Of a stretch of 55,365 nt of DNA, positions 1 through 55,365 are shown piece after piece (position 1 is the stretch's first letter; each line of letters starts with the position of its first letter). The notes below the pieces were generated by a model. The model did no database searches. It saw only the letters and a list, made by a program, of their open reading frames with translations, and had not been told where the DNA came from. The stretch lies in the NCBI GenBank assembly GCA_900318825.1, contig ONMB01000018.1, positions 1 to 55,365 on the forward strand. Direction: 5' to 3'. Source of the DNA: an uncultured Ruminococcus sp. GTDB lineage: Bacteria > Bacillota > Clostridia > Oscillospirales > Ruminococcaceae. The translations under genes were made by a program, and so were the position numbers.

Positions 1-945
1 ATAGTGATTTTCGAGAGTCTTGCAAACTTCCTGGAACTGAGCGAATGCCTCAGGGAAAGTTTCAGCCATCTGCTGGATAGGCATAGGAGTACGAACGCCG
101 GCAACAACGTCCTCGCCCTGTGCGTTTGTGAGGAACTCACCCATGAGCTTCTTCTCACCTGTTGCAGGGTCACGAGTGAAGGCAACACCTGTACCGCAGT
201 CGTCGCCCATGTTACCGAATGCCATTGACTGTACGTTTACAGCAGTACCCCATGAGAACGGGATATCGTTGTCACGTCTGTATACGTTAGCTCTGGGGTT
301 GTCCCATGAACGGAATACAGCCTTGATAGCTCCCATGAGCTGCTCCTTAGGATCGTCAGGGAAGTCAACGCCGATCTTGCTCTTGTACTCAGCCTTGAAC
401 TGACCAGCAAGTGTCTTGAGGTCATCAGCTGTGAGCTCTACGTCCTGAGTTACACCCTTTTCTTCCTTCATCTTGTCGATAAGCTCTTCAAAGTACTTCT
501 TACCAACTTCCATTACGACGTCGGAATACATCTGGATAAATCTTCTGTAGCAGTCCCAAGCCCATCTGGGGTTGTTGGACTTTTCAGCGATTGTATTTAC
601 AACTGTCTCATTGAGACCGAGGTTGAGGATTGTATCCATCATACCAGGCATTGAAGCGCGAGCGCCTGAACGTACAGAAACGAGGAGCGGATTCTCCTTA
701 TCGCCGAACTTCTTGCCGGTGATACCTTCCATCTTTGTGATATACTCGTTGATCTCAGCCTGGATCTCAGCAGAGATACCGCCGTCCTCATAGTACTGTG
801 TACAAGCCTCAGTTGTGATCGTGAAGCCCTGCGGAACGGGGAGACCGATGTTAGTCATCTCAGCAAGGTTAGCACCCTTACCGCCGAGAAGCTCTCTCAT
901 GTTAGCATTACCTTCAGAGAAAAGGTAACAATATTTGTTTGCCAT
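1..945 (-). CDS. ppdK: Pyruvate, phosphate dikinase, N-terminal part (runs off the window)
   Basis: Interconverts pyruvate, ATP and phosphate with PEP, AMP and pyrophosphate in the cytoplasm; in rumen-type anaerobes it commonly works in PPi-linked glycolysis. The 315 visible residues are the nucleotide-binding N-terminal part of a protein normally near 875 residues. Seen: GGKGANLAEM (residues 21-30), the family-typical SVRSGARASMPGMMDT (90-104) with the following LNLGLN, and KTLENHY at the window edge. The ATG at 945 is preceded by GGAGG at 955-959 (leftward sense). A TATAAT-like -10 lies at 1014-1019 on the same strand, but no good -35 is visible. The reading frame is open to base 1, so the gene is cut by the window, not broken. 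Confidence 0.96.
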   Translation of the reverse strand, partial: MANKYCYLFSEGNANMRELLGGKGANLAEMTNIGLPVPQGFTITTEACTQYYEDGGISAEIQAEINEYITKMEGITGKKFGDKENPLLVSVRSGARASMPGMMDTILNLGLNETVVNTIAEKSNNPRWAWDCYRRFIQMYSDVVMEVGKKYFEELIDKMKEEKGVTQDVELTADDLKTLAGQFKAEYKSKIGVDFPDDPKEQLMGAIKAVFRSWDNPRANVYRRDNDIPFSWGTAVNVQSMAFGNMGDDCGTGVAFTRDPATGEKKLMGEFLTNAQGEDVVAGVRTPMPIQQMAETFPEAFAQFQEVCKTLENHY

Positions 946-1126
946 TGGTATATACCTCCAGTTTTTAGCATTACCGAGCCGGCGGCATTGCTGTCGCCAC
1001 TCGAGTTACTATTATTATAACACATTACGGCAAGAATTACCATATATACATAGTGAAAATTTAAGCGTTAATTTTGTAGCATTTTATACAAAATTGTGAA
1101 AACCAATGACAAATGCCAAAAAACCT

Positions 1127-1157
1127 CTTGCATTTATTGTTAAAGTATGTAAAAATA
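1127..1157 (+). repeat. 31-bp direct repeat, copy 1, upstream of a lipoprotein gene
   Basis: The sequence starting CTTGCATTTATTG and ending GTAAAAATA occurs identically at 2405-2435, in each case some 30-55 bases ahead of a lipoprotein start codon. A TATAAT (1156-1161) overlaps the end of this copy. No convincing -35 sits 17 bases upstream of it. It probably contains promoter or control elements shared by the two genes. Confidence 0.8.
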
Positions 1158-1213
1158 TAATAGGCATATATTTTAATTCTATATGCACAACATGACAGGA
1201 GTTCACAGGGGTA

Positions 1214-2398
1214 ATGAAAAAAATCATATCAACAGCCGCCGCATTGAGCCTTCTTGCTTTTTCCGCATTTTCCTGCGGAAGCAAGGAAAGCAGTTCATCT
1301 GAAGAAGTCACCAATACGGCTGTATCTTCCGTAACGACAGCTGAAACCGAAGAAGTCACAGCTTCGGCAGTTACAACAACGGAAACAGCAACAGAATCGC
1401 CGACCGAACCAGATTATTTCAGCAAACTGGTATATCCAGATACTATGTCCGACAAAGAAAAAGCCGGAACTGCTTACCGTGAACTCTCTCTGATACAGTA
1501 CGGCGGCGTTCAGAAGTACGGAGCAAATATCATAACATATAGTCTCAACCCAGATACACTCTCTTTTATGAAAGAAAACGCCGACAGTATCCGCGAGCTT
1601 GCCGTTTACGACGAAGAGCTCGATACAAAATTTCTCGTCCACATAACACTTCCGCCGGATTATGACGAAAACAAGGAATATCCCGTATTCTTCCTCACCG
1701 ACTCGCAGTTCTGGATAAACGAGGCAATGATGATGAGGGAAATGATCGGCAGCGGTGAAGCTGAACCAGTTATCATCGTGACTCTCGGACTGGATTATGA
1801 CAGAGACGGCGGAAGTGTCGAAGAACGCTCGCGCTTATTTATCGTACATCAGGAGGAGACACTCGATTTCGTCACCAACGATCTTATGAAGCTAATATCT
1901 GCCAACTATAAAACAGATGCTTCCCGCTCGGTATGGTCCGGTCACTCATGGGGCGGTATATTCGCACATTACGCTCTCTGCAATTCCGATAAATACGACT
2001 ATCAGCCGTTCAAGAACTACATCATAGCAAGCGCACTGCTGTCTATGACCGGCAGCAAGGAATACTGGGACGTTGATATCCCGTGGAAATATAACGACCA
2101 AATGATCGAAGAACACGCCGCTTGTATGAAAGAATACGGCTATTTTGACCGCAATGCGGTTATGGATAAAAACGTGTTCATATGTGCCGGCGGCAATGAA
2201 AGCTCGCTCGAAAATTGGATGAACGGTATGTCTTTGACAGATAACGCGAAAGCGCTTTGTGACAGACTGACCGCTCACGGCGTAAACTCTGAGCTGAAAA
2301 TATATGAAGGTGAAAACCACGGAACTTATCTCGAAGAAATGCTGGCAGAGTACCTGAAAAAGACTTTCCCGGCAGAAAAACAATTAAGTACAAGATAA
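1214..2398 (+). CDS. Secreted lipoprotein esterase, alpha/beta-hydrolase (esterase D-like, PF00756 type)
   Basis: Predicted surface lipoprotein with an esterase fold. Residues 1-21 form a lipoprotein signal ending in the lipobox AFSC, with Cys21 as the lipidated residue. A Ser/Thr/Glu-rich spacer (about 22-68) precedes the catalytic domain. The nucleophile elbow GHSWGG places Ser245, and GENHGTY near the end places the probable catalytic His369; the acidic residue was not assigned. Domains of this family act as feruloyl, acetyl or other carboxyl esterases, often on plant polymers or siderophores; the substrate cannot be told from sequence. The next gene downstream is also a lipoprotein and has the same 31-bp upstream repeat. 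Confidence 0.85.
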   Translation: MKKIISTAAALSLLAFSAFSCGSKESSSSEEVTNTAVSSVTTAETEEVTASAVTTTETATESPTEPDYFSKLVYPDTMSDKEKAGTAYRELSLIQYGGVQKYGANIITYSLNPDTLSFMKENADSIRELAVYDEELDTKFLVHITLPPDYDENKEYPVFFLTDSQFWINEAMMMREMIGSGEAEPVIIVTLGLDYDRDGGSVEERSRLFIVHQEETLDFVTNDLMKLISANYKTDASRSVWSGHSWGGIFAHYALCNSDKYDYQPFKNYIIASALLSMTGSKEYWDVDIPWKYNDQMIEEHAACMKEYGYFDRNAVMDKNVFICAGGNESSLENWMNGMSLTDNAKALCDRLTAHGVNSELKIYEGENHGTYLEEMLAEYLKKTFPAEKQLSTR

Positions 2399-2404
2399 AA
2401 AACA

Positions 2405-2435
2405 CTTGCATTTATTGTTAAAGTATGTAAAAATA
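2405..2435 (+). repeat. 31-bp direct repeat, copy 2, upstream of a lipoprotein gene
   Basis: Identical to 1127-1157 over 31 bases and diverging immediately after. It begins only 7 bases after the stop codon of the esterase gene and lies about 30 bases before the ATG of the next lipoprotein, so the pair share regulatory DNA. Confidence 0.8.
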
Positions 2436-2465
2436 ATATATGTAGATTGGAGGCATTCAGATCAA

Positions 2466-3137
2466 ATGATAAAAGAATTCTTGACCATCATTACCTGTAT
2501 CGCGGCTGCTGGTTCACTTGTTTCGTGCGGAAGCACAGATAGTTCATCAGAAGCAACAGTTACCGCCACAGAAACTGTCAGCACCCGTAAAGTTGAAATT
2601 CCGTCGGCTGCTCAGAAAGCTATTGAGAATATGAAGGAAAAGGCATCAGAAAATGCCGGCAAACTCAAAACCAGCGGCGGAGGCTTTATAGATCCCGGCA
2701 AAGAGGCAAAAGCAGTCCTGCGCGAGTGCATCAACACTATGTTTACTTCTACCGTGGAGGACACTCTTAAATATTTCTACCCTGAGCCTATTTACAGTGC
2801 CGTTATAAACGGTGATGCCAGGAACAATTTCAAGTCACAGGGCGTCCCCGGCAACGAAGTGACCGATCTCAGGTTAGACTCCAGCACCAGACTCGCTCCG
2901 GATACCGGCTACGCATTGGCTGAGATGTATTTCAATAAAAATGCAGAATCAAACGGTGTGACCGGCTATTCCGCAAAGGTTATCAACGGATTCTGCATCA
3001 GCTTCACCGCCGATCTGGTGATCAATGGTCAGAAGGATACGGATTCTGAGAAAATGATCCTCGTTGAGCTCGAAAACGACGGCTGGAAGGTCATTCCTAT
3101 GAGCACAGACGACCTTATGAAAGCAGTTAAAGAGTAA
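2466..3137 (+). CDS. Lipoprotein of unknown function
   Basis: A 223-residue protein with a signal peptide ending in lipobox LVSC (Cys21), then a Ser/Thr-rich stretch and a soluble domain of about 150 residues. The soluble part (from about 85 on, with AVLRECINTMFTS and later ILVELENDGWKVIPM) has the feel of small NTF2-like/DUF4878-type lipoproteins, but I do not recognise it firmly. The start is ATG 2466 with GGAGG at 2449-2453; an upstream in-frame TTG inside the repeat has no ribosome binding site. No terminator separates it from glmU, whose start is 26 bases beyond the stop, so the two may be co-transcribed. Confidence 0.75.
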   Translation: MIKEFLTIITCIAAAGSLVSCGSTDSSSEATVTATETVSTRKVEIPSAAQKAIENMKEKASENAGKLKTSGGGFIDPGKEAKAVLRECINTMFTSTVEDTLKYFYPEPIYSAVINGDARNNFKSQGVPGNEVTDLRLDSSTRLAPDTGYALAEMYFNKNAESNGVTGYSAKVINGFCISFTADLVINGQKDTDSEKMILVELENDGWKVIPMSTDDLMKAVKE

Positions 3138-3163
3138 ATATATACGAAATGGAGCAATATACT

Positions 3164-4543
3164 ATGAACAAAGCAATAATCTTAGCAGGCGGACAGGGCA
3201 AGCGTATGAAAGCTGATATGCCCAAGCCCCTCTTCAAAGTCCTCGGCGAACCCATGCTCGAATGGGTGATAACTGCCTGCGAAAGCGCCGGCATCTCCGA
3301 TATCTGCGTCATCAAGGGCTTTAAAGGCGAAATGATAGACGAATACCTCGACGGCAGATACACTACTGCTCTCCAAGCCGAAAGACTCGGTACAGGTCAC
3401 GCTGTTATGCAGGCTGTCCCCTTCCTCAAGGGCGATACTTCCGGAAATACCCTCGTTCTCTGCGGCGACGCTCCCTTCATCGACGAGGCTACTATTAAAG
3501 AAGCTCTCGCTCTCCACGAGGAACAAGGCAATGCCGTTACAGTTATAACCTCCGAGCTCGATGAACCCTTCGGCTACGGAAGAATTGTCCGCTCCGGAAA
3601 CGGCGGTATCAGCGGTATCGTCGAGCAGAAGGACGCTGATGAGCAACAGAAGCTCATCAAGGAAGTCAACTCCGGCACTTACTGGTTCAGGACCGCCGAC
3701 CTCGTTGAACTCCTCGGCAAGATCACTAACGACAACGCTCAGAAGGAATACTACCTCACAGATACTATTTCTATCGCTATCTCCGAGGGCAAAGGTGCAG
3801 GCGCTTACAAGTCCTCCAACCCCGACATCATCAAAGGTGCGAACGACCGCAAGGAGCTCCTCGAATTCAACGACTACGCCCGTATGAAGGTCATCGAGAA
3901 GCATATGCTCAACGGCGTTGAGTTCACCTGCCTCGACGGCGTTATCATCGAGAGAAGCGTCGAGATCGCTCAGGGTGCGGAGATCCTCCCCGGTACTATC
4001 CTCCGCGGCAAGACCGTTATCGGTGCAGGCTGCAAGATAGGTCCTAATACCATAATCGAGAATAGCGTCATCGGCGACGGTACTATCGTCAACACCGCTC
4101 AGATATATAATTCGGAAATAGAGTCAGATGTAAACGTCGGACCGTTCGTTCATATCCGTCCCGACTGCCATATCGGCAAAAACACTAAGGTCGGCGATTT
4201 CGTCGAGCTGAAAAACTCCTCCGTCGGCGAAAAGACAGCTATCGCTCACCTCGCTTACATCGGCGACAGCGACATCGGCAGAAAGGTCAATATCGGCTGC
4301 GGAACTGTTACCGTAAACTATGACGGTATCACCAAAAACCGCTGCGTTATCGGCGACAACAGCTTCATTGGCTGCAATACTAACCTCGTTGCGCCTGTCA
4401 AGCTTGGAAAAGCCGTTTATACCGCTGCCGGAACTACTGTTACAAGAGATGTTCCCGACTACGCTCTCGCTATCGAGCGCGGCGTCATGAAGATAAATGA
4501 GGGCTACACTATCAGAAAGCTCAAGACCAAACAAGGCAAGTAA
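3164..4543 (+). CDS. glmU: Bifunctional GlcNAc-1-P uridyltransferase / GlcN-1-P acetyltransferase
   Basis: Makes UDP-GlcNAc for peptidoglycan in two steps: acetylation of GlcN-1-P by the C-terminal domain, then uridylation by the N-terminal domain. The 459-residue length is standard. Seen: nucleotidyltransferase signature LAGGQGKRM (7-15; usual form LAAGxGTRM, so the second Ala is Gly here), KPLF, then a left-handed beta-helix of hexapeptide repeats from about 250 on. The acetyltransferase His is His362 in AHLAYIGDSDIG, with VNYDG following. ATG 3164 is preferred over ATG 3149 because GGAG at 3151-3154 gives a 9-base spacing. It is not next to prs here. Confidence 0.96.
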   Translation: MNKAIILAGGQGKRMKADMPKPLFKVLGEPMLEWVITACESAGISDICVIKGFKGEMIDEYLDGRYTTALQAERLGTGHAVMQAVPFLKGDTSGNTLVLCGDAPFIDEATIKEALALHEEQGNAVTVITSELDEPFGYGRIVRSGNGGISGIVEQKDADEQQKLIKEVNSGTYWFRTADLVELLGKITNDNAQKEYYLTDTISIAISEGKGAGAYKSSNPDIIKGANDRKELLEFNDYARMKVIEKHMLNGVEFTCLDGVIIERSVEIAQGAEILPGTILRGKTVIGAGCKIGPNTIIENSVIGDGTIVNTAQIYNSEIESDVNVGPFVHIRPDCHIGKNTKVGDFVELKNSSVGEKTAIAHLAYIGDSDIGRKVNIGCGTVTVNYDGITKNRCVIGDNSFIGCNTNLVAPVKLGKAVYTAAGTTVTRDVPDYALAIERGVMKINEGYTIRKLKTKQGK

Positions 4544-4553
4544 ACACAAATAC

Positions 4554-4580
4554 AAAAACCGGAGCATTGCTCCGGTTTTT
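4554..4580. terminator. Bidirectional terminator between glmU and a leftward gene
   Basis: A perfect stem of AAAAACCGGAGCA against TGCTCCGGTTTTT. It has A and U tracts on both sides and lies between convergent genes. Confidence 0.92.
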
Positions 4581-4584
4581 CTTA

Positions 4585-4890
4585 TCATATCCTTGCGCCG
4601 GCTTTGTCGATCAGCCTATCCGGCAGCATTATGTCGTATTTGTTGATGTGATATATCAGAAAATCACACCAGCAGAACTCGCCGTCGTCATACACCACAT
4701 AGTTCGAGGAAATATAATCCCCCGTAACACAGTCAATTATCTTTCTCAGACACCTCGCTGTGTACTTGCGCGATCTCAGATAATCTATCATTTTCTCTTT
4801 ATCATAATTGACCTCAAATACTATGAGACTCAGAATACTTCCGGTATCACGGGAGAGGTTCAATTCAGAAAAAAAACCTATATACTCCAT
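4585..4890 (-). CDS. Small hypothetical protein
   Basis: A 101-residue protein I do not recognise. It is mixed alpha/beta in character, with a central RSRKYTARCLRKI segment and a C-terminal part rich in aromatic and acidic residues (YDDGEFCWCDFLIYH). It has no signal peptide or membrane segment. Support for it being real: an AGAGGG ribosome binding site about 8 bases before the ATG, and a stop codon placed exactly beside the shared terminator at 4554-4580. Confidence 0.6.
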   Translation of the reverse strand: MEYIGFFSELNLSRDTGSILSLIVFEVNYDKEKMIDYLRSRKYTARCLRKIIDCVTGDYISSNYVVYDDGEFCWCDFLIYHINKYDIMLPDRLIDKAGARI

Positions 4891-5090
4891 ATTTTAACCC
4901 TCTCATTTGTCTTTAACGCTGATAGTCAGCAACTCATTTCTTTCTATATCAATTATAATATATCTCAGCCAGACTGTCAAGCATTTAACAGAATTTTTAC
5001 AATTAAAATTTAAGTAAATATTGCTTAATTGTTATTTGGTTATAAATCTGCAATTAATCAGCTATATCAGTAACTTTTGACAAAAACATA
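4891..5090. other. AT-rich intergenic region between divergent genes
   Basis: This interval separates the leftward small gene from the GH74 promoter. It is AT-rich. I see no reading frame, repeat or stable hairpin in it. Confidence 0.5.
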
Positions 5091-5119
5091 TTGACAAAAA
5101 TCCAAAAATGTGTTAGAAT
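5091..5119 (+). promoter_or_regulatory. Vegetative promoter of the GH74 gene
   Basis: TTGACA (5091-5096), 17-base spacer, TAGAAT (5114-5119). The leader to the ATG at 5202 is about 75 bases. Confidence 0.85.
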
Positions 5120-5201
5120 TATAATGCAAAATTAAAATAAGCGGTAAGTGCGTCCGACAGGCATTACGGTTCGCGCTTTCCGTGAATGGAGGAAAAATAA
5201 A

Positions 5202-7931
5202 ATGAACAACTTAAAAAAGGCTCTGGCAGGGCTTTTTTCGGTGTGCCTGTGCGCAGCTGCCGTTCCCTTTGCGGCTCCTGTGGATAACGGCTCTCCGCTG
5301 ACCGCCAGCGCTTCAGACGGCGACATCAGATCCGATATGGAATGGGGTACCCTCAGAATGGGCGGAGCGGGCTTCGTTTCAGGTATCGTGACCGGCAAAC
5401 AGGAAATGTATCTCCGTACGGACGTTGGCGGTGCGTACAGATACAGCTACGACAACAAGAGATGGGAGCAGCTCTTCGGATTTATAGGCGAAGACGACAG
5501 AGGTCTCCTCAGCTGCAAGGGTATCGCTATCGACCCGAATGACGATTTGACCGCTTACTTCCTCTGCGGCTGCGCTTACTTCTCAAACGCAAAAACTGTT
5601 ATCTATAAAACTACCGACGGCGGTAAGACTTTTTCCGGAGTCGACGTTACTGACTATATCCAGGTCCACGGAAACGGCGACGGACGTGAGTGCATAGAGC
5701 CTATCGCTGTCGATCCCGACAACCCCGACACTATCTACGCCGGCGGTGACGTTACCGCAGGCAAGTCCGCTCTTATCAAGTCAACCGACGGCGGTGAGTC
5801 ATGGAAGCCCGTTGAAGGCTACGATGAGCTCGGTCTTTTCTCAGGCAGCCTCGCTTACCCCTCATGGACTGACCATATGGTAAGAGGTACAGAGCCGAGT
5901 AAGGAATATAACCAGCAGAACGGTATCGGCTGCGTTTACATCGAAGGCGGCAAGGTATATGTCGGAACCTCTGTTACTGGTCAGGCTAATATCCATGTTG
6001 CAAGCGTCAAGGACGACAAGTTCGAGCCTATCAAGGCTCTCCCCAACACAAACTACCCGCTGTCTATCACTAGCGACCACAACGGAAACCTCTTCTTCAC
6101 TTACATCGGCGGTCTTGATTTCAAGGGCACTGCCGGTGGTGCTTATGAGTATAATATCGCTTCCGGAAAAGTCGAGAAGCTCTCTGTTTCAGACAACGCG
6201 ATCGGCATGATCGAAGTCGATAAAAATGATCCGAACAAGATGTTCGCGCGTACCTGCGGTATGTGGTCGGATCAGTGGTGCGGCACAGAATGGGTGCAGG
6301 ACGATCCAAATACCCCCGAAAATGAGAGCACTATCGCTTGGGGCGACCACTTCTTCCGTTCTTCAGACGGCGGTAAGACATGGGAGGATATCACTCCCGG
6401 TCAGGGACCGACTGACTATTCAACCGGCAAAGGTGTAAAACAGTTCATCTCCCTCCCGCTCGATACCAACGGCTACGACTGGATATACGGAAAGGCTTGC
6501 CACTGGGGCAGCGGTATCCTTATAGATCCGAGAGACAAAGAGGGCGACAGACTCCTCCTCACCTCAGGAAACGGCGTTTTCGCCTGCGACAATGCATGGG
6601 CAGAAAAGGATATCCAGTTCTACTTCCAGCCCGACGGCGTCGAGGAATGTGTAAGTCTCGATTTCTTCAGCACCGCTGACGGTCTCGACCTCTCAGCTAT
6701 CGGTGACTACGACGGCTTCGTTCACGTTGACAAGGATACTATCCCTCAGCAGTACAAGCCGAATATGGGTTCGACCTCCGCTATCACTGTTTGTCCCCAG
6801 AATACCGACGTTTGGGCAAGAACTGCCAACGGCGACGGCAACAATACAGGCAGCGGCTACTATACTCTCGACCGCGGCAAGACATGGAAGGCTTTCAGTG
6901 CTGCCTGCTCAGGCGGTAAGCTCGCTATCACCGAGCTCTCTGCCGGCAAGTACAGAATTATCAATACAAGCCCCAAGGGCGACTTCTCATATAGTGACGA
7001 CTTCGGCGAAACATGGAATAAAAGTGCAGGTATCCAGGCTTCAAAGGGCGCTTATGCTCTCGTTGATCCCTATGATCCGAGCATCGTTTACGCTACCGGC
7101 GCTCAGTACAACGAATACTGGGCATCTGATAATACCAAGAAAGAGCCTACCTATGACGAGGCACATTACTCCTACTTCATAAGTGAGGACTACGGCGCTA
7201 CCTTCACAGAAACTCGCGTTTGCCCCTATAACTGGGAGCTGACATGGAAGTTCGAGCACACCGGCGACCTCGCCTACGTCTCAAAGGGAACCGTTGCTCT
7301 CGCAGGCGCAAATCAGGGACTCTATTTCATCTCCGACAAGGGCAAAACTGTCAAAAAGCTCGACAATGTTTCGTATGTAAAGTGTATCGGCTACGGCGCT
7401 CCCGAAAAGGAAGGCAGTCCGAATACTCTGTTCATCTACGGCAAGCCTGATAAGGACGATCCCGAGGGTATCTACCGCTCAACTGATGCCGGAAAGACCT
7501 GGGTTTGCATCAACACCGACCACCTCTACGGCGGTACCGGCAACGGTAACTACCTCGTCGGCGATATGGACGAATTCGGCAAGGTATATATGTCCACTGT
7601 CGGCTGCGGTATCGTTTACGGCAAGCTCAGCAGCGGTGAGACTCCTACAAAGCCTTCTACTACTGCAAGCCAGCCCTCTAACGCTGACGCAAATACTCTC
7701 TACGGCGACGCTAACTGCGACAAGCAGGTAAACATCGCTGACGCTGTTCTCGTTATGCAGGTATCTACAAACCCTGACAAATATGCTCAGGGCAAGTCAA
7801 AGCTCAGCATCACTGAACAGGGCGAGAAAAATGCCGACGTTGACGGCAAGAAGGGACTCACAAATCAGGACGCCCTCCTTATCCAGAAACACAAGCTCGG
7901 TCTCATAAAGAGCTTCCCTGTTGAAGCATAA
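5202..7931 (+). CDS. GH74 xyloglucanase with C-terminal dockerin
   Basis: Secreted cellulosomal enzyme predicted to cut the beta-1,4-glucan backbone of xyloglucan. The 909 residues comprise a signal peptide (about 1-35), a long two-propeller catalytic region built of BNR/Asp-box-like repeats (STDGGESW, SSDGGKTW, DRGKTW, STDAGKTW), a Thr/Pro/Ser linker (about 808-828), and a type I dockerin (about 830-905). RTDVGGAYR is the GH74 hallmark; its Asp74 is the expected catalytic acid/base, and the partner is expected near Asp502/Asp504 in GDYDG. ATG 5202 has GGAGG at 5188-5192. The dockerin is nearly the same as that of the LRR protein at 48.7-51.2 kb. A dedicated promoter and terminator make it monocistronic. 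Confidence 0.93.
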   Translation: MNNLKKALAGLFSVCLCAAAVPFAAPVDNGSPLTASASDGDIRSDMEWGTLRMGGAGFVSGIVTGKQEMYLRTDVGGAYRYSYDNKRWEQLFGFIGEDDRGLLSCKGIAIDPNDDLTAYFLCGCAYFSNAKTVIYKTTDGGKTFSGVDVTDYIQVHGNGDGRECIEPIAVDPDNPDTIYAGGDVTAGKSALIKSTDGGESWKPVEGYDELGLFSGSLAYPSWTDHMVRGTEPSKEYNQQNGIGCVYIEGGKVYVGTSVTGQANIHVASVKDDKFEPIKALPNTNYPLSITSDHNGNLFFTYIGGLDFKGTAGGAYEYNIASGKVEKLSVSDNAIGMIEVDKNDPNKMFARTCGMWSDQWCGTEWVQDDPNTPENESTIAWGDHFFRSSDGGKTWEDITPGQGPTDYSTGKGVKQFISLPLDTNGYDWIYGKACHWGSGILIDPRDKEGDRLLLTSGNGVFACDNAWAEKDIQFYFQPDGVEECVSLDFFSTADGLDLSAIGDYDGFVHVDKDTIPQQYKPNMGSTSAITVCPQNTDVWARTANGDGNNTGSGYYTLDRGKTWKAFSAACSGGKLAITELSAGKYRIINTSPKGDFSYSDDFGETWNKSAGIQASKGAYALVDPYDPSIVYATGAQYNEYWASDNTKKEPTYDEAHYSYFISEDYGATFTETRVCPYNWELTWKFEHTGDLAYVSKGTVALAGANQGLYFISDKGKTVKKLDNVSYVKCIGYGAPEKEGSPNTLFIYGKPDKDDPEGIYRSTDAGKTWVCINTDHLYGGTGNGNYLVGDMDEFGKVYMSTVGCGIVYGKLSSGETPTKPSTTASQPSNADANTLYGDANCDKQVNIADAVLVMQVSTNPDKYAQGKSKLSITEQGEKNADVDGKKGLTNQDALLIQKHKLGLIKSFPVEA

Positions 7932-7941
7932 TCAAATCAGT

Positions 7942-7976
7942 AAAGCCGGAAGATCATCTGATCTTCCGGCTTTTTT
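7942..7976 (+). terminator. Terminator after GH74
   Basis: A perfect palindrome, AAAGCCGGAAGATCA against TGATCTTCCGGCTTT, followed by T residues. Confidence 0.93.
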
Positions 7977-8042
7977 GCTGCCTGATCCGTCAATTGCGGA
8001 AGGTCGTGAACGCCGTCCACTACAAATTCACCTTTGTAAGCA

Positions 8043-8129
8043 GTAGGGGCGAATTCCGCTCGCCCGAAAATTCATAAATCAAAACAACGATCTAAATTAA
8101 AGCTCCGGGCGCTGGAACGGCGCCCCTAC
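8043..8129. repeat. Short inverted-repeat element (REP/MITE-like)
   Basis: An 87-bp block starting GTAGGGGCG and ending CGCCCCTAC. Each end can also fold on its own (GGGCG...CGCCC). It is non-coding and sits between two terminators. Interspersed GTAGGGGCG-type elements are known in many Clostridia; copy number cannot be judged from one window. Confidence 0.6.
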
Positions 8130-8140
8130 AACCGCATCAA

Positions 8141-8166
8141 AAAAGGACGCACACTGTGCGTCCTTT
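8141..8166 (-). terminator. Terminator of the yabP-yabQ-divIC-yabR operon
   Basis: Stem AAAGGACGCA / TGCGTCCTTT. In the leftward direction it is followed by six T, ten bases beyond the yabR-like stop codon. Confidence 0.9.
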
Positions 8167-8175
8167 GCTGTTTAT

Positions 8176-8625
8176 TCACTTTCTGCGTGTGCCGTTCTTG
8201 CGGTCGGTACTGCGCTTGAGGTCGCACATACGCTCCTCACTCGACTGCTTGAAGCGTGACATCATATCCTCAAATGTCATCTCTGACGGAGGTGTCTGCT
8301 TCTTCGGCTCCCATATATTAGGCTTCTGAGGACGGTTCTGTCCGCCTTCGCCGCGAGGTCTGCCGCCCTTCTGCTGCTGGGGCGCAGGAGAGTCCACTGC
8401 TTTTTTGATAGAGAGACTTACCTTTCCTGCCTCATTGATGCCGATGACCTTTACCTTGACGTCCTGATCTTCAGTAAGGTGGTCACGGATATTGTTCACA
8501 TAAGTATTTGCGATCTCGGATATATGCACCATTCCTGTGCCGCCGCCCTCGATATCAACGAATGCGCCGTACTGGGTTATACCCTTGACCTTGCCGTTAT
8601 AGATCTTTCCGATTTCCAGCTGCAT
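8176..8625 (-). CDS. yabR: S1-domain RNA-binding protein, YabR-like
   Basis: A 149-residue protein with an N-terminal S1 (OB-fold) RNA-binding domain, about residues 1-75 (IGKIYNGKVKGITQYGAFVDI, then GMVHISEI and KVSLSIKKA). It continues into a basic, Gln/Pro/Gly-rich tail of about 70 residues. S1 proteins of this size associate with RNA or ribosomes. The order yabP-yabQ-divIC-yabR matches the Bacillus cluster, which is why I use the name; B. subtilis YabR itself is little characterised. It is last in the operon, about 40 bases after divIC, and ends at a strong terminator. Confidence 0.85.
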   Translation of the reverse strand: MQLEIGKIYNGKVKGITQYGAFVDIEGGGTGMVHISEIANTYVNNIRDHLTEDQDVKVKVIGINEAGKVSLSIKKAVDSPAPQQQKGGRPRGEGGQNRPQKPNIWEPKKQTPPSEMTFEDMMSRFKQSSEERMCDLKRSTDRKNGTRRK

Positions 8626-8667
8626 ATTTATAGATAACTCCTTCTTAAAGGCACTTCCTGTGCCCGA

Positions 8668-8973
8668 TTAATCTCTTGAAGTGTCGTAGAATCTGCGTTC
8701 GTCAGGGTAAGCATATCCCCTCTCCTCGGCAGCGACCTTTTCCATATATTCTGACATATCATCACTGTCAAGAACGCGCTGAAGTTCGGAATTCTGAGCT
8801 TCATACGAATCTATCTTTGATTGTATCTCACTGAGTTCTGCTTCTTTTTCTGAACAATCCCTGTTGGTCGAAACGATTATGACCGCACAGGCGATCGCAG
8901 CGGCGACAGCGGCAAGTCTTACCAGCAGGCCGTTGAACAGGTGCTTACTGATCCTTCTCTTTCGTTTTGCCAC
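8668..8973 (-). CDS. divIC: Septum formation initiator, DivIC/FtsB family
   Basis: A 101-residue bitopic division protein that in this family pairs with FtsL and DivIB/FtsQ at the septum. Seen: basic N-terminus (KRKRRISKH), one membrane segment (about 15-35, LAAVAAAIACAVIIV), a short coiled coil (about 42-70, with regular Glu/Leu/Ile heptads), then the family-typical EKVAAEERGYAYPDE. It overlaps the end of yabQ by 29 bases, which indicates translational coupling. Size and architecture are normal for the family. Confidence 0.88.
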   Translation of the reverse strand: MAKRKRRISKHLFNGLLVRLAAVAAAIACAVIIVSTNRDCSEKEAELSEIQSKIDSYEAQNSELQRVLDSDDMSEYMEKVAAEERGYAYPDERRFYDTSRD

Positions 8974-9496
8974 CCTTATCCACTTTCTTTCTTATTTTAT
9001 TTACTTTTTTATTATACAACAAAACGGCTGGTTTTAGCAATAGCATTTTTGCTTTTTTAAATATATGAACAATATTTTTGGAAGTTCCCACAAATTTGAA
9101 CCATGCTTTTTTACATAAAGGTGCAAAAAATCGTCTGAAAGGACTGGTCACGACACGAAAAACTGTTTTCAGAGCCGTAAAAACCTTCTCCATAGTCCGG
9201 ATAACAATGCTCCCGAGCGTGAAAATGTACAGCACAAATCCGGAAACATTTCCTATTATATAGTAGAAGCGGAGCTCCCCTCGCGCGGCTGCCGTTGCGA
9301 ACGAGGTCAGGAACACCGCGTATATCATCAGGAATACTATGTCCTCCGCCGCCACGAGCAGCCCGTTATGCGGCAGAAGCAGCCGTGCCGTCCGGAAAAT
9401 ATCGTATATCACGCCGAATACAGCCCCGAACAGACACGACAGTCCGAACAGCCGCAGCTCCTCGCTGACGCTGAAAAAGGTCTCGGGTATGTTCAT
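8945..9496 (-). CDS. yabQ: Spore cortex protein YabQ
   Basis: A 183-residue membrane protein of the YabQ family, needed for spore cortex formation in Bacillus. Seen: LRLFGLSCLFGAVFGVIYDIFRTAR (the family-typical N-terminal segment), three or four membrane segments in the first ~100 residues, then a strongly basic cytoplasmic tail. The start ATG at 9496 overlaps the yabP stop as ATGA, so the longer frame from 9562 is not used. Its presence suggests sporulation genes are kept in this lineage, although many Ruminococcus strains are described as non-sporing. Confidence 0.86.
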   Translation of the reverse strand: MNIPETFFSVSEELRLFGLSCLFGAVFGVIYDIFRTARLLLPHNGLLVAAEDIVFLMIYAVFLTSFATAAARGELRFYYIIGNVSGFVLYIFTLGSIVIRTMEKVFTALKTVFRVVTSPFRRFFAPLCKKAWFKFVGTSKNIVHIFKKAKMLLLKPAVLLYNKKVNKIRKKVDKGGKTKEKDQ

Positions 9497-9768
9497 CGGA
9501 ACAGCCTTCCGAGTGCTGATATCGGACCGCGGCGGTCCTTGTCGCCGTAGACGAGTGCCCATATATCGCCGGTTATAGTCATATTCCCGGTCTCGACACT
9601 CATCGCGTCTATGTGGAGCTCCTTTCCCTGAATGGTCAGCTCGCCAAGCTCGGTGTAGAGACTTATCTCGCGGTCATCGAAGCTGTCTACGTCCGTGATC
9701 CCCGATATACTGAGGCTTTTCCGGTTTTCGAGAATGATGTTGTGGTTCTGCTTTGGCTTTTCCTGCAT
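9493..9768 (-). CDS. yabP: Sporulation protein YabP
   Basis: A 91-residue protein of the YabP/YqfC family. Seen: NIILENRKSLSISGI, then FDDREISLYTELGELTIQG and the C-terminal LHIDAMSVETGNMTITGDI, which is the normal YabP signature. In Bacillus it is expressed in the mother cell (SigE) and is needed for spore formation. A GAGGAAG ribosome binding site lies 7-8 bases before the ATG. It is the first gene of the four-gene operon. I looked for SigE-like elements in 9769-9875 and found only a weak match, so regulation stays open. Confidence 0.88.
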   Translation of the reverse strand: MQEKPKQNHNIILENRKSLSISGITDVDSFDDREISLYTELGELTIQGKELHIDAMSVETGNMTITGDIWALVYGDKDRRGPISALGRLFR

Positions 9769-9998
9769 AATTCTTCCTCCTGAATGGGTTGTCTTAATGC
9801 AATATATTCACGCGGAGAGATGATTATTCCTTTTGTACAATTTTCACAGCCAACAAAAGCTAAATCCTCGTCCGATTGTGCAGATATACAAAGTCAAAAA
9901 TTATTTTTTTCTTATTCAACGGGTATGCGTTGAAAAATGCCTCTTTTTTGCCCCTTAGTGAACGGCGGTACCGTTCGGGACGAAAGGAGGTCTTTTCT
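9769..9998. other. Divergent intergenic region between yabP and the phage cassette
   Basis: It carries the yabP leader on one side and, at 9986-9990, a perfect GGAGG for the first phage gene on the other. No attachment-site-like repeat, integrase or repressor gene is visible at this edge of the phage cassette. Confidence 0.5.
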
Positions 9999-10493
9999 AT
10001 CAAGAAAGATAATTCATCAAAAACTCAAAGAGACTTGTTCTGCTGCTATTACGCTGTGCTGGGCAACATCGGGGAGGCTGCCGCAAAAGCCGGTTTCACC
10101 GATGATAACGCCCTCATCAAGGGTATGGAGTGCCTGCGCTCGGCGGCTTGCAGAAAAAAGATCAGCGACCTGCGTGAACTCATTGCAGGCTCGGGAGAAG
10201 TCATTGCAGGTCTGAAAAGACTGGCGTTCGGCAGCTGCAAGGACGCTGTCGTCCTCGCTTTTGCCGAGGAACTCCCGCCTGCTGAGGTCATCAGTAAGCT
10301 CGATCTGTTCAATGTCTCCGAGATCAAGCGCGTGAAGGGCGGCGGTGTGGAGGTTAAGCTCTTCGACAGGCTCAAAGCCCTCGAAAAGCTCTTTGAACTC
10401 GAAAACTCATTCTCTGACCGCGACAAGGCTGCCGGTCTTTTAAGGGCGCTCAGCTCCGCGGACGAGGAGGTCGATGAGCCTGAAGATAACTAA
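9999..10493 (+). CDS. terS: Phage small terminase subunit (unusual start)
   Basis: About 165 residues. It has a conserved-looking N-terminal recognition segment (KTQRDLFCCYYAVLGNIGEAAAKAGF, typical of the helix-turn-helix of small terminases) and a helical C-terminus rich in Leu/Glu (LFDRLKALEKLFELENS). Small terminases bind the packaging site and hand DNA to the large subunit, which follows and overlaps by 20 bases. The start is odd: a perfect AAAGGAGG (9983-9990) is followed 8 bases later by ATC, and no ATG, GTG or TTG is in frame at a sensible distance. The only upstream in-frame candidate is TTG 9876, which gives a poor N-terminus. Either a non-AUG start or a mutated start codon is likely. 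Confidence 0.72.
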   Translation: MKKDNSSKTQRDLFCCYYAVLGNIGEAAAKAGFTDDNALIKGMECLRSAACRKKISDLRELIAGSGEVIAGLKRLAFGSCKDAVVLAFAEELPPAEVISKLDLFNVSEIKRVKGGGVEVKLFDRLKALEKLFELENSFSDRDKAAGLLRALSSADEEVDEPEDN

Positions 10494-11727
10494 GCTCTCA
10501 CGCAAACAGATACTCGCGGTAAAATGGTGGGATATGCCGGAATACCGCGGTATGGACGCCATCATCTGCGACGGCGCGGTAAGAAGCGGAAAGACTCTCT
10601 CTATGTCCCTCGGATTTATGTTCTGGGCATGCAGCAAATTCAGGAGCTGCTCATTCGCTCTCTGCGGAAAAACTATCACGTCACTCCGCAGAAACGTTGT
10701 GACACCCCTGATACCGGCTCTCAAGGAGTACGGCTTCACCTGCATCGAAAAGGTCAGCGCCAACTACATCGACGTTACCCTGCTCGGCAATACCAACCGC
10801 TTCTACATCTTCGGCGGCAAGGACGAGGGCTCAGCGGCTCTCATTCAGGGAATGACGCTCTCCGGCATCTTCTTCGACGAGGTCGCCCTTATGCCGCGCT
10901 CCTTCGTGGAACAGGCTCTCGCAAGATGCTCTGTATCCGGCTCGAAGATGTGGTTCAACTGCAACCCCGATACACCTGCCCACTGGTTCTACACGGAGTG
11001 GATCAAAAAGGCGGACGAAAAACACGCCCTCTACCTCCACTTCACTATGGACGACAACCCTTCACTCTCAAAAAGTATGAAGGAGCGCTACAAAAGGCTC
11101 TACACCGGAGCTTTTTACGACAGGTTCATTCTCGGAAGGTGGACTGCTTCGCACGGTGCGGTCTACCCGATGTTCAGCACAGATACCCACGTTTTCTCCG
11201 GAGACGTTGAGTGCGAACGCTTTGTCATTTCCTGTGATTACGGCACAGTCAATCCCTCCTCATTTGGTCTGTGGGGACTCCACAACGGCATATGGCACCG
11301 CATTAAGGAGTATTACTATTCCTCGAAAAAAGAGGGAGTCCAACGCACAGACGAGGAACACTATGCGGCTCTGGAAGAGCTCGCGGGCGATCGTAAGATA
11401 ACCAAGGTCATCGTAGATCCGTCCGCTGCCAGCTTCATCGAGTGTATCCGCAGACACGGGAAATTCAGAGTCGTAAAGGCTGACAACGACGTCATCACTG
11501 GAATACGGCACGTCAGCACTGCTCTCCGGCAGAACAAGCTCCGCTTTCATGAATCGTGCAGGGACATCATCAGAGAATTCCAGCTCTACTGCTGGAACGA
11601 AAAAACCGGCAACGACGTTCCCGTCAAGGAGAACGATCACGCTATGGACGATATGCGCTACTTTGTCACGGATATGGTCAGCCACAGGGACGGGGACGCT
11701 TTTGCAGCGATCTCGGTAGCGCGATAA
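10474..11727 (+). CDS. terL: Phage large terminase subunit (PBSX/XtmB type)
   Basis: Packaging motor ATPase and nuclease, 417 residues, normal for PBSX-like large terminases. Seen: Walker A AVRSGKT with Lys40, Walker B GIFFDE with Asp135-Glu136, FNCNPD after it, and the C-terminal RNase H-like nuclease domain with acidic residues in SCDYGTVNPSSFG (Asp255), IVDPSAASFIE (Asp315) and ENDHAMDDMRYF. All catalytic landmarks are present, so it is probably functional. It starts inside the end of the small subunit gene. Confidence 0.93.
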   Translation: MSLKITKLSRKQILAVKWWDMPEYRGMDAIICDGAVRSGKTLSMSLGFMFWACSKFRSCSFALCGKTITSLRRNVVTPLIPALKEYGFTCIEKVSANYIDVTLLGNTNRFYIFGGKDEGSAALIQGMTLSGIFFDEVALMPRSFVEQALARCSVSGSKMWFNCNPDTPAHWFYTEWIKKADEKHALYLHFTMDDNPSLSKSMKERYKRLYTGAFYDRFILGRWTASHGAVYPMFSTDTHVFSGDVECERFVISCDYGTVNPSSFGLWGLHNGIWHRIKEYYYSSKKEGVQRTDEEHYAALEELAGDRKITKVIVDPSAASFIECIRRHGKFRVVKADNDVITGIRHVSTALRQNKLRFHESCRDIIREFQLYCWNEKTGNDVPVKENDHAMDDMRYFVTDMVSHRDGDAFAAISVAR

Positions 11728-11767
11728 CAGGACCGCCGCCGTTCACTTCATTCCCGAAGGAGGAAAA

Positions 11768-12913
11768 ATGAAACTATTCAAACGTAAATCAGCTTCTCCG
11801 GCTGTCACGGAGATAGTCACCGCACAGCGCTGCCAGAACGCTCTCCCGGCTCTGCCCTCCACGATCGGACAGGCTGAAAAAAAGCTCTACGACAGACTGC
11901 GATTTGCAGTTCCGGTCATTGACGCCGCCATTATGAAGATGATACGTCTCACCGGCGGCTTCCGCGTGGTGTGCACTGACGAGGAATATCAGGCAGAGCT
12001 TGACCGCTTTCTCGACAACGTGCCCGTCGGTCTCACCGGCAGGTCTATCGGCTGTTTCGCGGACAACTTCCTCGACAGTCTGCTCACCTATGGCAGTGCT
12101 GTCGGCGAGATTGTCAAGGATCAGGAAAATCAGCGCATCGCCGGACTATGGCTCGGCGACGTCTCAAAGATCATCGTCTCGGCAGGCAGTGCGCCCTTCT
12201 CGCGCAACTACGCCGTCCGGCTCCCTGACGGGACCTCACGCAAGGTATCACGCCCGGAAAATATCATGTACGCCTCGCTCATCGGCGGTCACTCCCTCCT
12301 CAGAGGGCTCCCCGCTCTCAGCAGCATTCTGCTCCGCATATACGAGTGTATCGGGCAGAACTACGACCGCGCCGGAAACGTCCGCTATGCAGTCACCTAC
12401 AAGCCGCCTTCCGGCTCTGACGACTTCGTGTTCTCGCGCGAACGCGCTCAGCAGATAGCAAACGAATGGGCTGACGGTATGAACTCCGCCCGCTGCGGTC
12501 AGGTCAAGGACTTCGTGGCGGTCGGCGACGTCGATATCAAGGTCATCGGTGCCGACAACCAGCTATTCGACACAAATATCCCGGTAAGACAGCTCCTTGA
12601 ACAGCTCATCGCAAAGCTGTCCATACCGCCGTTCCTGCTCGGTCTCAACTGGAGCAGCACGGAGCGTATGTCCTCTCAGCAGGCGGATATCCTCACCTCT
12701 GAACTGGACTATTACAGGCGCCTCATCAGCCCCGTTATATGCGAGGTCGCAGATGCATACCTCAGCTCCGTCGGTGCCGAAGCCGGCTGCCGTGTTGAAT
12801 GGGAAAACATCAATCTTCAGGACGAGACCGCACTTGCCGAGGCTCGTCTCAAGAACGCTCAGGCAAGAGAGATCGAGCTGCGCATCGAACAGCAGCTCGC
12901 CGACAACTCTTAA
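11768..12913 (+). CDS. Phage portal protein
   Basis: A 381-residue portal protein that would form the DNA entry vertex and the docking site for terminase. Seen: the basic N-terminus, VPVIDAAIMKMIRLTGGF, the wing/stem region with LTYGSAVGEIV, and near the end SIPPFLLGLNWSSTERMSSQQADIL, which is typical of portal proteins. A GAAGGAGG ribosome binding site is directly before ATG 11768. It is shorter than SPP1 gp6 (about 500), a length shared by many Clostridial portals. Confidence 0.88.
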   Translation: MKLFKRKSASPAVTEIVTAQRCQNALPALPSTIGQAEKKLYDRLRFAVPVIDAAIMKMIRLTGGFRVVCTDEEYQAELDRFLDNVPVGLTGRSIGCFADNFLDSLLTYGSAVGEIVKDQENQRIAGLWLGDVSKIIVSAGSAPFSRNYAVRLPDGTSRKVSRPENIMYASLIGGHSLLRGLPALSSILLRIYECIGQNYDRAGNVRYAVTYKPPSGSDDFVFSRERAQQIANEWADGMNSARCGQVKDFVAVGDVDIKVIGADNQLFDTNIPVRQLLEQLIAKLSIPPFLLGLNWSSTERMSSQQADILTSELDYYRRLISPVICEVADAYLSSVGAEAGCRVEWENINLQDETALAEARLKNAQAREIELRIEQQLADNS

Positions 12914-12937
12914 CATTATTTTTTCTGGAGGTATATT

Positions 12938-13906
12938 ATGTATAATGACATCAGACTCGAAAAGGGACTCTACAACCTCAGCGGAAAGTCTTTCACCGCT
13001 GCCCTTGAGGAACTCGATCCCTCATCCGCTTACGCAGGAACTCCACTCGAAAAGCTCGACGCATTCGAGAGACAGCTCAAGCGCTTCAATATCCGTATCA
13101 GCGGTCAGGACTGCGACTGCGTAGAGAAGTTCTTCTCTTCCACCGAGACCGCTATACTCTTCCCCGAGTTCGTGACACGCTCTATCAGAAAGGGCTTCGA
13201 TGAGACTATCCTCGGCTCTGTATGCGCTGCCAAGACCGTCACCAACTCCAGCAAGTACCTCGGCTGTGTTCTCGATGACTCCGAGGACTATACTTCAACT
13301 GCTCAGACAGTTTCTCTCCCCGAGGCAACTGTCACAGAGGGTACCGATCCTATCACCCTCGCAAAGTACGGCAGACTCATCAGCGCTTCATATGAGGCTG
13401 TCCGCCAGCAGAGACTCGACGTTTTCGGCGTTATGCTCAGAAGTATCGGCGTGAGACTTGCAGCTTCCGTTGTCAAGACAGCCGTTACAGTCCTCGCGAC
13501 AGACGCAACAGAGGTCGAGACTGCCGGCACTACCCTCACATACGCTGACCTCGCTGCTCTCTACGGCAGCTTCAGCGACTTCGACATGACAACTGTCATC
13601 GCCGATCCCACAAACGCTTCTCTCATCGCGGCTATGGAACAGGTCAAGAACTGCACCACTAACGCTGAGGGCAGACTCGTTCTCCCTCTCGGCGCTGAGC
13701 TCATCAAGTGCTCTGCCGCAGACGATGACGCTGTTATCGGTATCGACCGCGATTTCGCCCTCGAATTCATCACCAGCACCGACCTCGTTATGGAGACGGA
13801 TAAGCTCATCGACCGTCAGCTCGATCAGATAACTGTTTCTATCACCTGCGGCTTCAAGAAGATCACTCCCGATGCCGTAAAGGTACTCAAGATCAAGTCT
13901 GAATAA
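12938..13906 (+). CDS. Major capsid protein (HK97-fold type, predicted)
   Basis: A 322-residue protein in the capsid position. The N-terminal ~100 residues look like a scaffold/N-arm (SGKSFTAALEELDPSSAYAG, then PLEKLDAFERQLKRFNIRIS). The rest fits an HK97-type core: FPEFVTRSIRKGFDE, LAKYGRLISASYEAVRQQRLDVFGVMLRSIG (spine helix), then TTVIADPTNASLIAAMEQVKN (A-domain). It is preceded by GGAGG. The capsid gene comes before the protease-like gene, the reverse of the usual order. Confidence 0.8.
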   Translation: MYNDIRLEKGLYNLSGKSFTAALEELDPSSAYAGTPLEKLDAFERQLKRFNIRISGQDCDCVEKFFSSTETAILFPEFVTRSIRKGFDETILGSVCAAKTVTNSSKYLGCVLDDSEDYTSTAQTVSLPEATVTEGTDPITLAKYGRLISASYEAVRQQRLDVFGVMLRSIGVRLAASVVKTAVTVLATDATEVETAGTTLTYADLAALYGSFSDFDMTTVIADPTNASLIAAMEQVKNCTTNAEGRLVLPLGAELIKCSAADDDAVIGIDRDFALEFITSTDLVMETDKLIDRQLDQITVSITCGFKKITPDAVKVLKIKSE

Positions 13907-13923
13907 CTGACTTTCCCGCATAA

Positions 13924-13964
13924 GGAGAACGGCGTCCTGTCTCCGGACAAGGCGCCGTGTCTCC
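13924..13964 (+). other. Long hairpin between capsid and protease-like genes
   Basis: GGAGA and CGGCG on the left pair with CGCCG and TCTCC on the right, with an inner TCC/GGA pair. There is no T-tract, so it is more likely an mRNA-stability or processing element than a terminator. Confidence 0.45.
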
Positions 13965-13990
13965 GCATATCTTGATCTCAGGAGGTTAAT

Positions 13991-14824
13991 ATGGACTCAG
14001 CAATTCTCAGTAAAATCAATAAATTCACACGCCGTCCGCTCACTGAGGACGAGGTGTACGTTTTCTCGGTCGTGCTCTGCGACAACGAAATAGACCGCGA
14101 CTGCGAACGCTTTTCCAATGAGGCTCTCGCCGAACTCAGAGAGAAATTCATCGGCAGGACGGGCATTTCCGACCACGACGCAAGCTCCGCCAACCAGACC
14201 GCCCGTATCTTCGACACGGAGCTCATCACGGACGATACAAGGGAAACTCGCTGCGGCGAGCCTTATAAGTTCCTCAAGGCAGGCGCTTATATGGTGCGGA
14301 CCAGCGAAAACAGTGACCTCATCGCCGAGATAGACGGCGGCATCAAAAAGGAGGTCAGCATTTCCTGTACAGCCGAAAAGAGAACGTGCTCAGTATGCGG
14401 CTGTGACCGCAGCAAGGGCGGCTGCTCGCACATCAAGGGCAGAAAGTACGGCGGCAAGCTCTGCCACGATATCCTCAGCGGTATCACTGACGCCTATGAA
14501 TGGAGCTTTGTAGCTGTTCCGGCTCAGGTCAACGCCGGCGTCACCAAGCGTTTCTCCCAGACAGATGACGTTATCTCGCAGCCCGTCGGAGAGCTCGCTG
14601 CCGCAGAGGAGGAGCTCCGCCGCGACGTCCGCAGACTCACCTATTTCGTCAACGGCACCGAAGCCGCAAAGGCTCTCTCTGTCAGCTGCCGCAGTATGAA
14701 CGCCGTTCAGCTCACAGCTCTCAAAAAGTCCCTCGAAAAGCAGCTCGTCAGGGGCGGTATCACGGTGCAGCTCGCTCCGGACGAAAACGAGACCGAGGAT
14801 AACTCCGGTTTTTCCATGAAATGA
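13991..14824 (+). CDS. Phage capsid-maturation protease-like protein
   Basis: A 277-residue protein with features of prohead proteases: an N-terminal beta-rich part with EIDRDCERFSNEAL and GRTGISDHDASS (His in the place of a catalytic His), KKEVSISC, and the closing DAYEWSFVAVPAQVNAGV, matching the SFVxVPA end of U35-type proteases. A Cys-rich loop (about residues 130-155: CSVCGCD, CSH, LCH) looks like an inserted zinc-binding knuckle. The C-terminal ~90 residues are helical and may be a scaffold. The catalytic Ser is not certain. Confidence 0.6.
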   Translation: MDSAILSKINKFTRRPLTEDEVYVFSVVLCDNEIDRDCERFSNEALAELREKFIGRTGISDHDASSANQTARIFDTELITDDTRETRCGEPYKFLKAGAYMVRTSENSDLIAEIDGGIKKEVSISCTAEKRTCSVCGCDRSKGGCSHIKGRKYGGKLCHDILSGITDAYEWSFVAVPAQVNAGVTKRFSQTDDVISQPVGELAAAEEELRRDVRRLTYFVNGTEAAKALSVSCRSMNAVQLTALKKSLEKQLVRGGITVQLAPDENETEDNSGFSMK

Positions 14825-14832
14825 GGTGCAGT

Positions 14833-15177
14833 ATGAACATAGACTCAGTTAAAACTCTCTTTGAACTATTCTCCGGCGAAAGTGCCGAAAACTTCGCGCC
14901 GCTCGTGAGACTTGCGGTTGACGAGACAGAGAAAATGCTGCTCCCGAACGCGGACGCTTCCGATGTGAGACTCGGCTTTCTTGCAGCTGCGATAGCTAAC
15001 TACCGTCTCAGACAGATAATGGCTTCGCGTGACCGCTCTCAGGTAACATATGCCGGAAAAATGCTCGACTCCGGCGCTGCAACGGTCTCCGGTGCGGAAA
15101 AGCTCCTGCGCGACTATCTCGGTCTTTGCAGCGACCTCATCAAGCCCCAGACCTTCGTCTTTGCCGCTTTTTCCTGA
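14833..15177 (+). CDS. Phage head-tail connector-like protein
   Basis: A 114-residue helical protein in the position of the head-completion/connector gene. Seen: FELFSGESAENFAPLVRLAVDETEKML and then FLAAAIANYRLRQIMASRD, the style of gp6/YqbG-like connectors. ATG 14833 has GAGG about 6 bases upstream; ATG 14821 is also in frame and overlaps the previous stop as ATGA. The function rests on position and helix pattern. Confidence 0.6.
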   Translation: MNIDSVKTLFELFSGESAENFAPLVRLAVDETEKMLLPNADASDVRLGFLAAAIANYRLRQIMASRDRSQVTYAGKMLDSGAATVSGAEKLLRDYLGLCSDLIKPQTFVFAAFS

Positions 15178-15188
15178 AAGGAGGACCT

Positions 15189-15599
15189 ATGCTCAATTCT
15201 ATCATAGAAGCCGTTTCGACGGCTCTCAGAAACGCCGGCGCACAGCCGGTTTACAGCGCATTTGACGCAGTTGCTGCGGATAAAAAGAACAAGGGCATAT
15301 ACACCGTTGTCGGGATAGATATGTTCGAGAGCACCGCTCCGGTCTACTCGCAGTATGTGGTGTATATCCCGTTCAAGTCGGAGATAAGCATAAAAGTAAC
15401 TGCTCCTCCGGCTTATCCGGCAAGCGTTCTCTGTGACTATTACAGTATGCACGTCGCTCCGGCTGTCGAGGCGCTCTCCGGACTTGAGTGCTCGCTGAAA
15501 AAGCTCTCGGTGAAGTTCGACTCGAATATCCAGCGGCTCGTTCTCACGGCTGTCCTCTCGGCAGGCGGTATCACGCGCATAGAAAGGGGCGGCTCATGA
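15189..15599 (+). CDS. Phage tail-completion/minor tail-like protein
   Basis: A 136-residue protein with an alpha/beta pattern: MLNSIIEAVSTALRNAG, then beta-strands YVVYIPFKSEISIKVTAPP and LVLTAVLSAGGITRIERG. It fits the slot between connector and tail tube, where small tail-terminator/completion proteins normally lie. AAAGGAGG is directly upstream of ATG 15189. There is no direct motif, so the function is inferred from order. Its stop overlaps the next start as ATGA. Confidence 0.55.
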   Translation: MLNSIIEAVSTALRNAGAQPVYSAFDAVAADKKNKGIYTVVGIDMFESTAPVYSQYVVYIPFKSEISIKVTAPPAYPASVLCDYYSMHVAPAVEALSGLECSLKKLSVKFDSNIQRLVLTAVLSAGGITRIERGGS

Positions 15600-15982
15600 G
15601 CACTGAAACTATTCTCGGCAGCCGCAGCGCAGAAGCCGTTCTCATCGGTAATATGACCATATACTGCGAGTCTTTCAGCGTTTCAGCGGTCAGGGTGCTC
15701 TGCGAGACCTCAACCGCCGGCGGAGAAGGTACTGTCACCAACACCTACTCCAAAAACGCCCGCGTCACGATAAAAGGCAGGACTTTCTCAGAGGACGTTC
15801 CAATGTACCACACTATGCAGCTCGACGGTCTGCTCCGCGCGGGAACTGTTTTCGATACAGTCTACCGCGAAATGGTGCTGAAAAACTGCCGGCTTCAGTC
15901 CTACACAGTCGCCGACAGCGGCCGCAGTGACCTTGATATCACGTTAGTCCTTGCCGCCGAATACTTCGAGGAGGAGGAATGA
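15596..15982 (+). CDS. Phage tail-tube-like small protein
   Basis: A 128-residue beta-rich protein: NMTIYCESFSVSAVRVLCETSTAG, ARVTIKGRTFSED, FDTVYREMVLKNCRLQSYTVADSG, then LDITLVLAAEYFEEE. The alternating strands and the acidic end resemble tail tube/baseplate tube folds (XkdM-like), but I would not exclude another small structural protein. It is translationally coupled to the preceding gene by ATGA. No tail sheath or tape-measure gene follows, which is unusual if it is a true tail tube. Confidence 0.5.
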   Translation: MSTETILGSRSAEAVLIGNMTIYCESFSVSAVRVLCETSTAGGEGTVTNTYSKNARVTIKGRTFSEDVPMYHTMQLDGLLRAGTVFDTVYREMVLKNCRLQSYTVADSGRSDLDITLVLAAEYFEEEE

Positions 15983-15983
15983 T

Positions 15984-16910
15984 ATGACTGTTAAAATAGA
16001 AGTAACAAACAAGAACGGTTCAGTTTTTACGGACGATAAGGTGCTCAGCTTCAATCTTCAGAAGGACGCCTACACGCCCTACGGTCTCCTGCACATAAAG
16101 CTGACCGGCAGCACCAAGGATTACTCAAATGCCGCCGAAATAAAGTTCAGGCTGGGCGGTTATACGCCGCATTACGGTCTCATAGACTCGATAAGCACCG
16201 AATACTCCGGAAACAACACTATCGTCAACATAGTCTCAAGGAGCTTTACCTCGCTGGTATGCCAGAACCAGATCGAGCCCGGTACTATCACTAACGTTTC
16301 GATCAACAGCCTTATGACCAATTACTATACCTTCCCGCACGTCAGTTGGGAGTCAAGTTCCGCAACGAGCTATATCTACGTCAAGCCCAATTCGTCCATG
16401 TGGGACGCGCTCTCTAACCTCTCCTACAAGCTGTGCGGAACTTATCCGTACATACGCGGTCATAACGAGATAAGGATCTCTCCCGAAACTTCGCCGAGAA
16501 CCTTCTCCTTCAGAAACGATCAGCTGCTCTCAACGGGTACCCGCCTCATCGGCAGACGTCTCATAAGCCATTTCCATATGGCTGACATAAACGGAAATTA
16601 CGGGCAGTTTGAACTTGCGGACACCGATGTCACAGATATGAGCATCGTCCGCCATTGCTTCTTCGAGCTCGATAAGCGCTTTCTGCATGCACCTCAGGAC
16701 GCCCTCGTATACCGCGATAAGTTCGCTTCAAGAGCATGGAAACAGGTATTCTGCAAGCACAGCGGCTACCGCGGCGAGGACCTATCCGATATCATCTCCT
16801 TCGGCAGCATCAACGCAGAACGCATCGCCTATGTCAATGTCTCAGGCAGCAGCAGCGGCATAACTACCGAGGTCGGCGTCTACCACGATAAGTTCCCTCA
16901 CGATAACTGA
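15984..16910 (+). CDS. Phage tail-hub-like protein (gpD/XkdQ-like)
   Basis: A 308-residue protein. After an N-terminal beta domain (VKIEVTNKNGSVFTDDKVL, GLLHIKLTGS, FRLGGYTPHYGLIDSIST) it has SSMWDALSNLSYKLCGTYPYIRG, which matches the conserved turn of tail-hub proteins of the gpD/gp27/XkdQ type, followed by beta strands. GGAGGAA lies about 10 bases before the ATG. A hub without tape measure, sheath or fibres is odd; the gene order ends here and the FeoA-like gene starts 86 bases later. Confidence 0.6.
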   Translation: MTVKIEVTNKNGSVFTDDKVLSFNLQKDAYTPYGLLHIKLTGSTKDYSNAAEIKFRLGGYTPHYGLIDSISTEYSGNNTIVNIVSRSFTSLVCQNQIEPGTITNVSINSLMTNYYTFPHVSWESSSATSYIYVKPNSSMWDALSNLSYKLCGTYPYIRGHNEIRISPETSPRTFSFRNDQLLSTGTRLIGRRLISHFHMADINGNYGQFELADTDVTDMSIVRHCFFELDKRFLHAPQDALVYRDKFASRAWKQVFCKHSGYRGEDLSDIISFGSINAERIAYVNVSGSSSGITTEVGVYHDKFPHDN

Positions 16911-16996
16911 GCTTACTGCATATAATAATACAGCGCTCACGTCTGTTCATTACCGCTCAGACCTGAGTGCATACACTCTTGCAGGAGGTCCGGTGA

Positions 16997-17230
16997 ATGG
17001 AAGGATATTTCAGGCTCAGCTCGCTTGACGAGGGTGAGAAATGCCGGATAAGCCGGCTTCTCTGCCCCGGCAGGCTCAGGAGCCGTCTCAGTGATCTCGG
17101 CTTCATACCGGGCGTTCAGGTCGTATGTCTGAAAAAGAGCTTTTCCGGCGATCCGGTCGCTTACAAGCTCTGCGGAACGGTCATCGCGCTCCGGCGCAGA
17201 GATGCCGATGATATTATCGTCAATATATAA
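16997..17230 (+). CDS. feoA: FeoA-domain protein
   Basis: A 77-residue SH3-like domain of the FeoA family, seen in LSSLDEGEKCRISRLLCPGRLRSRLSDLGFIPGVQVVCLKKSFSGDPVAYKL. In ferrous iron uptake FeoA is a cytoplasmic partner of the FeoB permease. No feoB is next to it, so it may be a solitary FeoA paralogue. GGAGG is directly upstream. It follows the phage cassette at 86 bases with no terminator between, so it may be transcribed with it. Confidence 0.85.
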   Translation: MEGYFRLSSLDEGEKCRISRLLCPGRLRSRLSDLGFIPGVQVVCLKKSFSGDPVAYKLCGTVIALRRRDADDIIVNI

Positions 17231-17231
17231 G

Positions 17232-17266
17232 AACAGCCCGGGGATCTTCTCTCCGGGCTTGTTTTT
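17232..17266. terminator. Bidirectional terminator between feoA and a leftward gene
   Basis: Stem AGCCCGGGGA / TCTCCGGGCT with A-rich and T-rich flanks. The leftward gene's stop codon lies at its right edge. Confidence 0.88.
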
Positions 17267-17720
17267 ATTCTTGTGGATTTTCAGCGATATAGCGGTCGAG
17301 CACCTCTGCTGCCGTTCTCACAAACCTCACGCAAGGTCTCACCTTGTAGTATTCCTGTGTGCGCTTCTCCGGAACAGGTGTGCTCGTGACCTTGAGCCCT
17401 TTCAGCAGCTCGCGGCATATGATTGTGCCGTGCTGCTCCCTGAACTGCTCTGCAAGCTGCTGTATACGCTTATAGTGCTGAGCCTTTTTCGCGTCGTCCT
17501 TTTCTGTCCCCTCGCCGTAGAGTATCCCTGCGACCATGAACATTCCGGAACACGTTCCGCAGACCTCGCGCATTCTTCCCATTCCGCCGCCGAACGACGA
17601 CGACAGTTTCAGTGCGAGCTTCTCGTCCATACCGGTAACGTCGGAAAAAGCAACGAATATCGACTGTGCACAGTTAAGTCCCTGCGCAAAAAGACTGGCA
17701 GCCTTTTCAGCGTGCTCCAT
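17265..17720 (-). CDS. C_GCAxxG_C_C family redox protein
   Basis: A 151-residue protein of the C_GCAxxG_C_C family (predicted redox-active, often next to oxidoreductases). Seen: FAQGLNCAQSIFVAF, SSSFGGGMGRMREVCGTCSGMFMVAGILYG and the late Cys pair (IICRELL, RPCVRFVRTAAEVLD). All the conserved cysteines are present. The exact partner is not known. It lies 13 bases downstream of the diguanylate cyclase gene in the same direction, so the two are probably co-transcribed; AGGAGA is the ribosome binding site. Confidence 0.85.
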   Translation of the reverse strand: MEHAEKAASLFAQGLNCAQSIFVAFSDVTGMDEKLALKLSSSFGGGMGRMREVCGTCSGMFMVAGILYGEGTEKDDAKKAQHYKRIQQLAEQFREQHGTIICRELLKGLKVTSTPVPEKRTQEYYKVRPCVRFVRTAAEVLDRYIAENPQE

Positions 17721-17733
17721 TCAAAACATCTCC

Positions 17734-18870
17734 TTATGCTGTGGCACTTTCCGCGATCCTGTGCCTTTTTTTCTTTTCCTCATACATATTGTCGTCCATT
17801 TCCTTGAGGAATTTATCGGTATCTCCGCCGGGAGACATCTTGCTAGCACCCAGAGAGAAAAGCAGCTTATAGGGCTTTGCGCCGCTTTCATTGAACTTCT
17901 TCTCCTCCTCGCGGATATTATTGATGATCTCCTCAATCTCCTTGTCAGTGCCGGAAGGGACGATTATCATGAATTCGTCACCGGCATAGCGTATGGGAAT
18001 GGTTTTTTCAGGAGCTGATACACTGATTATCCTTGCGGCTTCGATGAGAGCTGCGTCGCCCTCGTCGTGGCCGTAATTGTCGTTGATAGACTTGAATTTG
18101 TCCATATCCAGCATTATACCGCGCACCTCAACACGCGAATACTCGAGCAGATTTATCAGGTGGCTGAGGTAATTGCGGTTATAGAGCCTTGTGAGCGGAT
18201 CAAGGTAAGACAACTCGTTCTGGAGTCCCATGTGCATACTCACGAGTCCTATCGCTACCGAGCACCAGCCCAGTGATATGCCGTAAACGCAATACTGTGC
18301 AGTCGCACACAGCAGGACCGGCATAAGGAACAGCCATACAGGTACAAATCGTGTCTTTCCATACTTTTTTCGGTGTATCCTTCTGATGACAACGCTCGAC
18401 AAGAGGTAGAAGAACGTCAGGAAGAAGTAATAGGTCGCAAAAGTTTTTCTGTGGTAGTAGTTGCCGGAATCGTAGTAGTACACAAACGGCACTTTGATGT
18501 TTATAATGAGCCCGACAAGTCCAAGCGCGCCCGGCAGACACATTCGTTTCAGGGTTCTGAGCATATGGTTCCGGCTGCCGTACAGACGCAGGTCAACGTA
18601 GAGCATCCACATCATTGCAACGACAATATTAGCCGTATATGTAAAGAGGTTAGTGATTATCGCGGACAGGTACGCGCCGTCGTAGGTCTGACCGTCCACG
18701 ATGAACGAGACCATATCACATACGCACGATACTGCCGTTATCACACACATAGCTGTAAATATCCTGTCACTTATCTGACGGCGCTGCCTTACAAGATAGC
18801 TGCTGAGCATAAGAACTATAAGTATCAGAACACCCATTGAATCTGTAATAATGATAGATTGAAGGTTCAT
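17734..18870 (-). CDS. Membrane diguanylate cyclase (GGDEF)
   Basis: Predicted to make cyclic di-GMP from GTP. Of 378 residues, about 1-205 hold six or so membrane segments. The GGDEF domain follows (about 215-370) with LTRLYNRNYL, DMDKFKSINDNYGHDEGD and the active-site loop AGDEF at 296-300. The Gly-to-Ala form of the signature is common in active cyclases. There is no obvious RxxD inhibitory site. ATG 18870 has GGAGG at 18877-18881; the longer frame starting at 18957 is not needed. Confidence 0.9.
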   Translation of the reverse strand: MNLQSIIITDSMGVLILIVLMLSSYLVRQRRQISDRIFTAMCVITAVSCVCDMVSFIVDGQTYDGAYLSAIITNLFTYTANIVVAMMWMLYVDLRLYGSRNHMLRTLKRMCLPGALGLVGLIINIKVPFVYYYDSGNYYHRKTFATYYFFLTFFYLLSSVVIRRIHRKKYGKTRFVPVWLFLMPVLLCATAQYCVYGISLGWCSVAIGLVSMHMGLQNELSYLDPLTRLYNRNYLSHLINLLEYSRVEVRGIMLDMDKFKSINDNYGHDEGDAALIEAARIISVSAPEKTIPIRYAGDEFMIIVPSGTDKEIEEIINNIREEEKKFNESGAKPYKLLFSLGASKMSPGGDTDKFLKEMDDNMYEEKKKRHRIAESATA

Positions 18871-18928
18871 ACAGTACCTCCGTAATTTATATATTAACAT
18901 TAAAAAAGCATAATGAATACTTTTATCC

Positions 18929-18957
18929 ATTATACCACAATCCTTTAAGGATTTCAA
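18929..18957 (-). promoter_or_regulatory. Promoter of the diguanylate cyclase operon
   Basis: In leftward sense: TTGAAA (18952-18957), 17 bases, TATAAT (18929-18934). Confidence 0.85.
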
Positions 18958-19011
18958 TAAATCAAATGTAAAATTTATGTATACTTACATATGTATATCC
19001 TATAAGTAAAC

Positions 19012-19038
19012 AGCTCCGTTTCAGAGATAAACGGAGCT
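19012..19038 (-). terminator. Hairpin after tetR
   Basis: Perfect stem AGCTCCGTTT / AAACGGAGCT. The leftward T-tract is weak (GTTTAC), so termination may be incomplete. Confidence 0.7.
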
Positions 19039-19056
19039 GCATATAATGTTCTGTGT

Positions 19057-19662
19057 TCACTTGACTTTGTGGCTCTCTAACATATTGCGGATAGAGTCGA
19101 AGAGGTAGGGCTTTAGCTGTTCGATGCCGCAGGGCTCGCCGTATAGGATAGTGGAATAGCAGGTTGAGGAGACAAGTTCAACTATCATAAACATCATAAG
19201 CTCCGGATCACGGAACTCATACGGTGCTTCATCGAGCATCTTGTAGTAGACATCAAGGAAATTGACGTCGCCCTCAGTCGCAGGAGTCGTTATCGCGGAT
19301 TTGAAAATTCCCCAGCTCAGGTTCTTGGAGATGAAGGTCAGCAGCGACTTGTTCTCATTGAGCTGATTTATAATGTTGTCTATCAGCATAACTATCTTGT
19401 CCTCGAAGGTGACTCCGGGGAACTGGTCCTTGAGATCATTGATAGCTTTATTGAAGAGCTGGCTCGACTTGTGTGAGACCAGTTTATTGCGGATATCATA
19501 CTTATCCTTGAAGTAGAGGTAGAAGGTTCCTTTAGCTACTCCGGCTTTTCCGACGATGTCAGATATAGAGGTCTTGCTGAAGCCCTTTGTAGTAAAGAAT
19601 TCAAAAGCAGTTTTGAGGAGCGAGTTTTCTTTCTGCTGCTTGTTAAGATCAACTTTTCCCAT
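19057..19662 (-). CDS. TetR-family repressor
   Basis: A 201-residue TetR regulator. The N-terminal helix-turn-helix is clear (AFEFFTTKGFSKTSISDIVGKAGVAKGTFYLYFKDKYDI, about residues 17-55); the C-terminal ligand/dimer domain is helical with no close family assigned. It faces the MMPL transporter operon across about 310 bases that carry three copies of the palindrome TGACYAACGGTCA, so it most likely represses both that operon and itself. ATG 19662 is chosen for its GAGG spacing and family-like N-terminus. Confidence 0.93.
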   Translation of the reverse strand: MGKVDLNKQQKENSLLKTAFEFFTTKGFSKTSISDIVGKAGVAKGTFYLYFKDKYDIRNKLVSHKSSQLFNKAINDLKDQFPGVTFEDKIVMLIDNIINQLNENKSLLTFISKNLSWGIFKSAITTPATEGDVNFLDVYYKMLDEAPYEFRDPELMMFMIVELVSSTCYSTILYGEPCGIEQLKPYLFDSIRNMLESHKVK

Positions 19663-19746
19663 AAGTCTTAACCTCAATTATAATATGTATCTGACGGATA
19701 GGAACTCTTGCATAATGCGGAATTAACAGTTATTGATTACAACTTA

Positions 19747-19776
19747 ATTATAATCCATTGAAGCGGCTCTTGTCAA
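19747..19776 (-). promoter_or_regulatory. tetR promoter
   Basis: In leftward sense: TTGACA (19771-19776), 18 bases, TATAAT (19747-19752). Operator 1 begins 10 bases upstream of the -35. Confidence 0.85.
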
Positions 19777-19785
19777 GGCAAATTT

Positions 19786-19800
19786 ATGACCAACGGTCAT
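19786..19800. promoter_or_regulatory. TetR operator 1
   Basis: The palindrome ATGACCAACGGTCAT, just upstream of the tetR -35 box. Confidence 0.85.
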
Positions 19801-19871
19801 AAATTTTATCCGTCACTTTTGTGCATTCTTACAAAATTCTCAAAAACAAGTTGATTTTAAGAAATTTAAGG

Positions 19872-19900
19872 TTGACTAACGGTCATTTTAGCGCTATGCT
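19872..19900 (+). promoter_or_regulatory. MMPL operon promoter with operator 2 over its -35
   Basis: TTGACT (19872-19877), 17 bases, TATGCT (19895-19900). The -35 is the first half of the operator TTGACTAACGGTCA (19872-19885), so repressor binding would block polymerase directly. Confidence 0.85.
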
Positions 19901-19915
19901 ATAAATGTAAACACA

Positions 19916-19930
19916 TTGACCAACGGTCAA
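19916..19930. promoter_or_regulatory. TetR operator 3
   Basis: TTGACCAACGGTCAA, a perfect palindrome around the central base, just past the expected start of the MMPL transcript. Confidence 0.85.
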
Positions 19931-19974
19931 TTTTATGTATAAATTATGAATAACTGATAGAAAGGACTGATCTT

Positions 19975-22092
19975 ATGCTTCGTTTCGGCGAATGGGTGGC
20001 AAAACACAGAGTTCTCATACTCCTGTTAGGCATAGTGCTCCTGATACCCTCGGCTATCGGCTACGCCAATACACGAGTAAACTACGATATCCTATCCTAC
20101 CTCCCAAAAGACATTGACACTATGACAGGTCAGGATATACTTAAAGATGAATTCGGTCAAGGAGGCTTCTCCCTTGTAATGATAGAGGGCATGAGCGACA
20201 AGGACGTCGCTAAAACTGCCCATAAGTTCGAGGAGATCGACCACGTTTCCAGCGTAGTATGCTATCAGTCCCTCACCGACTGCGAGATACCTATGGAAAT
20301 ACTCCCCGAAAAATATATCAAAGCCTTCAACAACGGCGATACCACTATGATGGCGGTTTTCTTCGACGATACTACCTCAGCCGACGGTACTCTCGCCGCT
20401 GTCGATAAGATGCGTGACATCACCGACAAGCAGTGCTTCATCAGCGGTATGTCAGCCATAACCCTCGATATGAAGAACCTCTCCAAGAGCGAGTCTATTA
20501 TCTATGCAGTCATAGCTGTTCTCCTCACAAGCCTCGTACTTGTAGTCACTATGGACTCGTTCCTGATACCCCTGTTCTTTATGCTCAGCATAGGCTTCGC
20601 TATTGCATGGAACCTCGGTACGAATATCTTCCTCGGCGAGATATCATTCCTCACAAAAGCCCTCGCAATGGTGCTCCAGCTCGGCGTCACGATGGACTAC
20701 TCTATATTCCTCTGGCACAGCTACAAGGAACAGCTCGAGATATACTCCGGCAATAAGCAGGAAGCTATGGCTCACGCTATCGCTAACACAGTAGTATCAG
20801 TTGTCAGCAGCTCCTTCACAACAGTTGCAGGCTTCCTTGCAATGTGCTTCATGAGCTTCACGCTCGGACTCGACCTCGGCATAGTAATGGCAAAGGGCGT
20901 TGTCTGCGGCGTTATCGCCTGTGTAACAGTCCTCCCGGCAATGATACTCATCTTCGAGAAGGCTATCACAAAGACCTCCCACAGGGAATTCCTCCCCTCG
21001 TTCACTAAGACCTCCGGCTTTATCATAAAGCACTCATGGGTGTTCCTCGTTATCGGAGTCGTGCTTCTTATACCGGCTCTCTTCGGCAACAGCAATTACA
21101 GCGTTTACTACAAGCTCGACAGCACTCTCCCAGCAAGCCTCGAGAGCGTTTCCGCAAACACAAAGCTGTCTGAGGAATTCAATATGAACAGCACCCACAT
21201 AATCCTCGCAAAGTCCGATATGCCTGCAAAGGAAGCTACAAAGATGCTGAACGATATAAAGCAGGTCGACGGTGTAAAGTTCACATTAGGCTACAACGAG
21301 CTCTTCGGACCGGCTATCCCGGACGAAGTTATCCCGGATAAATTCAGAGGCAAGCTCAAGAGCGATGAATACCAGCTTATGCTGGTCGGCTCTGAGTATG
21401 AGGTCGCTTCCGACGAAGTCAATGAGCAGATCACCAAGATAAGCGATATCGTAGGCAAATACGACGATGATGCAATGGTCATCGGTGAAGCTCCCGCTAC
21501 AAAGGACCTCATCAATATCACCGACAAGGACTTCAAGGTCGTAAGCATACTCTCGATCGCAGTTATCTTCCTGATAATCGCATTCACATTCAAGTCCGTA
21601 TCGCTCCCCGTGATACTCGTCTCAGTTATCGAGCTCGCAATTATGATAAATCTCGGCTTAGCCTACTACACCGGAACAAAGCTGCCGTTCATCGCTTCAG
21701 TAGTTATCGGAACGATACAGCTCGGTGCAACAGTTGACTACGCTATTCTTATGACAACAAGATACCGCACAGAAAGATTCCTCGGAAACAGCCGCAGGGA
21801 CTCCGTAAGCACAGCTCTCAGGACATCTATAAAGTCCGTCATCACATCAGCCATGGGCTTCTTCGCAGCTACTATCGGCGTAGCTCTCTATTCCGATATC
21901 GGTATGATCTCGTCACTCTGTATGCTGCTCGCAAGAGGTGCTATCATCTCAATGGTAGTCGTAGTAACTGTACTGCCCTCGATGTTCCTGCTTTTCGACG
22001 GTATCATATGCAGAACGAGCTACGGTTTCGTCCAGAAGCACCACGATAACGACAACGTAAATATGAACAAGGAAGTTTATTCCGTTAAATAA
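19975..22092 (+). CDS. MMPL-family (RND superfamily) transporter
   Basis: A 705-residue inner-membrane protein with two repeated halves. Each has one N-terminal membrane helix, an extracellular domain and a five- to six-helix bundle. The conserved helix motifs are seen twice: QLGVTMDYSIFLWHSY in the first half and QLGATVDYAILMTTRY in the second, each with the Asp-Tyr pair expected for proton coupling. Family members export lipids, glycolipids or drugs; the cargo here is unknown. It is controlled by the divergent TetR and leads an operon with a heptad-repeat secreted protein 25 bases downstream. An AGAAAGGA ribosome binding site precedes the ATG. Confidence 0.93.
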   Translation: MLRFGEWVAKHRVLILLLGIVLLIPSAIGYANTRVNYDILSYLPKDIDTMTGQDILKDEFGQGGFSLVMIEGMSDKDVAKTAHKFEEIDHVSSVVCYQSLTDCEIPMEILPEKYIKAFNNGDTTMMAVFFDDTTSADGTLAAVDKMRDITDKQCFISGMSAITLDMKNLSKSESIIYAVIAVLLTSLVLVVTMDSFLIPLFFMLSIGFAIAWNLGTNIFLGEISFLTKALAMVLQLGVTMDYSIFLWHSYKEQLEIYSGNKQEAMAHAIANTVVSVVSSSFTTVAGFLAMCFMSFTLGLDLGIVMAKGVVCGVIACVTVLPAMILIFEKAITKTSHREFLPSFTKTSGFIIKHSWVFLVIGVVLLIPALFGNSNYSVYYKLDSTLPASLESVSANTKLSEEFNMNSTHIILAKSDMPAKEATKMLNDIKQVDGVKFTLGYNELFGPAIPDEVIPDKFRGKLKSDEYQLMLVGSEYEVASDEVNEQITKISDIVGKYDDDAMVIGEAPATKDLINITDKDFKVVSILSIAVIFLIIAFTFKSVSLPVILVSVIELAIMINLGLAYYTGTKLPFIASVVIGTIQLGATVDYAILMTTRYRTERFLGNSRRDSVSTALRTSIKSVITSAMGFFAATIGVALYSDIGMISSLCMLLARGAIISMVVVVTVLPSMFLLFDGIICRTSYGFVQKHHDNDNVNMNKEVYSVK

Positions 22093-22117
22093 AATAAACA
22101 GTAAAGGAGTAAGAGAT

Positions 22118-24760
22118 ATGAAAAACTATAAAAAAGTCATCGCCGGCGCTGTTGCGATCGCTATATCCGCAGGTGCTACAACCACTCTCGCTTTCGCCAA
22201 GACAAACGACGGCTCAGAACCCGATAACTCCGAAACTGCTGCAACGGCTGCGTCCGACAGCACTTCTTCAAGAACAGAGCTCGACAAAGCCCCCTATAAG
22301 GACGAAACAGTCTATGTTCTCTGCAAGAACGACTCGCATATAAAGAAGGTCATCGTCAGCGACTGGCTGCAAAATCCCCCCGCACTCTCCATACTCGACG
22401 ATGTTACCTCGCTCAAGGATATCGAAAACGTCAAGGGCGAAGAGACCTTCACAACCGACAGCGACAATATCACATGGGCTGCCGACGGAAAGGACATCTA
22501 CTACAAGGGCACTACCGAAAAGGAGCTCCCCGTAGACGTCACAATGAAGTATTTCCTCGATGGCAAGGAAGTAACTCCCGACTCTATCATCGGCAAGAGC
22601 GGTCACCTCGTTATCCGCTGGGAGTATAACAACAAGACCAGCGTCACAAGAAATGTAAACGGCAAGGACAAGGAATTCAAGGTGCCTTTCATCGTGGCAA
22701 GCGCTGCTCTGCTCAACAATGAGAAGTTCCTGAACGCTACTATCTCCAGCGGCAAGGTCATCTCCGACGGAAACCGCCTCATCGTTGTAGGTCTGGCGTT
22801 CCCCGGTCTCAATCAGTGTCTCGGACTCGACGCTATGGAGGACATCGACATCGAGCTCCCGGAGAACGTTGAATTCTCCGCAGACGTTACAGATTTTGAA
22901 ATGAGCAATACAGTTACGGCTGTTTCCAATGAGCTGTTCTCACGCCTCGACTTCGAGGAGGATTTCAACATCGGCAACCTCAAGGAAAAGCTCACTGAGC
23001 TCAGCGACGGCTCAAAGAAACTCTGCGACGGCACCCTTGAACTCTACAACGGCATTAATACTCTCGCCGAAAAGTCAGGCGGTCTCACAGACGGCATCGC
23101 AAAGCTCGATGCAGGTGCGCTCGAACTCAAAAAAGGTGCGGACTCCCTCAGCAGCGGTGCAGCAGCTCTCTCAAACGGTGCCAAGACAGTTTCTGACTCA
23201 ACAGCAAAGCTCAGGGACGGTATCAAGTCCGCAAAGGAAGGTTCATCAAAGCTGAACTCCGGCGCTGCACAGCTCAAGACCGGTGCTGCCGAACTCAGCA
23301 GCGGTGTTGACAAGCTCGTTGAAGGCGGCAAGGCTCTCTCAGCCGGTATAGACTCAGCCAAGAAGGGCTCCGAACAGCTCGTAGCAGGTCTCGCAGACGC
23401 TGACAAGGGCTCGGACGAACTCGTTGCAGGCGCAAAGCAGTTCGCAAACGGTGCTTCACAGCTCGCAGACGGAAGCGCAAAGCTCAAGAGCGGCTCAGCT
23501 GTTCTTGCAGACGGCGCTGCAAAGCTCAACAAGGGCGCTGAAACCCTCAGCGACTCCGCCGGTCAGCTCTCCGACGGCATAAATAGTGCAAAGAACGGTG
23601 CAGACGCACTTTCAGCAGGCATAGACTCAGTCAAGACAGGCGCAGGCTCCCTGAAGAGCGGCGCAGCTTCTGTCGCAGACGGCGCTGAAAAGCTCCACGA
23701 CGGTCTCGGCACTGCAAGCACTTCCCTCAGCACAACTATCGCGGCAAATGAGCAGGCTCTCGCTGCTCTCGAAGCTCTCTACGCTCAGTCACCTTCCACA
23801 GAGCTCGCCACAACGATAGGCACTCTCCGCAAGACCATTGAAGCTCAGAAGCAGATCGCCGCTTCAATGTCCGACACAGGTGATCTCGGCAAGGGCGCTG
23901 CAACACTCGAAAAGGGCTCCGAGCATCTCAGCAACGGCGCAGGCAGCCTCAACGACGGTCTAACTGCCGCGAGCGCAGGCGCTTCACAGCTCAAGACAGG
24001 TCTCGACACACTCAATAAGGGCGGCAAGGCTCTCGCAGGCGGCTCGAAGGAGCTCGCTGCTTCGACCGGCACTCTCTCAACAGGCGCGGCTTCACTTTCA
24101 GGCGGTGCTGCTGAACTCGACGCCGGCATCATCAAGCTGAAGAGCAGCGGCGGAACATTTGTTACCGGTCTCGAAAAACTCTCTGAGGGCATCGACAAGC
24201 TCTACTCAGGTGCTAAGCAGCTCGACAGCGGTCTCGGTAAGCTCTCAACAGGTGCAGTCGACCTCAACAAGGGACTCGCTCAGCTCCAGACCGGCGCTTC
24301 TGCTCTCAGCAAGGGCGCCAATGAGCTCGGAAACGGCGCTAACGTCCTCGACAGCGGCCTCACGGAGCTCCTCGACGGCGGCAACAAGCTCGCCGAAGGT
24401 ACGGCTACTCTCTACGCTTCTACCGGTCAGCTCAGTGAAGGAGCAAAGAAGGTCTCCGACGGCTCGACAGCTGTATGGAACGGCGCTAACGCTCTCAAGG
24501 ACGGCAGCGGCGCTCTCGTGGACGGTATCGCAAAGCTCCGCGGCGGTGCAAAGGACCTCAACGACGGCATGACCAAGTTCAACGATGAGGGTATGTCCAA
24601 GATATCGTCTGCTGTAAATCAAAAGCTGCCTGAAATTATGAACAATTTTAAAACAACTCGCGAAATCTCCAAAGAGTACAATAGCTTTTCCGGCATTTCA
24701 GACAAAATGGACGGAAGTGTAAAGTTCATATATGTTTTTGACGGTGCTTCAAAGAAATAA
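22118..24760 (+). CDS. Secreted heptad-repeat protein (YhgE/Pip-like, LxxGa repeats)
   Basis: An 880-residue exported protein. Residues 1-30 form a signal peptide and about 45-285 a globular N-terminal domain (ending ELFSRLDFEEDFNIGNL). From about 290 to 840 it is a very regular seven-residue repeat of the type L-x-x-G-A/S-x-x (LSNGA, LKTGA, LSSGV, LADGS). A short spacer about 550-580 is more helix-like. No C-terminal membrane segment is visible. Such proteins regularly accompany MMPL genes in Clostridia and resemble the YhgE/Pip repeat region; a role as a periplasm-spanning partner or channel extension is plausible but unproven. Confidence 0.78.
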   Translation: MKNYKKVIAGAVAIAISAGATTTLAFAKTNDGSEPDNSETAATAASDSTSSRTELDKAPYKDETVYVLCKNDSHIKKVIVSDWLQNPPALSILDDVTSLKDIENVKGEETFTTDSDNITWAADGKDIYYKGTTEKELPVDVTMKYFLDGKEVTPDSIIGKSGHLVIRWEYNNKTSVTRNVNGKDKEFKVPFIVASAALLNNEKFLNATISSGKVISDGNRLIVVGLAFPGLNQCLGLDAMEDIDIELPENVEFSADVTDFEMSNTVTAVSNELFSRLDFEEDFNIGNLKEKLTELSDGSKKLCDGTLELYNGINTLAEKSGGLTDGIAKLDAGALELKKGADSLSSGAAALSNGAKTVSDSTAKLRDGIKSAKEGSSKLNSGAAQLKTGAAELSSGVDKLVEGGKALSAGIDSAKKGSEQLVAGLADADKGSDELVAGAKQFANGASQLADGSAKLKSGSAVLADGAAKLNKGAETLSDSAGQLSDGINSAKNGADALSAGIDSVKTGAGSLKSGAASVADGAEKLHDGLGTASTSLSTTIAANEQALAALEALYAQSPSTELATTIGTLRKTIEAQKQIAASMSDTGDLGKGAATLEKGSEHLSNGAGSLNDGLTAASAGASQLKTGLDTLNKGGKALAGGSKELAASTGTLSTGAASLSGGAAELDAGIIKLKSSGGTFVTGLEKLSEGIDKLYSGAKQLDSGLGKLSTGAVDLNKGLAQLQTGASALSKGANELGNGANVLDSGLTELLDGGNKLAEGTATLYASTGQLSEGAKKVSDGSTAVWNGANALKDGSGALVDGIAKLRGGAKDLNDGMTKFNDEGMSKISSAVNQKLPEIMNNFKTTREISKEYNSFSGISDKMDGSVKFIYVFDGASKK

Positions 24761-24845
24761 TTTGTCGTAATTGGTCGAAAAAATCCCTATTTTAAGCGGT
24801 TCCGCTATATATATGCGTATATATATGGGGATAAAGAATATATAT

Positions 24846-24874
24846 TTGCAATTTGGCATAAACAGTGATATACT
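24846..24874 (+). promoter_or_regulatory. Promoter of small RNA 1
   Basis: TTGCAA (24846-24851), 17 bases, TATACT (24869-24874). The expected start is near 24881, right at the first base of a hairpin. Confidence 0.75.
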
Positions 24875-24937
24875 ATTATCAAAGGACAAATGCTGCTTGT
24901 CTTTTATAATGATTTTTTCAATTCCATCCTTTAAAAA
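24862..24937 (+). repeat. Direct repeat shared by the two small-RNA genes, copy 1
   Basis: About 75 bases, from ACAGTGATATACT to CCTTTAAAA. Copy 2 is at 25212-25286, 350 bases downstream. One substitution (A/G after TATACT) is visible, and similarity extends weakly upstream into the -35 region. Confidence 0.9.
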
Positions 24938-24970
24938 CTAAGAGCAACCTTGCGGTTGCTCTTAGTTTTT
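24881..24970 (+). ncRNA. Candidate small RNA 1 (tandem pair)
   Basis: A predicted RNA of about 90 bases. It has a 5' hairpin AAAGGACAA-ATGCTGC-TTGTCTTTT (9 pairs, one G-U), then a single-stranded AU-rich stretch carrying CCATCCTTTAAAA, then a 17-pair terminator stem (24933-24949 / 24954-24970, loop TTGC) with a T-tract. The promoter, 5' stem and single-stranded part recur at 25196-25286 with very few changes, while the terminator sequence is completely different. This pattern argues for two related transcripts and not for a coding or riboswitch leader. No open frame of note lies within it. Confidence 0.7.
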
Positions 24971-25195
24971 ACCCAATTTAAAACAATATTTTTACTGATA
25001 CACAATTTGGAAAAAAATACGTCGTCATTTTGATCAAAGCATTTTCCACGCAAACTTTCACGCAATTACTTTACATAAATTTAACATTGCCTTAACAATC
25101 CCTTATCATTTCGATTTTCGCCTGTATTACGCCGTTTTAAGTGCCATATATTTGATATATATGTATTTGCATATAGCTCGATTAGTATTATATAT

Positions 25196-25224
25196 TTGCT
25201 TTTACATATACACAGTGATATACT
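25196..25224 (+). promoter_or_regulatory. Promoter of small RNA 2
   Basis: TTGCTT (25196-25201), 17 bases, TATACT (25219-25224). The layout is identical to the promoter at 24846-24874. Confidence 0.75.
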
Positions 25225-25230
25225 GTTATC

Positions 25231-25324
25231 AAAGGACAAATGCTGCTTGTCTTTTATAATGATTTTTTCAATTCCATCCTTTAAAAGAAAAAGAGTAGTC
25301 GAAAGACTACTCTTTTTCTTTTTT
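25231..25324 (+). ncRNA. Candidate small RNA 2 (tandem pair)
   Basis: The paralogue of small RNA 1: the same 5' hairpin and the same CCATCCTTT-bearing region (25212-25286 matches 24862-24936 with one base change). It is followed by a different terminator stem, GAAAAAGAGTAGTC / GACTACTCTTTTTC with a GAAA loop (25287-25318) and T6. The terminator overlaps the end of the leftward lysR gene (stop 25307-25309) and can also terminate that gene. Confidence 0.7.
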
Positions 25325-26260
25325 CAGTTCTTCTGCGGCTTCCTTGCCGAATTTCATAAGTGCATCAACACACGCCTTGATTATCGGATTATCCTCGTTG
25401 CTCTCACGGTAAAGCACGATGTCCATATTGGTGTTGCGCGCAAACGAGCAGTCACGCACAACAAGCGGCGTTTTCGGAGCGTATATCTCATAAACGATAG
25501 GTGTCACCCACATATACGCATTATCTATCGTGGAGATAGCACTGAGCTGTACTCCGCGGTCATAAATGAATATTCTCTTGTCGTTGGCATCACAGTTGAG
25601 ATCCTGATTGATGAGGGCTCGTCTCAGCATATCCGGCTCGTCATCGCTGTGGATTATTTCCGGATATTCGTCGAGCAGCTCGATCGGCACATCGTCGTAC
25701 TTTGCAAGCGGGTGATCCGCTCTCATGAGGAGCTTCATACTGTACTCAATTATCGTCTTCTTGACAACGCCGCGGTTCGAGATACGATCCTCGATCATAT
25801 TGATGTAACTGGCAGGTATTCGAGTCACACCGATGTCAAATTTGCCTGTGCATATGTCCTCGACAACTCTCAGGGTATCCGTCTCTGAAAGGTGGATATT
25901 TATGTTGCCGCGGTCCTTTATGAAGTCATTGAGCGTTTTGCTTATTATAGATGTAGCGTAAGCCGAACGCGATACCTCTGCCTTTATGGAAAGCGAGCCG
26001 TCTACTCTGTCCTTGTAGTCATTCTCGAGGGAGTGTATCTCATCGACAACATTTCTCGCTCTCGCAAGAAAGACCTCACCGTCCGGAGTCAGGATCATGC
26101 CGTTCGGGGTACGGTTGAATATTTGTATACCAATACTTTCCTCAAGCTCCTTCAGTGCTATACTGATATTAGGCTGAGCCTGATAGAGCCTCTTTGCTGC
26201 CTTAGTTATGCTGCCGTCCTGAGCGATAGCGATAACATACTCAAGCTGTTGTAGTTTCAT
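25307..26260 (-). CDS. LysR-family transcriptional regulator
   Basis: A 317-residue LysR regulator. The winged helix-turn-helix is at residues 1-60 (LQQLEYVIAIAQDGSITKAAKRLYQAQPNISIALKELEESIGIQIFNRT), followed by a linker helix and a type 2 periplasmic-binding-like effector domain. The effector is unknown, and the C-terminus is Lys/Glu-rich (EELKKEKE). It resembles CysL/CynR-like members in general layout only. There is no divergent partner gene; the XRE regulator upstream is in the same direction, so the usual LysR target cannot be inferred from position. Confidence 0.92.
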   Translation of the reverse strand: MKLQQLEYVIAIAQDGSITKAAKRLYQAQPNISIALKELEESIGIQIFNRTPNGMILTPDGEVFLARARNVVDEIHSLENDYKDRVDGSLSIKAEVSRSAYATSIISKTLNDFIKDRGNINIHLSETDTLRVVEDICTGKFDIGVTRIPASYINMIEDRISNRGVVKKTIIEYSMKLLMRADHPLAKYDDVPIELLDEYPEIIHSDDEPDMLRRALINQDLNCDANDKRIFIYDRGVQLSAISTIDNAYMWVTPIVYEIYAPKTPLVVRDCSFARNTNMDIVLYRESNEDNPIIKACVDALMKFGKEAAEELKKEKE

Positions 26261-26355
26261 AGAATACCTCTTTCACTATTGTTCCATCCAGAATATTACA
26301 AAAAAATCCTTCAAAAGCCTTTTCTTTTACACTAAAAAATGCTATAATAGATATG

Positions 26356-27072
26356 TTATTTCACATCACTGCGGTATTTGGCACGAGTTCTCGAGATGCT
26401 CTCCTCGCTTCGTTTGATGAGGTTGAGCAGAGACGATGAATACTGGGCATAGTCCTTCTGAAGCGTTGCAGTTGTGACATAGAGAGTGTCGAAGTTGTCA
26501 ACGCAGTCATTTCCGTCAAGGGCGATACCGCTCGAAGCCGCCTTGATATTTGCCTCGCTCATCGAAACGATAGCGTTCGCACTGTCGTTGGCAATGACCT
26601 TGGGAATACGGAACAGCTTCTGGTCGTTGTGCGGGTTAGCGTTATACACTATTCTGAACAGCTTGTACACCGACAGCATAAGGTAAGAAGATACCTCCTT
26701 GATGAGGGTGATGCTGTTCGCCTTCTGCGCAAGACTGAAGAGCAGACTGATCGAGTTGTTGATGATCCTTCGGTTGAAGTTGATTATCTCGGGCGAAGGC
26801 ATTTTAAGGTTATTGTTGCCGTCGTCATCGGGGATATCCTCGATCGTGATGACCTTTCCCTCCGGCTCGGGGGTTCTGCCGAGCAGATAGTCACAGGAAA
26901 CGTTGTAATAGTCGGCGATCTTCACGAGGAAGTTGAGTCCGCATTCACGGATACCCTTTTCATAGTGTGAAAGCAGTGCCTGTGATATACCAAGGTCAGT
27001 AGCAGCCTGTTTCTGGCTGATATGACGTTCTTTTCTCTGAAGTGTTATGATTCTCGCGAAATCAGAATTCAT
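26356..27072 (-). CDS. XRE-family regulator with C-terminal domain of unknown function
   Basis: A 238-residue protein. Residues about 7-65 form a Cro/C1-type helix-turn-helix (LQRKERHISQKQAATDLGISQALLSHYEKGIRECGLNFLVKIADYYNVSCDYLLGR). After an acidic linker comes a ~150-residue helical domain I do not recognise; it has SPEIINFNRRIINNSISLLFSLA, which recurs in other Ruminococcaceae regulators of this type. AGGAGGAG lies 6 bases before ATG 27072. The target is unknown. Confidence 0.88.
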   Translation of the reverse strand: MNSDFARIITLQRKERHISQKQAATDLGISQALLSHYEKGIRECGLNFLVKIADYYNVSCDYLLGRTPEPEGKVITIEDIPDDDGNNNLKMPSPEIINFNRRIINNSISLLFSLAQKANSITLIKEVSSYLMLSVYKLFRIVYNANPHNDQKLFRIPKVIANDSANAIVSMSEANIKAASSGIALDGNDCVDNFDTLYVTTATLQKDYAQYSSSLLNLIKRSEESISRTRAKYRSDVK

Positions 27073-27132
27073 AATTGCTCCTCCTAAACGGAAATTTTAC
27101 CTTACAAATAATTACGATCATTATATAATTCT

Positions 27133-27161
27133 ATTATAATACAAACTGTATAATTTGTAAA
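27133..27161 (-). promoter_or_regulatory. Promoter of the XRE regulator gene
   Basis: In leftward sense: TTTACA (27156-27161), 17 bases, TATAAT (27133-27138). Confidence 0.8.
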
Positions 27162-27278
27162 TAGAACGAAATATGGAAGAATTCATCGTTTTTTGACCAT
27201 TTTTTGTGAGATTTACTAAAAGTTAAAAAACAGCACCCGCTTTTTGTGCATTTTGATTACAGATCAGGAAGTGATATT

Positions 27279-27938
27279 ATGAAAGGCTACCGAATCAGCG
27301 TTATCCGCCACGGTATGACCGAAGCAAACGAAAAAGGTATCTACATCGGCAAGACCGACCTGCCGCTCTCGTCCAAGGGAGCCGCAGACCTCGCCGCTAA
27401 AATGGACGAGTTTGTCTACCCGACTGTCCACAGAGTCTACTCCTCGCCGCTCCAGCGCTGCACCGAAACTGCGGAAATACTCTTTCCCTACACCGAAATG
27501 TGTACCGTAGACGACTTCCGCGAACTCGATTTCGGCGAATTCGAGAACAAGAGCATCGACGAGCTCGCCAAGCGCAAGGACTACAACGAATGGCTGCGCG
27601 GCGGAAAAAGCGTCCGTCCTCCCAAGGGCGAGAGCCTTGAAGAACTCACAGCGCGTACATACAAGGGGCTCCACGAGATAATCACCGATATGATGAACGA
27701 GGGACTGACTCACTCCGCACTTATTACCCACGGCGGCGTCATCTCGAATATGCTAAGCTGCTACGGTATCCCCAAGTATCCGCCCTCGCAGATAACTGCT
27801 GAGCCCGGCGGCGGCTTCGACATAATCGTAACAGCACAGATGTGGCTCAATTCGCAGGCATTCGAGATAATCGGCTACTGTCCCTACGACAAGACCGAGG
27901 ATCCCACTACCGACTACGACTACAACGACTATATGTAA
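27279..27938 (+). CDS. Histidine phosphatase family protein
   Basis: A 219-residue histidine (phosphoglycerate mutase-like) phosphatase. The RHG motif ISVIRHGMTEAN places the catalytic His11. YSSPLQRCTETAEIL follows with the second Arg, then FRELDFGEFE, and the second His in ALITHGGVISNML. Size and order fit the cobC/GpmB-like branch. The substrate is not determined. GGAAGTG is the ribosome binding site before ATG 27279; the earlier in-frame start at 27246 has none. Confidence 0.9.
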   Translation: MKGYRISVIRHGMTEANEKGIYIGKTDLPLSSKGAADLAAKMDEFVYPTVHRVYSSPLQRCTETAEILFPYTEMCTVDDFRELDFGEFENKSIDELAKRKDYNEWLRGGKSVRPPKGESLEELTARTYKGLHEIITDMMNEGLTHSALITHGGVISNMLSCYGIPKYPPSQITAEPGGGFDIIVTAQMWLNSQAFEIIGYCPYDKTEDPTTDYDYNDYM

Positions 27939-28074
27939 TCCAGCGGTCGGAGTATAGTAGGATCATCACGCAAACGTCCGCCCCGCTCCCGACAGCACAA
28001 TTCATAATCAATAGAATATTTTTCCGCTTCCGGCACATAATACCTTCGGATCCAGACTACCGGAGGCGATATTT

Positions 28075-28944
28075 TTGAGCGTGAGGGAACTCATTCGTTA
28101 TTCAAACCGCCTGCTCAAGGGCAGACGGGCTGTTACAGCACTGATATGCTTTATGCCCCTTGCCGCGGAGATATTCTTCCGCGCAGTCGAGGCTTGCTTT
28201 TACAGTATACTGCTCTATTTCGGCAACATCAGACCGCTCGGTCTGTTCACCGGCAGCGAACCGCTCCAGTCCGCCATAACGGCAGGATTTACGCTCCTGC
28301 GCTGGATAGCGGTAGCTCCGCTGAACTATGTCTCTGCACACCGTCTCTGCGAGATAGCTGCCGAAAAGAGTTCGCCGCTCACTCCGCTGACCGACGTTCT
28401 CATAGGCAGGCACTGCGTCCGGCGAAGCATCACAGCTCTTTTCTGGACGAAGCTCGTTTCGCTCATATCGCTCCTGCCAGCCGTATTCTTCGGCACTGTC
28501 GCCTACCGGCTCTTCACGGAGCGCAGCAGTACGGCTTCGGGAATGTTCCTGACGCTCCACGCGCTTACGCTGACAGTTCTGTCGGTATGCCTGTGGCTCT
28601 CGCTGCGGATAAGCCTGACCGCCGTGCCGTACCTGCTTGTACGGTCACCGGAAAAGAACGCTCTCCGCATCGTGATAAGCTCGATAAGGCTCATGCGCGG
28701 CAGGAAAAGAGTGGCGGCGAAGCTGTTCCTCGCCTATCTTCCGGCAATGCTCGGCATCGTGACGGTGCCGTATGCCGTCGCCGGTATGCGGACGGCTTTC
28801 GCCCTCAGCATCGACATTTTCATCAAGGAGGAGGAGTACCGTGAAGGAACTGAAACTGACAGTCGGCGGCGATCACCCGACAACGCTCCAGAACTTCCTG
28901 TCCGGACAGGAAGGCGTCTCGAAAAGGCTCCTGACAAGGCTTAA
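28075..28944 (+). CDS. Multi-spanning membrane protein of unknown function
   Basis: A 289-residue protein with about five membrane segments (ALICFMPLAAEIFF, ITAGFTLLRWIAVAPLNYV, LVSLISLLPAVFFGTVAYRL, LTLHALTLTVLSVCLWLSL, LFLAYLPAMLGIVTVPYAVAG). The first ~230 residues recall DUF975-like membrane proteins, but I do not assign a family. The start is TTG 28075 with GGAGG at 28062-28066 (8-base spacing); GTG 28081 is a weaker option. Its last 104 bases overlap the start of the pseudouridine synthase gene in another frame, and the encoded tail is Arg/Pro/Glu-rich, so it probably extends past the true fold. Confidence 0.7.
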   Translation: MSVRELIRYSNRLLKGRRAVTALICFMPLAAEIFFRAVEACFYSILLYFGNIRPLGLFTGSEPLQSAITAGFTLLRWIAVAPLNYVSAHRLCEIAAEKSSPLTPLTDVLIGRHCVRRSITALFWTKLVSLISLLPAVFFGTVAYRLFTERSSTASGMFLTLHALTLTVLSVCLWLSLRISLTAVPYLLVRSPEKNALRIVISSIRLMRGRKRVAAKLFLAYLPAMLGIVTVPYAVAGMRTAFALSIDIFIKEEEYREGTETDSRRRSPDNAPELPVRTGRRLEKAPDKA

Positions 28945-29650
28945 ACGACAGGAAAACGCCGGCGACGAGATAATCCTCCGCTTTGAGGACAGCGGCGCTC
29001 TTGAGCCCAATCCCGCCCTGAATATCCCTGTTGCCTTTGAAAATGAACGGCTGGTCGTGTTCGACAAGCCTGCCGGAGTACCGGTACACCCCTCGATAAA
29101 GCACCAGGGCGACACCCTCGGTAACTTCTTCGCGAGCCTCTACCCGGACCTGACTTTCCGCCCCGTGAACCGCCTCGACAAGGACACCTCCGGGCTCTGC
29201 ATAGTCGCAAAGGACGCTCACGCGGCAAGTCTCCTGCAAGGGAGCTGCCGGAAGGTCTACTGCGCGGCAGTTGAGGGAACTCCGCCGGAATACGGACAGA
29301 TAGACGCTCCGATAGCAAGGGAGCGCGAGTCTATAATACTCCGCTGCGTCCGTGAGGACGGTCAGCCCTCCCTGACGTGCTACAAACGCCTTAAAACAGG
29401 CAAACGCTACTCGCTTATGGAGGTCCGTCCCGAGACCGGCCGCACTCATCAGATAAGAGTCCACTTCGCCCATATCGGTCACCCACTCGCAGGCGACGAT
29501 ATGTACGGCGGAAGTCTCGCAGATATACCGCGTCAGGCTCTGCACTGCGGAACTATAACGTTCCCCGAGCCCGGCAGCGGCAGGGTGATAACTGTAACTT
29601 CAGAGCTGCCGGAGGATATTGCCGCACTCTTCCAGCCGGACCTTCTGTGA
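28841..29650 (+). CDS. RluA-family pseudouridine synthase
   Basis: A 269-residue RNA pseudouridine synthase. The catalytic motif is RLDKDTSGL with Asp113 (preceded by VN, where the family often has H or G). Also seen: FDKPAGVPVHPS (75-84), TCYKRLKTGKRYSLMEVRPETGRTHQIRVH and HPLAGDDMYGG. The N-terminal part holds a short S4-like segment (TLQNFLSGQEGVSKRLLTRLKRQ). The RNA target (23S rRNA or tRNA) cannot be fixed. It starts with GTG 28841 after GGAGGAGG, inside the end of the membrane-protein gene. Confidence 0.92.
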   Translation: MKELKLTVGGDHPTTLQNFLSGQEGVSKRLLTRLKRQENAGDEIILRFEDSGALEPNPALNIPVAFENERLVVFDKPAGVPVHPSIKHQGDTLGNFFASLYPDLTFRPVNRLDKDTSGLCIVAKDAHAASLLQGSCRKVYCAAVEGTPPEYGQIDAPIARERESIILRCVREDGQPSLTCYKRLKTGKRYSLMEVRPETGRTHQIRVHFAHIGHPLAGDDMYGGSLADIPRQALHCGTITFPEPGSGRVITVTSELPEDIAALFQPDLL

Positions 29651-29673
29651 CACTCCGGGATTACATACCGCTT

Positions 29674-29699
29674 AAAGCTGCCGAAAGCCCTCGGCTTTT
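29674..29699 (+). terminator. Terminator after the pseudouridine synthase gene
   Basis: GCCGA / TCGGC stem extended by AAGC and TTT, with a T-rich tail. It is moderately strong. Confidence 0.65.
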
Positions 29700-29784
29700 C
29701 ACACTATTTTAACAGCAGCTCGTACTTCTATTTGTGCAAGTATACAAAATTGGGCAGTCTGATGAAAAATCGGCATAATTTTCG

Positions 29785-29812
29785 TTGTTTTTTCACAGGC
29801 AGCTGATATAAT
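29785..29812 (+). promoter_or_regulatory. Promoter of the M23 peptidase gene
   Basis: TTGTTT (29785-29790), 16 bases, TATAAT (29807-29812). Confidence 0.7.
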
Positions 29813-29873
29813 ATTATTTTGTAACCATTTTGTAACGTCCGCTCTCCGGACACAACAGAAAGGAGCAGTATAT

Positions 29874-31643
29874 ATGGCTCAGGTATCCCCTGAGGAAAAC
29901 GACTTTTTTGACCAGTCCGACAACGGCAGCTTCCTGAACCGTATAGGTGCAGGCATCTCCTCGCTGCTGCTTCGCGCAGGACTTTCAACGGTCAAATTCA
30001 CAGCCGCACTTCTGCTGTGGATATACAGAACTATTATGCTCATCGCAGCCGAGCTCTTCGACCTGATAAAAGGTCTCGGACGCGTGCTGCTGTGGCTCTT
30101 CAAGGACCTTACGCACTCGCTGCGCAAGCGCCACCAGAAAAATATTGAGCTCCAGAAAGCCGTCACAAAGGCTAAGAAGGAGGACGACCGCCGCTCTTAC
30201 CTGAGCGCTGTCGCACGTTTCGCTGCTTCGTACCTCTTCGGCGAGGGCGGCATATGCTACACTGCCTTCAACTACATCATGCCGATAGTCAGCTTCGCGT
30301 TCCTTCTCGGAGTCATACGCTACGGTCTCGGGCTTGAATACGGCATAAACGTCGAATTCAACGGCAAGGACGTCGGTATAATAACCGAGGAAGCAGACTT
30401 CGACCGCGCTGAGCACGAAGCCCTCCAGAGAATATACTACTCAGGCGAGAACAGCATCGAGGCCTCAGCTAACTTCTCTCTCAAAATAATCTCAGAAAAC
30501 GACCGTATACTCACCTCTGAACAGCTCGCAAACAAGATGCTCGAAGCCTCCGACGAGGAGCTCGCTGAGGCTTACGGTATCTATATCGACGGCGAATTCA
30601 TCGGCGCTGTCACTGATAAGGAACCCGTCGAGGAAGCTCTCGACAAGCGTCTGCTCGAGTATCACGTTGACGGAAACGTCAAGGATATCACCTACAAGAA
30701 CAAGATAGAGTACGCCAAGGGCATCTATCTCGCAAGCAGTATCGTTGATACGCGCGAGACCATAAGAAAGCTGACTTCGTCCGTAAGCAAGCGCGTTATC
30801 TACGTCGCCAAGCCCGGAGATACCGCTGTTACAGTCTGCCAGAAGTACAATATGAATATCGCTGATTTCCGCAGCCTCAACCCGCTCTTCGCTGACGACG
30901 TGAAGCCCGGTCAGATACTCAACGTCAAGGAGACTGAAAGCTACCTTCCTATCCAGTATGTGTTAGAGCACGAGTCGCTCTCTCTCCTCAAATACGAGAC
31001 TATCGAGGTCGAGACCTCATCTCTCAATGTCGGCAGCCGAAAGGTGCTCGTCGAGGGTTCAAACGGCGAAAAGCACACCACCTATGAGATAACCTATGTG
31101 GACGGTATCGAACGTTCAAGAAAGGTCATCTCCTCAAAGGTCACCCGCGAACCGGTCGTTGAAGAGATAGGCATCGGCATATACTCCGCTCACCCCGACA
31201 GCCCCAGCACTGTTCTCTCCGGTACAGGCGAATTCGGCTGGCCGGTAAACGGCGGTTACATCAGCGATCCCTATATGAGTGACCGAAATCACAAGGGACT
31301 CGATATAGCTGCTCCCGGCGGAACTGAGATCTATGCAGCCGCTGACGGCGTTGTAATCGCTGCCGGCTGGAACTCAGGCGGCTATGGAAATGTTGTCCAG
31401 ATCGCTCACGATAACGGCTACCAGACGGTTTACGGTCATATGAGCTCCGTACTCGTCACGACCGATCAGGAGGTCCGCCGCGGTCAGCTCATAGGTCTTG
31501 TCGGAACAACAGGTAATTCCACCGGAAACCACTGCCACTTTGAGGTTAGATACCTCGGAGTCTGCAAGAACCCCGCAAACTACCTCAATACTACCGATTT
31601 CGCTGCCAGCGACAAGAAAAAAGAAGACGATGACGATAAATAA
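29874..31643 (+). CDS. Membrane-bound LysM-G5-M23 peptidoglycan endopeptidase
   Basis: A 589-residue cell-wall hydrolase. The N-terminal ~160 residues include an amphipathic/hydrophobic region (about 30-75) and a membrane segment (about 137-155), then an extracellular part. LysM is at about 314-360 (YVAKPGDTAVTVCQKYN, ending PGQILNV), G5 at about 375-440, and peptidase M23 at about 455-580. Zinc ligands are seen as HKGLD (His473, Asp477) and HCHFEV (His553, His555). Such enzymes cut cross-links during growth or sporulation. The gene is monocistronic between its own promoter and a strong terminator. Confidence 0.92.
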   Translation: MAQVSPEENDFFDQSDNGSFLNRIGAGISSLLLRAGLSTVKFTAALLLWIYRTIMLIAAELFDLIKGLGRVLLWLFKDLTHSLRKRHQKNIELQKAVTKAKKEDDRRSYLSAVARFAASYLFGEGGICYTAFNYIMPIVSFAFLLGVIRYGLGLEYGINVEFNGKDVGIITEEADFDRAEHEALQRIYYSGENSIEASANFSLKIISENDRILTSEQLANKMLEASDEELAEAYGIYIDGEFIGAVTDKEPVEEALDKRLLEYHVDGNVKDITYKNKIEYAKGIYLASSIVDTRETIRKLTSSVSKRVIYVAKPGDTAVTVCQKYNMNIADFRSLNPLFADDVKPGQILNVKETESYLPIQYVLEHESLSLLKYETIEVETSSLNVGSRKVLVEGSNGEKHTTYEITYVDGIERSRKVISSKVTREPVVEEIGIGIYSAHPDSPSTVLSGTGEFGWPVNGGYISDPYMSDRNHKGLDIAAPGGTEIYAAADGVVIAAGWNSGGYGNVVQIAHDNGYQTVYGHMSSVLVTTDQEVRRGQLIGLVGTTGNSTGNHCHFEVRYLGVCKNPANYLNTTDFAASDKKKEDDDDK

Positions 31644-31677
31644 AAAAAGCTGCTGTGTATCCCACAGCAGCTTTTTT
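31642..31677. terminator. Bidirectional terminator
   Basis: Stem AAAAAAGCTGCTGTG / CACAGCAGCTTTTTT between the convergent M23 and lipoprotein genes. Confidence 0.93.
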
Positions 31678-31689
31678 GCTTAGTTCCGA

Positions 31690-32325
31690 TCAGTCGGGAA
31701 GTGTGATATCCTCGACATTTATGCTTATATCAGTGCTTATATCACCAAAGTCAAAATTCATGGACGGCATCTCATAAGTTGAGAATTCGCTTACCTTTAC
31801 AAACTTGAGCTCTTCCTTCTGTCCTTCTTCTTCAACTACAACAACAAGGTCGCCGTCAACAAGGTCAAAGTTTACGTTCTCAAACATTTCCGAAGAGTCT
31901 CCGTCCTCGCTCTCAGTTGCCTCAGTGCTTCCCTCGGGCTTGTTGAACCTGATCGTGTCATCATCGACCTTTTCCCATGTTCCCTCTGCATCATCTGAAG
32001 AGGAAAATCCTTCAGTATCGCCAACGATACCGGTAGATATCTTGTAAGTTCCGTCACCCATGATCTCTATCTGGAAAGCTGCCGAAAGCGGAATACCAAA
32101 AAGCGGTATCTCCTTCATTGTTGTTCCGTTAACAGTCATCTCAGAGCATTCCCATTTTCCTTCAAAGCCCTCGCCGACGCTGCTTTCAGCGCTGCTTCCA
32201 GTAGTTCCTTCGACACTGCTATTACCCTTGCTGGTACTCTTGCTGCTGTCGTCGTCTTTTCCACAGCCAACTACACCAGTAAGCATAAGGGCACAAGCAG
32301 CTGCTGCACATAATAGCTTTTTCAT
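31690..32325 (-). CDS. Lipoprotein of unknown function
   Basis: A 211-residue lipoprotein: the signal ends in lipobox TGVVGC (Cys21), followed by a Ser/Asp/Lys-rich spacer to about 50, then a beta-rich domain with GKWECSEMTVNGTT and the repeated pattern of GTWEKVDDDTIRF. This matches the small lipocalin-like/DUF4923-like lipoproteins in a general way; I do not assign a function. AGGAGATG lies before ATG 32325. Confidence 0.78.
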   Translation of the reverse strand: MKKLLCAAAACALMLTGVVGCGKDDDSSKSTSKGNSSVEGTTGSSAESSVGEGFEGKWECSEMTVNGTTMKEIPLFGIPLSAAFQIEIMGDGTYKISTGIVGDTEGFSSSDDAEGTWEKVDDDTIRFNKPEGSTEATESEDGDSSEMFENVNFDLVDGDLVVVVEEEGQKEELKFVKVSEFSTYEMPSMNFDFGDISTDISINVEDITLPD

Positions 32326-32371
32326 ATATGATCCATCTCCTAATTCTATTTCCGGTTCAACCGGTAAGGTG

Positions 32372-32400
32372 ATTATATCACATTTAAGTACCGTTGTAAA
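32372..32400 (-). promoter_or_regulatory. Promoter of the lipoprotein gene
   Basis: In leftward sense: TTTACA (32395-32400), 17 bases, TATAAT (32372-32377). Confidence 0.8.
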
Positions 32401-32524
32401 GACCATAACTCATATTTTTCTTGATATTATCCCATATGTATCAACTCGCTACCGTCACTTTGTACCTTTGCTGTTGCAGGCGACAGCTTAATTTGTCTAT
32501 TCTGACTATTTTTGTGCTTCACTA

Positions 32525-32553
32525 TTGACTTCTGCTGACCGGTGTGGTATAAT
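32525..32553 (+). promoter_or_regulatory. Promoter of the tRNA cluster
   Basis: TTGACT (32525-32530), 17 bases, TATAAT (32548-32553), about 20 bases before tRNA-Gly. Confidence 0.88.
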
Positions 32554-32573
32554 ATCATCTGTTGAAACGCTCT

Positions 32574-32647
32574 GCGGGTGTAGTTCAATGGTAGAATGTC
32601 AGCCTTCCAAGCTGAACACGTGGGTTCGATTCCCATCACCCGCTCCA
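32574..32647 (+). tRNA. tRNA-Gly (anticodon TCC)
   Basis: GCGGGTG pairs with CACCCGC. The anticodon arm is CAGCCTTCCAAGCTG and the T arm GGGTTCGATTCCC. CCA is encoded at 32645-32647. Confidence 0.96.
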
Positions 32648-32652
32648 TTAAC

Positions 32653-32675
32653 GCAGCTTCGGCTGCTGATTTTTT
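32653..32675 (+). terminator. Short hairpin with T-tract between tRNA-Gly and tRNA-Arg
   Basis: GCAGC-TTCG-GCTGC followed by six T, ending 4 bases before tRNA-Arg. No promoter follows, so read-through must feed the next tRNA. Confidence 0.65.
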
Positions 32676-32679
32676 CTGT

Positions 32680-32756
32680 GCGCCTTTAACTCAGCTGGAT
32701 AGAGTAACTGCCTTCTAAGCAGTAAGCCGCTGGTTCGAATCCAGCAAGGCGCGCCA
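32680..32756 (+). tRNA. tRNA-Arg (anticodon TCT)
   Basis: GCGCCTT pairs with AAGGCGC. The anticodon arm is ACTGCCTTCTAAGCAGT and the T arm TGGTTCGAATCCA. CCA is encoded at 32754-32756. Confidence 0.95.
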
Positions 32757-32760
32757 TTCC

Positions 32761-32806
32761 GAAACTCTCCGTTATATACTCCTATTTAATGGAGAGCTTC
32801 GTTTTT
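32761..32806 (+). terminator. Hairpin with T-tract between tRNA-Arg and tRNA-His
   Basis: CTCTCC / GGAGAG with extra GAA / TTC pairs, a 20-base loop, and GTTTTT after it. Confidence 0.65.
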
Positions 32807-32818
32807 ATTTATACTCAT

Positions 32819-32896
32819 GGTGGGTGTAGCTTAGCTGGTTAAAGCGTCGGATTGTGGTCCCGAAGACCGTGGGTTCGAATCCCATCTCCCACCCCA
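32819..32896 (+). tRNA. tRNA-His (anticodon GTG)
   Basis: The extra 5' G pairs with C73. GTGGGTG pairs with CTCCCAC except for one T-T mismatch at position 6-67. The anticodon loop is TTGTGGT and the T arm GGGTTCGAATCCC. CCA is encoded at 32894-32896. Confidence 0.94.
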
Positions 32897-32917
32897 GCGC
32901 CGAGCGGGCGCACGCTT

Positions 32918-32952
32918 ATCGCGGTTCAGTTCATCTGGACCGCGATTTTTTC
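32918..32952 (+). terminator. Terminator after the tRNA cluster
   Basis: ATCGCGGT / ACCGCGAT stem followed by six T. Confidence 0.88.
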
Positions 32953-32999
32953 GCCGCGTATGAGACTTCGTTCAGAACGTCCACAAAATATAAACATAG

Positions 33000-33029
33000 G
33001 CACTTTCGAGAGATCGAAGGTGCTTTTTT
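33000..33029 (+). terminator. Terminator-like hairpin in the integrase relic zone
   Basis: GCACTTTCGA / TCGAAGGTGC with T6. A worn version of its right half (GAGAGAGCAAAGGTGC, then TTTTTCGTTGATTT) is found again near 44,360-44,395. Confidence 0.6.
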
Positions 33030-33080
33030 CGTTAGTTTTCTAAGATTTTTTCTAATATAAGAATTTTCTAATATAACTGA

Positions 33081-33100
33081 GTCCCCGCAATTGCGGGGAC
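33081..33100. repeat. Perfect GC-rich palindrome, copy 1
   Basis: GTCCCCGCAATTGCGGGGAC. The same hairpin recurs at 38620-38638. Confidence 0.85.
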
Positions 33101-33132
33101 TTTCGATTTCATTCATTTTCGTATAATACGAA

Positions 33133-33160
33133 CAGGTGCTCCTATTGCAAGAAGCACCTG
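33133..33160 (-). terminator. Terminator of the integrase relic
   Basis: CAGGTGCT / AGCACCTG stem directly after the integrase stop codon (leftward sense). It belongs to a set of look-alike hairpins at 36371-36400 and 39713-39741. Confidence 0.7.
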
Positions 33161-33168
33161 CTCTTCGT

Positions 33169-33571
33169 TTATTCTTCATTGCTACCGCCGAACAGATCGG
33201 TGAAGCAACTTGTGATATAGTCCATTTCAGTCTTTTTATCTGAAGCATCGGTATGGCTGTACACGTTGAATGTCGTGAGGAAGTCTCCGTGACCTGCGTA
33301 GTCCTGTATCTGCTTCATTGTAAACGCCGTATTATTGGCGAGGAGGCTGATACAGGAGTGCCTGAGAGCGTGGAACTTGATGTGCGGAAGATGGTTCTTA
33401 TCAAGCAGCTTAGTAAAATAATGCGATATACTATCTGGTGTTATAAGTGTTCCGACAGCGTTCACGCAAACAAAATCCTTGTAGGCGTTAGTCTACCTTA
33501 TCATAACCTCCTGCTCCGCTTTCAGAGCCTTAAGGTAGCTATAAAGAGCATCGTTCATCGTGAAGCTGAAG
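33169..33571 (-). pseudogene. Tyrosine recombinase/integrase, C-terminal remnant with in-frame stop
   Basis: Only the C-terminal third of a phage- or ICE-type integrase remains. Seen: PDSISHYFTKLLDKNHLPHIKFHALRHSCISLLANN (HxxR box), MKQIQDYAGHGDFLTTFNVYSH (second His and the nucleophilic Tyr) and the tail SCFTDLFGGSNEE. An in-frame TAG at 33493-33495 interrupts it; upstream of this the same frame reads ALYSYLKALKAEQEVMIR, which is also integrase-like. The N-terminal DNA-binding part is missing. It lies beside a tRNA cluster, a common integration target, so it marks an old element. Confidence 0.85.
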
Positions 33572-33635
33572 ATGAATAGTGTCATTATCTCAAATTTGAG
33601 GTTTGAGAGTAGTGTAATTTTATAGGGTAGTAACT

Positions 33636-36299
33636 TTATTTCAAAGAGAATAAATCTCTTCGCATCATGATCACATCAAACACATTAAGTATGCCGTCAG
33701 TGACAAGGTCGCCGTTTTCCCAGTCAGCAAGCGATGAACCGGGCCTTGCCAGCAGCCAGTTCTGCATTGAAACAAGATCTGCAATATTGAACAGGTTATC
33801 TGCGTTGACATCGCCGCGAAGTCTGCCTGTATCGTCTGGTTCTTCCTTTCCGGAATAGGCAACTGCCGGCTCATCGACTGCACTGTTGCTGAGCCGGATA
33901 TAATCAACTGCGCCCTTGAATTCCTTTCCGACAACTGCCGAATCGTCCGCAGAAGCACTCAAAACACTCTGCATATCGAGTTTCAGCGGCTTGTTTGCAG
34001 CTTCCCTGCCGTTTATAAGAAGCGACCCCACACCGTCAATGATACGGACGGTAATTTTGCTCCACTCTCCTTTGATCAGAGCGTTTGAAGCTGTCAGCTT
34101 TTCAACATCATTTCCGTCTGTAATAACAAGTTCTGCTGCACCGCTTCCATTGTCCGGAGTCAGTGACAAATAAGATTTTTCATCACCGAAATGCAGTATC
34201 TCCTGTTTTGCATTTCCGCCTTTCCAGAGTACACCAAGACTGATCTGAATATCTTTTGTATTCAGGATAGATGAATCAAGCATAAGGCAGCTTTCTCCGC
34301 CGCTGAAGTTAAGAACACCTTTGGCAGATGTACGCTCCTCCGACCACTCTGCGTCTATCTGACGTGCATTTGTGCAGGTACTGGAATCCTTAGCCCAGTA
34401 TCGGGACTCACTGCTGAAATCATAGCCTGCAACATAGCTTTCTGAAATCGAATGACTGCCGGAATCGTCCAGCCAGCCGAAGTTCACACCTCCGCTGACT
34501 GATTTCTCATTGGCATAATCACCGTCAAGAATAGTATTTCCGGAATATAATGGACTTCCATAGGAATAAGCCATACCTTTGGCAACTGCGTTGCCGGTCA
34601 GCTTTGCTCCGCCCTCAAGATAAGCCTTTTGCAGTACCTTTGCATTGTCTGAAACTGAACAGGCACCTGTTACAACAGCACTGCCGCTGATAACAGCGTT
34701 TCCGCTGAGTGTGATGCTGCCCTGTTTCCAGCCGTTATCATAGTACCAGCCTCCGCCGTCAACTACCGCGTGACCGCTTATGACAGCATTATCCTGCGCG
34801 GTGACACTGTTTGCAACGACTGCATAGTCCTCTACGCGGACATTTCCGGAGAGTTTCGCATATCCGAGCACCATCGCGTCCGGACCAACATAGACTGAAT
34901 CTGAAACACTTGCAGTATCAGCTACCCAGCCGCCGCCATTTGAGTGAACGTGTCCTCTGCCCTTTGAGTAGCCGCCTGACTGCTGCACATCTGCGCCGCT
35001 GAGCCTGATCTCATACGGATAGCGTCTGCGTTCATCTCCGTCCTTGCAGGATGAATCCCTGTCTTTGTGAAATGCGTTGACCTTTACAAGTTTCTCCGGC
35101 ATTGCTGTGATCGTCAGATATGCTGAAACTGCGTCCCTGGCTGACACACTTGCTTTCTGACCGCTGCCGAAAAGACCGGAATATGTTTCATTTCCGGATG
35201 CGTCAACAGTTACGATACACGCCTGCCAGCCTGCATTGGTGTCATCCGAGATACCGCGGAGTTCAGCCGTAATAGTATCACCGGTTATATCCAGCGGTAC
35301 TATATTTATGCCGGCCTGCATCGGAGCTTCCTCCTGCGGGACTTCAAGCCAGCCCGTACCATTGTCTTTCAGCACTGTATAGAACAGATTCCAGTAGAAC
35401 GGCGACTGTGCAAGTTTTTTGCTGAATTCGTCCTTATATGCTTCCTGTGCACCAAAATCAAAGGTCGCCATCCGCTTTGCATAGTGCCCGAAAACAGTCT
35501 GTGAATCCGTTCCGAAAAGCCGTGTTATGGTGTCAAACGGATATTCATTCGGTTCAGCTTCGGATATTATGCGCTTCACAGCCTTTATTCCAAGACCGGG
35601 CAGGTCATCGGGATTGTACGAAATGTACATAAGGAACGGCCATACTTCGTAATAATTCCTGCCGTGAGGAAGTGTCAGGCTCAGGTTGCGGAGATACGGT
35701 TCAAACCACGCTGTTTTAGTGTCTCCGGGATAATAATCGCTGCAAAGGTACATCTCCCTGAACCAGTTTGCGAGAGGTTCCCACCATGCGCCTGTGATAT
35801 CCTGATCCACCCACGCTTTCTGCTGCATTGTAACAACGTGCCCGAATTCGTGAGCAACAGTCAGATCATCAAGCATTGCCTCAGGGCTGATGATCTCGAT
35901 GCCGTATCCGTCCTCAGCGCTCATAAACGCCCATCCGTCCGGATATTTATCCAGTCCGGTGTATGTCAGATACACGTTTGTCTTGTACTTCTGACTGCTT
36001 TTTCCGTAGATGTCCACGTTCATATTCTCCATGCCGAGATACTCACCATAGCAGTTCCAGAGACGTTCATAGGCTTCCAGATTCCTTTTCAGGAATGCCT
36101 CGTTTACCTGTCCGGTGGTATCGCTGTTGCCGTAGAATATGACGAAATGCTCTGATTCAGCGTAATTCGCAGTGGTACAGTATCCCCACTTGTCACGGAT
36201 AAGGTATTCCTCCGCAGCCGAGGTACCGGCTGTCGGCGAATACGGAAGCGCTGATATCATCAATGTCAATGCCGTAAGAAAAGAAGCTATCTTCTTCAT
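33636..36299 (-). CDS. Secreted DUF6055-type metallopeptidase-like protein with LamG and dockerin
   Basis: An 887-residue cellulosomal protein: signal peptide (1-28), then a DUF6055-like domain (about 30-400) with a zinc-peptidase motif HEFGH at 150-154 (TVAHEFGHVVTMQ). A left-handed-helix-like stretch of short repeats follows (about 470-600; SGNAVISGSAVVTGACSVSDNAKV), then a concanavalin/LamG-like domain (about 640-800), and a type I dockerin at the end (GDVNADNLFNIADLVSMQNWLL, then NVFDVIMMRRDLF). The substrate may be protein or glycoprotein. ATG 36299 follows GGGGGA; a longer frame from 36371 runs into the promoter and is rejected. Confidence 0.85.
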   Translation of the reverse strand: MKKIASFLTALTLMISALPYSPTAGTSAAEEYLIRDKWGYCTTANYAESEHFVIFYGNSDTTGQVNEAFLKRNLEAYERLWNCYGEYLGMENMNVDIYGKSSQKYKTNVYLTYTGLDKYPDGWAFMSAEDGYGIEIISPEAMLDDLTVAHEFGHVVTMQQKAWVDQDITGAWWEPLANWFREMYLCSDYYPGDTKTAWFEPYLRNLSLTLPHGRNYYEVWPFLMYISYNPDDLPGLGIKAVKRIISEAEPNEYPFDTITRLFGTDSQTVFGHYAKRMATFDFGAQEAYKDEFSKKLAQSPFYWNLFYTVLKDNGTGWLEVPQEEAPMQAGINIVPLDITGDTITAELRGISDDTNAGWQACIVTVDASGNETYSGLFGSGQKASVSARDAVSAYLTITAMPEKLVKVNAFHKDRDSSCKDGDERRRYPYEIRLSGADVQQSGGYSKGRGHVHSNGGGWVADTASVSDSVYVGPDAMVLGYAKLSGNVRVEDYAVVANSVTAQDNAVISGHAVVDGGGWYYDNGWKQGSITLSGNAVISGSAVVTGACSVSDNAKVLQKAYLEGGAKLTGNAVAKGMAYSYGSPLYSGNTILDGDYANEKSVSGGVNFGWLDDSGSHSISESYVAGYDFSSESRYWAKDSSTCTNARQIDAEWSEERTSAKGVLNFSGGESCLMLDSSILNTKDIQISLGVLWKGGNAKQEILHFGDEKSYLSLTPDNGSGAAELVITDGNDVEKLTASNALIKGEWSKITVRIIDGVGSLLINGREAANKPLKLDMQSVLSASADDSAVVGKEFKGAVDYIRLSNSAVDEPAVAYSGKEEPDDTGRLRGDVNADNLFNIADLVSMQNWLLARPGSSLADWENGDLVTDGILNVFDVIMMRRDLFSLK

Positions 36300-36342
36300 T
36301 AATATTCCCCCTTGAATTTTATTATCGTCTGTTGCTGACCTT

Positions 36343-36371
36343 ATTATAGCATTTGATCGAGCGAATATCAA
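36343..36371 (-). promoter_or_regulatory. Promoter of the DUF6055-dockerin gene
   Basis: In leftward sense: TTGATA (36366-36371), 17 bases, TATAAT (36343-36348). The -35 touches the integrase-tail hairpin. Confidence 0.8.
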
Positions 36372-36400
36372 CAGGTACTCATGATCTCCGGAGTACCTGT
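36371..36400 (-). terminator. Hairpin after integrase-tail relic 2
   Basis: ACAGGTACTC / GAGTACCTGT. It corresponds in position to 33133-33160 and 39713-39741. Confidence 0.7.
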
Positions 36401-36407
36401 TCCGCGT

Positions 36408-36473
36408 TTATCCATCGCTGCTGTCAGACAAGTCTGTGAAGCAGCTGACGATACATTCCTTTTCAGCTTTCAT
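36408..36473 (-). pseudogene. Integrase 3'-end relic, copy 2
   Basis: Reads MKAEKECIVSCFTDLSDSSDG then stop, aligning with the end of the integrase pseudogene (KKTEMDYITSCFTDLFGGSNEE). It starts 5 bases after the stop codon of the CE2 esterase gene and is followed by the same kind of hairpin. Nothing of the catalytic domain remains. Confidence 0.75.
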
Positions 36474-36478
36474 GGGCT

Positions 36479-38287
36479 TTACAGATTTGCCCGTTTATAC
36501 AGTGTGACCTCAGAAAAAGTGATACTGCCGGTCTGTTCTCCGATCATAAACACGATTTCAGCGTTATCTGCAGGCTCGCTCAGATCAAATGTTTTCACTG
36601 TCGTTTCAGTATCTGTCTCTCCGCTTGCATAGACAGTTTTCGGATCGTTGATACTGCGGACTTCATACGGGATTTTGCCTTTCGATCCCGCTGCCTTGAA
36701 ACTCAGCTCATATTTGCCAGCCGGCAGAACCAGATCAGGCATATATACAGTGATCGATTCCGGTGAATTGCCTGCTGCTGAGATATTGACGTTCATAGAG
36801 CGGTTCCACTCAGCATAGTAAGGCCAGGCATTTGCACCGCTTTCAGTATCGATCGAAGTTTCGAGTTTGCTATCCGCTGCAAGATCAATTCCGATCTTGT
36901 CGGATTCTCTGCCGAGGACTGCTGATATCTTGTCCGCCAGCAGATATGCATTTTTCTCATGTGTCTTCGGTGAGGGATGCCAGTCTGCACCGAGTTCGTT
37001 CATGTCCTGTACAGGCGATTGATAACAGGTGATCTTCGGATCGCCGACTTCTTTGACTGCCGCTTCGATATATGGATAAAGTTCGGTGCACCCCATGATG
37101 CCAAGTGTGCATATAATATTTGCATCAGGGTTGCATTTTCTTATCTGCTTCAGAAAATCTTCGTAATGATCCTGATATTCAGCACCCCTGGTCTCCAGAT
37201 CCTTCGACGCATAGGAATCATCGTTTGTGCCGAGGTTAAGCACGATAACATCGACAGGATGCTCTGAAAAATCCCATTTGGTCTGATAGTCATTCGATTT
37301 GCCGACCATCTCATAATACGGAGGAACAAGCGAATCAGTATTCTTTGTGCCGTCATTTGTATAGCCGGAAACGATTCCGTGACCGCTGTAACATACCGCG
37401 CTGTAATCAGCATCAAGAAGCTGTGCTGTCAGATAAGCATAGGACAGTGTGAAATTTTCAGTCGCTGTTGAGAAGTTTTCATACTGCGACTCAGCTTCAA
37501 CACCGTATGCACAGGTGATCGAATCACCGATAAACTCGATCAACAGATCTTTTTTGGGTGTCGGCTTGACAGGGACCGCTGAGGACGACGTAACTGTGAG
37601 AGCCTTAACACCGATGCAGCCGTTATTGGCTTCTGAAAGATGTATGATCTTTACTGTGGCGGTCCGGGAGACTGCTCCGCTGAACAGCTCGACTGTCTGC
37701 TCCTTTTCTCCCATCACTACATCCTTGACGAGTTCCCCGTCAACATAAACGCCGTAGCGCGGACGGTATTTTTCTTCGGAATTGATACCGCTGTCACCGC
37801 AGATCGTCACGCTCGCTTCCGTTCCGGTAACAGTGAACTCAGCAGCCGAACCGCTGTGGACCAGCCAGGTTATGCCATCTGTTTTCTGCGTTCTTCCGAG
37901 AAGCTTTGCATTGTTTTCCGACACAGGGATCGTCTGGGTTTTTAATACACCCGGGTTTTCAGCAAATAACGCTCTCCTCATCAGGCACAGATCAAATACA
38001 TTCAATCTGCCATCGTCGCAGAAATCAGCAGCCTTCCAGTTCGTAAGCTCTGTATCCGGAGCGGCTAGAAGCCATTTCTGAAGCAGCACAACATCTGCTA
38101 TATCAAAACTTCCGTCAGCATTCACGTCGCCTTTGATGTTTTCATCTGAAATGCTGGAATCAGTTATAGATCCGGCATAAACTGTCTGCTGAGTCTGAGA
38201 GTTGAAATTCAGCGCTCCAAATGTCATCGAAAAGGCCATGAGCCCTGTAATGAGACAGGTTGTGCTCTTGATTTTTTTGTTTTTCAT
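36479..38287 (-). CDS. Secreted CE2-family esterase with N-terminal dockerin
   Basis: A 602-residue cellulosomal carbohydrate esterase. Signal peptide 1-39; type I dockerin about 52-110 (GDVNADGSFDIADVVLLQKWLL, NVFDLCLMRRALF); CE2 jelly-roll domain about 125-235; SGNH domain about 245-455 with GDSIT (Ser256), GTND (353-356) and DWHPS (His437); and a C-terminal CBM-like beta domain about 470-600. CE2 enzymes remove acetyl groups from xylan and other hemicelluloses. AGGAGG precedes ATG 38287. The dockerin is of the same type as in the DUF6055 protein downstream. Confidence 0.9.
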   Translation of the reverse strand: MKNKKIKSTTCLITGLMAFSMTFGALNFNSQTQQTVYAGSITDSSISDENIKGDVNADGSFDIADVVLLQKWLLAAPDTELTNWKAADFCDDGRLNVFDLCLMRRALFAENPGVLKTQTIPVSENNAKLLGRTQKTDGITWLVHSGSAAEFTVTGTEASVTICGDSGINSEEKYRPRYGVYVDGELVKDVVMGEKEQTVELFSGAVSRTATVKIIHLSEANNGCIGVKALTVTSSSAVPVKPTPKKDLLIEFIGDSITCAYGVEAESQYENFSTATENFTLSYAYLTAQLLDADYSAVCYSGHGIVSGYTNDGTKNTDSLVPPYYEMVGKSNDYQTKWDFSEHPVDVIVLNLGTNDDSYASKDLETRGAEYQDHYEDFLKQIRKCNPDANIICTLGIMGCTELYPYIEAAVKEVGDPKITCYQSPVQDMNELGADWHPSPKTHEKNAYLLADKISAVLGRESDKIGIDLAADSKLETSIDTESGANAWPYYAEWNRSMNVNISAAGNSPESITVYMPDLVLPAGKYELSFKAAGSKGKIPYEVRSINDPKTVYASGETDTETTVKTFDLSEPADNAEIVFMIGEQTGSITFSEVTLYKRANL

Positions 38288-38335
38288 TTCGGTAACCTCC
38301 TGTTATTTTTTATTCACCGTTTTTTATTACATACA

Positions 38336-38364
38336 ATTATAGCACACCGCCGGTAAAATGTAAA
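38336..38364 (-). promoter_or_regulatory. Promoter of the CE2-dockerin gene
   Basis: In leftward sense: TTTACA (38359-38364), 17 bases, TATAAT (38336-38341). Confidence 0.82.
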
Positions 38365-38385
38365 CAGAAAAAAACAGCCCCTGTA

Positions 38386-38613
38386 TTGCAGGAGCTAAGC
38401 TGTCCTTTATTTGCATTCTTCAAGAAACGCTTCAAGTGTAAGTTACGGCTTTATGTCGGGCTTAAAGAATGGCAGACCGATAATAAAAAAGAACGTCTTT
38501 TGGACGTTTGCCTGACCATGCAGGACGATATGAAGGCTATCCTTGACTATTTCAGAATAGACTATGATAAGACCGAGCTGACGTCAAGAGAACTGATAAA
38601 CAAACATATATAA
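38386..38613 (+). other. Short open frame, probably a relic of a mobile-element gene
   Basis: Up to 75 codons, with FKKRFKCKLRLYVGLKEWQTDNKKERLLDVCL and a helical end (ILDYFRIDYDKTELTSRELINKH). It has no convincing ribosome binding site and starts inside a hairpin. A degenerate match to the KCKL...EWQ part can be read on the same strand near 44,475-44,555, again in the intergene next to a large secreted-protein gene. It may be the worn N-terminal part of an integrase-like gene, though the orientation is opposite to the tails. I would not call it a functional gene. Confidence 0.35.
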
Positions 38614-38619
38614 AGCTGT

Positions 38620-38638
38620 GTCCCCGCAATTGCGGGGG
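38620..38638. repeat. GC-rich palindrome, copy 2
   Basis: GTCCCCGCAATTGCGGGG, the same hairpin as 33081-33100, again followed by CTTTC. Confidence 0.8.
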
Positions 38639-38912
38639 CTTTCTGTATTATTCTTCAAACATCTTATCAACATCAGAAAGTTGCACTGATATATTTCAGA
38701 TTCTATGGTAAAATTTGAAATGAACGAAATAGATAAAAAACATTGTAAAAAGAATACAAATGCACTCAGAAACAACTTCCAGGCAACTGACCTTTTGCAC
38801 TAAAATTATCAGACAAATATATTCAATGTGACAAAATTTTCTCTGCCTTGCAACGATCCGGGCATTTTTCAACACTTATTTATCAGAATAATCTTTTGAA
38901 AGGATGGTCGAC

Positions 38913-39527
38913 ATGAAAAAGATAACAGTTATGGCTTTCTCTGCTTTAATACTTCTGTCAGGTTGCGGCAGATCAGACAGTGAAGCCGAAAGCTCAGAAG
39001 CAGCCTCCAAAGTTCAGACAGCTACTTCAGAAATCAGCAATACAACCGGCTATATAGCTGATGCTCTGGATATCAGCAGTAAAAAAGATGCTGAATTTTA
39101 TATCATGAGAGTTAATGATGATCATATCCAGATACCAGGTGCCTGCAACTGGATTTATCTGACCCAAGGCGGAGCTTACCCCGATCTGAAAAATGGTCAG
39201 ATAGCAAAGGTTACTGCCGATGTAGAGATCTATGACGGCGGCGAGGCAGGATACATGGGGAATTACTTTATCAAGGAGCTAAAGGATTCCGCTATCTTAC
39301 AATATGAAGATGTTGTAAAGGACATTGATATCCCCACAGCCACAGAAACAGAAAAAATGAACTACGGAAAACATATGCTTCAATATCGTCATAACGATGA
39401 GCTTTATTTCATAATCCTGAACAGACAATATATCGATGTCTTCCTTAATGATGAACTGTTCATGGAGTATGAATACGATGAGAGCCACAATATTCTGAGC
39501 CCTTTTTTTGAGAAGTTAAACAATTAG
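38913..39527 (+). CDS. Lipoprotein of unknown function
   Basis: A 204-residue lipoprotein: signal peptide ending in lipobox LLSGC (Cys18), a Ser/Glu/Ala-rich spacer to about 45, then a beta-rich domain (YIADALDISSKKDAEFYIMRV, NGQIAKVTADVEIYDGG). The domain recalls DUF3221-type OB-folds but is not certain. ATG 38913 is chosen over ATG 38904 because AAAGGA (38899-38904) gives a good spacing. It is the only rightward gene in the 33-44 kb region. The AAAGGATGG overlapping its ribosome binding site is complementary to the CCATCCTTT of the tandem small RNAs. Confidence 0.75.
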   Translation: MKKITVMAFSALILLSGCGRSDSEAESSEAASKVQTATSEISNTTGYIADALDISSKKDAEFYIMRVNDDHIQIPGACNWIYLTQGGAYPDLKNGQIAKVTADVEIYDGGEAGYMGNYFIKELKDSAILQYEDVVKDIDIPTATETEKMNYGKHMLQYRHNDELYFIILNRQYIDVFLNDELFMEYEYDESHNILSPFFEKLNN

Positions 39528-39561
39528 AAAATGAAACGATGACTCAGAATAATAAAAACAA

Positions 39562-39589
39562 CGGCTCCTGTTTTTATATGCAGGAGCCG
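39562..39589 (+). terminator. Hairpin after the lipoprotein gene
   Basis: CGGCTCCTG / CAGGAGCCG with a 10-base loop. The T-tract is short. A related hairpin (AGCCCCTG / CAGGAGCT) is near 38375-38395. Confidence 0.6.
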
Positions 39590-39712
39590 AAGCTTTTATC
39601 AGTATTCCGGATCAGAAATTCCTTGAAGCATAATCAATCCTTCTGCTGTCCTTTGAAAGTGATCCGCATTTGAGGAAAACAGACTTTGAATTTTTATTGT
39701 TTTTAAGGGAAA

Positions 39713-39741
39713 GCAGGCGCTCCCGTTATAGGAACGCCTGC
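39713..39741 (-). terminator. Hairpin after integrase-tail relic 3
   Basis: GCAGGCG / CGCCTGC. It is followed in leftward sense by GAGCAGGCG and then an A/T-rich stretch. Confidence 0.65.
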
Positions 39742-39748
39742 TCTTTGT

Positions 39749-39799
39749 TTATTCTTCGCGGCTGCTGCCGGACAGACCGGCGAAGCAGCTATTTTTGTT
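39749..39799 (-). pseudogene. Integrase 3'-end relic, copy 3
   Basis: Reads NKNSCFAGLSGSSREE then stop, aligning with SCFTDLFGGSNEE of the integrase pseudogene. It lies directly after the stop codon of the large cohesin/lectin gene. Confidence 0.7.
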
Positions 39800-39804
39800 G
39801 TTAA

Positions 39805-42800
39805 TTATTCATCTTCCCTCTTGTTTCTGATAACCATTGCAGCACCTGCAGCTGTCATAAGAACAGCGATACTTGCGATCATGCCAAATGATACAGGGTA
39901 ACCTGTTTCAGGAAGTGTAGATCCACTGGTTGATTCTGTTGTAGTTGAAGCAGAAGACTCGGTAGTTGACTCAGTGGTGGTGATTTCAGTTGTTGTCTCA
40001 GTTGTTGTTTCAACGATAGGACCATTTCCGCTGAGATCGTATTTCTTGCCGCTGAAATCCTTTACTTCGCCCTTTGCAACGAGCTTGCAGCCGTCATTTA
40101 CAGTAATTACTGTGTCGGGAGCGATGATCACGTCGATGTAATCAGGGATAGTAACATCTGCTGTAACTGTAATATTGCCGAAAAGTGTAAGTTCAGTCTT
40201 TTCGCCTGTCTTGACTGCATCTTCAACAGCAACTCTTATGTCTGCATAAGTCTTGCCGTTGCTGAGCATTGCTGTTGCCTGTGAATTGATCTTGACACTG
40301 TCAACTATATCTCCGCATACGTCGCAGACCTTAACAGCGAGTCCGGACTGACCTCCCTGAGGAACGTCTATAAGTACAAATCCGCCTGTGGAGCTGCACT
40401 CGTGATCAGCGACGCTTATCAGCTTCACTTCTTCCTTTGTACCGTCGGAATAGTCAATGTGGAGAATGCCGTTTTTACCTGCTTCCTTTGAAGTCAACTT
40501 AACAACTGTTTCGCCTGTGATAGTGAGCTTTCCGTCTGCATCAGGTTCAATTCCGTCCATCTCTTCAAGCTCAAATGTATTGCTGTCTGACTGAGCTGCG
40601 AAAACTGTATTAGGAAGAGCAAAAGTTCTTCTTGTGCCGTCTACTTCCTCAACATAAACTGTTGCAGTAACATCAGGTGAGGGAGTATTTACAGTAAACA
40701 GTGATACGGGACGAATTAAGAATGCATGACCACTGCTGCGTCCAAGTGCATTGTCAAGGAAATCGCCGTAGCCTGTTGCGGCATATCTTGAAGAGTGATC
40801 CGGGCTGTATACTGTGCAGAATGGAGCTAAAATGTAGTTGTTTCTGTAATAAGTATATGTTGCGCGCGGATCGGTCTTGTCCTTGAAGAATGCCTGTCTG
40901 AGAGTAGTGAATGCTGAATTGGTGGATACAATATGTAAACCGCCTGTTGACTCTGTACCGTTTTCGATGATGTTAACTTCGTAAGGAACCGTCATATCTG
41001 AGCCTGCAAAATTAACAGTTACAGATTTGAGGATATGCTCCACAGGAAGTTCTCCAAGTGCTTCTTCATAAAGACGGTTGAACCAGTAGTAGCCAAAGAG
41101 CTCAGGTCTTCTTGAAGATGCTAAAAGGGTATTATACAGATGTGCATTTCTGATCTCGCTGCCGATATACTGCTCATATACCGATTTCCAAAGATCCTTT
41201 ACTTTCAGTTCGATAACTGCTGATTCACCCGGAGCCAGCTCGTCTACACTGATCCTTGCAACATCGTTTTTGCTGAAAATGTCCATATGCTTGTCAGCTA
41301 CCGGCTTGAGCTCACCGTTGCCGCGTGAACGGTAAAGTGTAGCGTCTGAGCCCTGCTCAAGTCTTGTGATAACGTTTTCGAGATCATAGATAGGCTTGTC
41401 AGAAACGTTTTCGAGCTTGATCTTCATCGTATAAAGCTCATTGTAATATGAATATCTCGGGAGTTCAACTATCATCTTCAGTGCTGAAGCTGAATAAACG
41501 TGGAGAGTATCCTTTGACTTGAAAGTATAATCAAACTGCTCTCCTCCGTTGAGACCGCTGAAAACTGCTGAAAGGTCATAGTCGCCTTCCTTGTCGCCGC
41601 GGAGATACCAGTCAGCTGTCTTAACTTCATTGGGGTTAAGATCGCCGAAATCCTGTGTTTTGTCACCCTTGCAGAGTGTAAGACCATCGGGGATATCAAG
41701 TGTAGCTGTACAGTCTTTAAGTGCCTTGGTGTCATTGTTTACGACAATGAGCTGAACATCATAGAATTCCTTGAGCCACTTGCTCTTGCCGTAGATTATC
41801 ATGTACATTTCTTCTTCAACTGTCTCAGTACGAACCACATAAGCACCGAGTCCCGGAACGTATGTAGGTGTGTTTGTGCCGATAACAACTCCTGTGTTGC
41901 CTGCAACATTTATCACTACATGATTGTGGACAGGAGCACCTGTTGTTGTATCAAATGAAACTATCTTGTCGATAACAACGCCTGCTGCATCGAAATCAGC
42001 TTCGATAGTGTACTGGAAGCTGTTGAAGTTATCATCGCCTGAAATGTCTATGCCTGCGTCGATCACCTGCTGCTTTGTCATAGGAGTAACCTTGAGCTCG
42101 CCGTTGATGTTAAGACGAGTCGGCTCTGAGCTGTCAAGATCAGCAGGCTTGTCGGAAACGTTCTCCCACTCGCAGATGAACCACATAGAGTTTCCACCCG
42201 GAAGGTCATTCCACTCACCGCTGGCGTATGTGTGAATAAAGTTTTCACGTCCGCCAAGGTTATTCGGTTCACCTTTTGCCCAGTTGGAAAATCTGATAGG
42301 TTCGCCGTTGAGCCAGCAGAAGTTTCCTTCTTCATCGCGGGTTCCGCCTATCCAGCAGTTACCTGCGTCTGCATTTGCAATTACATTTTTGATCTGGAGC
42401 TGTTCTTCGGGAGAAGTAATTACAGCCAGATGTCCGTTGATGCTCTTGCAGTAAGCCGCAGCATCTTCCCATGACATTGATTGTTTGATAACCTCATACT
42501 TTCTGATGTCAGGAAGAGTAGGAGCGGTGGTGGTAGTTGTTGTGGTTGTTGTTTCTGTTGTAGTAGTTGTTGTTTCTGTTGTAGTCTCAGTTGTAGTCTC
42601 AGTTGTGGTCTCAGTAGTTGTCTCAGTTGTTGTTTCTGTTGTTGTTTCTGTTGTTGTTTCTGTTGTAGTCTCAGTTGTAGTAGTTTCAGTAGTTGTTACG
42701 GCTGTATCATCTTCAGTCAGCTTGATATAGCCCTGCTGAATGCCTTTAGTAAATACCCATGCTTCCATGAGCTTACCTTCGTTGTTGTTAGCGGAATTCC

Positions 42801-44100
42801 TGAACATACACTTGCTGCCATTATCAGCAGAATATGCTATCTCTATCGGGAACACATCGTTTACTCCTGCATCAGAAGGAATTCTAACTTCAAATGAAAG
42901 AAAGGTACCGTCTTTTCCGGAATTCTTACTGCTCGCAGTAGAAATATAGTAGCTGCTTCCGTCTATATTTCTGATTTCTGTTGCCATTCTATTGCAAGCA
43001 TCGCCGAATTCAAAACTTTTTGTTTTGTTTTTGACCAGTGTAAGTCTTGAATCCAACTTAATAATGAAACCCGTAGTTGAATACTTTTCATCAGCGCCCG
43101 AAACCTTGAGCTCGATCTTCTGAACAGGATTCTTTATAGCTTCACTGACAGGTACGCTTATTGTATTCAGTGAAAGTGTCGGCTTAACAGTTGCCGCTGA
43201 GAGATCAAGTCCTTCGGTATCGTATGCATCACCTGCCGCAGGACCTGCTGCTGAGTTAACGATCTTGCCGTCTTTTTCGAGGACAAAGCCGAAGTTCTCA
43301 GTTCCGAAGAATGTGTCTCCGGGGCTCTCGGCACTTTCGTTTATATCGTCCCATTTTCCTATCTGTCCACCGAATGATTTGAATTCATTACCATAAATAA
43401 AAACTGTATTCTGGTTTCCGTTAGAATTGTTGGGAGTATTGGGGTTCCAGTTGGTATAGTCTGCTTTTTCACCTGTTATCCAGCCGAACTCACCGTCTTC
43501 GTTCTTTTTAAAGCCGATCCAGTAATTATTCTTGATCTCTGACTGAGCTCTGATGAGACTCTGGATCTGAGCCTGCTCATAAGCAGAGGTGATAACAGCA
43601 AGGTGACCGCCCTTGCTCTCACAGTAAGCCTCAGCCTCCTGCCATGTCATGCCTTTATTGATCATCTCATAATTGGCAGGATCGGGATAATAATTCCACT
43701 CAACATCTCCCGAATATGGCAGATCGTATTTACCGGCATTTCCTGTTGCTGATGCTGCAAAATAGTTTAAAACTATTTCGGCGTCACGAAGAGTTACCTT
43801 TCCGTCTCCGTCAACATCTGCTGCTGCAAGGTCGATAGATGTATCATCGCCTGTTGTTACATATTTTTCGATAATACTCGCGTCAACAGAGTTGATGGCA
43901 CCGCTGCCGTCCACGTCACCGTAGTTTACTTCTGATGCGCTTACGGTATCTGTTGATACAGTCTGTGCGAGTCTGATCTGATCATCAGCTTCTGCTGCAA
44001 CTGCGTTGATCGGCATTGCAGCAATAATCTGACTACCTGCTACGGCAGAAGCAGCAAGTGCAGACAAAACTCTTGTTTTGATTTTTCTGTGTGTCCACAT
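39805..44100 (-). CDS. Sortase-anchored dockerin-lectin-cohesin-lectin surface protein
   Basis: A 1431-residue wall-anchored protein: signal peptide 1-36; dockerin-like pair of calcium loops 60-118 (GDVDGSGAINSVDASIIEKY, ADVDGDGKVTLRDAEIVLNYF); C-type lectin domain 1 about 143-275 (WIGFKKNEDGEFGWITGE, W-D-D); cohesin-like domain about 305-461 (GTFLSFEVRIPSDAGVNDVFPIEI, closing GYIKL); Thr/Glu-rich linker 468-525; C-type lectin domain 2 about 535-646 with the sugar/calcium motifs EPN and WND; large beta-rich region to about 1370; sorting signal LPETG 1396-1400, membrane segment and basic tail. It probably ties dockerin enzymes and glycans to the cell. AAAGGAGG is the ribosome binding site. Confidence 0.85.
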   Translation of the reverse strand: MWTHRKIKTRVLSALAASAVAGSQIIAAMPINAVAAEADDQIRLAQTVSTDTVSASEVNYGDVDGSGAINSVDASIIEKYVTTGDDTSIDLAAADVDGDGKVTLRDAEIVLNYFAASATGNAGKYDLPYSGDVEWNYYPDPANYEMINKGMTWQEAEAYCESKGGHLAVITSAYEQAQIQSLIRAQSEIKNNYWIGFKKNEDGEFGWITGEKADYTNWNPNTPNNSNGNQNTVFIYGNEFKSFGGQIGKWDDINESAESPGDTFFGTENFGFVLEKDGKIVNSAAGPAAGDAYDTEGLDLSAATVKPTLSLNTISVPVSEAIKNPVQKIELKVSGADEKYSTTGFIIKLDSRLTLVKNKTKSFEFGDACNRMATEIRNIDGSSYYISTASSKNSGKDGTFLSFEVRIPSDAGVNDVFPIEIAYSADNGSKCMFRNSANNNEGKLMEAWVFTKGIQQGYIKLTEDDTAVTTTETTTTETTTETTTETTTETTTETTTETTTETTTETTTETTTTTTETTTTTTTTTAPTLPDIRKYEVIKQSMSWEDAAAYCKSINGHLAVITSPEEQLQIKNVIANADAGNCWIGGTRDEEGNFCWLNGEPIRFSNWAKGEPNNLGGRENFIHTYASGEWNDLPGGNSMWFICEWENVSDKPADLDSSEPTRLNINGELKVTPMTKQQVIDAGIDISGDDNFNSFQYTIEADFDAAGVVIDKIVSFDTTTGAPVHNHVVINVAGNTGVVIGTNTPTYVPGLGAYVVRTETVEEEMYMIIYGKSKWLKEFYDVQLIVVNNDTKALKDCTATLDIPDGLTLCKGDKTQDFGDLNPNEVKTADWYLRGDKEGDYDLSAVFSGLNGGEQFDYTFKSKDTLHVYSASALKMIVELPRYSYYNELYTMKIKLENVSDKPIYDLENVITRLEQGSDATLYRSRGNGELKPVADKHMDIFSKNDVARISVDELAPGESAVIELKVKDLWKSVYEQYIGSEIRNAHLYNTLLASSRRPELFGYYWFNRLYEEALGELPVEHILKSVTVNFAGSDMTVPYEVNIIENGTESTGGLHIVSTNSAFTTLRQAFFKDKTDPRATYTYYRNNYILAPFCTVYSPDHSSRYAATGYGDFLDNALGRSSGHAFLIRPVSLFTVNTPSPDVTATVYVEEVDGTRRTFALPNTVFAAQSDSNTFELEEMDGIEPDADGKLTITGETVVKLTSKEAGKNGILHIDYSDGTKEEVKLISVADHECSSTGGFVLIDVPQGGQSGLAVKVCDVCGDIVDSVKINSQATAMLSNGKTYADIRVAVEDAVKTGEKTELTLFGNITVTADVTIPDYIDVIIAPDTVITVNDGCKLVAKGEVKDFSGKKYDLSGNGPIVETTTETTTEITTTESTTESSASTTTESTSGSTLPETGYPVSFGMIASIAVLMTAAGAAMVIRNKREDE
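42505..42700 (-). repeat. Coding microsatellite (Thr/Glu linker)
   Basis: Tandem triplet-type repeats that encode E-T-T-T units of the surface protein's linker. They are likely to vary in length between strains by slippage. Confidence 0.85.
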
Positions 44101-44165
44101 TTCAAAGACCTCCTTTGATATACTTGTTCTTATTAAAAAGAACGCGTTATGATCCTGCCAAGATA

Positions 44166-44194
44166 ATTATAACAACACAACAGACGGAAGTCAA
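44166..44194 (-). promoter_or_regulatory. Promoter of the cohesin/lectin surface-protein gene
   Basis: In leftward sense: TTGACT (44189-44194), 17 bases, TATAAT (44166-44171). Confidence 0.87.
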
Positions 44195-44712
44195 TAAAAT
44201 CACAGTTTTCAATATATTTTTTGTTGAATTGCACCAATCGCACTGCTTCTATGCATAGGCATATCTAAATATATTACAATATTAATTTTTAATTAGTATT
44301 TGAAGCTGTATTTACATTCAGAAGTGTATTTCGATCGCAATATATATCCAAGGGCAATTCCGAGAGAGCAAAGGTGCATTTTTCGTTGATTTCCTACATC
44401 ACACCTTCTTGCTTGACTAATCATAGCTGAATTGATATAATAAGGAAAAAACGTCTTTTTGACATTTTCCTCTATTACAAGTTTCAGTGCAAGCTCTCAA
44501 ACGTCGATACAGCTTTCCGGTATATTCAAAAAAAGACAGAATGGCAGTGGTGCCGGAATTGCCTGTAAATAGCCAATGCAACGGTGGTTAACACGATTGT
44601 TAACGCCCGTTGACGGATTTCCAGCGTTAGTTGGTAGACCTTTTCCGGCAAAAATGATACTATGAATTCATCAAGAAAAACTATCGCCAGTCGATAGAAG
44701 GAGGAATCATTT
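44195..44712. other. Intergenic region with mobile-element relics
   Basis: No gene is supported here. The part around 44,360-44,395 resembles the hairpin and T-tract at 33000-33045. The part around 44,475-44,555 (rightward FQCKL, then TEWQ) resembles the short frame at 38386-38613. Near 44,588-44,603 lie two GTTAAC half-sites (GGTTAACACGATTGTTAACG). I see no clear promoter for the protease gene that follows. Confidence 0.45.
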
Positions 44713-45639
44713 ATGAATAAAAGTATCATTCACAAGCTGAGTCCATTCAACAACTATTCGGATATGCCGGCTGCTCTTTTAGCAGTGAAAAAGCTGCTTG
44801 CGTTTTTTATATGTTATGTTCTCGGCATGATCGCAGGCAACATACTCATTATGGGTGTCGTATTCGCGGGCGGAAAAGATCCGACACAGGGCGGAGCTTT
44901 CAGCGACAGTGTTATGGAGCTGCTCGGACTCTACGGTACGGCAGCGATCATTGCTGTTAGTATCCTTTACTGGAAGCTGACCGAAAAAAGAAAGCTCTCC
45001 GAAATGGGTGTTACCCGACACATTGGCGATTGGTTCATAGGCGCTCTCATAGGGATAGGACTGCTGTTTGTCTGCATCGCTGCCATAATGCTCACAGGCA
45101 GTATCAAATTTAACGGTATATCAAAGACTCCGGATATCACGATGCTTGTACTGCTGCTCGGCGGATATGCTGTTCAGGGCGCTGCTGAGGAATTCCTTTG
45201 CAGAGGTGCCGTTTTTAACTCTCTCAAGGACAAAGTTTCTCTTCCTGCCGCTATTGCAGTGAATACGGTTGCTTTCACTGTTCCGCACATGGATATGCTT
45301 AGCAGCTCAGAGCCAATGTACATACTCTCCGGTACGCTTTGTTTAGTCGTTATCTCATGCGTATTCTCATTCCTGACGCTCCGCACAGAGAGCATATGGG
45401 CTGCCTGCGGACTTCACACGATATGGAATTTCTGCCTGAGCAGTGTCCTCGGACTTGATCTCAGCGGAAGCGAGGGTGCTTCAACAGCAGTTCTGAAAAT
45501 GAGCTCCGTCGGAGAAAACCTGCTCAACGGCGGCAAATACGGCATAGAAGCAAGTATCATTGCTGATCTGGTGATCGCAGCTGCCGCTTTAATGCTGTGG
45601 CATATGTATAAAAGAAATAACACAGAAAGGAAGGCTTGA
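44713..45639 (+). CDS. CPBP-family intramembrane metalloprotease
   Basis: A 308-residue membrane protein of the CPBP (CAAX protease/bacteriocin-processing) family, with about eight membrane segments. The three active-site motifs are present: EEFLCRG (Glu159-Glu160 to Arg164), FTVPHMD (His) and HTIWNF (His/Asn). Members process peptides, confer bacteriocin self-immunity or act in signalling. The membrane-anchored XRE regulator 3 bases downstream is translated from the same message, suggesting a regulatory or immunity pair. AAGGAGGAA precedes the ATG. Confidence 0.92.
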   Translation: MNKSIIHKLSPFNNYSDMPAALLAVKKLLAFFICYVLGMIAGNILIMGVVFAGGKDPTQGGAFSDSVMELLGLYGTAAIIAVSILYWKLTEKRKLSEMGVTRHIGDWFIGALIGIGLLFVCIAAIMLTGSIKFNGISKTPDITMLVLLLGGYAVQGAAEEFLCRGAVFNSLKDKVSLPAAIAVNTVAFTVPHMDMLSSSEPMYILSGTLCLVVISCVFSFLTLRTESIWAACGLHTIWNFCLSSVLGLDLSGSEGASTAVLKMSSVGENLLNGGKYGIEASIIADLVIAAAALMLWHMYKRNNTERKA

Positions 45640-45642
45640 ATT

Positions 45643-46032
45643 ATGGAGTTCAATAATAAACTTTACGATCTTCGCAAAAAGAAGGGCTTATCTCAGGAGG
45701 AGCTCGCTAACCGGCTCAACGTTTCAAGACAGACCGTTTCCAAGTGGGAGGTAGGCGACTCCACACCCGATATGGAAAAGCTCATCGCTATCAGCGATCT
45801 GTTTGAGATATCGCTCGATGAGCTGGTAATGGACAAAGCTCCCGAGCCTGCTGCTGCTCAGCCCGCAAAGTCGGAGCTCTACACCGATATCAAGGAGAAG
45901 ATCCTCACGGAAGAAAATAAGAAAAAAGCTAAAAAAGGTCTGAAAACAGCCGCAATAATACTGGGGGCTTTCGTTCTGATCGACCTGATAACATTTATAG
46001 TCTATGTCGCTCTCAACGGTTTTCCCAAATAA
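45643..46032 (+). CDS. XRE-family regulator with C-terminal membrane segment
   Basis: A 129-residue protein. Residues 1-66 form a Cro/C1-type helix-turn-helix (LYDLRKKKGLSQEELANRLNVSRQTVSKWEVGDSTPDMEKLIAISDLFEISLDEL). A charged linker follows, and one membrane segment at about 105-124 (IILGAFVLIDLITFIVYVAL). The anchor suggests it is controlled by release or by a membrane partner, and the CPBP protease encoded just upstream is the obvious candidate. A GGAAGG ribosome binding site lies within the end of the protease gene. Confidence 0.9.
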   Translation: MEFNNKLYDLRKKKGLSQEELANRLNVSRQTVSKWEVGDSTPDMEKLIAISDLFEISLDELVMDKAPEPAAAQPAKSELYTDIKEKILTEENKKKAKKGLKTAAIILGAFVLIDLITFIVYVALNGFPK

Positions 46033-46159
46033 GCCGTCCAGTAAACTGAGGCGCGCTTTTTTATCATGGACGATATCGTTCTGAATGTCAGCAGAATAGC
46101 CTTTTTTGTGCAGCCGTCATAATTATTGGCAAAAAAACTAAAAATTCATTATTTGTTCA

Positions 46160-46188
46160 TTGATTTTTATCCTAATATGTTATATAAT
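46160..46188 (+). promoter_or_regulatory. Promoter of the receiver/GGDEF-like gene
   Basis: TTGATT (46160-46165), 17 bases, TATAAT (46183-46188). Confidence 0.8.
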
Positions 46189-46266
46189 AATATAACAAAA
46201 GATAATATGATCGTGGGAATATATTCAATTCTGCAATGACAGCAAGATATGAAAGGTCGTGGATTT

Positions 46267-47004
46267 ATGTATAATATAGTTGTTCTTAGTGATAATGACG
46301 CTCGCCTGAAAGCAGCTCTTCCCGTAACAAAGGATATTTCGTTCACCTTTACCGCATCGCCCGACGTTCATCCCGACATCGACTGCGTTCTTGTATCGCA
46401 GGATTATTACGGTGAAGATATCGGCGAGATCATGAGCTCGTTCAAAAAGCACGGCATACCATGCGCTGCTGTGACATTTGACGGCTCCGACGAAAACAGG
46501 GCAAAGCTCCAGAGAAAAGAAATAACAGATACGATAGTATTCCCTACGAATGAAGAACTCTTCTTAAAACACATCACCTCTGTCATCTCCTCTCAGAGAT
46601 TAGGCTCAGACGTTGAATTTGAAACGTTTGCCAAGGCTGTTGCTCTTGACGATCAGAAGGGCGCTTTTGTTGTGCACGAGTCAAACTTCACCAATCTCTA
46701 CCGTTTCGTAAAGCGTCTGCTCGACCGTATGGAAAAACCTGCTTACCTTGTGAAATTCTCATTCAACAGTCCCTATAACGGCAAGCTCGAGCCGGGAGCT
46801 CTTGAGGAAGCATTCCTCATCGTTAAGACCTGTCTCCGCCGCGGCGATATAGTTTCCATATACGGCAACTGTCTCCTCGCTATACTCATCGGTGCTGATG
46901 CCGAAGGCGCAGAGACTGCTGCAAAACGTATCGTCGATACCTATCAGGGCTTCTGCTGCAACAGTATTTACGATATGGGCTACGAGACTCAGGAGATCAA
47001 GTGA
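46267..47004 (+). CDS. Receiver-like protein with degenerate GGDEF-like domain
   Basis: A 245-residue cytoplasmic protein. The first ~115 residues have a response-regulator-like alternation (YNIVVLSDNDARLKAAL, CVLVSQDYYGEDIGEIMSSFKKHGIPCAAVTF), but the phospho-Asp is not obvious. Residues about 130-240 look like a worn GGDEF fold: LRRGDIVSIYGNCLLAILIGADAEGAETAAKRIVDTYQ aligns with the cyclase core, with GNCLL where GGDEF should be, so no cyclase activity is expected. It may bind a nucleotide or protein partner. ATG 46267 is preferred over 46249 because AAAGG lies in range. Confidence 0.65.
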   Translation: MYNIVVLSDNDARLKAALPVTKDISFTFTASPDVHPDIDCVLVSQDYYGEDIGEIMSSFKKHGIPCAAVTFDGSDENRAKLQRKEITDTIVFPTNEELFLKHITSVISSQRLGSDVEFETFAKAVALDDQKGAFVVHESNFTNLYRFVKRLLDRMEKPAYLVKFSFNSPYNGKLEPGALEEAFLIVKTCLRRGDIVSIYGNCLLAILIGADAEGAETAAKRIVDTYQGFCCNSIYDMGYETQEIK

Positions 47005-47038
47005 TAGTACGATACCTGATCTGATACCAATTAAAACA

Positions 47039-47064
47039 GCCGCTTCCTTCATCAGGAAGCGGCT
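47039..47064. terminator. Bidirectional terminator
   Basis: GCCGCTTCCT / AGGAAGCGGC stem between convergent genes, with A- and T-rich flanks. Confidence 0.9.
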
Positions 47065-47068
47065 TCAT

Positions 47069-48427
47069 TTACTTTTTGAGGTTTATGAGCACAGCATAGT
47101 AATAATCGCTGTGACCGGGACCGGTGCCGTTAGTTGCCTTTGCGACCGCGAAAACCGGATAATCATTGCTTCTGAGAGCACTTCCGAATGTGTCAGCCGT
47201 CCACAGATTATCAAAGGTCTCAGCGTTATCGAGCTCGAATTTGCTCATAAGCGCTACCGGGCTGTAAGTCCAGCTCTTGTAATAGGTGGACTTGTTCAGG
47301 AAAATGCCGTCGATAAAGCTCTTGACCGTTGTTTCGTCAGGTCTGAGCTCGTCGTTCCAGAGCTTGAGCATATCCTTTGCACGGACGCTGGCAACGTTTT
47401 CGAGGACGTCCTGCCGTGTGGTTATCTTCTTCAGACCAACGGAAGTTCTCTTGTCGTTTATAGCCTTGAGGATAGCGATGTTGAACTGCCATTCCGCAGT
47501 ACCGTCCTTTGTGCCGAGCTTGTCACCGACTTTTATGCCGGCTTTTGTACACTGTCCCTTGAACTCGGTGCTGAAAAGGAAGCCGTTTGCAACGAATTCG
47601 CGTGTGTTGGTATAGTCCAGCTTTGAAGTCCATGAAGCAGCGCCCGTCTTATCGGGAGCTCTGCCGAGGATAGTACGGTAGAGCATATCGACAAAGTCGT
47701 AATTCGTAACGTGCTTGCCCTTGTACTCCTTGCTGAAGATGAAACCCTGAGCGATGCCTGCGCCGGTCTTGCCGCTCCTGAGACTCTTGCACCAGTTTTC
47801 GAGACCTGTTGCATCGGGAGTTCTGCCGAGGCAGTTCTTATAGAGACGGTAAACGAAATACGTCCTCTCGAAGTTTTCATCGCGCGCGTACATAAGATTG
47901 ATATTTCCGGGCTTGATGCCGTAGGCTTTGCAGAGCGACTTGAACTCGTTACTGCCGACTACGCCCTTGCAGACAGCCTGTATGCTCATGCCTATCTCAA
48001 AGCGCTTTCCCCAGTTCTGTGTACCGGCAGCGTCAGGATATCTGTCGAGCATAGCCTTGTAGCAGTCTCTCAGCATATCGGTATTGCTCTTTTTCTTGCC
48101 CTTATACTCGTCCGAGAAGAAGAAACCGGTAATGATATCCGAAGCGGAAGCTGTATGGTTATTGAGCTTTGTCGTCCATGTTTTGAGTCCCTTTTCGTCA
48201 GGCTCACGGTCGAGCACGATGTTGTACATTCTTGTGACGAAACCCTTTGTGTTCTTTGGATATTTCACATTGTCGTACTTGCCGGCACCGACGTTCACAG
48301 CGGAAGTTATACCGCTTGCAGCCGGCTCATAGCTCACTGCCGACGCACCGGTGCTGCTGAATGCTGACAGCCAGCTTACTGCAAGCACTGCCGACGACAA
48401 CAGACTTATTACTCTTGCTTTCTTCAT
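47069..48427 (-). CDS. Secreted DUF4214-repeat protein with CAP-like domain
   Basis: A 452-residue exported protein. After a signal peptide (1-30) there are about four DUF4214 repeats (residues about 55-300). Each carries a YxxxLxREPD-type turn: MYNIVLDREPDEKGLKTW, YKAMLDRYPDAAGTQNW, YKNCLGRTPDATGLENW, YRTILGRAPDKTGAASW. The C-terminal ~140 residues look like a CAP/SCP-type domain (ILKAINDKRTSVGLKKI, SVRAKDMLKLW, late YYYAVLI). DUF4214 is linked to surface or phycobilisome-linker-like proteins. The combination is common in Ruminococcus but its function is unknown. GGAGG precedes ATG 48427. Confidence 0.85.
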   Translation of the reverse strand: MKKARVISLLSSAVLAVSWLSAFSSTGASAVSYEPAASGITSAVNVGAGKYDNVKYPKNTKGFVTRMYNIVLDREPDEKGLKTWTTKLNNHTASASDIITGFFFSDEYKGKKKSNTDMLRDCYKAMLDRYPDAAGTQNWGKRFEIGMSIQAVCKGVVGSNEFKSLCKAYGIKPGNINLMYARDENFERTYFVYRLYKNCLGRTPDATGLENWCKSLRSGKTGAGIAQGFIFSKEYKGKHVTNYDFVDMLYRTILGRAPDKTGAASWTSKLDYTNTREFVANGFLFSTEFKGQCTKAGIKVGDKLGTKDGTAEWQFNIAILKAINDKRTSVGLKKITTRQDVLENVASVRAKDMLKLWNDELRPDETTVKSFIDGIFLNKSTYYKSWTYSPVALMSKFELDNAETFDNLWTADTFGSALRSNDYPVFAVAKATNGTGPGHSDYYYAVLINLKK

Positions 48428-48504
48428 TTAAAGTCCTCCAGTCCAGGAACAAAAAGCGCCTTATCCGGCTCTTATCCCATACTTTCTGTTAATTCACACT
48501 ACTT

Positions 48505-48533
48505 AATATAACACTTTTTTCGCTCTGTGTCAA
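48505..48533 (-). promoter_or_regulatory. Promoter of the DUF4214 gene
   Basis: In leftward sense: TTGACA (48528-48533), 17 bases, TATATT (48505-48510). Confidence 0.85.
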
Positions 48534-48640
48534 CTTTCCGGCACAGAGTCCTGTATCTACCATAATTACGCCTGTTTTGTAATAAATGTATAGTAATCAC
48601 TTCCGTCTTTGTAATATCAGCCAAATAGCTTTCTTTTTCG

Positions 48641-48669
48641 TTGACTTTACACAAAGCAGGTGCTATAAT
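48641..48669 (+). promoter_or_regulatory. Promoter of the LRR-dockerin gene
   Basis: TTGACT (48641-48646), 17 bases, TATAAT (48664-48669). Confidence 0.88.
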
Positions 48670-48705
48670 AATAGTGCAATTTTATATCATATGGGAGGGT
48701 TTACC

Positions 48706-51162
48706 ATGAAAAAACTTTTATCAGTGATAACATCACTGGCTCTGTTATTCTCAGCTGCCCCCTATACAGGTCTTTACAGGACCTCAGACAGCTTTGAAGC
48801 AGCGGCAGTCGATTACGAAGAGGGGGAGGAAGTTCTCATCGCAGTCGCCGATCCCGAAACTATGGACTATATTCCCGGTGTTACCGTCAATATAGAACTC
48901 GACAACGGCGGTCACTTTGTCATAACTACTGAGGACACACCCGTTGTTTTCCGCCACGGCGGCCACAGCGGTCTCATTTCAATAGCAGCTATGCCCGAGG
49001 GCTATGCCTACGCTGAGGGCTTCACTAAGGAGCGCGCTTTTATGGAGGACTCCGAGTCCGCTGTGCTCTGGCTCGAGCGCATCGAAGGCTTTGAGCCGTC
49101 AACAGGAACTGTCGAAACAACTGTCTCAGCTATAACTACAACTGCTGTTGAGGAAACTGTTTCTGCTATCGAAACCGCTACTCCGTCACCGGAAGAGCTC
49201 TTTGCTACCTGCACGGCAGTAAACCGCGAATACGGCGATTTTGATGTATACTTTGAAGCAAAGCCCGCTTGTGCAATGATCGCACATTATTTATCTGATG
49301 CGGAAAAAGACGTTGTTATCCCGGAAACAGTCTACAACTTCAAGGTTGAAAGTATCTGGTATAACGCTTTCAAGGGCAAGAATATCAAATCAGTTTCTTT
49401 CCCAAAATATTTATGTACAATAGGCAACAGCACATTTGCTGAATGTAAAAACCTCACTTCTGTGACACTTCCTGAGACTATAAAATATGTTATGGAAGGC
49501 GCTTTCAGTAACTGTGCAAACCTCAAGAGCGTTACTATCCTCAATCCGGAGTGCGAGCTTAACGGTCTCATCTTCACAAACGGCAAGGATTTCTCCGGCA
49601 CTATCTACGGCTACAAGAATTCCACAGCCCGCACCTATGCAGAAAAATACGGCTGTAAATTCGTCGCTCTTGACGATGAGAGCTTCGTGCTGACTACAAC
49701 TACCTCCGCTGTTACTACCACAGCAGAGACTACTGAAGAATTTGTGACTACTACTTCTCCCGAGGAGAACATCTTCGCAACAGGTACAGCCGTTGTAACA
49801 GACTACGGCAAATTCACCGTTGAATTAGAGGCAAAGCCTAAGTATGCTGGCATTGAAAAGTATAACTCCGATACCAAGGACGACGTTGTTATCCCTGTAT
49901 CAGTGTACGGAATAAACGTCTACGCTATCTTTATCGAGGCATTCAAGGGAACAAACATCACATCAGTTACTCTTCCCTGCTACCTCAAGCAGATCGGTCC
50001 GGAAGCATTCGCTCAGTGCAATAACCTCACAACAGTTTCCATACCTCCGTCTGTTGTCGCTATCGAAGAAGGCGCATTCAAGGACTGCACAAATCTCAAG
50101 AGTATTATTATACTCAACCCCGACTGCGAGATCAATGACAGCCCCTACACTATCTGCAACGAGAGACTCGACGGCACACCCGGAAAGCCCGACGGTCACT
50201 TCTCAGGTATAATCTACGGTTACAAGAACTCCACAGCTCAGGCTTATGCTGAAAAGAACTACTGCAAATTCGTCGCTCTTGACGGCGATGACGCCTGCAA
50301 GGCTGATGTTTATGTTACTATCTCAGACGACAAGCATAAAGTACAGATCGCTCACGAGCCCGTAATTGCTTATGACATAAACGCTGACGGTCTTGTAACA
50401 GTTGACGAAGCTCTTTACGCTGCACACGAAAAGTTCTATGAGGGCGGCGCAGCAGCAGGTTACAGCTCTGCTGTCTCCACATACGGCAATGCTCTCCAGA
50501 AGCTCTGGGGTATCGAAAACGGCGGTACCTTCGGCTATACAGTAAACAGCGTATTCTCAAATTCACTCGACGACACCATCAAGGACGGCGACAGCGTTTA
50601 CGCTTATGTCTACACCGACCTTTCCGGTTTCAGCGACTCTTATTCAAGATTTGAAAGCTACACCGTTAAATCAGATGCCGGCGAGCCCATAGCTCTCAAG
50701 CTCACCAGAAGCTATTTTGATAAGTCATATAATCAGGCTTGGGAAGCTGTCGATAATGCTGTCATCACCGTTGACGGCAAGGCTACTGAGTATGTCACCG
50801 ACGAAAAGGGACAGGTGAGCATTATCATCAATGAACCCGGCAGACACGTTATCAGTGCTTCATCTGAAAATTACAACCTCATTCCGCCAGTATGTATCGC
50901 AGAGGTAAAGGGTACAGCTACCGAAAGACCTGAACCCACTCTCAAGGGCGATGCAAACCTCGACGGTCAGGTAAATATCGCTGACGCAGTTCTCGTTATG
51001 CAGGTCTCCACCAACCCCGACAAGTACGGAAGAGACAAGTCAGAATTCAGCATAAAGCTCCAGGGCGAGGTAAATGCTGATGTTGACGGCAGCGCAGGTC
51101 TCACAAATAAGGACGCTCTCCTTATTCAGAAGTTCAAGCTCGGTCTTATCAAGGAGTTCTGA
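48706..51162 (+). CDS. Secreted BspA-like leucine-rich-repeat protein with C-terminal dockerin
   Basis: An 818-residue cellulosomal or surface protein. Signal peptide about 1-25; an N-terminal beta domain (EEVLIAVADPETMDYIPGV) to about 130; a Thr-rich linker; two BspA/LRR_5 blocks (about 165-320 and 355-525) with ITSVTLPCYLKQIGPEAFAQCNNL-type repeats; a DUF4430-like region with a calcium-loop-like DINADGLVTVDE; a beta domain; and a dockerin (about 745-818, GDANLDGQVNIADAVLVMQVSTNPDKY). BspA repeats usually mediate binding to host or bacterial surfaces. GGGAGGG precedes ATG 48706. The sensor gene starts 35 bases after its stop with no terminator between, so they are probably one operon. Confidence 0.88.
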   Translation: MKKLLSVITSLALLFSAAPYTGLYRTSDSFEAAAVDYEEGEEVLIAVADPETMDYIPGVTVNIELDNGGHFVITTEDTPVVFRHGGHSGLISIAAMPEGYAYAEGFTKERAFMEDSESAVLWLERIEGFEPSTGTVETTVSAITTTAVEETVSAIETATPSPEELFATCTAVNREYGDFDVYFEAKPACAMIAHYLSDAEKDVVIPETVYNFKVESIWYNAFKGKNIKSVSFPKYLCTIGNSTFAECKNLTSVTLPETIKYVMEGAFSNCANLKSVTILNPECELNGLIFTNGKDFSGTIYGYKNSTARTYAEKYGCKFVALDDESFVLTTTTSAVTTTAETTEEFVTTTSPEENIFATGTAVVTDYGKFTVELEAKPKYAGIEKYNSDTKDDVVIPVSVYGINVYAIFIEAFKGTNITSVTLPCYLKQIGPEAFAQCNNLTTVSIPPSVVAIEEGAFKDCTNLKSIIILNPDCEINDSPYTICNERLDGTPGKPDGHFSGIIYGYKNSTAQAYAEKNYCKFVALDGDDACKADVYVTISDDKHKVQIAHEPVIAYDINADGLVTVDEALYAAHEKFYEGGAAAGYSSAVSTYGNALQKLWGIENGGTFGYTVNSVFSNSLDDTIKDGDSVYAYVYTDLSGFSDSYSRFESYTVKSDAGEPIALKLTRSYFDKSYNQAWEAVDNAVITVDGKATEYVTDEKGQVSIIINEPGRHVISASSENYNLIPPVCIAEVKGTATERPEPTLKGDANLDGQVNIADAVLVMQVSTNPDKYGRDKSEFSIKLQGEVNADVDGSAGLTNKDALLIQKFKLGLIKEF

Positions 51163-51197
51163 TATATCCTCATTCTTAATTTAAGGGAGGAGTAAAA

Positions 51198-54100
51198 TTG
51201 AAAAAAATCGACAACAGAATGAAGTGTTTCCGGTATGCCGCAGTAATGATCCTATGTATCTTCATCAACTGCGTCGGCAGACAGACGGCGAGCCATTTTT
51301 CACTCCCCGGCTGGCTTGACTCCTACGGTACCTTCATAGCAGCATATACGCTCGGACCTGTTCCCGGAGCTGTCTCCGGTATGCTGAGCAATATCCTTTT
51401 CGGCTGCAGGGATATCAAATCGGCAGCTTACCTGATAGTCAGTCTCTATATCGGACTCGAAGTGGGCAGGCTATCTAAAAAGGACTACTTTGAGACTCTT
51501 TTCCACACTATGACAGTCGCAGGTATAATCGCTTCCGGCTGCGTGGTGCTCTCATCTGCCCTCAATATCTTCCTTTACAACGGAACGACCAACAACGTCT
51601 GGGGTGACGGCGTTATGGACTACCTCCGCGAAAACGGCGTCCCCAAGCCTGTTGCTGGTATCATAGGCGAATTCTATATAGAATTTCCGGATAAACTTGT
51701 AACGTCTCTTGCACTTTTCATACTTATACATTTGTCGCGCAACTGCGGCGGAGATACGAAAAAGAAGCTCGCAAAGGATACGGCTGCGCTCTCAGCGTGC
51801 CTGATAGTATTCGCACAGCTCGCTCCCTTGACCTTCCGCTCGGACGCTGCCGACAAAGATAACAACAAGAACGTTACGCACATCTCGTATATCCAGAATG
51901 TCTACGACAGCGGCAACGGTCTGCTCTGCGGTCACGCAAACGCCGTTGCAGAAACAAAAAACGGTATCATCTGGATAGGCACATACGCCGGTCTATACCG
52001 CTATAACGGCAGTGAATTCCTGCATATGTCCTATCTTGAAGGCGTAAAGAACGTCATCTGCCTGTTCGTGGACGACCTCGACCGCGTCTGGATAGGTACG
52101 AACGACAACGGCGTTGCGGTCATGAAAGACGAGAATATCATCGACATAATCAACTCCGAGGACGGTCTGCCGTCAGATACTATAAAATCTATAACTCAGA
52201 CCTCCGACGGTCTGTACTACATAGGTACTGCCAACGGCATCGTTTCCCTGAAGCACGGTGAGAATACGACTGTCAATTCCGATATGGAGGAGATAGACTA
52301 CACCAGCAAGCTCTCCGCCGATAAGCTCGGCAATGCCGCTGCGATAGATTCGGAAGGCAAGCTCTATATCCTCAGGGACGGAAAGATACTCACAACGCTC
52401 GAAAAGAGCTTTAACCGCTCAAAAATGTCCTGCTGCAACTTCGCCGAGGACAATACTCTCTTCGTAGGTACTACTGACGGTCTCGTCAGCGAGTACACCC
52501 TCGAAAACGACAAACTGAAAAATATCCGCAACATCAATTGCAGTGAAGTCACTAAGATAAACAATATCTACCCTGACGAGGAAGATGATATGATATGGCT
52601 CTGTTCCGATGACGGCATAGGCTACATATCACCCTCGCACGAATTCACTATGCAGGAGACGGGCGATTTCAACCGCTCGATTGAGAATATGATAACCGAC
52701 TATCAGGGTAATCTCTGGTTTGCTTCATCAAGACTCGGTCTCCTCAATCTCTCACGCTCCTCCGTTACCGATATCTACTCCGACGCCGGTATCAAGCCCG
52801 ATGTCGTGAACACTACCGCTATATTCAACGGTCTGCTCTACGTCGGCACAGACGACGGTCTCAAGATAATCGACATGGCTGCCCACAGGCAGATAGAAAA
52901 TAATCTCACCTCCGAACACTTCAAAGGCAATCGTATAAGATGCCTTATGACCGACTCCAAGGGCTTGCTCTGGGTGTGCAGCTACGGCTCCGGACTCGCT
53001 TCTGTCGACAAGGACGGCAGCGTCAATTCATACTCCACCAGCTTCGGTCAGATAGGAAACCGCGTAAGAGTCTGCATCGAACTGTCAGACGGCACGATAG
53101 TTTCTACCTGTACCAACGGCATCATCTTCCTGAAAGACGGCAGACCTGTTTCAAGTATTGATTACGGCGACAAGTTCGGCCACGCACAGGTCGTTTGTCT
53201 GCTCGAAGCTGCCGACGGTACTCTCTATGCAGGTACTGACGGAAACGGCATTGCCGTTATAAAGGACGGAGAGGTCACCGGAAGATTGACCCGCAAGGAC
53301 GGCCTCTCATCGGATACAATTCTCAGACTGGTCAAGGACCCCGAGGACGGCAGCATCTTCATCGTAACTTCCAACAGCATATGCTATATGAAGGACGGCA
53401 GTATAAGATGCCTCGAAAATTTCCCATATTCCAACAACTACGACATAATACTCGACGATGACGGCGAAATGTTCATCACCGGAAGCGCCGGTATCTATGT
53501 AGTGAATAAGAAGGATCTCCTCAACAACAGCGAGCCCGAATATAACCTCCTCAACAAGGGTATCGGTCTCGACTGCTCCCCTACGGTACACGCAAGAAAC
53601 GCTATCACCGCTGACAAGGACCTCTATCTTTCAACCCCGAAGGGCGTTTTCAAATTCAATCTCGATCACTATCTCCTCAGTCATGATAACTTCAACATAT
53701 TGCTGAACACCGTCAAGCTCGACGACAACTATCAGCAGCTCAAGCAGAATTCAGAGCTGGTCGTTGAACGTGATACCGCAAAGATAGAATTTATCCCCGA
53801 AATAATCAACTACACCCACTACGATCCGACGATCGCCTACTGTCTCGAAGGCTTTGAGTCAAACTGGACAAAGACTACTCTCAAGGACCTCCGCTCCATA
53901 ACCTACACCAACCTCAAACCCGGTGATTACGTTCTCAGGCTGGCGGTCCTCGATGAGAACGGCAGCAAGATCAAGGAGATATCCTACGCATTTGAAAAGA
54001 AAATTGCGATATATGACCATTTCTGGTTCAGATACTATATGATAGGCGTTGCAGCAGTATTCGTAGGCTGGCTGACATGGTACATCACAAGGACGCAGAT

Positions 54101-54450
54101 ACAGCGTACCCTCCAGTTCCAGCAGACAAAGCTCGCTCTCGCACTCCAGCAGGTCCAGATGGGCAACGAGACCATTCTCGCTATTGCCAAGACCGTTGAC
54201 GCAAAGGACCTCCGCACAAGTAAACACTCGCAGAGAGTTTCGGAGTATTCCGCACTCATCGCCAAGGAGTACGGCTTTTCCAAGGAGGAGCAGGAGAATA
54301 TCCGCAACGCAGCTCTGCTCCACGATATCGGCAAGATAGGTATCCCAGACTCCGTCCTCAACAAGCCCGGAAGGCTTACCGATGAGGAATACACCATTAT
54401 GAAGACTCACGTCACACGCGGCGCGGAGATACTCAAGGACTTCACCCTCA
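51198..54450 (+). CDS. Membrane propeller sensor with Y_Y_Y and HD-GYP domain (3' end lost at a chimeric join)
   Basis: Predicted extracellular sensor coupled to cyclic-di-GMP breakdown. The N-terminal ~200 residues hold about six membrane helices (RQTASHFSLPGWLDSYGTFIAAYTLGPVPGAVSG, resembling an ECF-type substrate-binding bundle). About 220-800 are two-component-propeller repeats (DGLPSDTIKSI, GLSSDTI, WVCSYGSGLASVDKDG), and about 830-935 a Y_Y_Y domain (CLEGFESNWTKT, YTNLKPGDYVLRLAV). A membrane helix is at about 945-965. HD-GYP starts near 985 with HSQRVSEYSALIA and HDIGKIG (His1042, Asp1043). The GYP half is missing because the frame passes into DUF2207 sequence near 54,430-54,460. TTG start with GGGAGG upstream. 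Confidence 0.82.
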
Positions 54451-54460
54451 TCGAGGACCG
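54430..54460. other. Probable chimeric join
   Basis: Left of here the frame is an HD-GYP domain in Ruminococcus-like codon use. Right of here it is the C-terminus of a DUF2207 protein and GC-richer DNA. The bridging residues EILKDFTLIED could belong to either family, so a short shared sequence (about 54,432-54,455) probably caused the join. Confidence 0.75.
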
Positions 54461-54788
54461 CGGCGTCGTGGAAGTGGGGCTGTGGAACAACTACCTCATC
54501 TTCGCGTCGCTGTACGGCATCGCCGACCAGGTGAAGAAGGACTTCCAGAAAGTCTGCCCCGAGTATTTCGAGCTCAGCAAGACGGCCGGACAGCTGGCCG
54601 ACAGCCGCTCCGTCGTCGTGTGGGACATGATCAACACGACGTCCCGGAACATGCACATCACGGCCCAGAACTACGCGAATCGTTCCACCGGATCCGGCCA
54701 TACATCCTGGCACGGCGGTGGCGGCAGCACCTCCTGGGGCGGAGGCGGTGGATTCTCCGGCGGCGGATTCGGCGGCGGAGGCCGCTGA
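54451..54788 (+). CDS. DUF2207-family membrane protein, C-terminal fragment
   Basis: About 112 codons, from a different genome to the left neighbour by appearance. Seen: LWNNYLIFASLYGIADQVKKDFQKVCPEYF, the conserved C-terminal core of DUF2207 proteins, followed by the family-typical Gly/Ser-rich end (GGGGFSGGGFGGGGR). The start of its own gene is absent; in frame it continues the HD-GYP protein, which I consider an artefact. DUF2207 proteins are bacterial membrane proteins of unknown role. Confidence 0.75.
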
Positions 54789-54792
54789 TCCC

Positions 54793-55365
54793 CTACTTCG
54801 TCCGCTTGACGCGGGTCACCTTCCCGTCCTTCCAGCGGATGTCCACGGTCTCTCCGCCACGGGTGCGGAGTCCCTTGACACAACCCTCTTTCTTCCAGGC
54901 CTCCGGAAGCGCGGGCAGGACGTCGAACGTCCCGTCCGGACGGGACTGCAGCAACATTTCGGCCACGCCGGCGCTGCCACCGAAGTTCCCGTCGATCTGG
55001 AACGGAGAATGCGCATCCAGCAGGTTGGGGTAAGTGCCCCCGCCACGGCGTGCATCGTCGCCGCGGTAGCCGTCAGGGCTCACGTAGCGGAGCAGGCGGC
55101 GGTACATCTTGTAAGCCTTTTCGCCGTCACCCAGGCGGGCATAAAGGTTGATCCGCCAGCCACAGCTCCAGCCCGTTGTCTCGAATCCCTTGATTTCCAA
55201 GGTCTTCAATGCAGCCTGCGCCAGTGGTCCGTCGGTGATCTGATGGCCGGGATACACCCCGATCAAGTGGCTTTGGTGACGGTGCCGCGGATCGGCGTCC
55301 GCCCAGTCGTAGTACCACTCCTGCAGGTTTCCCTTCGCCCCGATATGGTAAGGACGCAGCCGGGC
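54793..55365 (-). CDS. GH95 alpha-L-fucosidase, C-terminal fragment (runs off the window)
   Basis: The last 190 residues of a GH95 glycoside hydrolase, which releases alpha-1,2-fucose or related sugars by inversion. Seen: [27 protein letters not shown] (family landmark), [22 protein letters not shown], then [27 protein letters not shown], and the C-terminal beta domain. The frame is open at the window edge. Base composition and codon use are clearly GC-richer than the rest of the window, so this belongs to the foreign end of the chimera; a Bacteroidota-type source is possible. Confidence 0.88.

Follow-up and report, generated by a model that had tools for sequence, protein, structure and literature searches.

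We describe here two tandem copies of what is probably a trans-acting, base-pairing small RNA from an uncultured Ruminococcus sp., whose best-supported target would be the mRNA of the LysR-type regulator encoded next to it; should LysR activate the RNA promoter, the two genes would form a feedback loop. The copies lie in the window, by which we mean the whole stretch of 55,365 nucleotides that was analysed. Comparison of genomes at the level of sequence reveals that the two RNA genes belong to a family under selection, that this family co-occurs with a LysR ortholog and that, in a subset of genomes, the core of the RNA is complementary to the lysR leader. We judge the family, found only in the genus Ruminococcus, to be an undescribed one, that is, a new family of a known kind.

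Two small-RNA genes and their family

As a preliminary description of this DNA had stated, each copy contains a TTGCWW-N17-TATACT promoter and a nine-pair hairpin whose first base is the one expected for the transcript; an unpaired CAUCCUUUA stretch comes next, and a strong terminator closes the unit. The register distance between the copies is 350 bases. Fold z-scores were -7.56 for copy 1 and -7.64 for copy 2, and none of 200 shuffles of either sequence folded equally well. The promoter of RNA 1 (24805-24874, plus strand) consists of a -35 box, TTGCAA (24846-24851), a 17-base spacer and an extended -10 box, TGA-TATACT, which ends at 24874 (TATACT, 24869-24874); within the same interval, upstream of the -35 box, is an AT-rich block that is conserved when aligned with 56 other copies. 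RNA 1 is predicted to be about 91 nt long (24881-24971, plus strand; 67.1 bits with the covariance model R2, see below), its start being placed from the -10 box and its end from the terminator. It begins with the 5' hairpin (24881-24905, arms 24881-24889 and 24897-24905), which is confined to the flavefaciens-type subtype, continues with the unpaired core GATTTTTTCAATTCCATCCTTTA (24911-24933), which is better conserved than any other part of the family and is proposed to pair with targets, and ends in a Rho-independent terminator recognized by fold and covariation (24932-24971, arms about 24932-24949 and 24954-24971). The promoter of RNA 2 (25155-25224, plus strand) has TTGCTT at -35 (25196-25201), a spacer of 17 bases and TATACT at -10 (25219-25224). 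RNA 2 (about 92 nt; 25231-25322, plus strand; 71.1 bits with R2) has the same body and a different terminator, with predicted 5' hairpin arms at 25231-25239 and 25247-25255, an unpaired core at 25261-25283, and a terminator at 25283-25322 (arms about 25283-25300 and 25305-25322). This last terminator extends over the 3' end of the lysR frame, which converges on RNA 2, and gives a match in antisense as well; it may end both the RNA 2 and the lysR transcripts. Judged by its letters, each unit appears to have the promoter and Rho-independent terminator of its own that characterize a trans-acting small RNA.

The 55-base bodies of copies 1 and 2, terminators not counted, are identical, and the terminators are alike at 24 of 40 bases. 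In the assembly from which the window comes, which is 84% complete, these two copies are the only matches at E <= 0.001. A search of the genus with copy 1 found tandem pairs in three more genomes (G023, G003 and G099) and single copies elsewhere. The comparison with G003 and G099 is instructive: in both, the body of RNA 1 is identical at 55 of 55 bases and that of RNA 2 at 54 of 55, whereas the spacer between the copies agrees at 113 of 195 bases including gaps in G003 (113 of 139 aligned positions) and at 109 of 195 in G099 (109 of 130 aligned positions). The LysR proteins of these genomes are 59% identical to that of the window. Identical bodies beside a diverged spacer, a promoter in 57 of 57 copies and the covariance model bear out the earlier suggestion that two small-RNA genes are under selection here.

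A first covariance model, R1, combined the core and the terminator of 12 sequences, and a broader model, R2 (28 sequences), was built after inspection of the R1 results and used for all counts. With R2, whose stricter search filters could lose weak matches, 56 genomes had a match at E <= 0.01; removal of G029 (38.7 bits) and G119 (39.4 bits) left 54 of the 125 genomes of the genus, all at 50.4 bits or more. The next other matches scored 42.6 bits (the antisense of a member) and 40.5 bits. R1 matches at L181, L184, L185, L190-L194 and L196-L199 were dropped because no promoter was seen. Among 297 genomes drawn from the taxonomic family, a few of them belonging to the genus, the best R2 match outside the genus was in G403 (52.3 bits); it passes the same score and has no visible promoter. 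G403 and G352 (loci L143 and L145) belong to another genus of the taxonomic family; in both, a TTTTTCTATTTCATCCTTTCATACTAA stretch precedes a terminator, with no promoter seen. Despite the similar core, both were left out of the family count for want of a visible promoter.

No named RNA family had been recognized in the preliminary description, and Rfam 15 agrees with this: at the gathering threshold the whole window gave three tRNAs only and no match to the RNA copies. The 33 weaker matches listed for 24760-25400 all fell below threshold and were taken as chance. DNA similar to the RNA copies was not found in phage and plasmid records. Pattern scans picked up 65 stretches in genome contigs. 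Ten of them were Ruminococcus sequences with the whole unit; the 50 bases that follow the pattern fold at -22.8 to -31.6 kcal/mol in these 10, against 0 to -14.7 kcal/mol in the other 55 and 0 to -12.4 kcal/mol in five viral stretches. A narrow literature search of open-licence papers on Ruminococcus small RNAs found none that, judged by its title, deals with such an RNA family.

Which parts of the RNA persist is best seen across the family. The spacer between the -35 and -10 boxes is 17 bases in all 57 copies examined, a length that the script tried first, and a common block lies upstream. A dispersed element lacking a conserved promoter and stem, which the preliminary description had named as the outcome that would speak against genes, is therefore not what these copies represent. 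In the terminator stem, changes on both sides were seen at 15 of 15 pairs (27 distinct sequences), and the number of double-change cells was 62, compared with a shuffled mean of 13.6. The preliminary description had expected such compensatory changes in the 5' stem; they were found in the terminator instead. Members fall into subtypes, labelled A to H in this analysis, with different 5' parts. The 5' hairpin is unrelated in sequence between most subtypes, and none is predicted in type D. The core is conserved around CAUCCUUUA, with AUCCCCUU in types G and H, and types C, F, G and H have a C-rich terminator loop. In type G (L264-L266, L268-L279 and L283) an unpaired AUCCCCUU is accompanied by a terminator loop with CCUCCCCCC, and the same stretch precedes the terminator in 16 genomes. 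Thus, the view that selection keeps the 5' part while terminators turn over fits the tandem pair but not the family, because the 5' hairpins differ across subtypes and it is promoter, core and terminator type that persist. Likewise, the two terminators are indeed dissimilar within the window, but members of the family have in common a terminator consensus near GARYGAGRRAC.

The LysR partner gene

Convergent with the two RNAs is the partner gene, which encodes a LysR-type regulator of 317 aa (25307-26260, minus strand; Pfam HTH_1, 1.1e-18, and LysR_substrate, 1.1e-10). None of the 25 NCBIfam models listed for this protein reached its cut-off. One ortholog per genome was found in 71 of the 125 genomes, with a gap separating orthologs (E 6.5e-62) from paralogs (6.1e-47). 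All 54 RNA-bearing genomes contain the ortholog, so that there is no genome with the RNA and without LysR, and the RNA was found in none of the 54 genomes without the ortholog. A LysR ortholog with no detected RNA is present in 17 genomes, including G098, where it lies near a contig end. The association has a Fisher p of 1.5e-20, a value that is overstated because the genomes are related and the counts are not independent events.

RNA and lysR are convergent neighbours in 45 of the 54 genomes, with gaps of -13 to 183 bases. They are in tandem, about 1 kb apart, in two genomes, and unlinked or on other contigs in seven. At L299 and L300 (G094 and G109), lysR orthologs with no detected RNA adjoin a AAGAATGAGGAAC hairpin that resembles the family terminator; this hairpin is perhaps the relic of a lost RNA gene. 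In the lysR promoters of type C (L163-L167 and L180), GAATATA or CAAATATA occurs shortly past the -10 box and resembles the conserved block of the RNA promoter. The two could possibly represent a common LysR site.

On the other side of the RNAs, a TetR gene is divergent from genes for an MMPL-type transporter and a protein of X-X-X-Leu-X-X-Gly heptad repeats (TIGR03057, 1.1e-53) in window positions 19057-24760. We rejected the MMPL, TetR and heptad-repeat genes as partners of the RNA; transporter and heptad-repeat genes upstream adjoin the RNA in 6 of 46 loci examined.

Complementarity of the RNA core and the lysR leader

In the window, the lysR leader (26261-26300, minus strand) carries GGATGGAA, where pairing is proposed (-29 to -22), as well as an SD-like GAAAGAGG. 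The exact match to the RNA is 8 bases (shuffle p 0.15), the predicted duplex has an energy of -16.0 kcal/mol, and no site in the window lysR came within three mismatches of the 17-base pattern. Longer exact antisense matches between the RNA and its own lysR leader were found in eight other genomes: 14 bases in G013, G071 and G104, 13 in G101, 12 in G018 and G026, and 11 in G063 and G023 (shuffle p 0.003-0.007). In G003 and G099 the exact match is 7 bases (p 0.55-0.60), with agreement at 14 of 15 bases across TAAAGGAAGGAATTG. The paired parts of the leader go with the type of core, being GGATGGAATT in type A, AAAGGATGAAAATT or TTTTATAAAGGATG in type B and AGGATGAAATTA in type C (in G018); in G017 a variant core, CCUAUAAA, stands opposite a variant leader, UUUAUAGG. 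In five of the matching genomes (G063, G101, G071, G104 and G018; 11-14 exact bases) the two genes are unlinked, and therefore their neighbourhood cannot explain the complementarity. The comparison of unlinked genomes covered these five and G054, leaving aside G089; in G054 the exact match is just 7 bases and the duplex ranks 24 of 245. Nineteen further rows (subtypes C without G018, D, F and H, together with G006 and G106) gave exact matches of 5-9 bases and duplex ranks of 5 to 177 of 245. In type G, pairing with lysR is weak, at a mean of -10.7 kcal/mol.

The predicted pairing covers or adjoins the SD in G003, G071, G104, G017, G018 and G053. The longest match lies upstream of the SD, starting between -35 and -29, in the window, G013, G063 and G101 (-35 to -31 in the last three); for the window, G013 and G101 the predicted duplex extends further toward the SD. 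In G023 and G026 the longest match lies at -56 and -60, and elsewhere pairing is weak or absent. Roughly half of the genomes with a match thus have the site before the SD, which slightly lowers our confidence in the explanation preferred here and in the one-to-one pair considered below. The earlier proposal that the RNAs bind ribosome-binding sites gains support as pairing near such a site, with lysR as a specific candidate target.

Duplex energies were ranked against 245 control leaders, which were simple longest-ATG frames from fetched loci, so that some of their starts are wrong. The lysR leader ranked 1 in G101, G071, G013, G018 and G017, 2 in G104 and 7 in the window. For types A and B, ranks were 1 to 7 in 10 of 12 rows, the exceptions being G026 (30) and G054 (24); G018, G017 and G053, which were grouped with these types after the result was seen, ranked 1, 1 and 5. 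Ranks against the 158 controls with an SD-like motif were similar. The window core gave a mean of -9.7 kcal/mol with the lysR leaders of 16 RNA-less genomes versus -19.2 with six type A leaders, and, of the 12 genomes for which this comparison is given, 9 had the matched RNA-lysR pair in first place among 32, the others being the orthologous lysR leaders of 16 RNA-less and 15 type G genomes. The matching is not exclusive: the type A core pairs with the G053 leader at -20.7, more strongly than the mean with its own leaders (-19.2), the type D core pairs with type A leaders at -16.4 compared with -11.8 for its own, and in G071 the lysR leader of another genome reaches -19.5 kcal/mol against -19.6 for its own.

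Genome-wide specificity was addressed by sequence-pattern searches in twelve genomes. Both G071 (75% complete) and G104 contain the 13-base match TTTATAAAGGATG at just two places, one being the RNA gene and the other the lysR leader; G026 has it in the RNA gene only. For the 12-base pattern AGGATGRAAWTT, G101 shows a single occurrence, which is at lysR. G063 has two, of which one is at lysR, and G013 five, with lysR and the RNA gene accounting for one each. The window's own genome and G023 lack this pattern, and its sole place in G018 is not at lysR. Elsewhere in the window, the leader AAGGGAGGAGTAAAATTGAAAAAA of the gene at 51198-54788 is predicted to pair with the RNA core at -18.9 kcal/mol, more strongly than lysR does (-16.0); this gene could possibly be a further target.

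Alternative explanations and a model

There is a substantial possibility that the RNA is a general anti-Shine-Dalgarno RNA with many mRNA targets, lysR among them, and that its link with LysR reflects LysR driving the RNA; this explanation overlaps with the one that we prefer. LhrC and the streptococcal csRNAs work as anti-Shine-Dalgarno RNAs. The core is nearly invariant though the lysR leaders vary, and near-invariance of CAUCCUUUA is more conservation than one drifting target requires, which counts against lysR as the only target. The C-rich terminator loop of types C, F, G and H, the 51198-54788 leader that surpasses lysR in the window and the location of other matches in G063 and G018 at likely start codons all suit an RNA of broad action. 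In 10 of the 11 genomes compared, patterns complementary to the core also outnumber the reversed control (RNA genes counted; the window's own genome is the exception), but such an excess could arise for any SD-like pattern. Against a general RNA, the 13-base match of G071 and G104 is unique to lysR besides the RNA gene, the 12-base pattern of G101 is found once, at lysR, and in the pattern search no other matched sequence, judged by its letters, recurs outside the close pair G003 and G099. These last observations argue for lysR as a particular target.

Other readings account for less. It is unlikely that the RNA genes stay beside lysR mainly because one terminator ends both convergent transcripts, the role of the RNA lying elsewhere: convergence in 45 of 54 genomes at gaps of -13 to 183 bases, and the match of several terminators to the model in antisense too, are what this would predict, but identical RNA bodies, conserved promoters and complementarity in unlinked genomes are left unexplained. 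A shade less probable still is that LysR or another protein binds the common sequence as a DNA operator in both the RNA gene and the lysR leader, and that no pairing between RNAs takes place there. Both sites belong to genes of one regulator, and autoregulation is frequent among LysR proteins. Against this reading, the eight genomes whose antisense match reaches 11 bases or more have sense matches of 5-8 bases (the longest sense match anywhere being 9, in G077 and G107), and match boundaries vary among genomes. The repeat could finally be read as encoding a 14-residue peptide (ATG CTG CTT ... CTT TAA after AAAGGA), in a frame that is open in copies 1 and 2. We rejected this reading, which is scarcely credible, since G101 and G063 lack the start codon, and other subtypes have a different 5' part in place of the one that holds it.

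We therefore return to a base-pairing RNA that acts on lysR and propose the following model. Each RNA would be made from its own conserved promoter and stop at its own terminator, exposing an anti-Shine-Dalgarno-like stretch composed of CAUCCUUUA and its 5' neighbours. This stretch would pair with the lysR leader, at the SD or upstream of it, and pairing would most likely reduce LysR translation. If the conserved block immediately before the -35 box mediates activation of the RNA promoter by LysR, the result would be a negative feedback loop. Where lysR is unmatched, the RNA may rely on short pairing at an SD or have a different main target. We infer transcription, repression and LysR control of the RNA. 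In the GcvA-GcvB and OxyR-OxyS systems, the small RNA gene adjoins the gene of a LysR-type regulator, is divergent from it and is activated by that regulator. The Ruminococcus gene also adjoins a LysR-type gene, but the pair is mostly convergent and activation by LysR is hypothetical. Control of the RNA by LysR is a guess, prompted by the conserved block upstream of the -35 box and by these LysR-small RNA neighbours. More tentatively, and as less likely than not, we suggest that LysR and the RNA form a dedicated one-to-one pair throughout the genus, in which complementarity of seed and leader outlasts separation of the genes, and in which promoter, seed and terminator persist whereas the 5' domain can be exchanged freely.

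Several known systems resemble this one. Streptococcal csRNAs are several similar RNAs, driven by CiaR, with a 5' stem, an unpaired anti-SD stretch and a terminator. The Ruminococcus copies have these same three parts; the csRNAs differ in being CiaR-driven, and the Ruminococcus RNAs have no Rfam match at the gathering threshold. LhrC of Listeria is a family of small RNAs present in several copies, each built from a stem-loop, an unpaired stretch rich in C and U, and a terminator; its C/U-rich sites pair at a Shine-Dalgarno sequence, it acts on lapB and it has a link to the LisRK two-component system (PMC4132741). We note a similar build (stem-loop, unpaired stretch, terminator) and claim no membership: the Ruminococcus RNAs differ in their core CAUCCUUU, their partner LysR gene, a candidate target that is a regulator mRNA and the lack of an Rfam match. 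The window copies have CAUCCUUU and no UCCC, a motif that an LhrC-like RNA would carry in its loops and unpaired stretch; types G and H do have UCCCC. The closest working analogue may be OmrA/OmrB of enterobacteria, which are Hfq-linked, OmpR-driven twin RNAs with many targets that pair through a conserved 5' end and repress the mRNA of their own activator (ompR-envZ), closing a negative feedback loop (PMC12692685). Ruminococcus likewise has twin similar RNAs and a regulator mRNA as putative target, again with no claim of membership. The two differ in that the stretch proposed to pair lies inside the Ruminococcus RNA, whose control by LysR is conjectural.

Ruminococcus is a major fibre-degrading genus of the rumen and gut. 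The family described here gives it a genus-wide marker with a concrete candidate target, and the genomes in which RNA and lysR are unlinked are natural experiments that set RNA pairing against mere neighbourhood.
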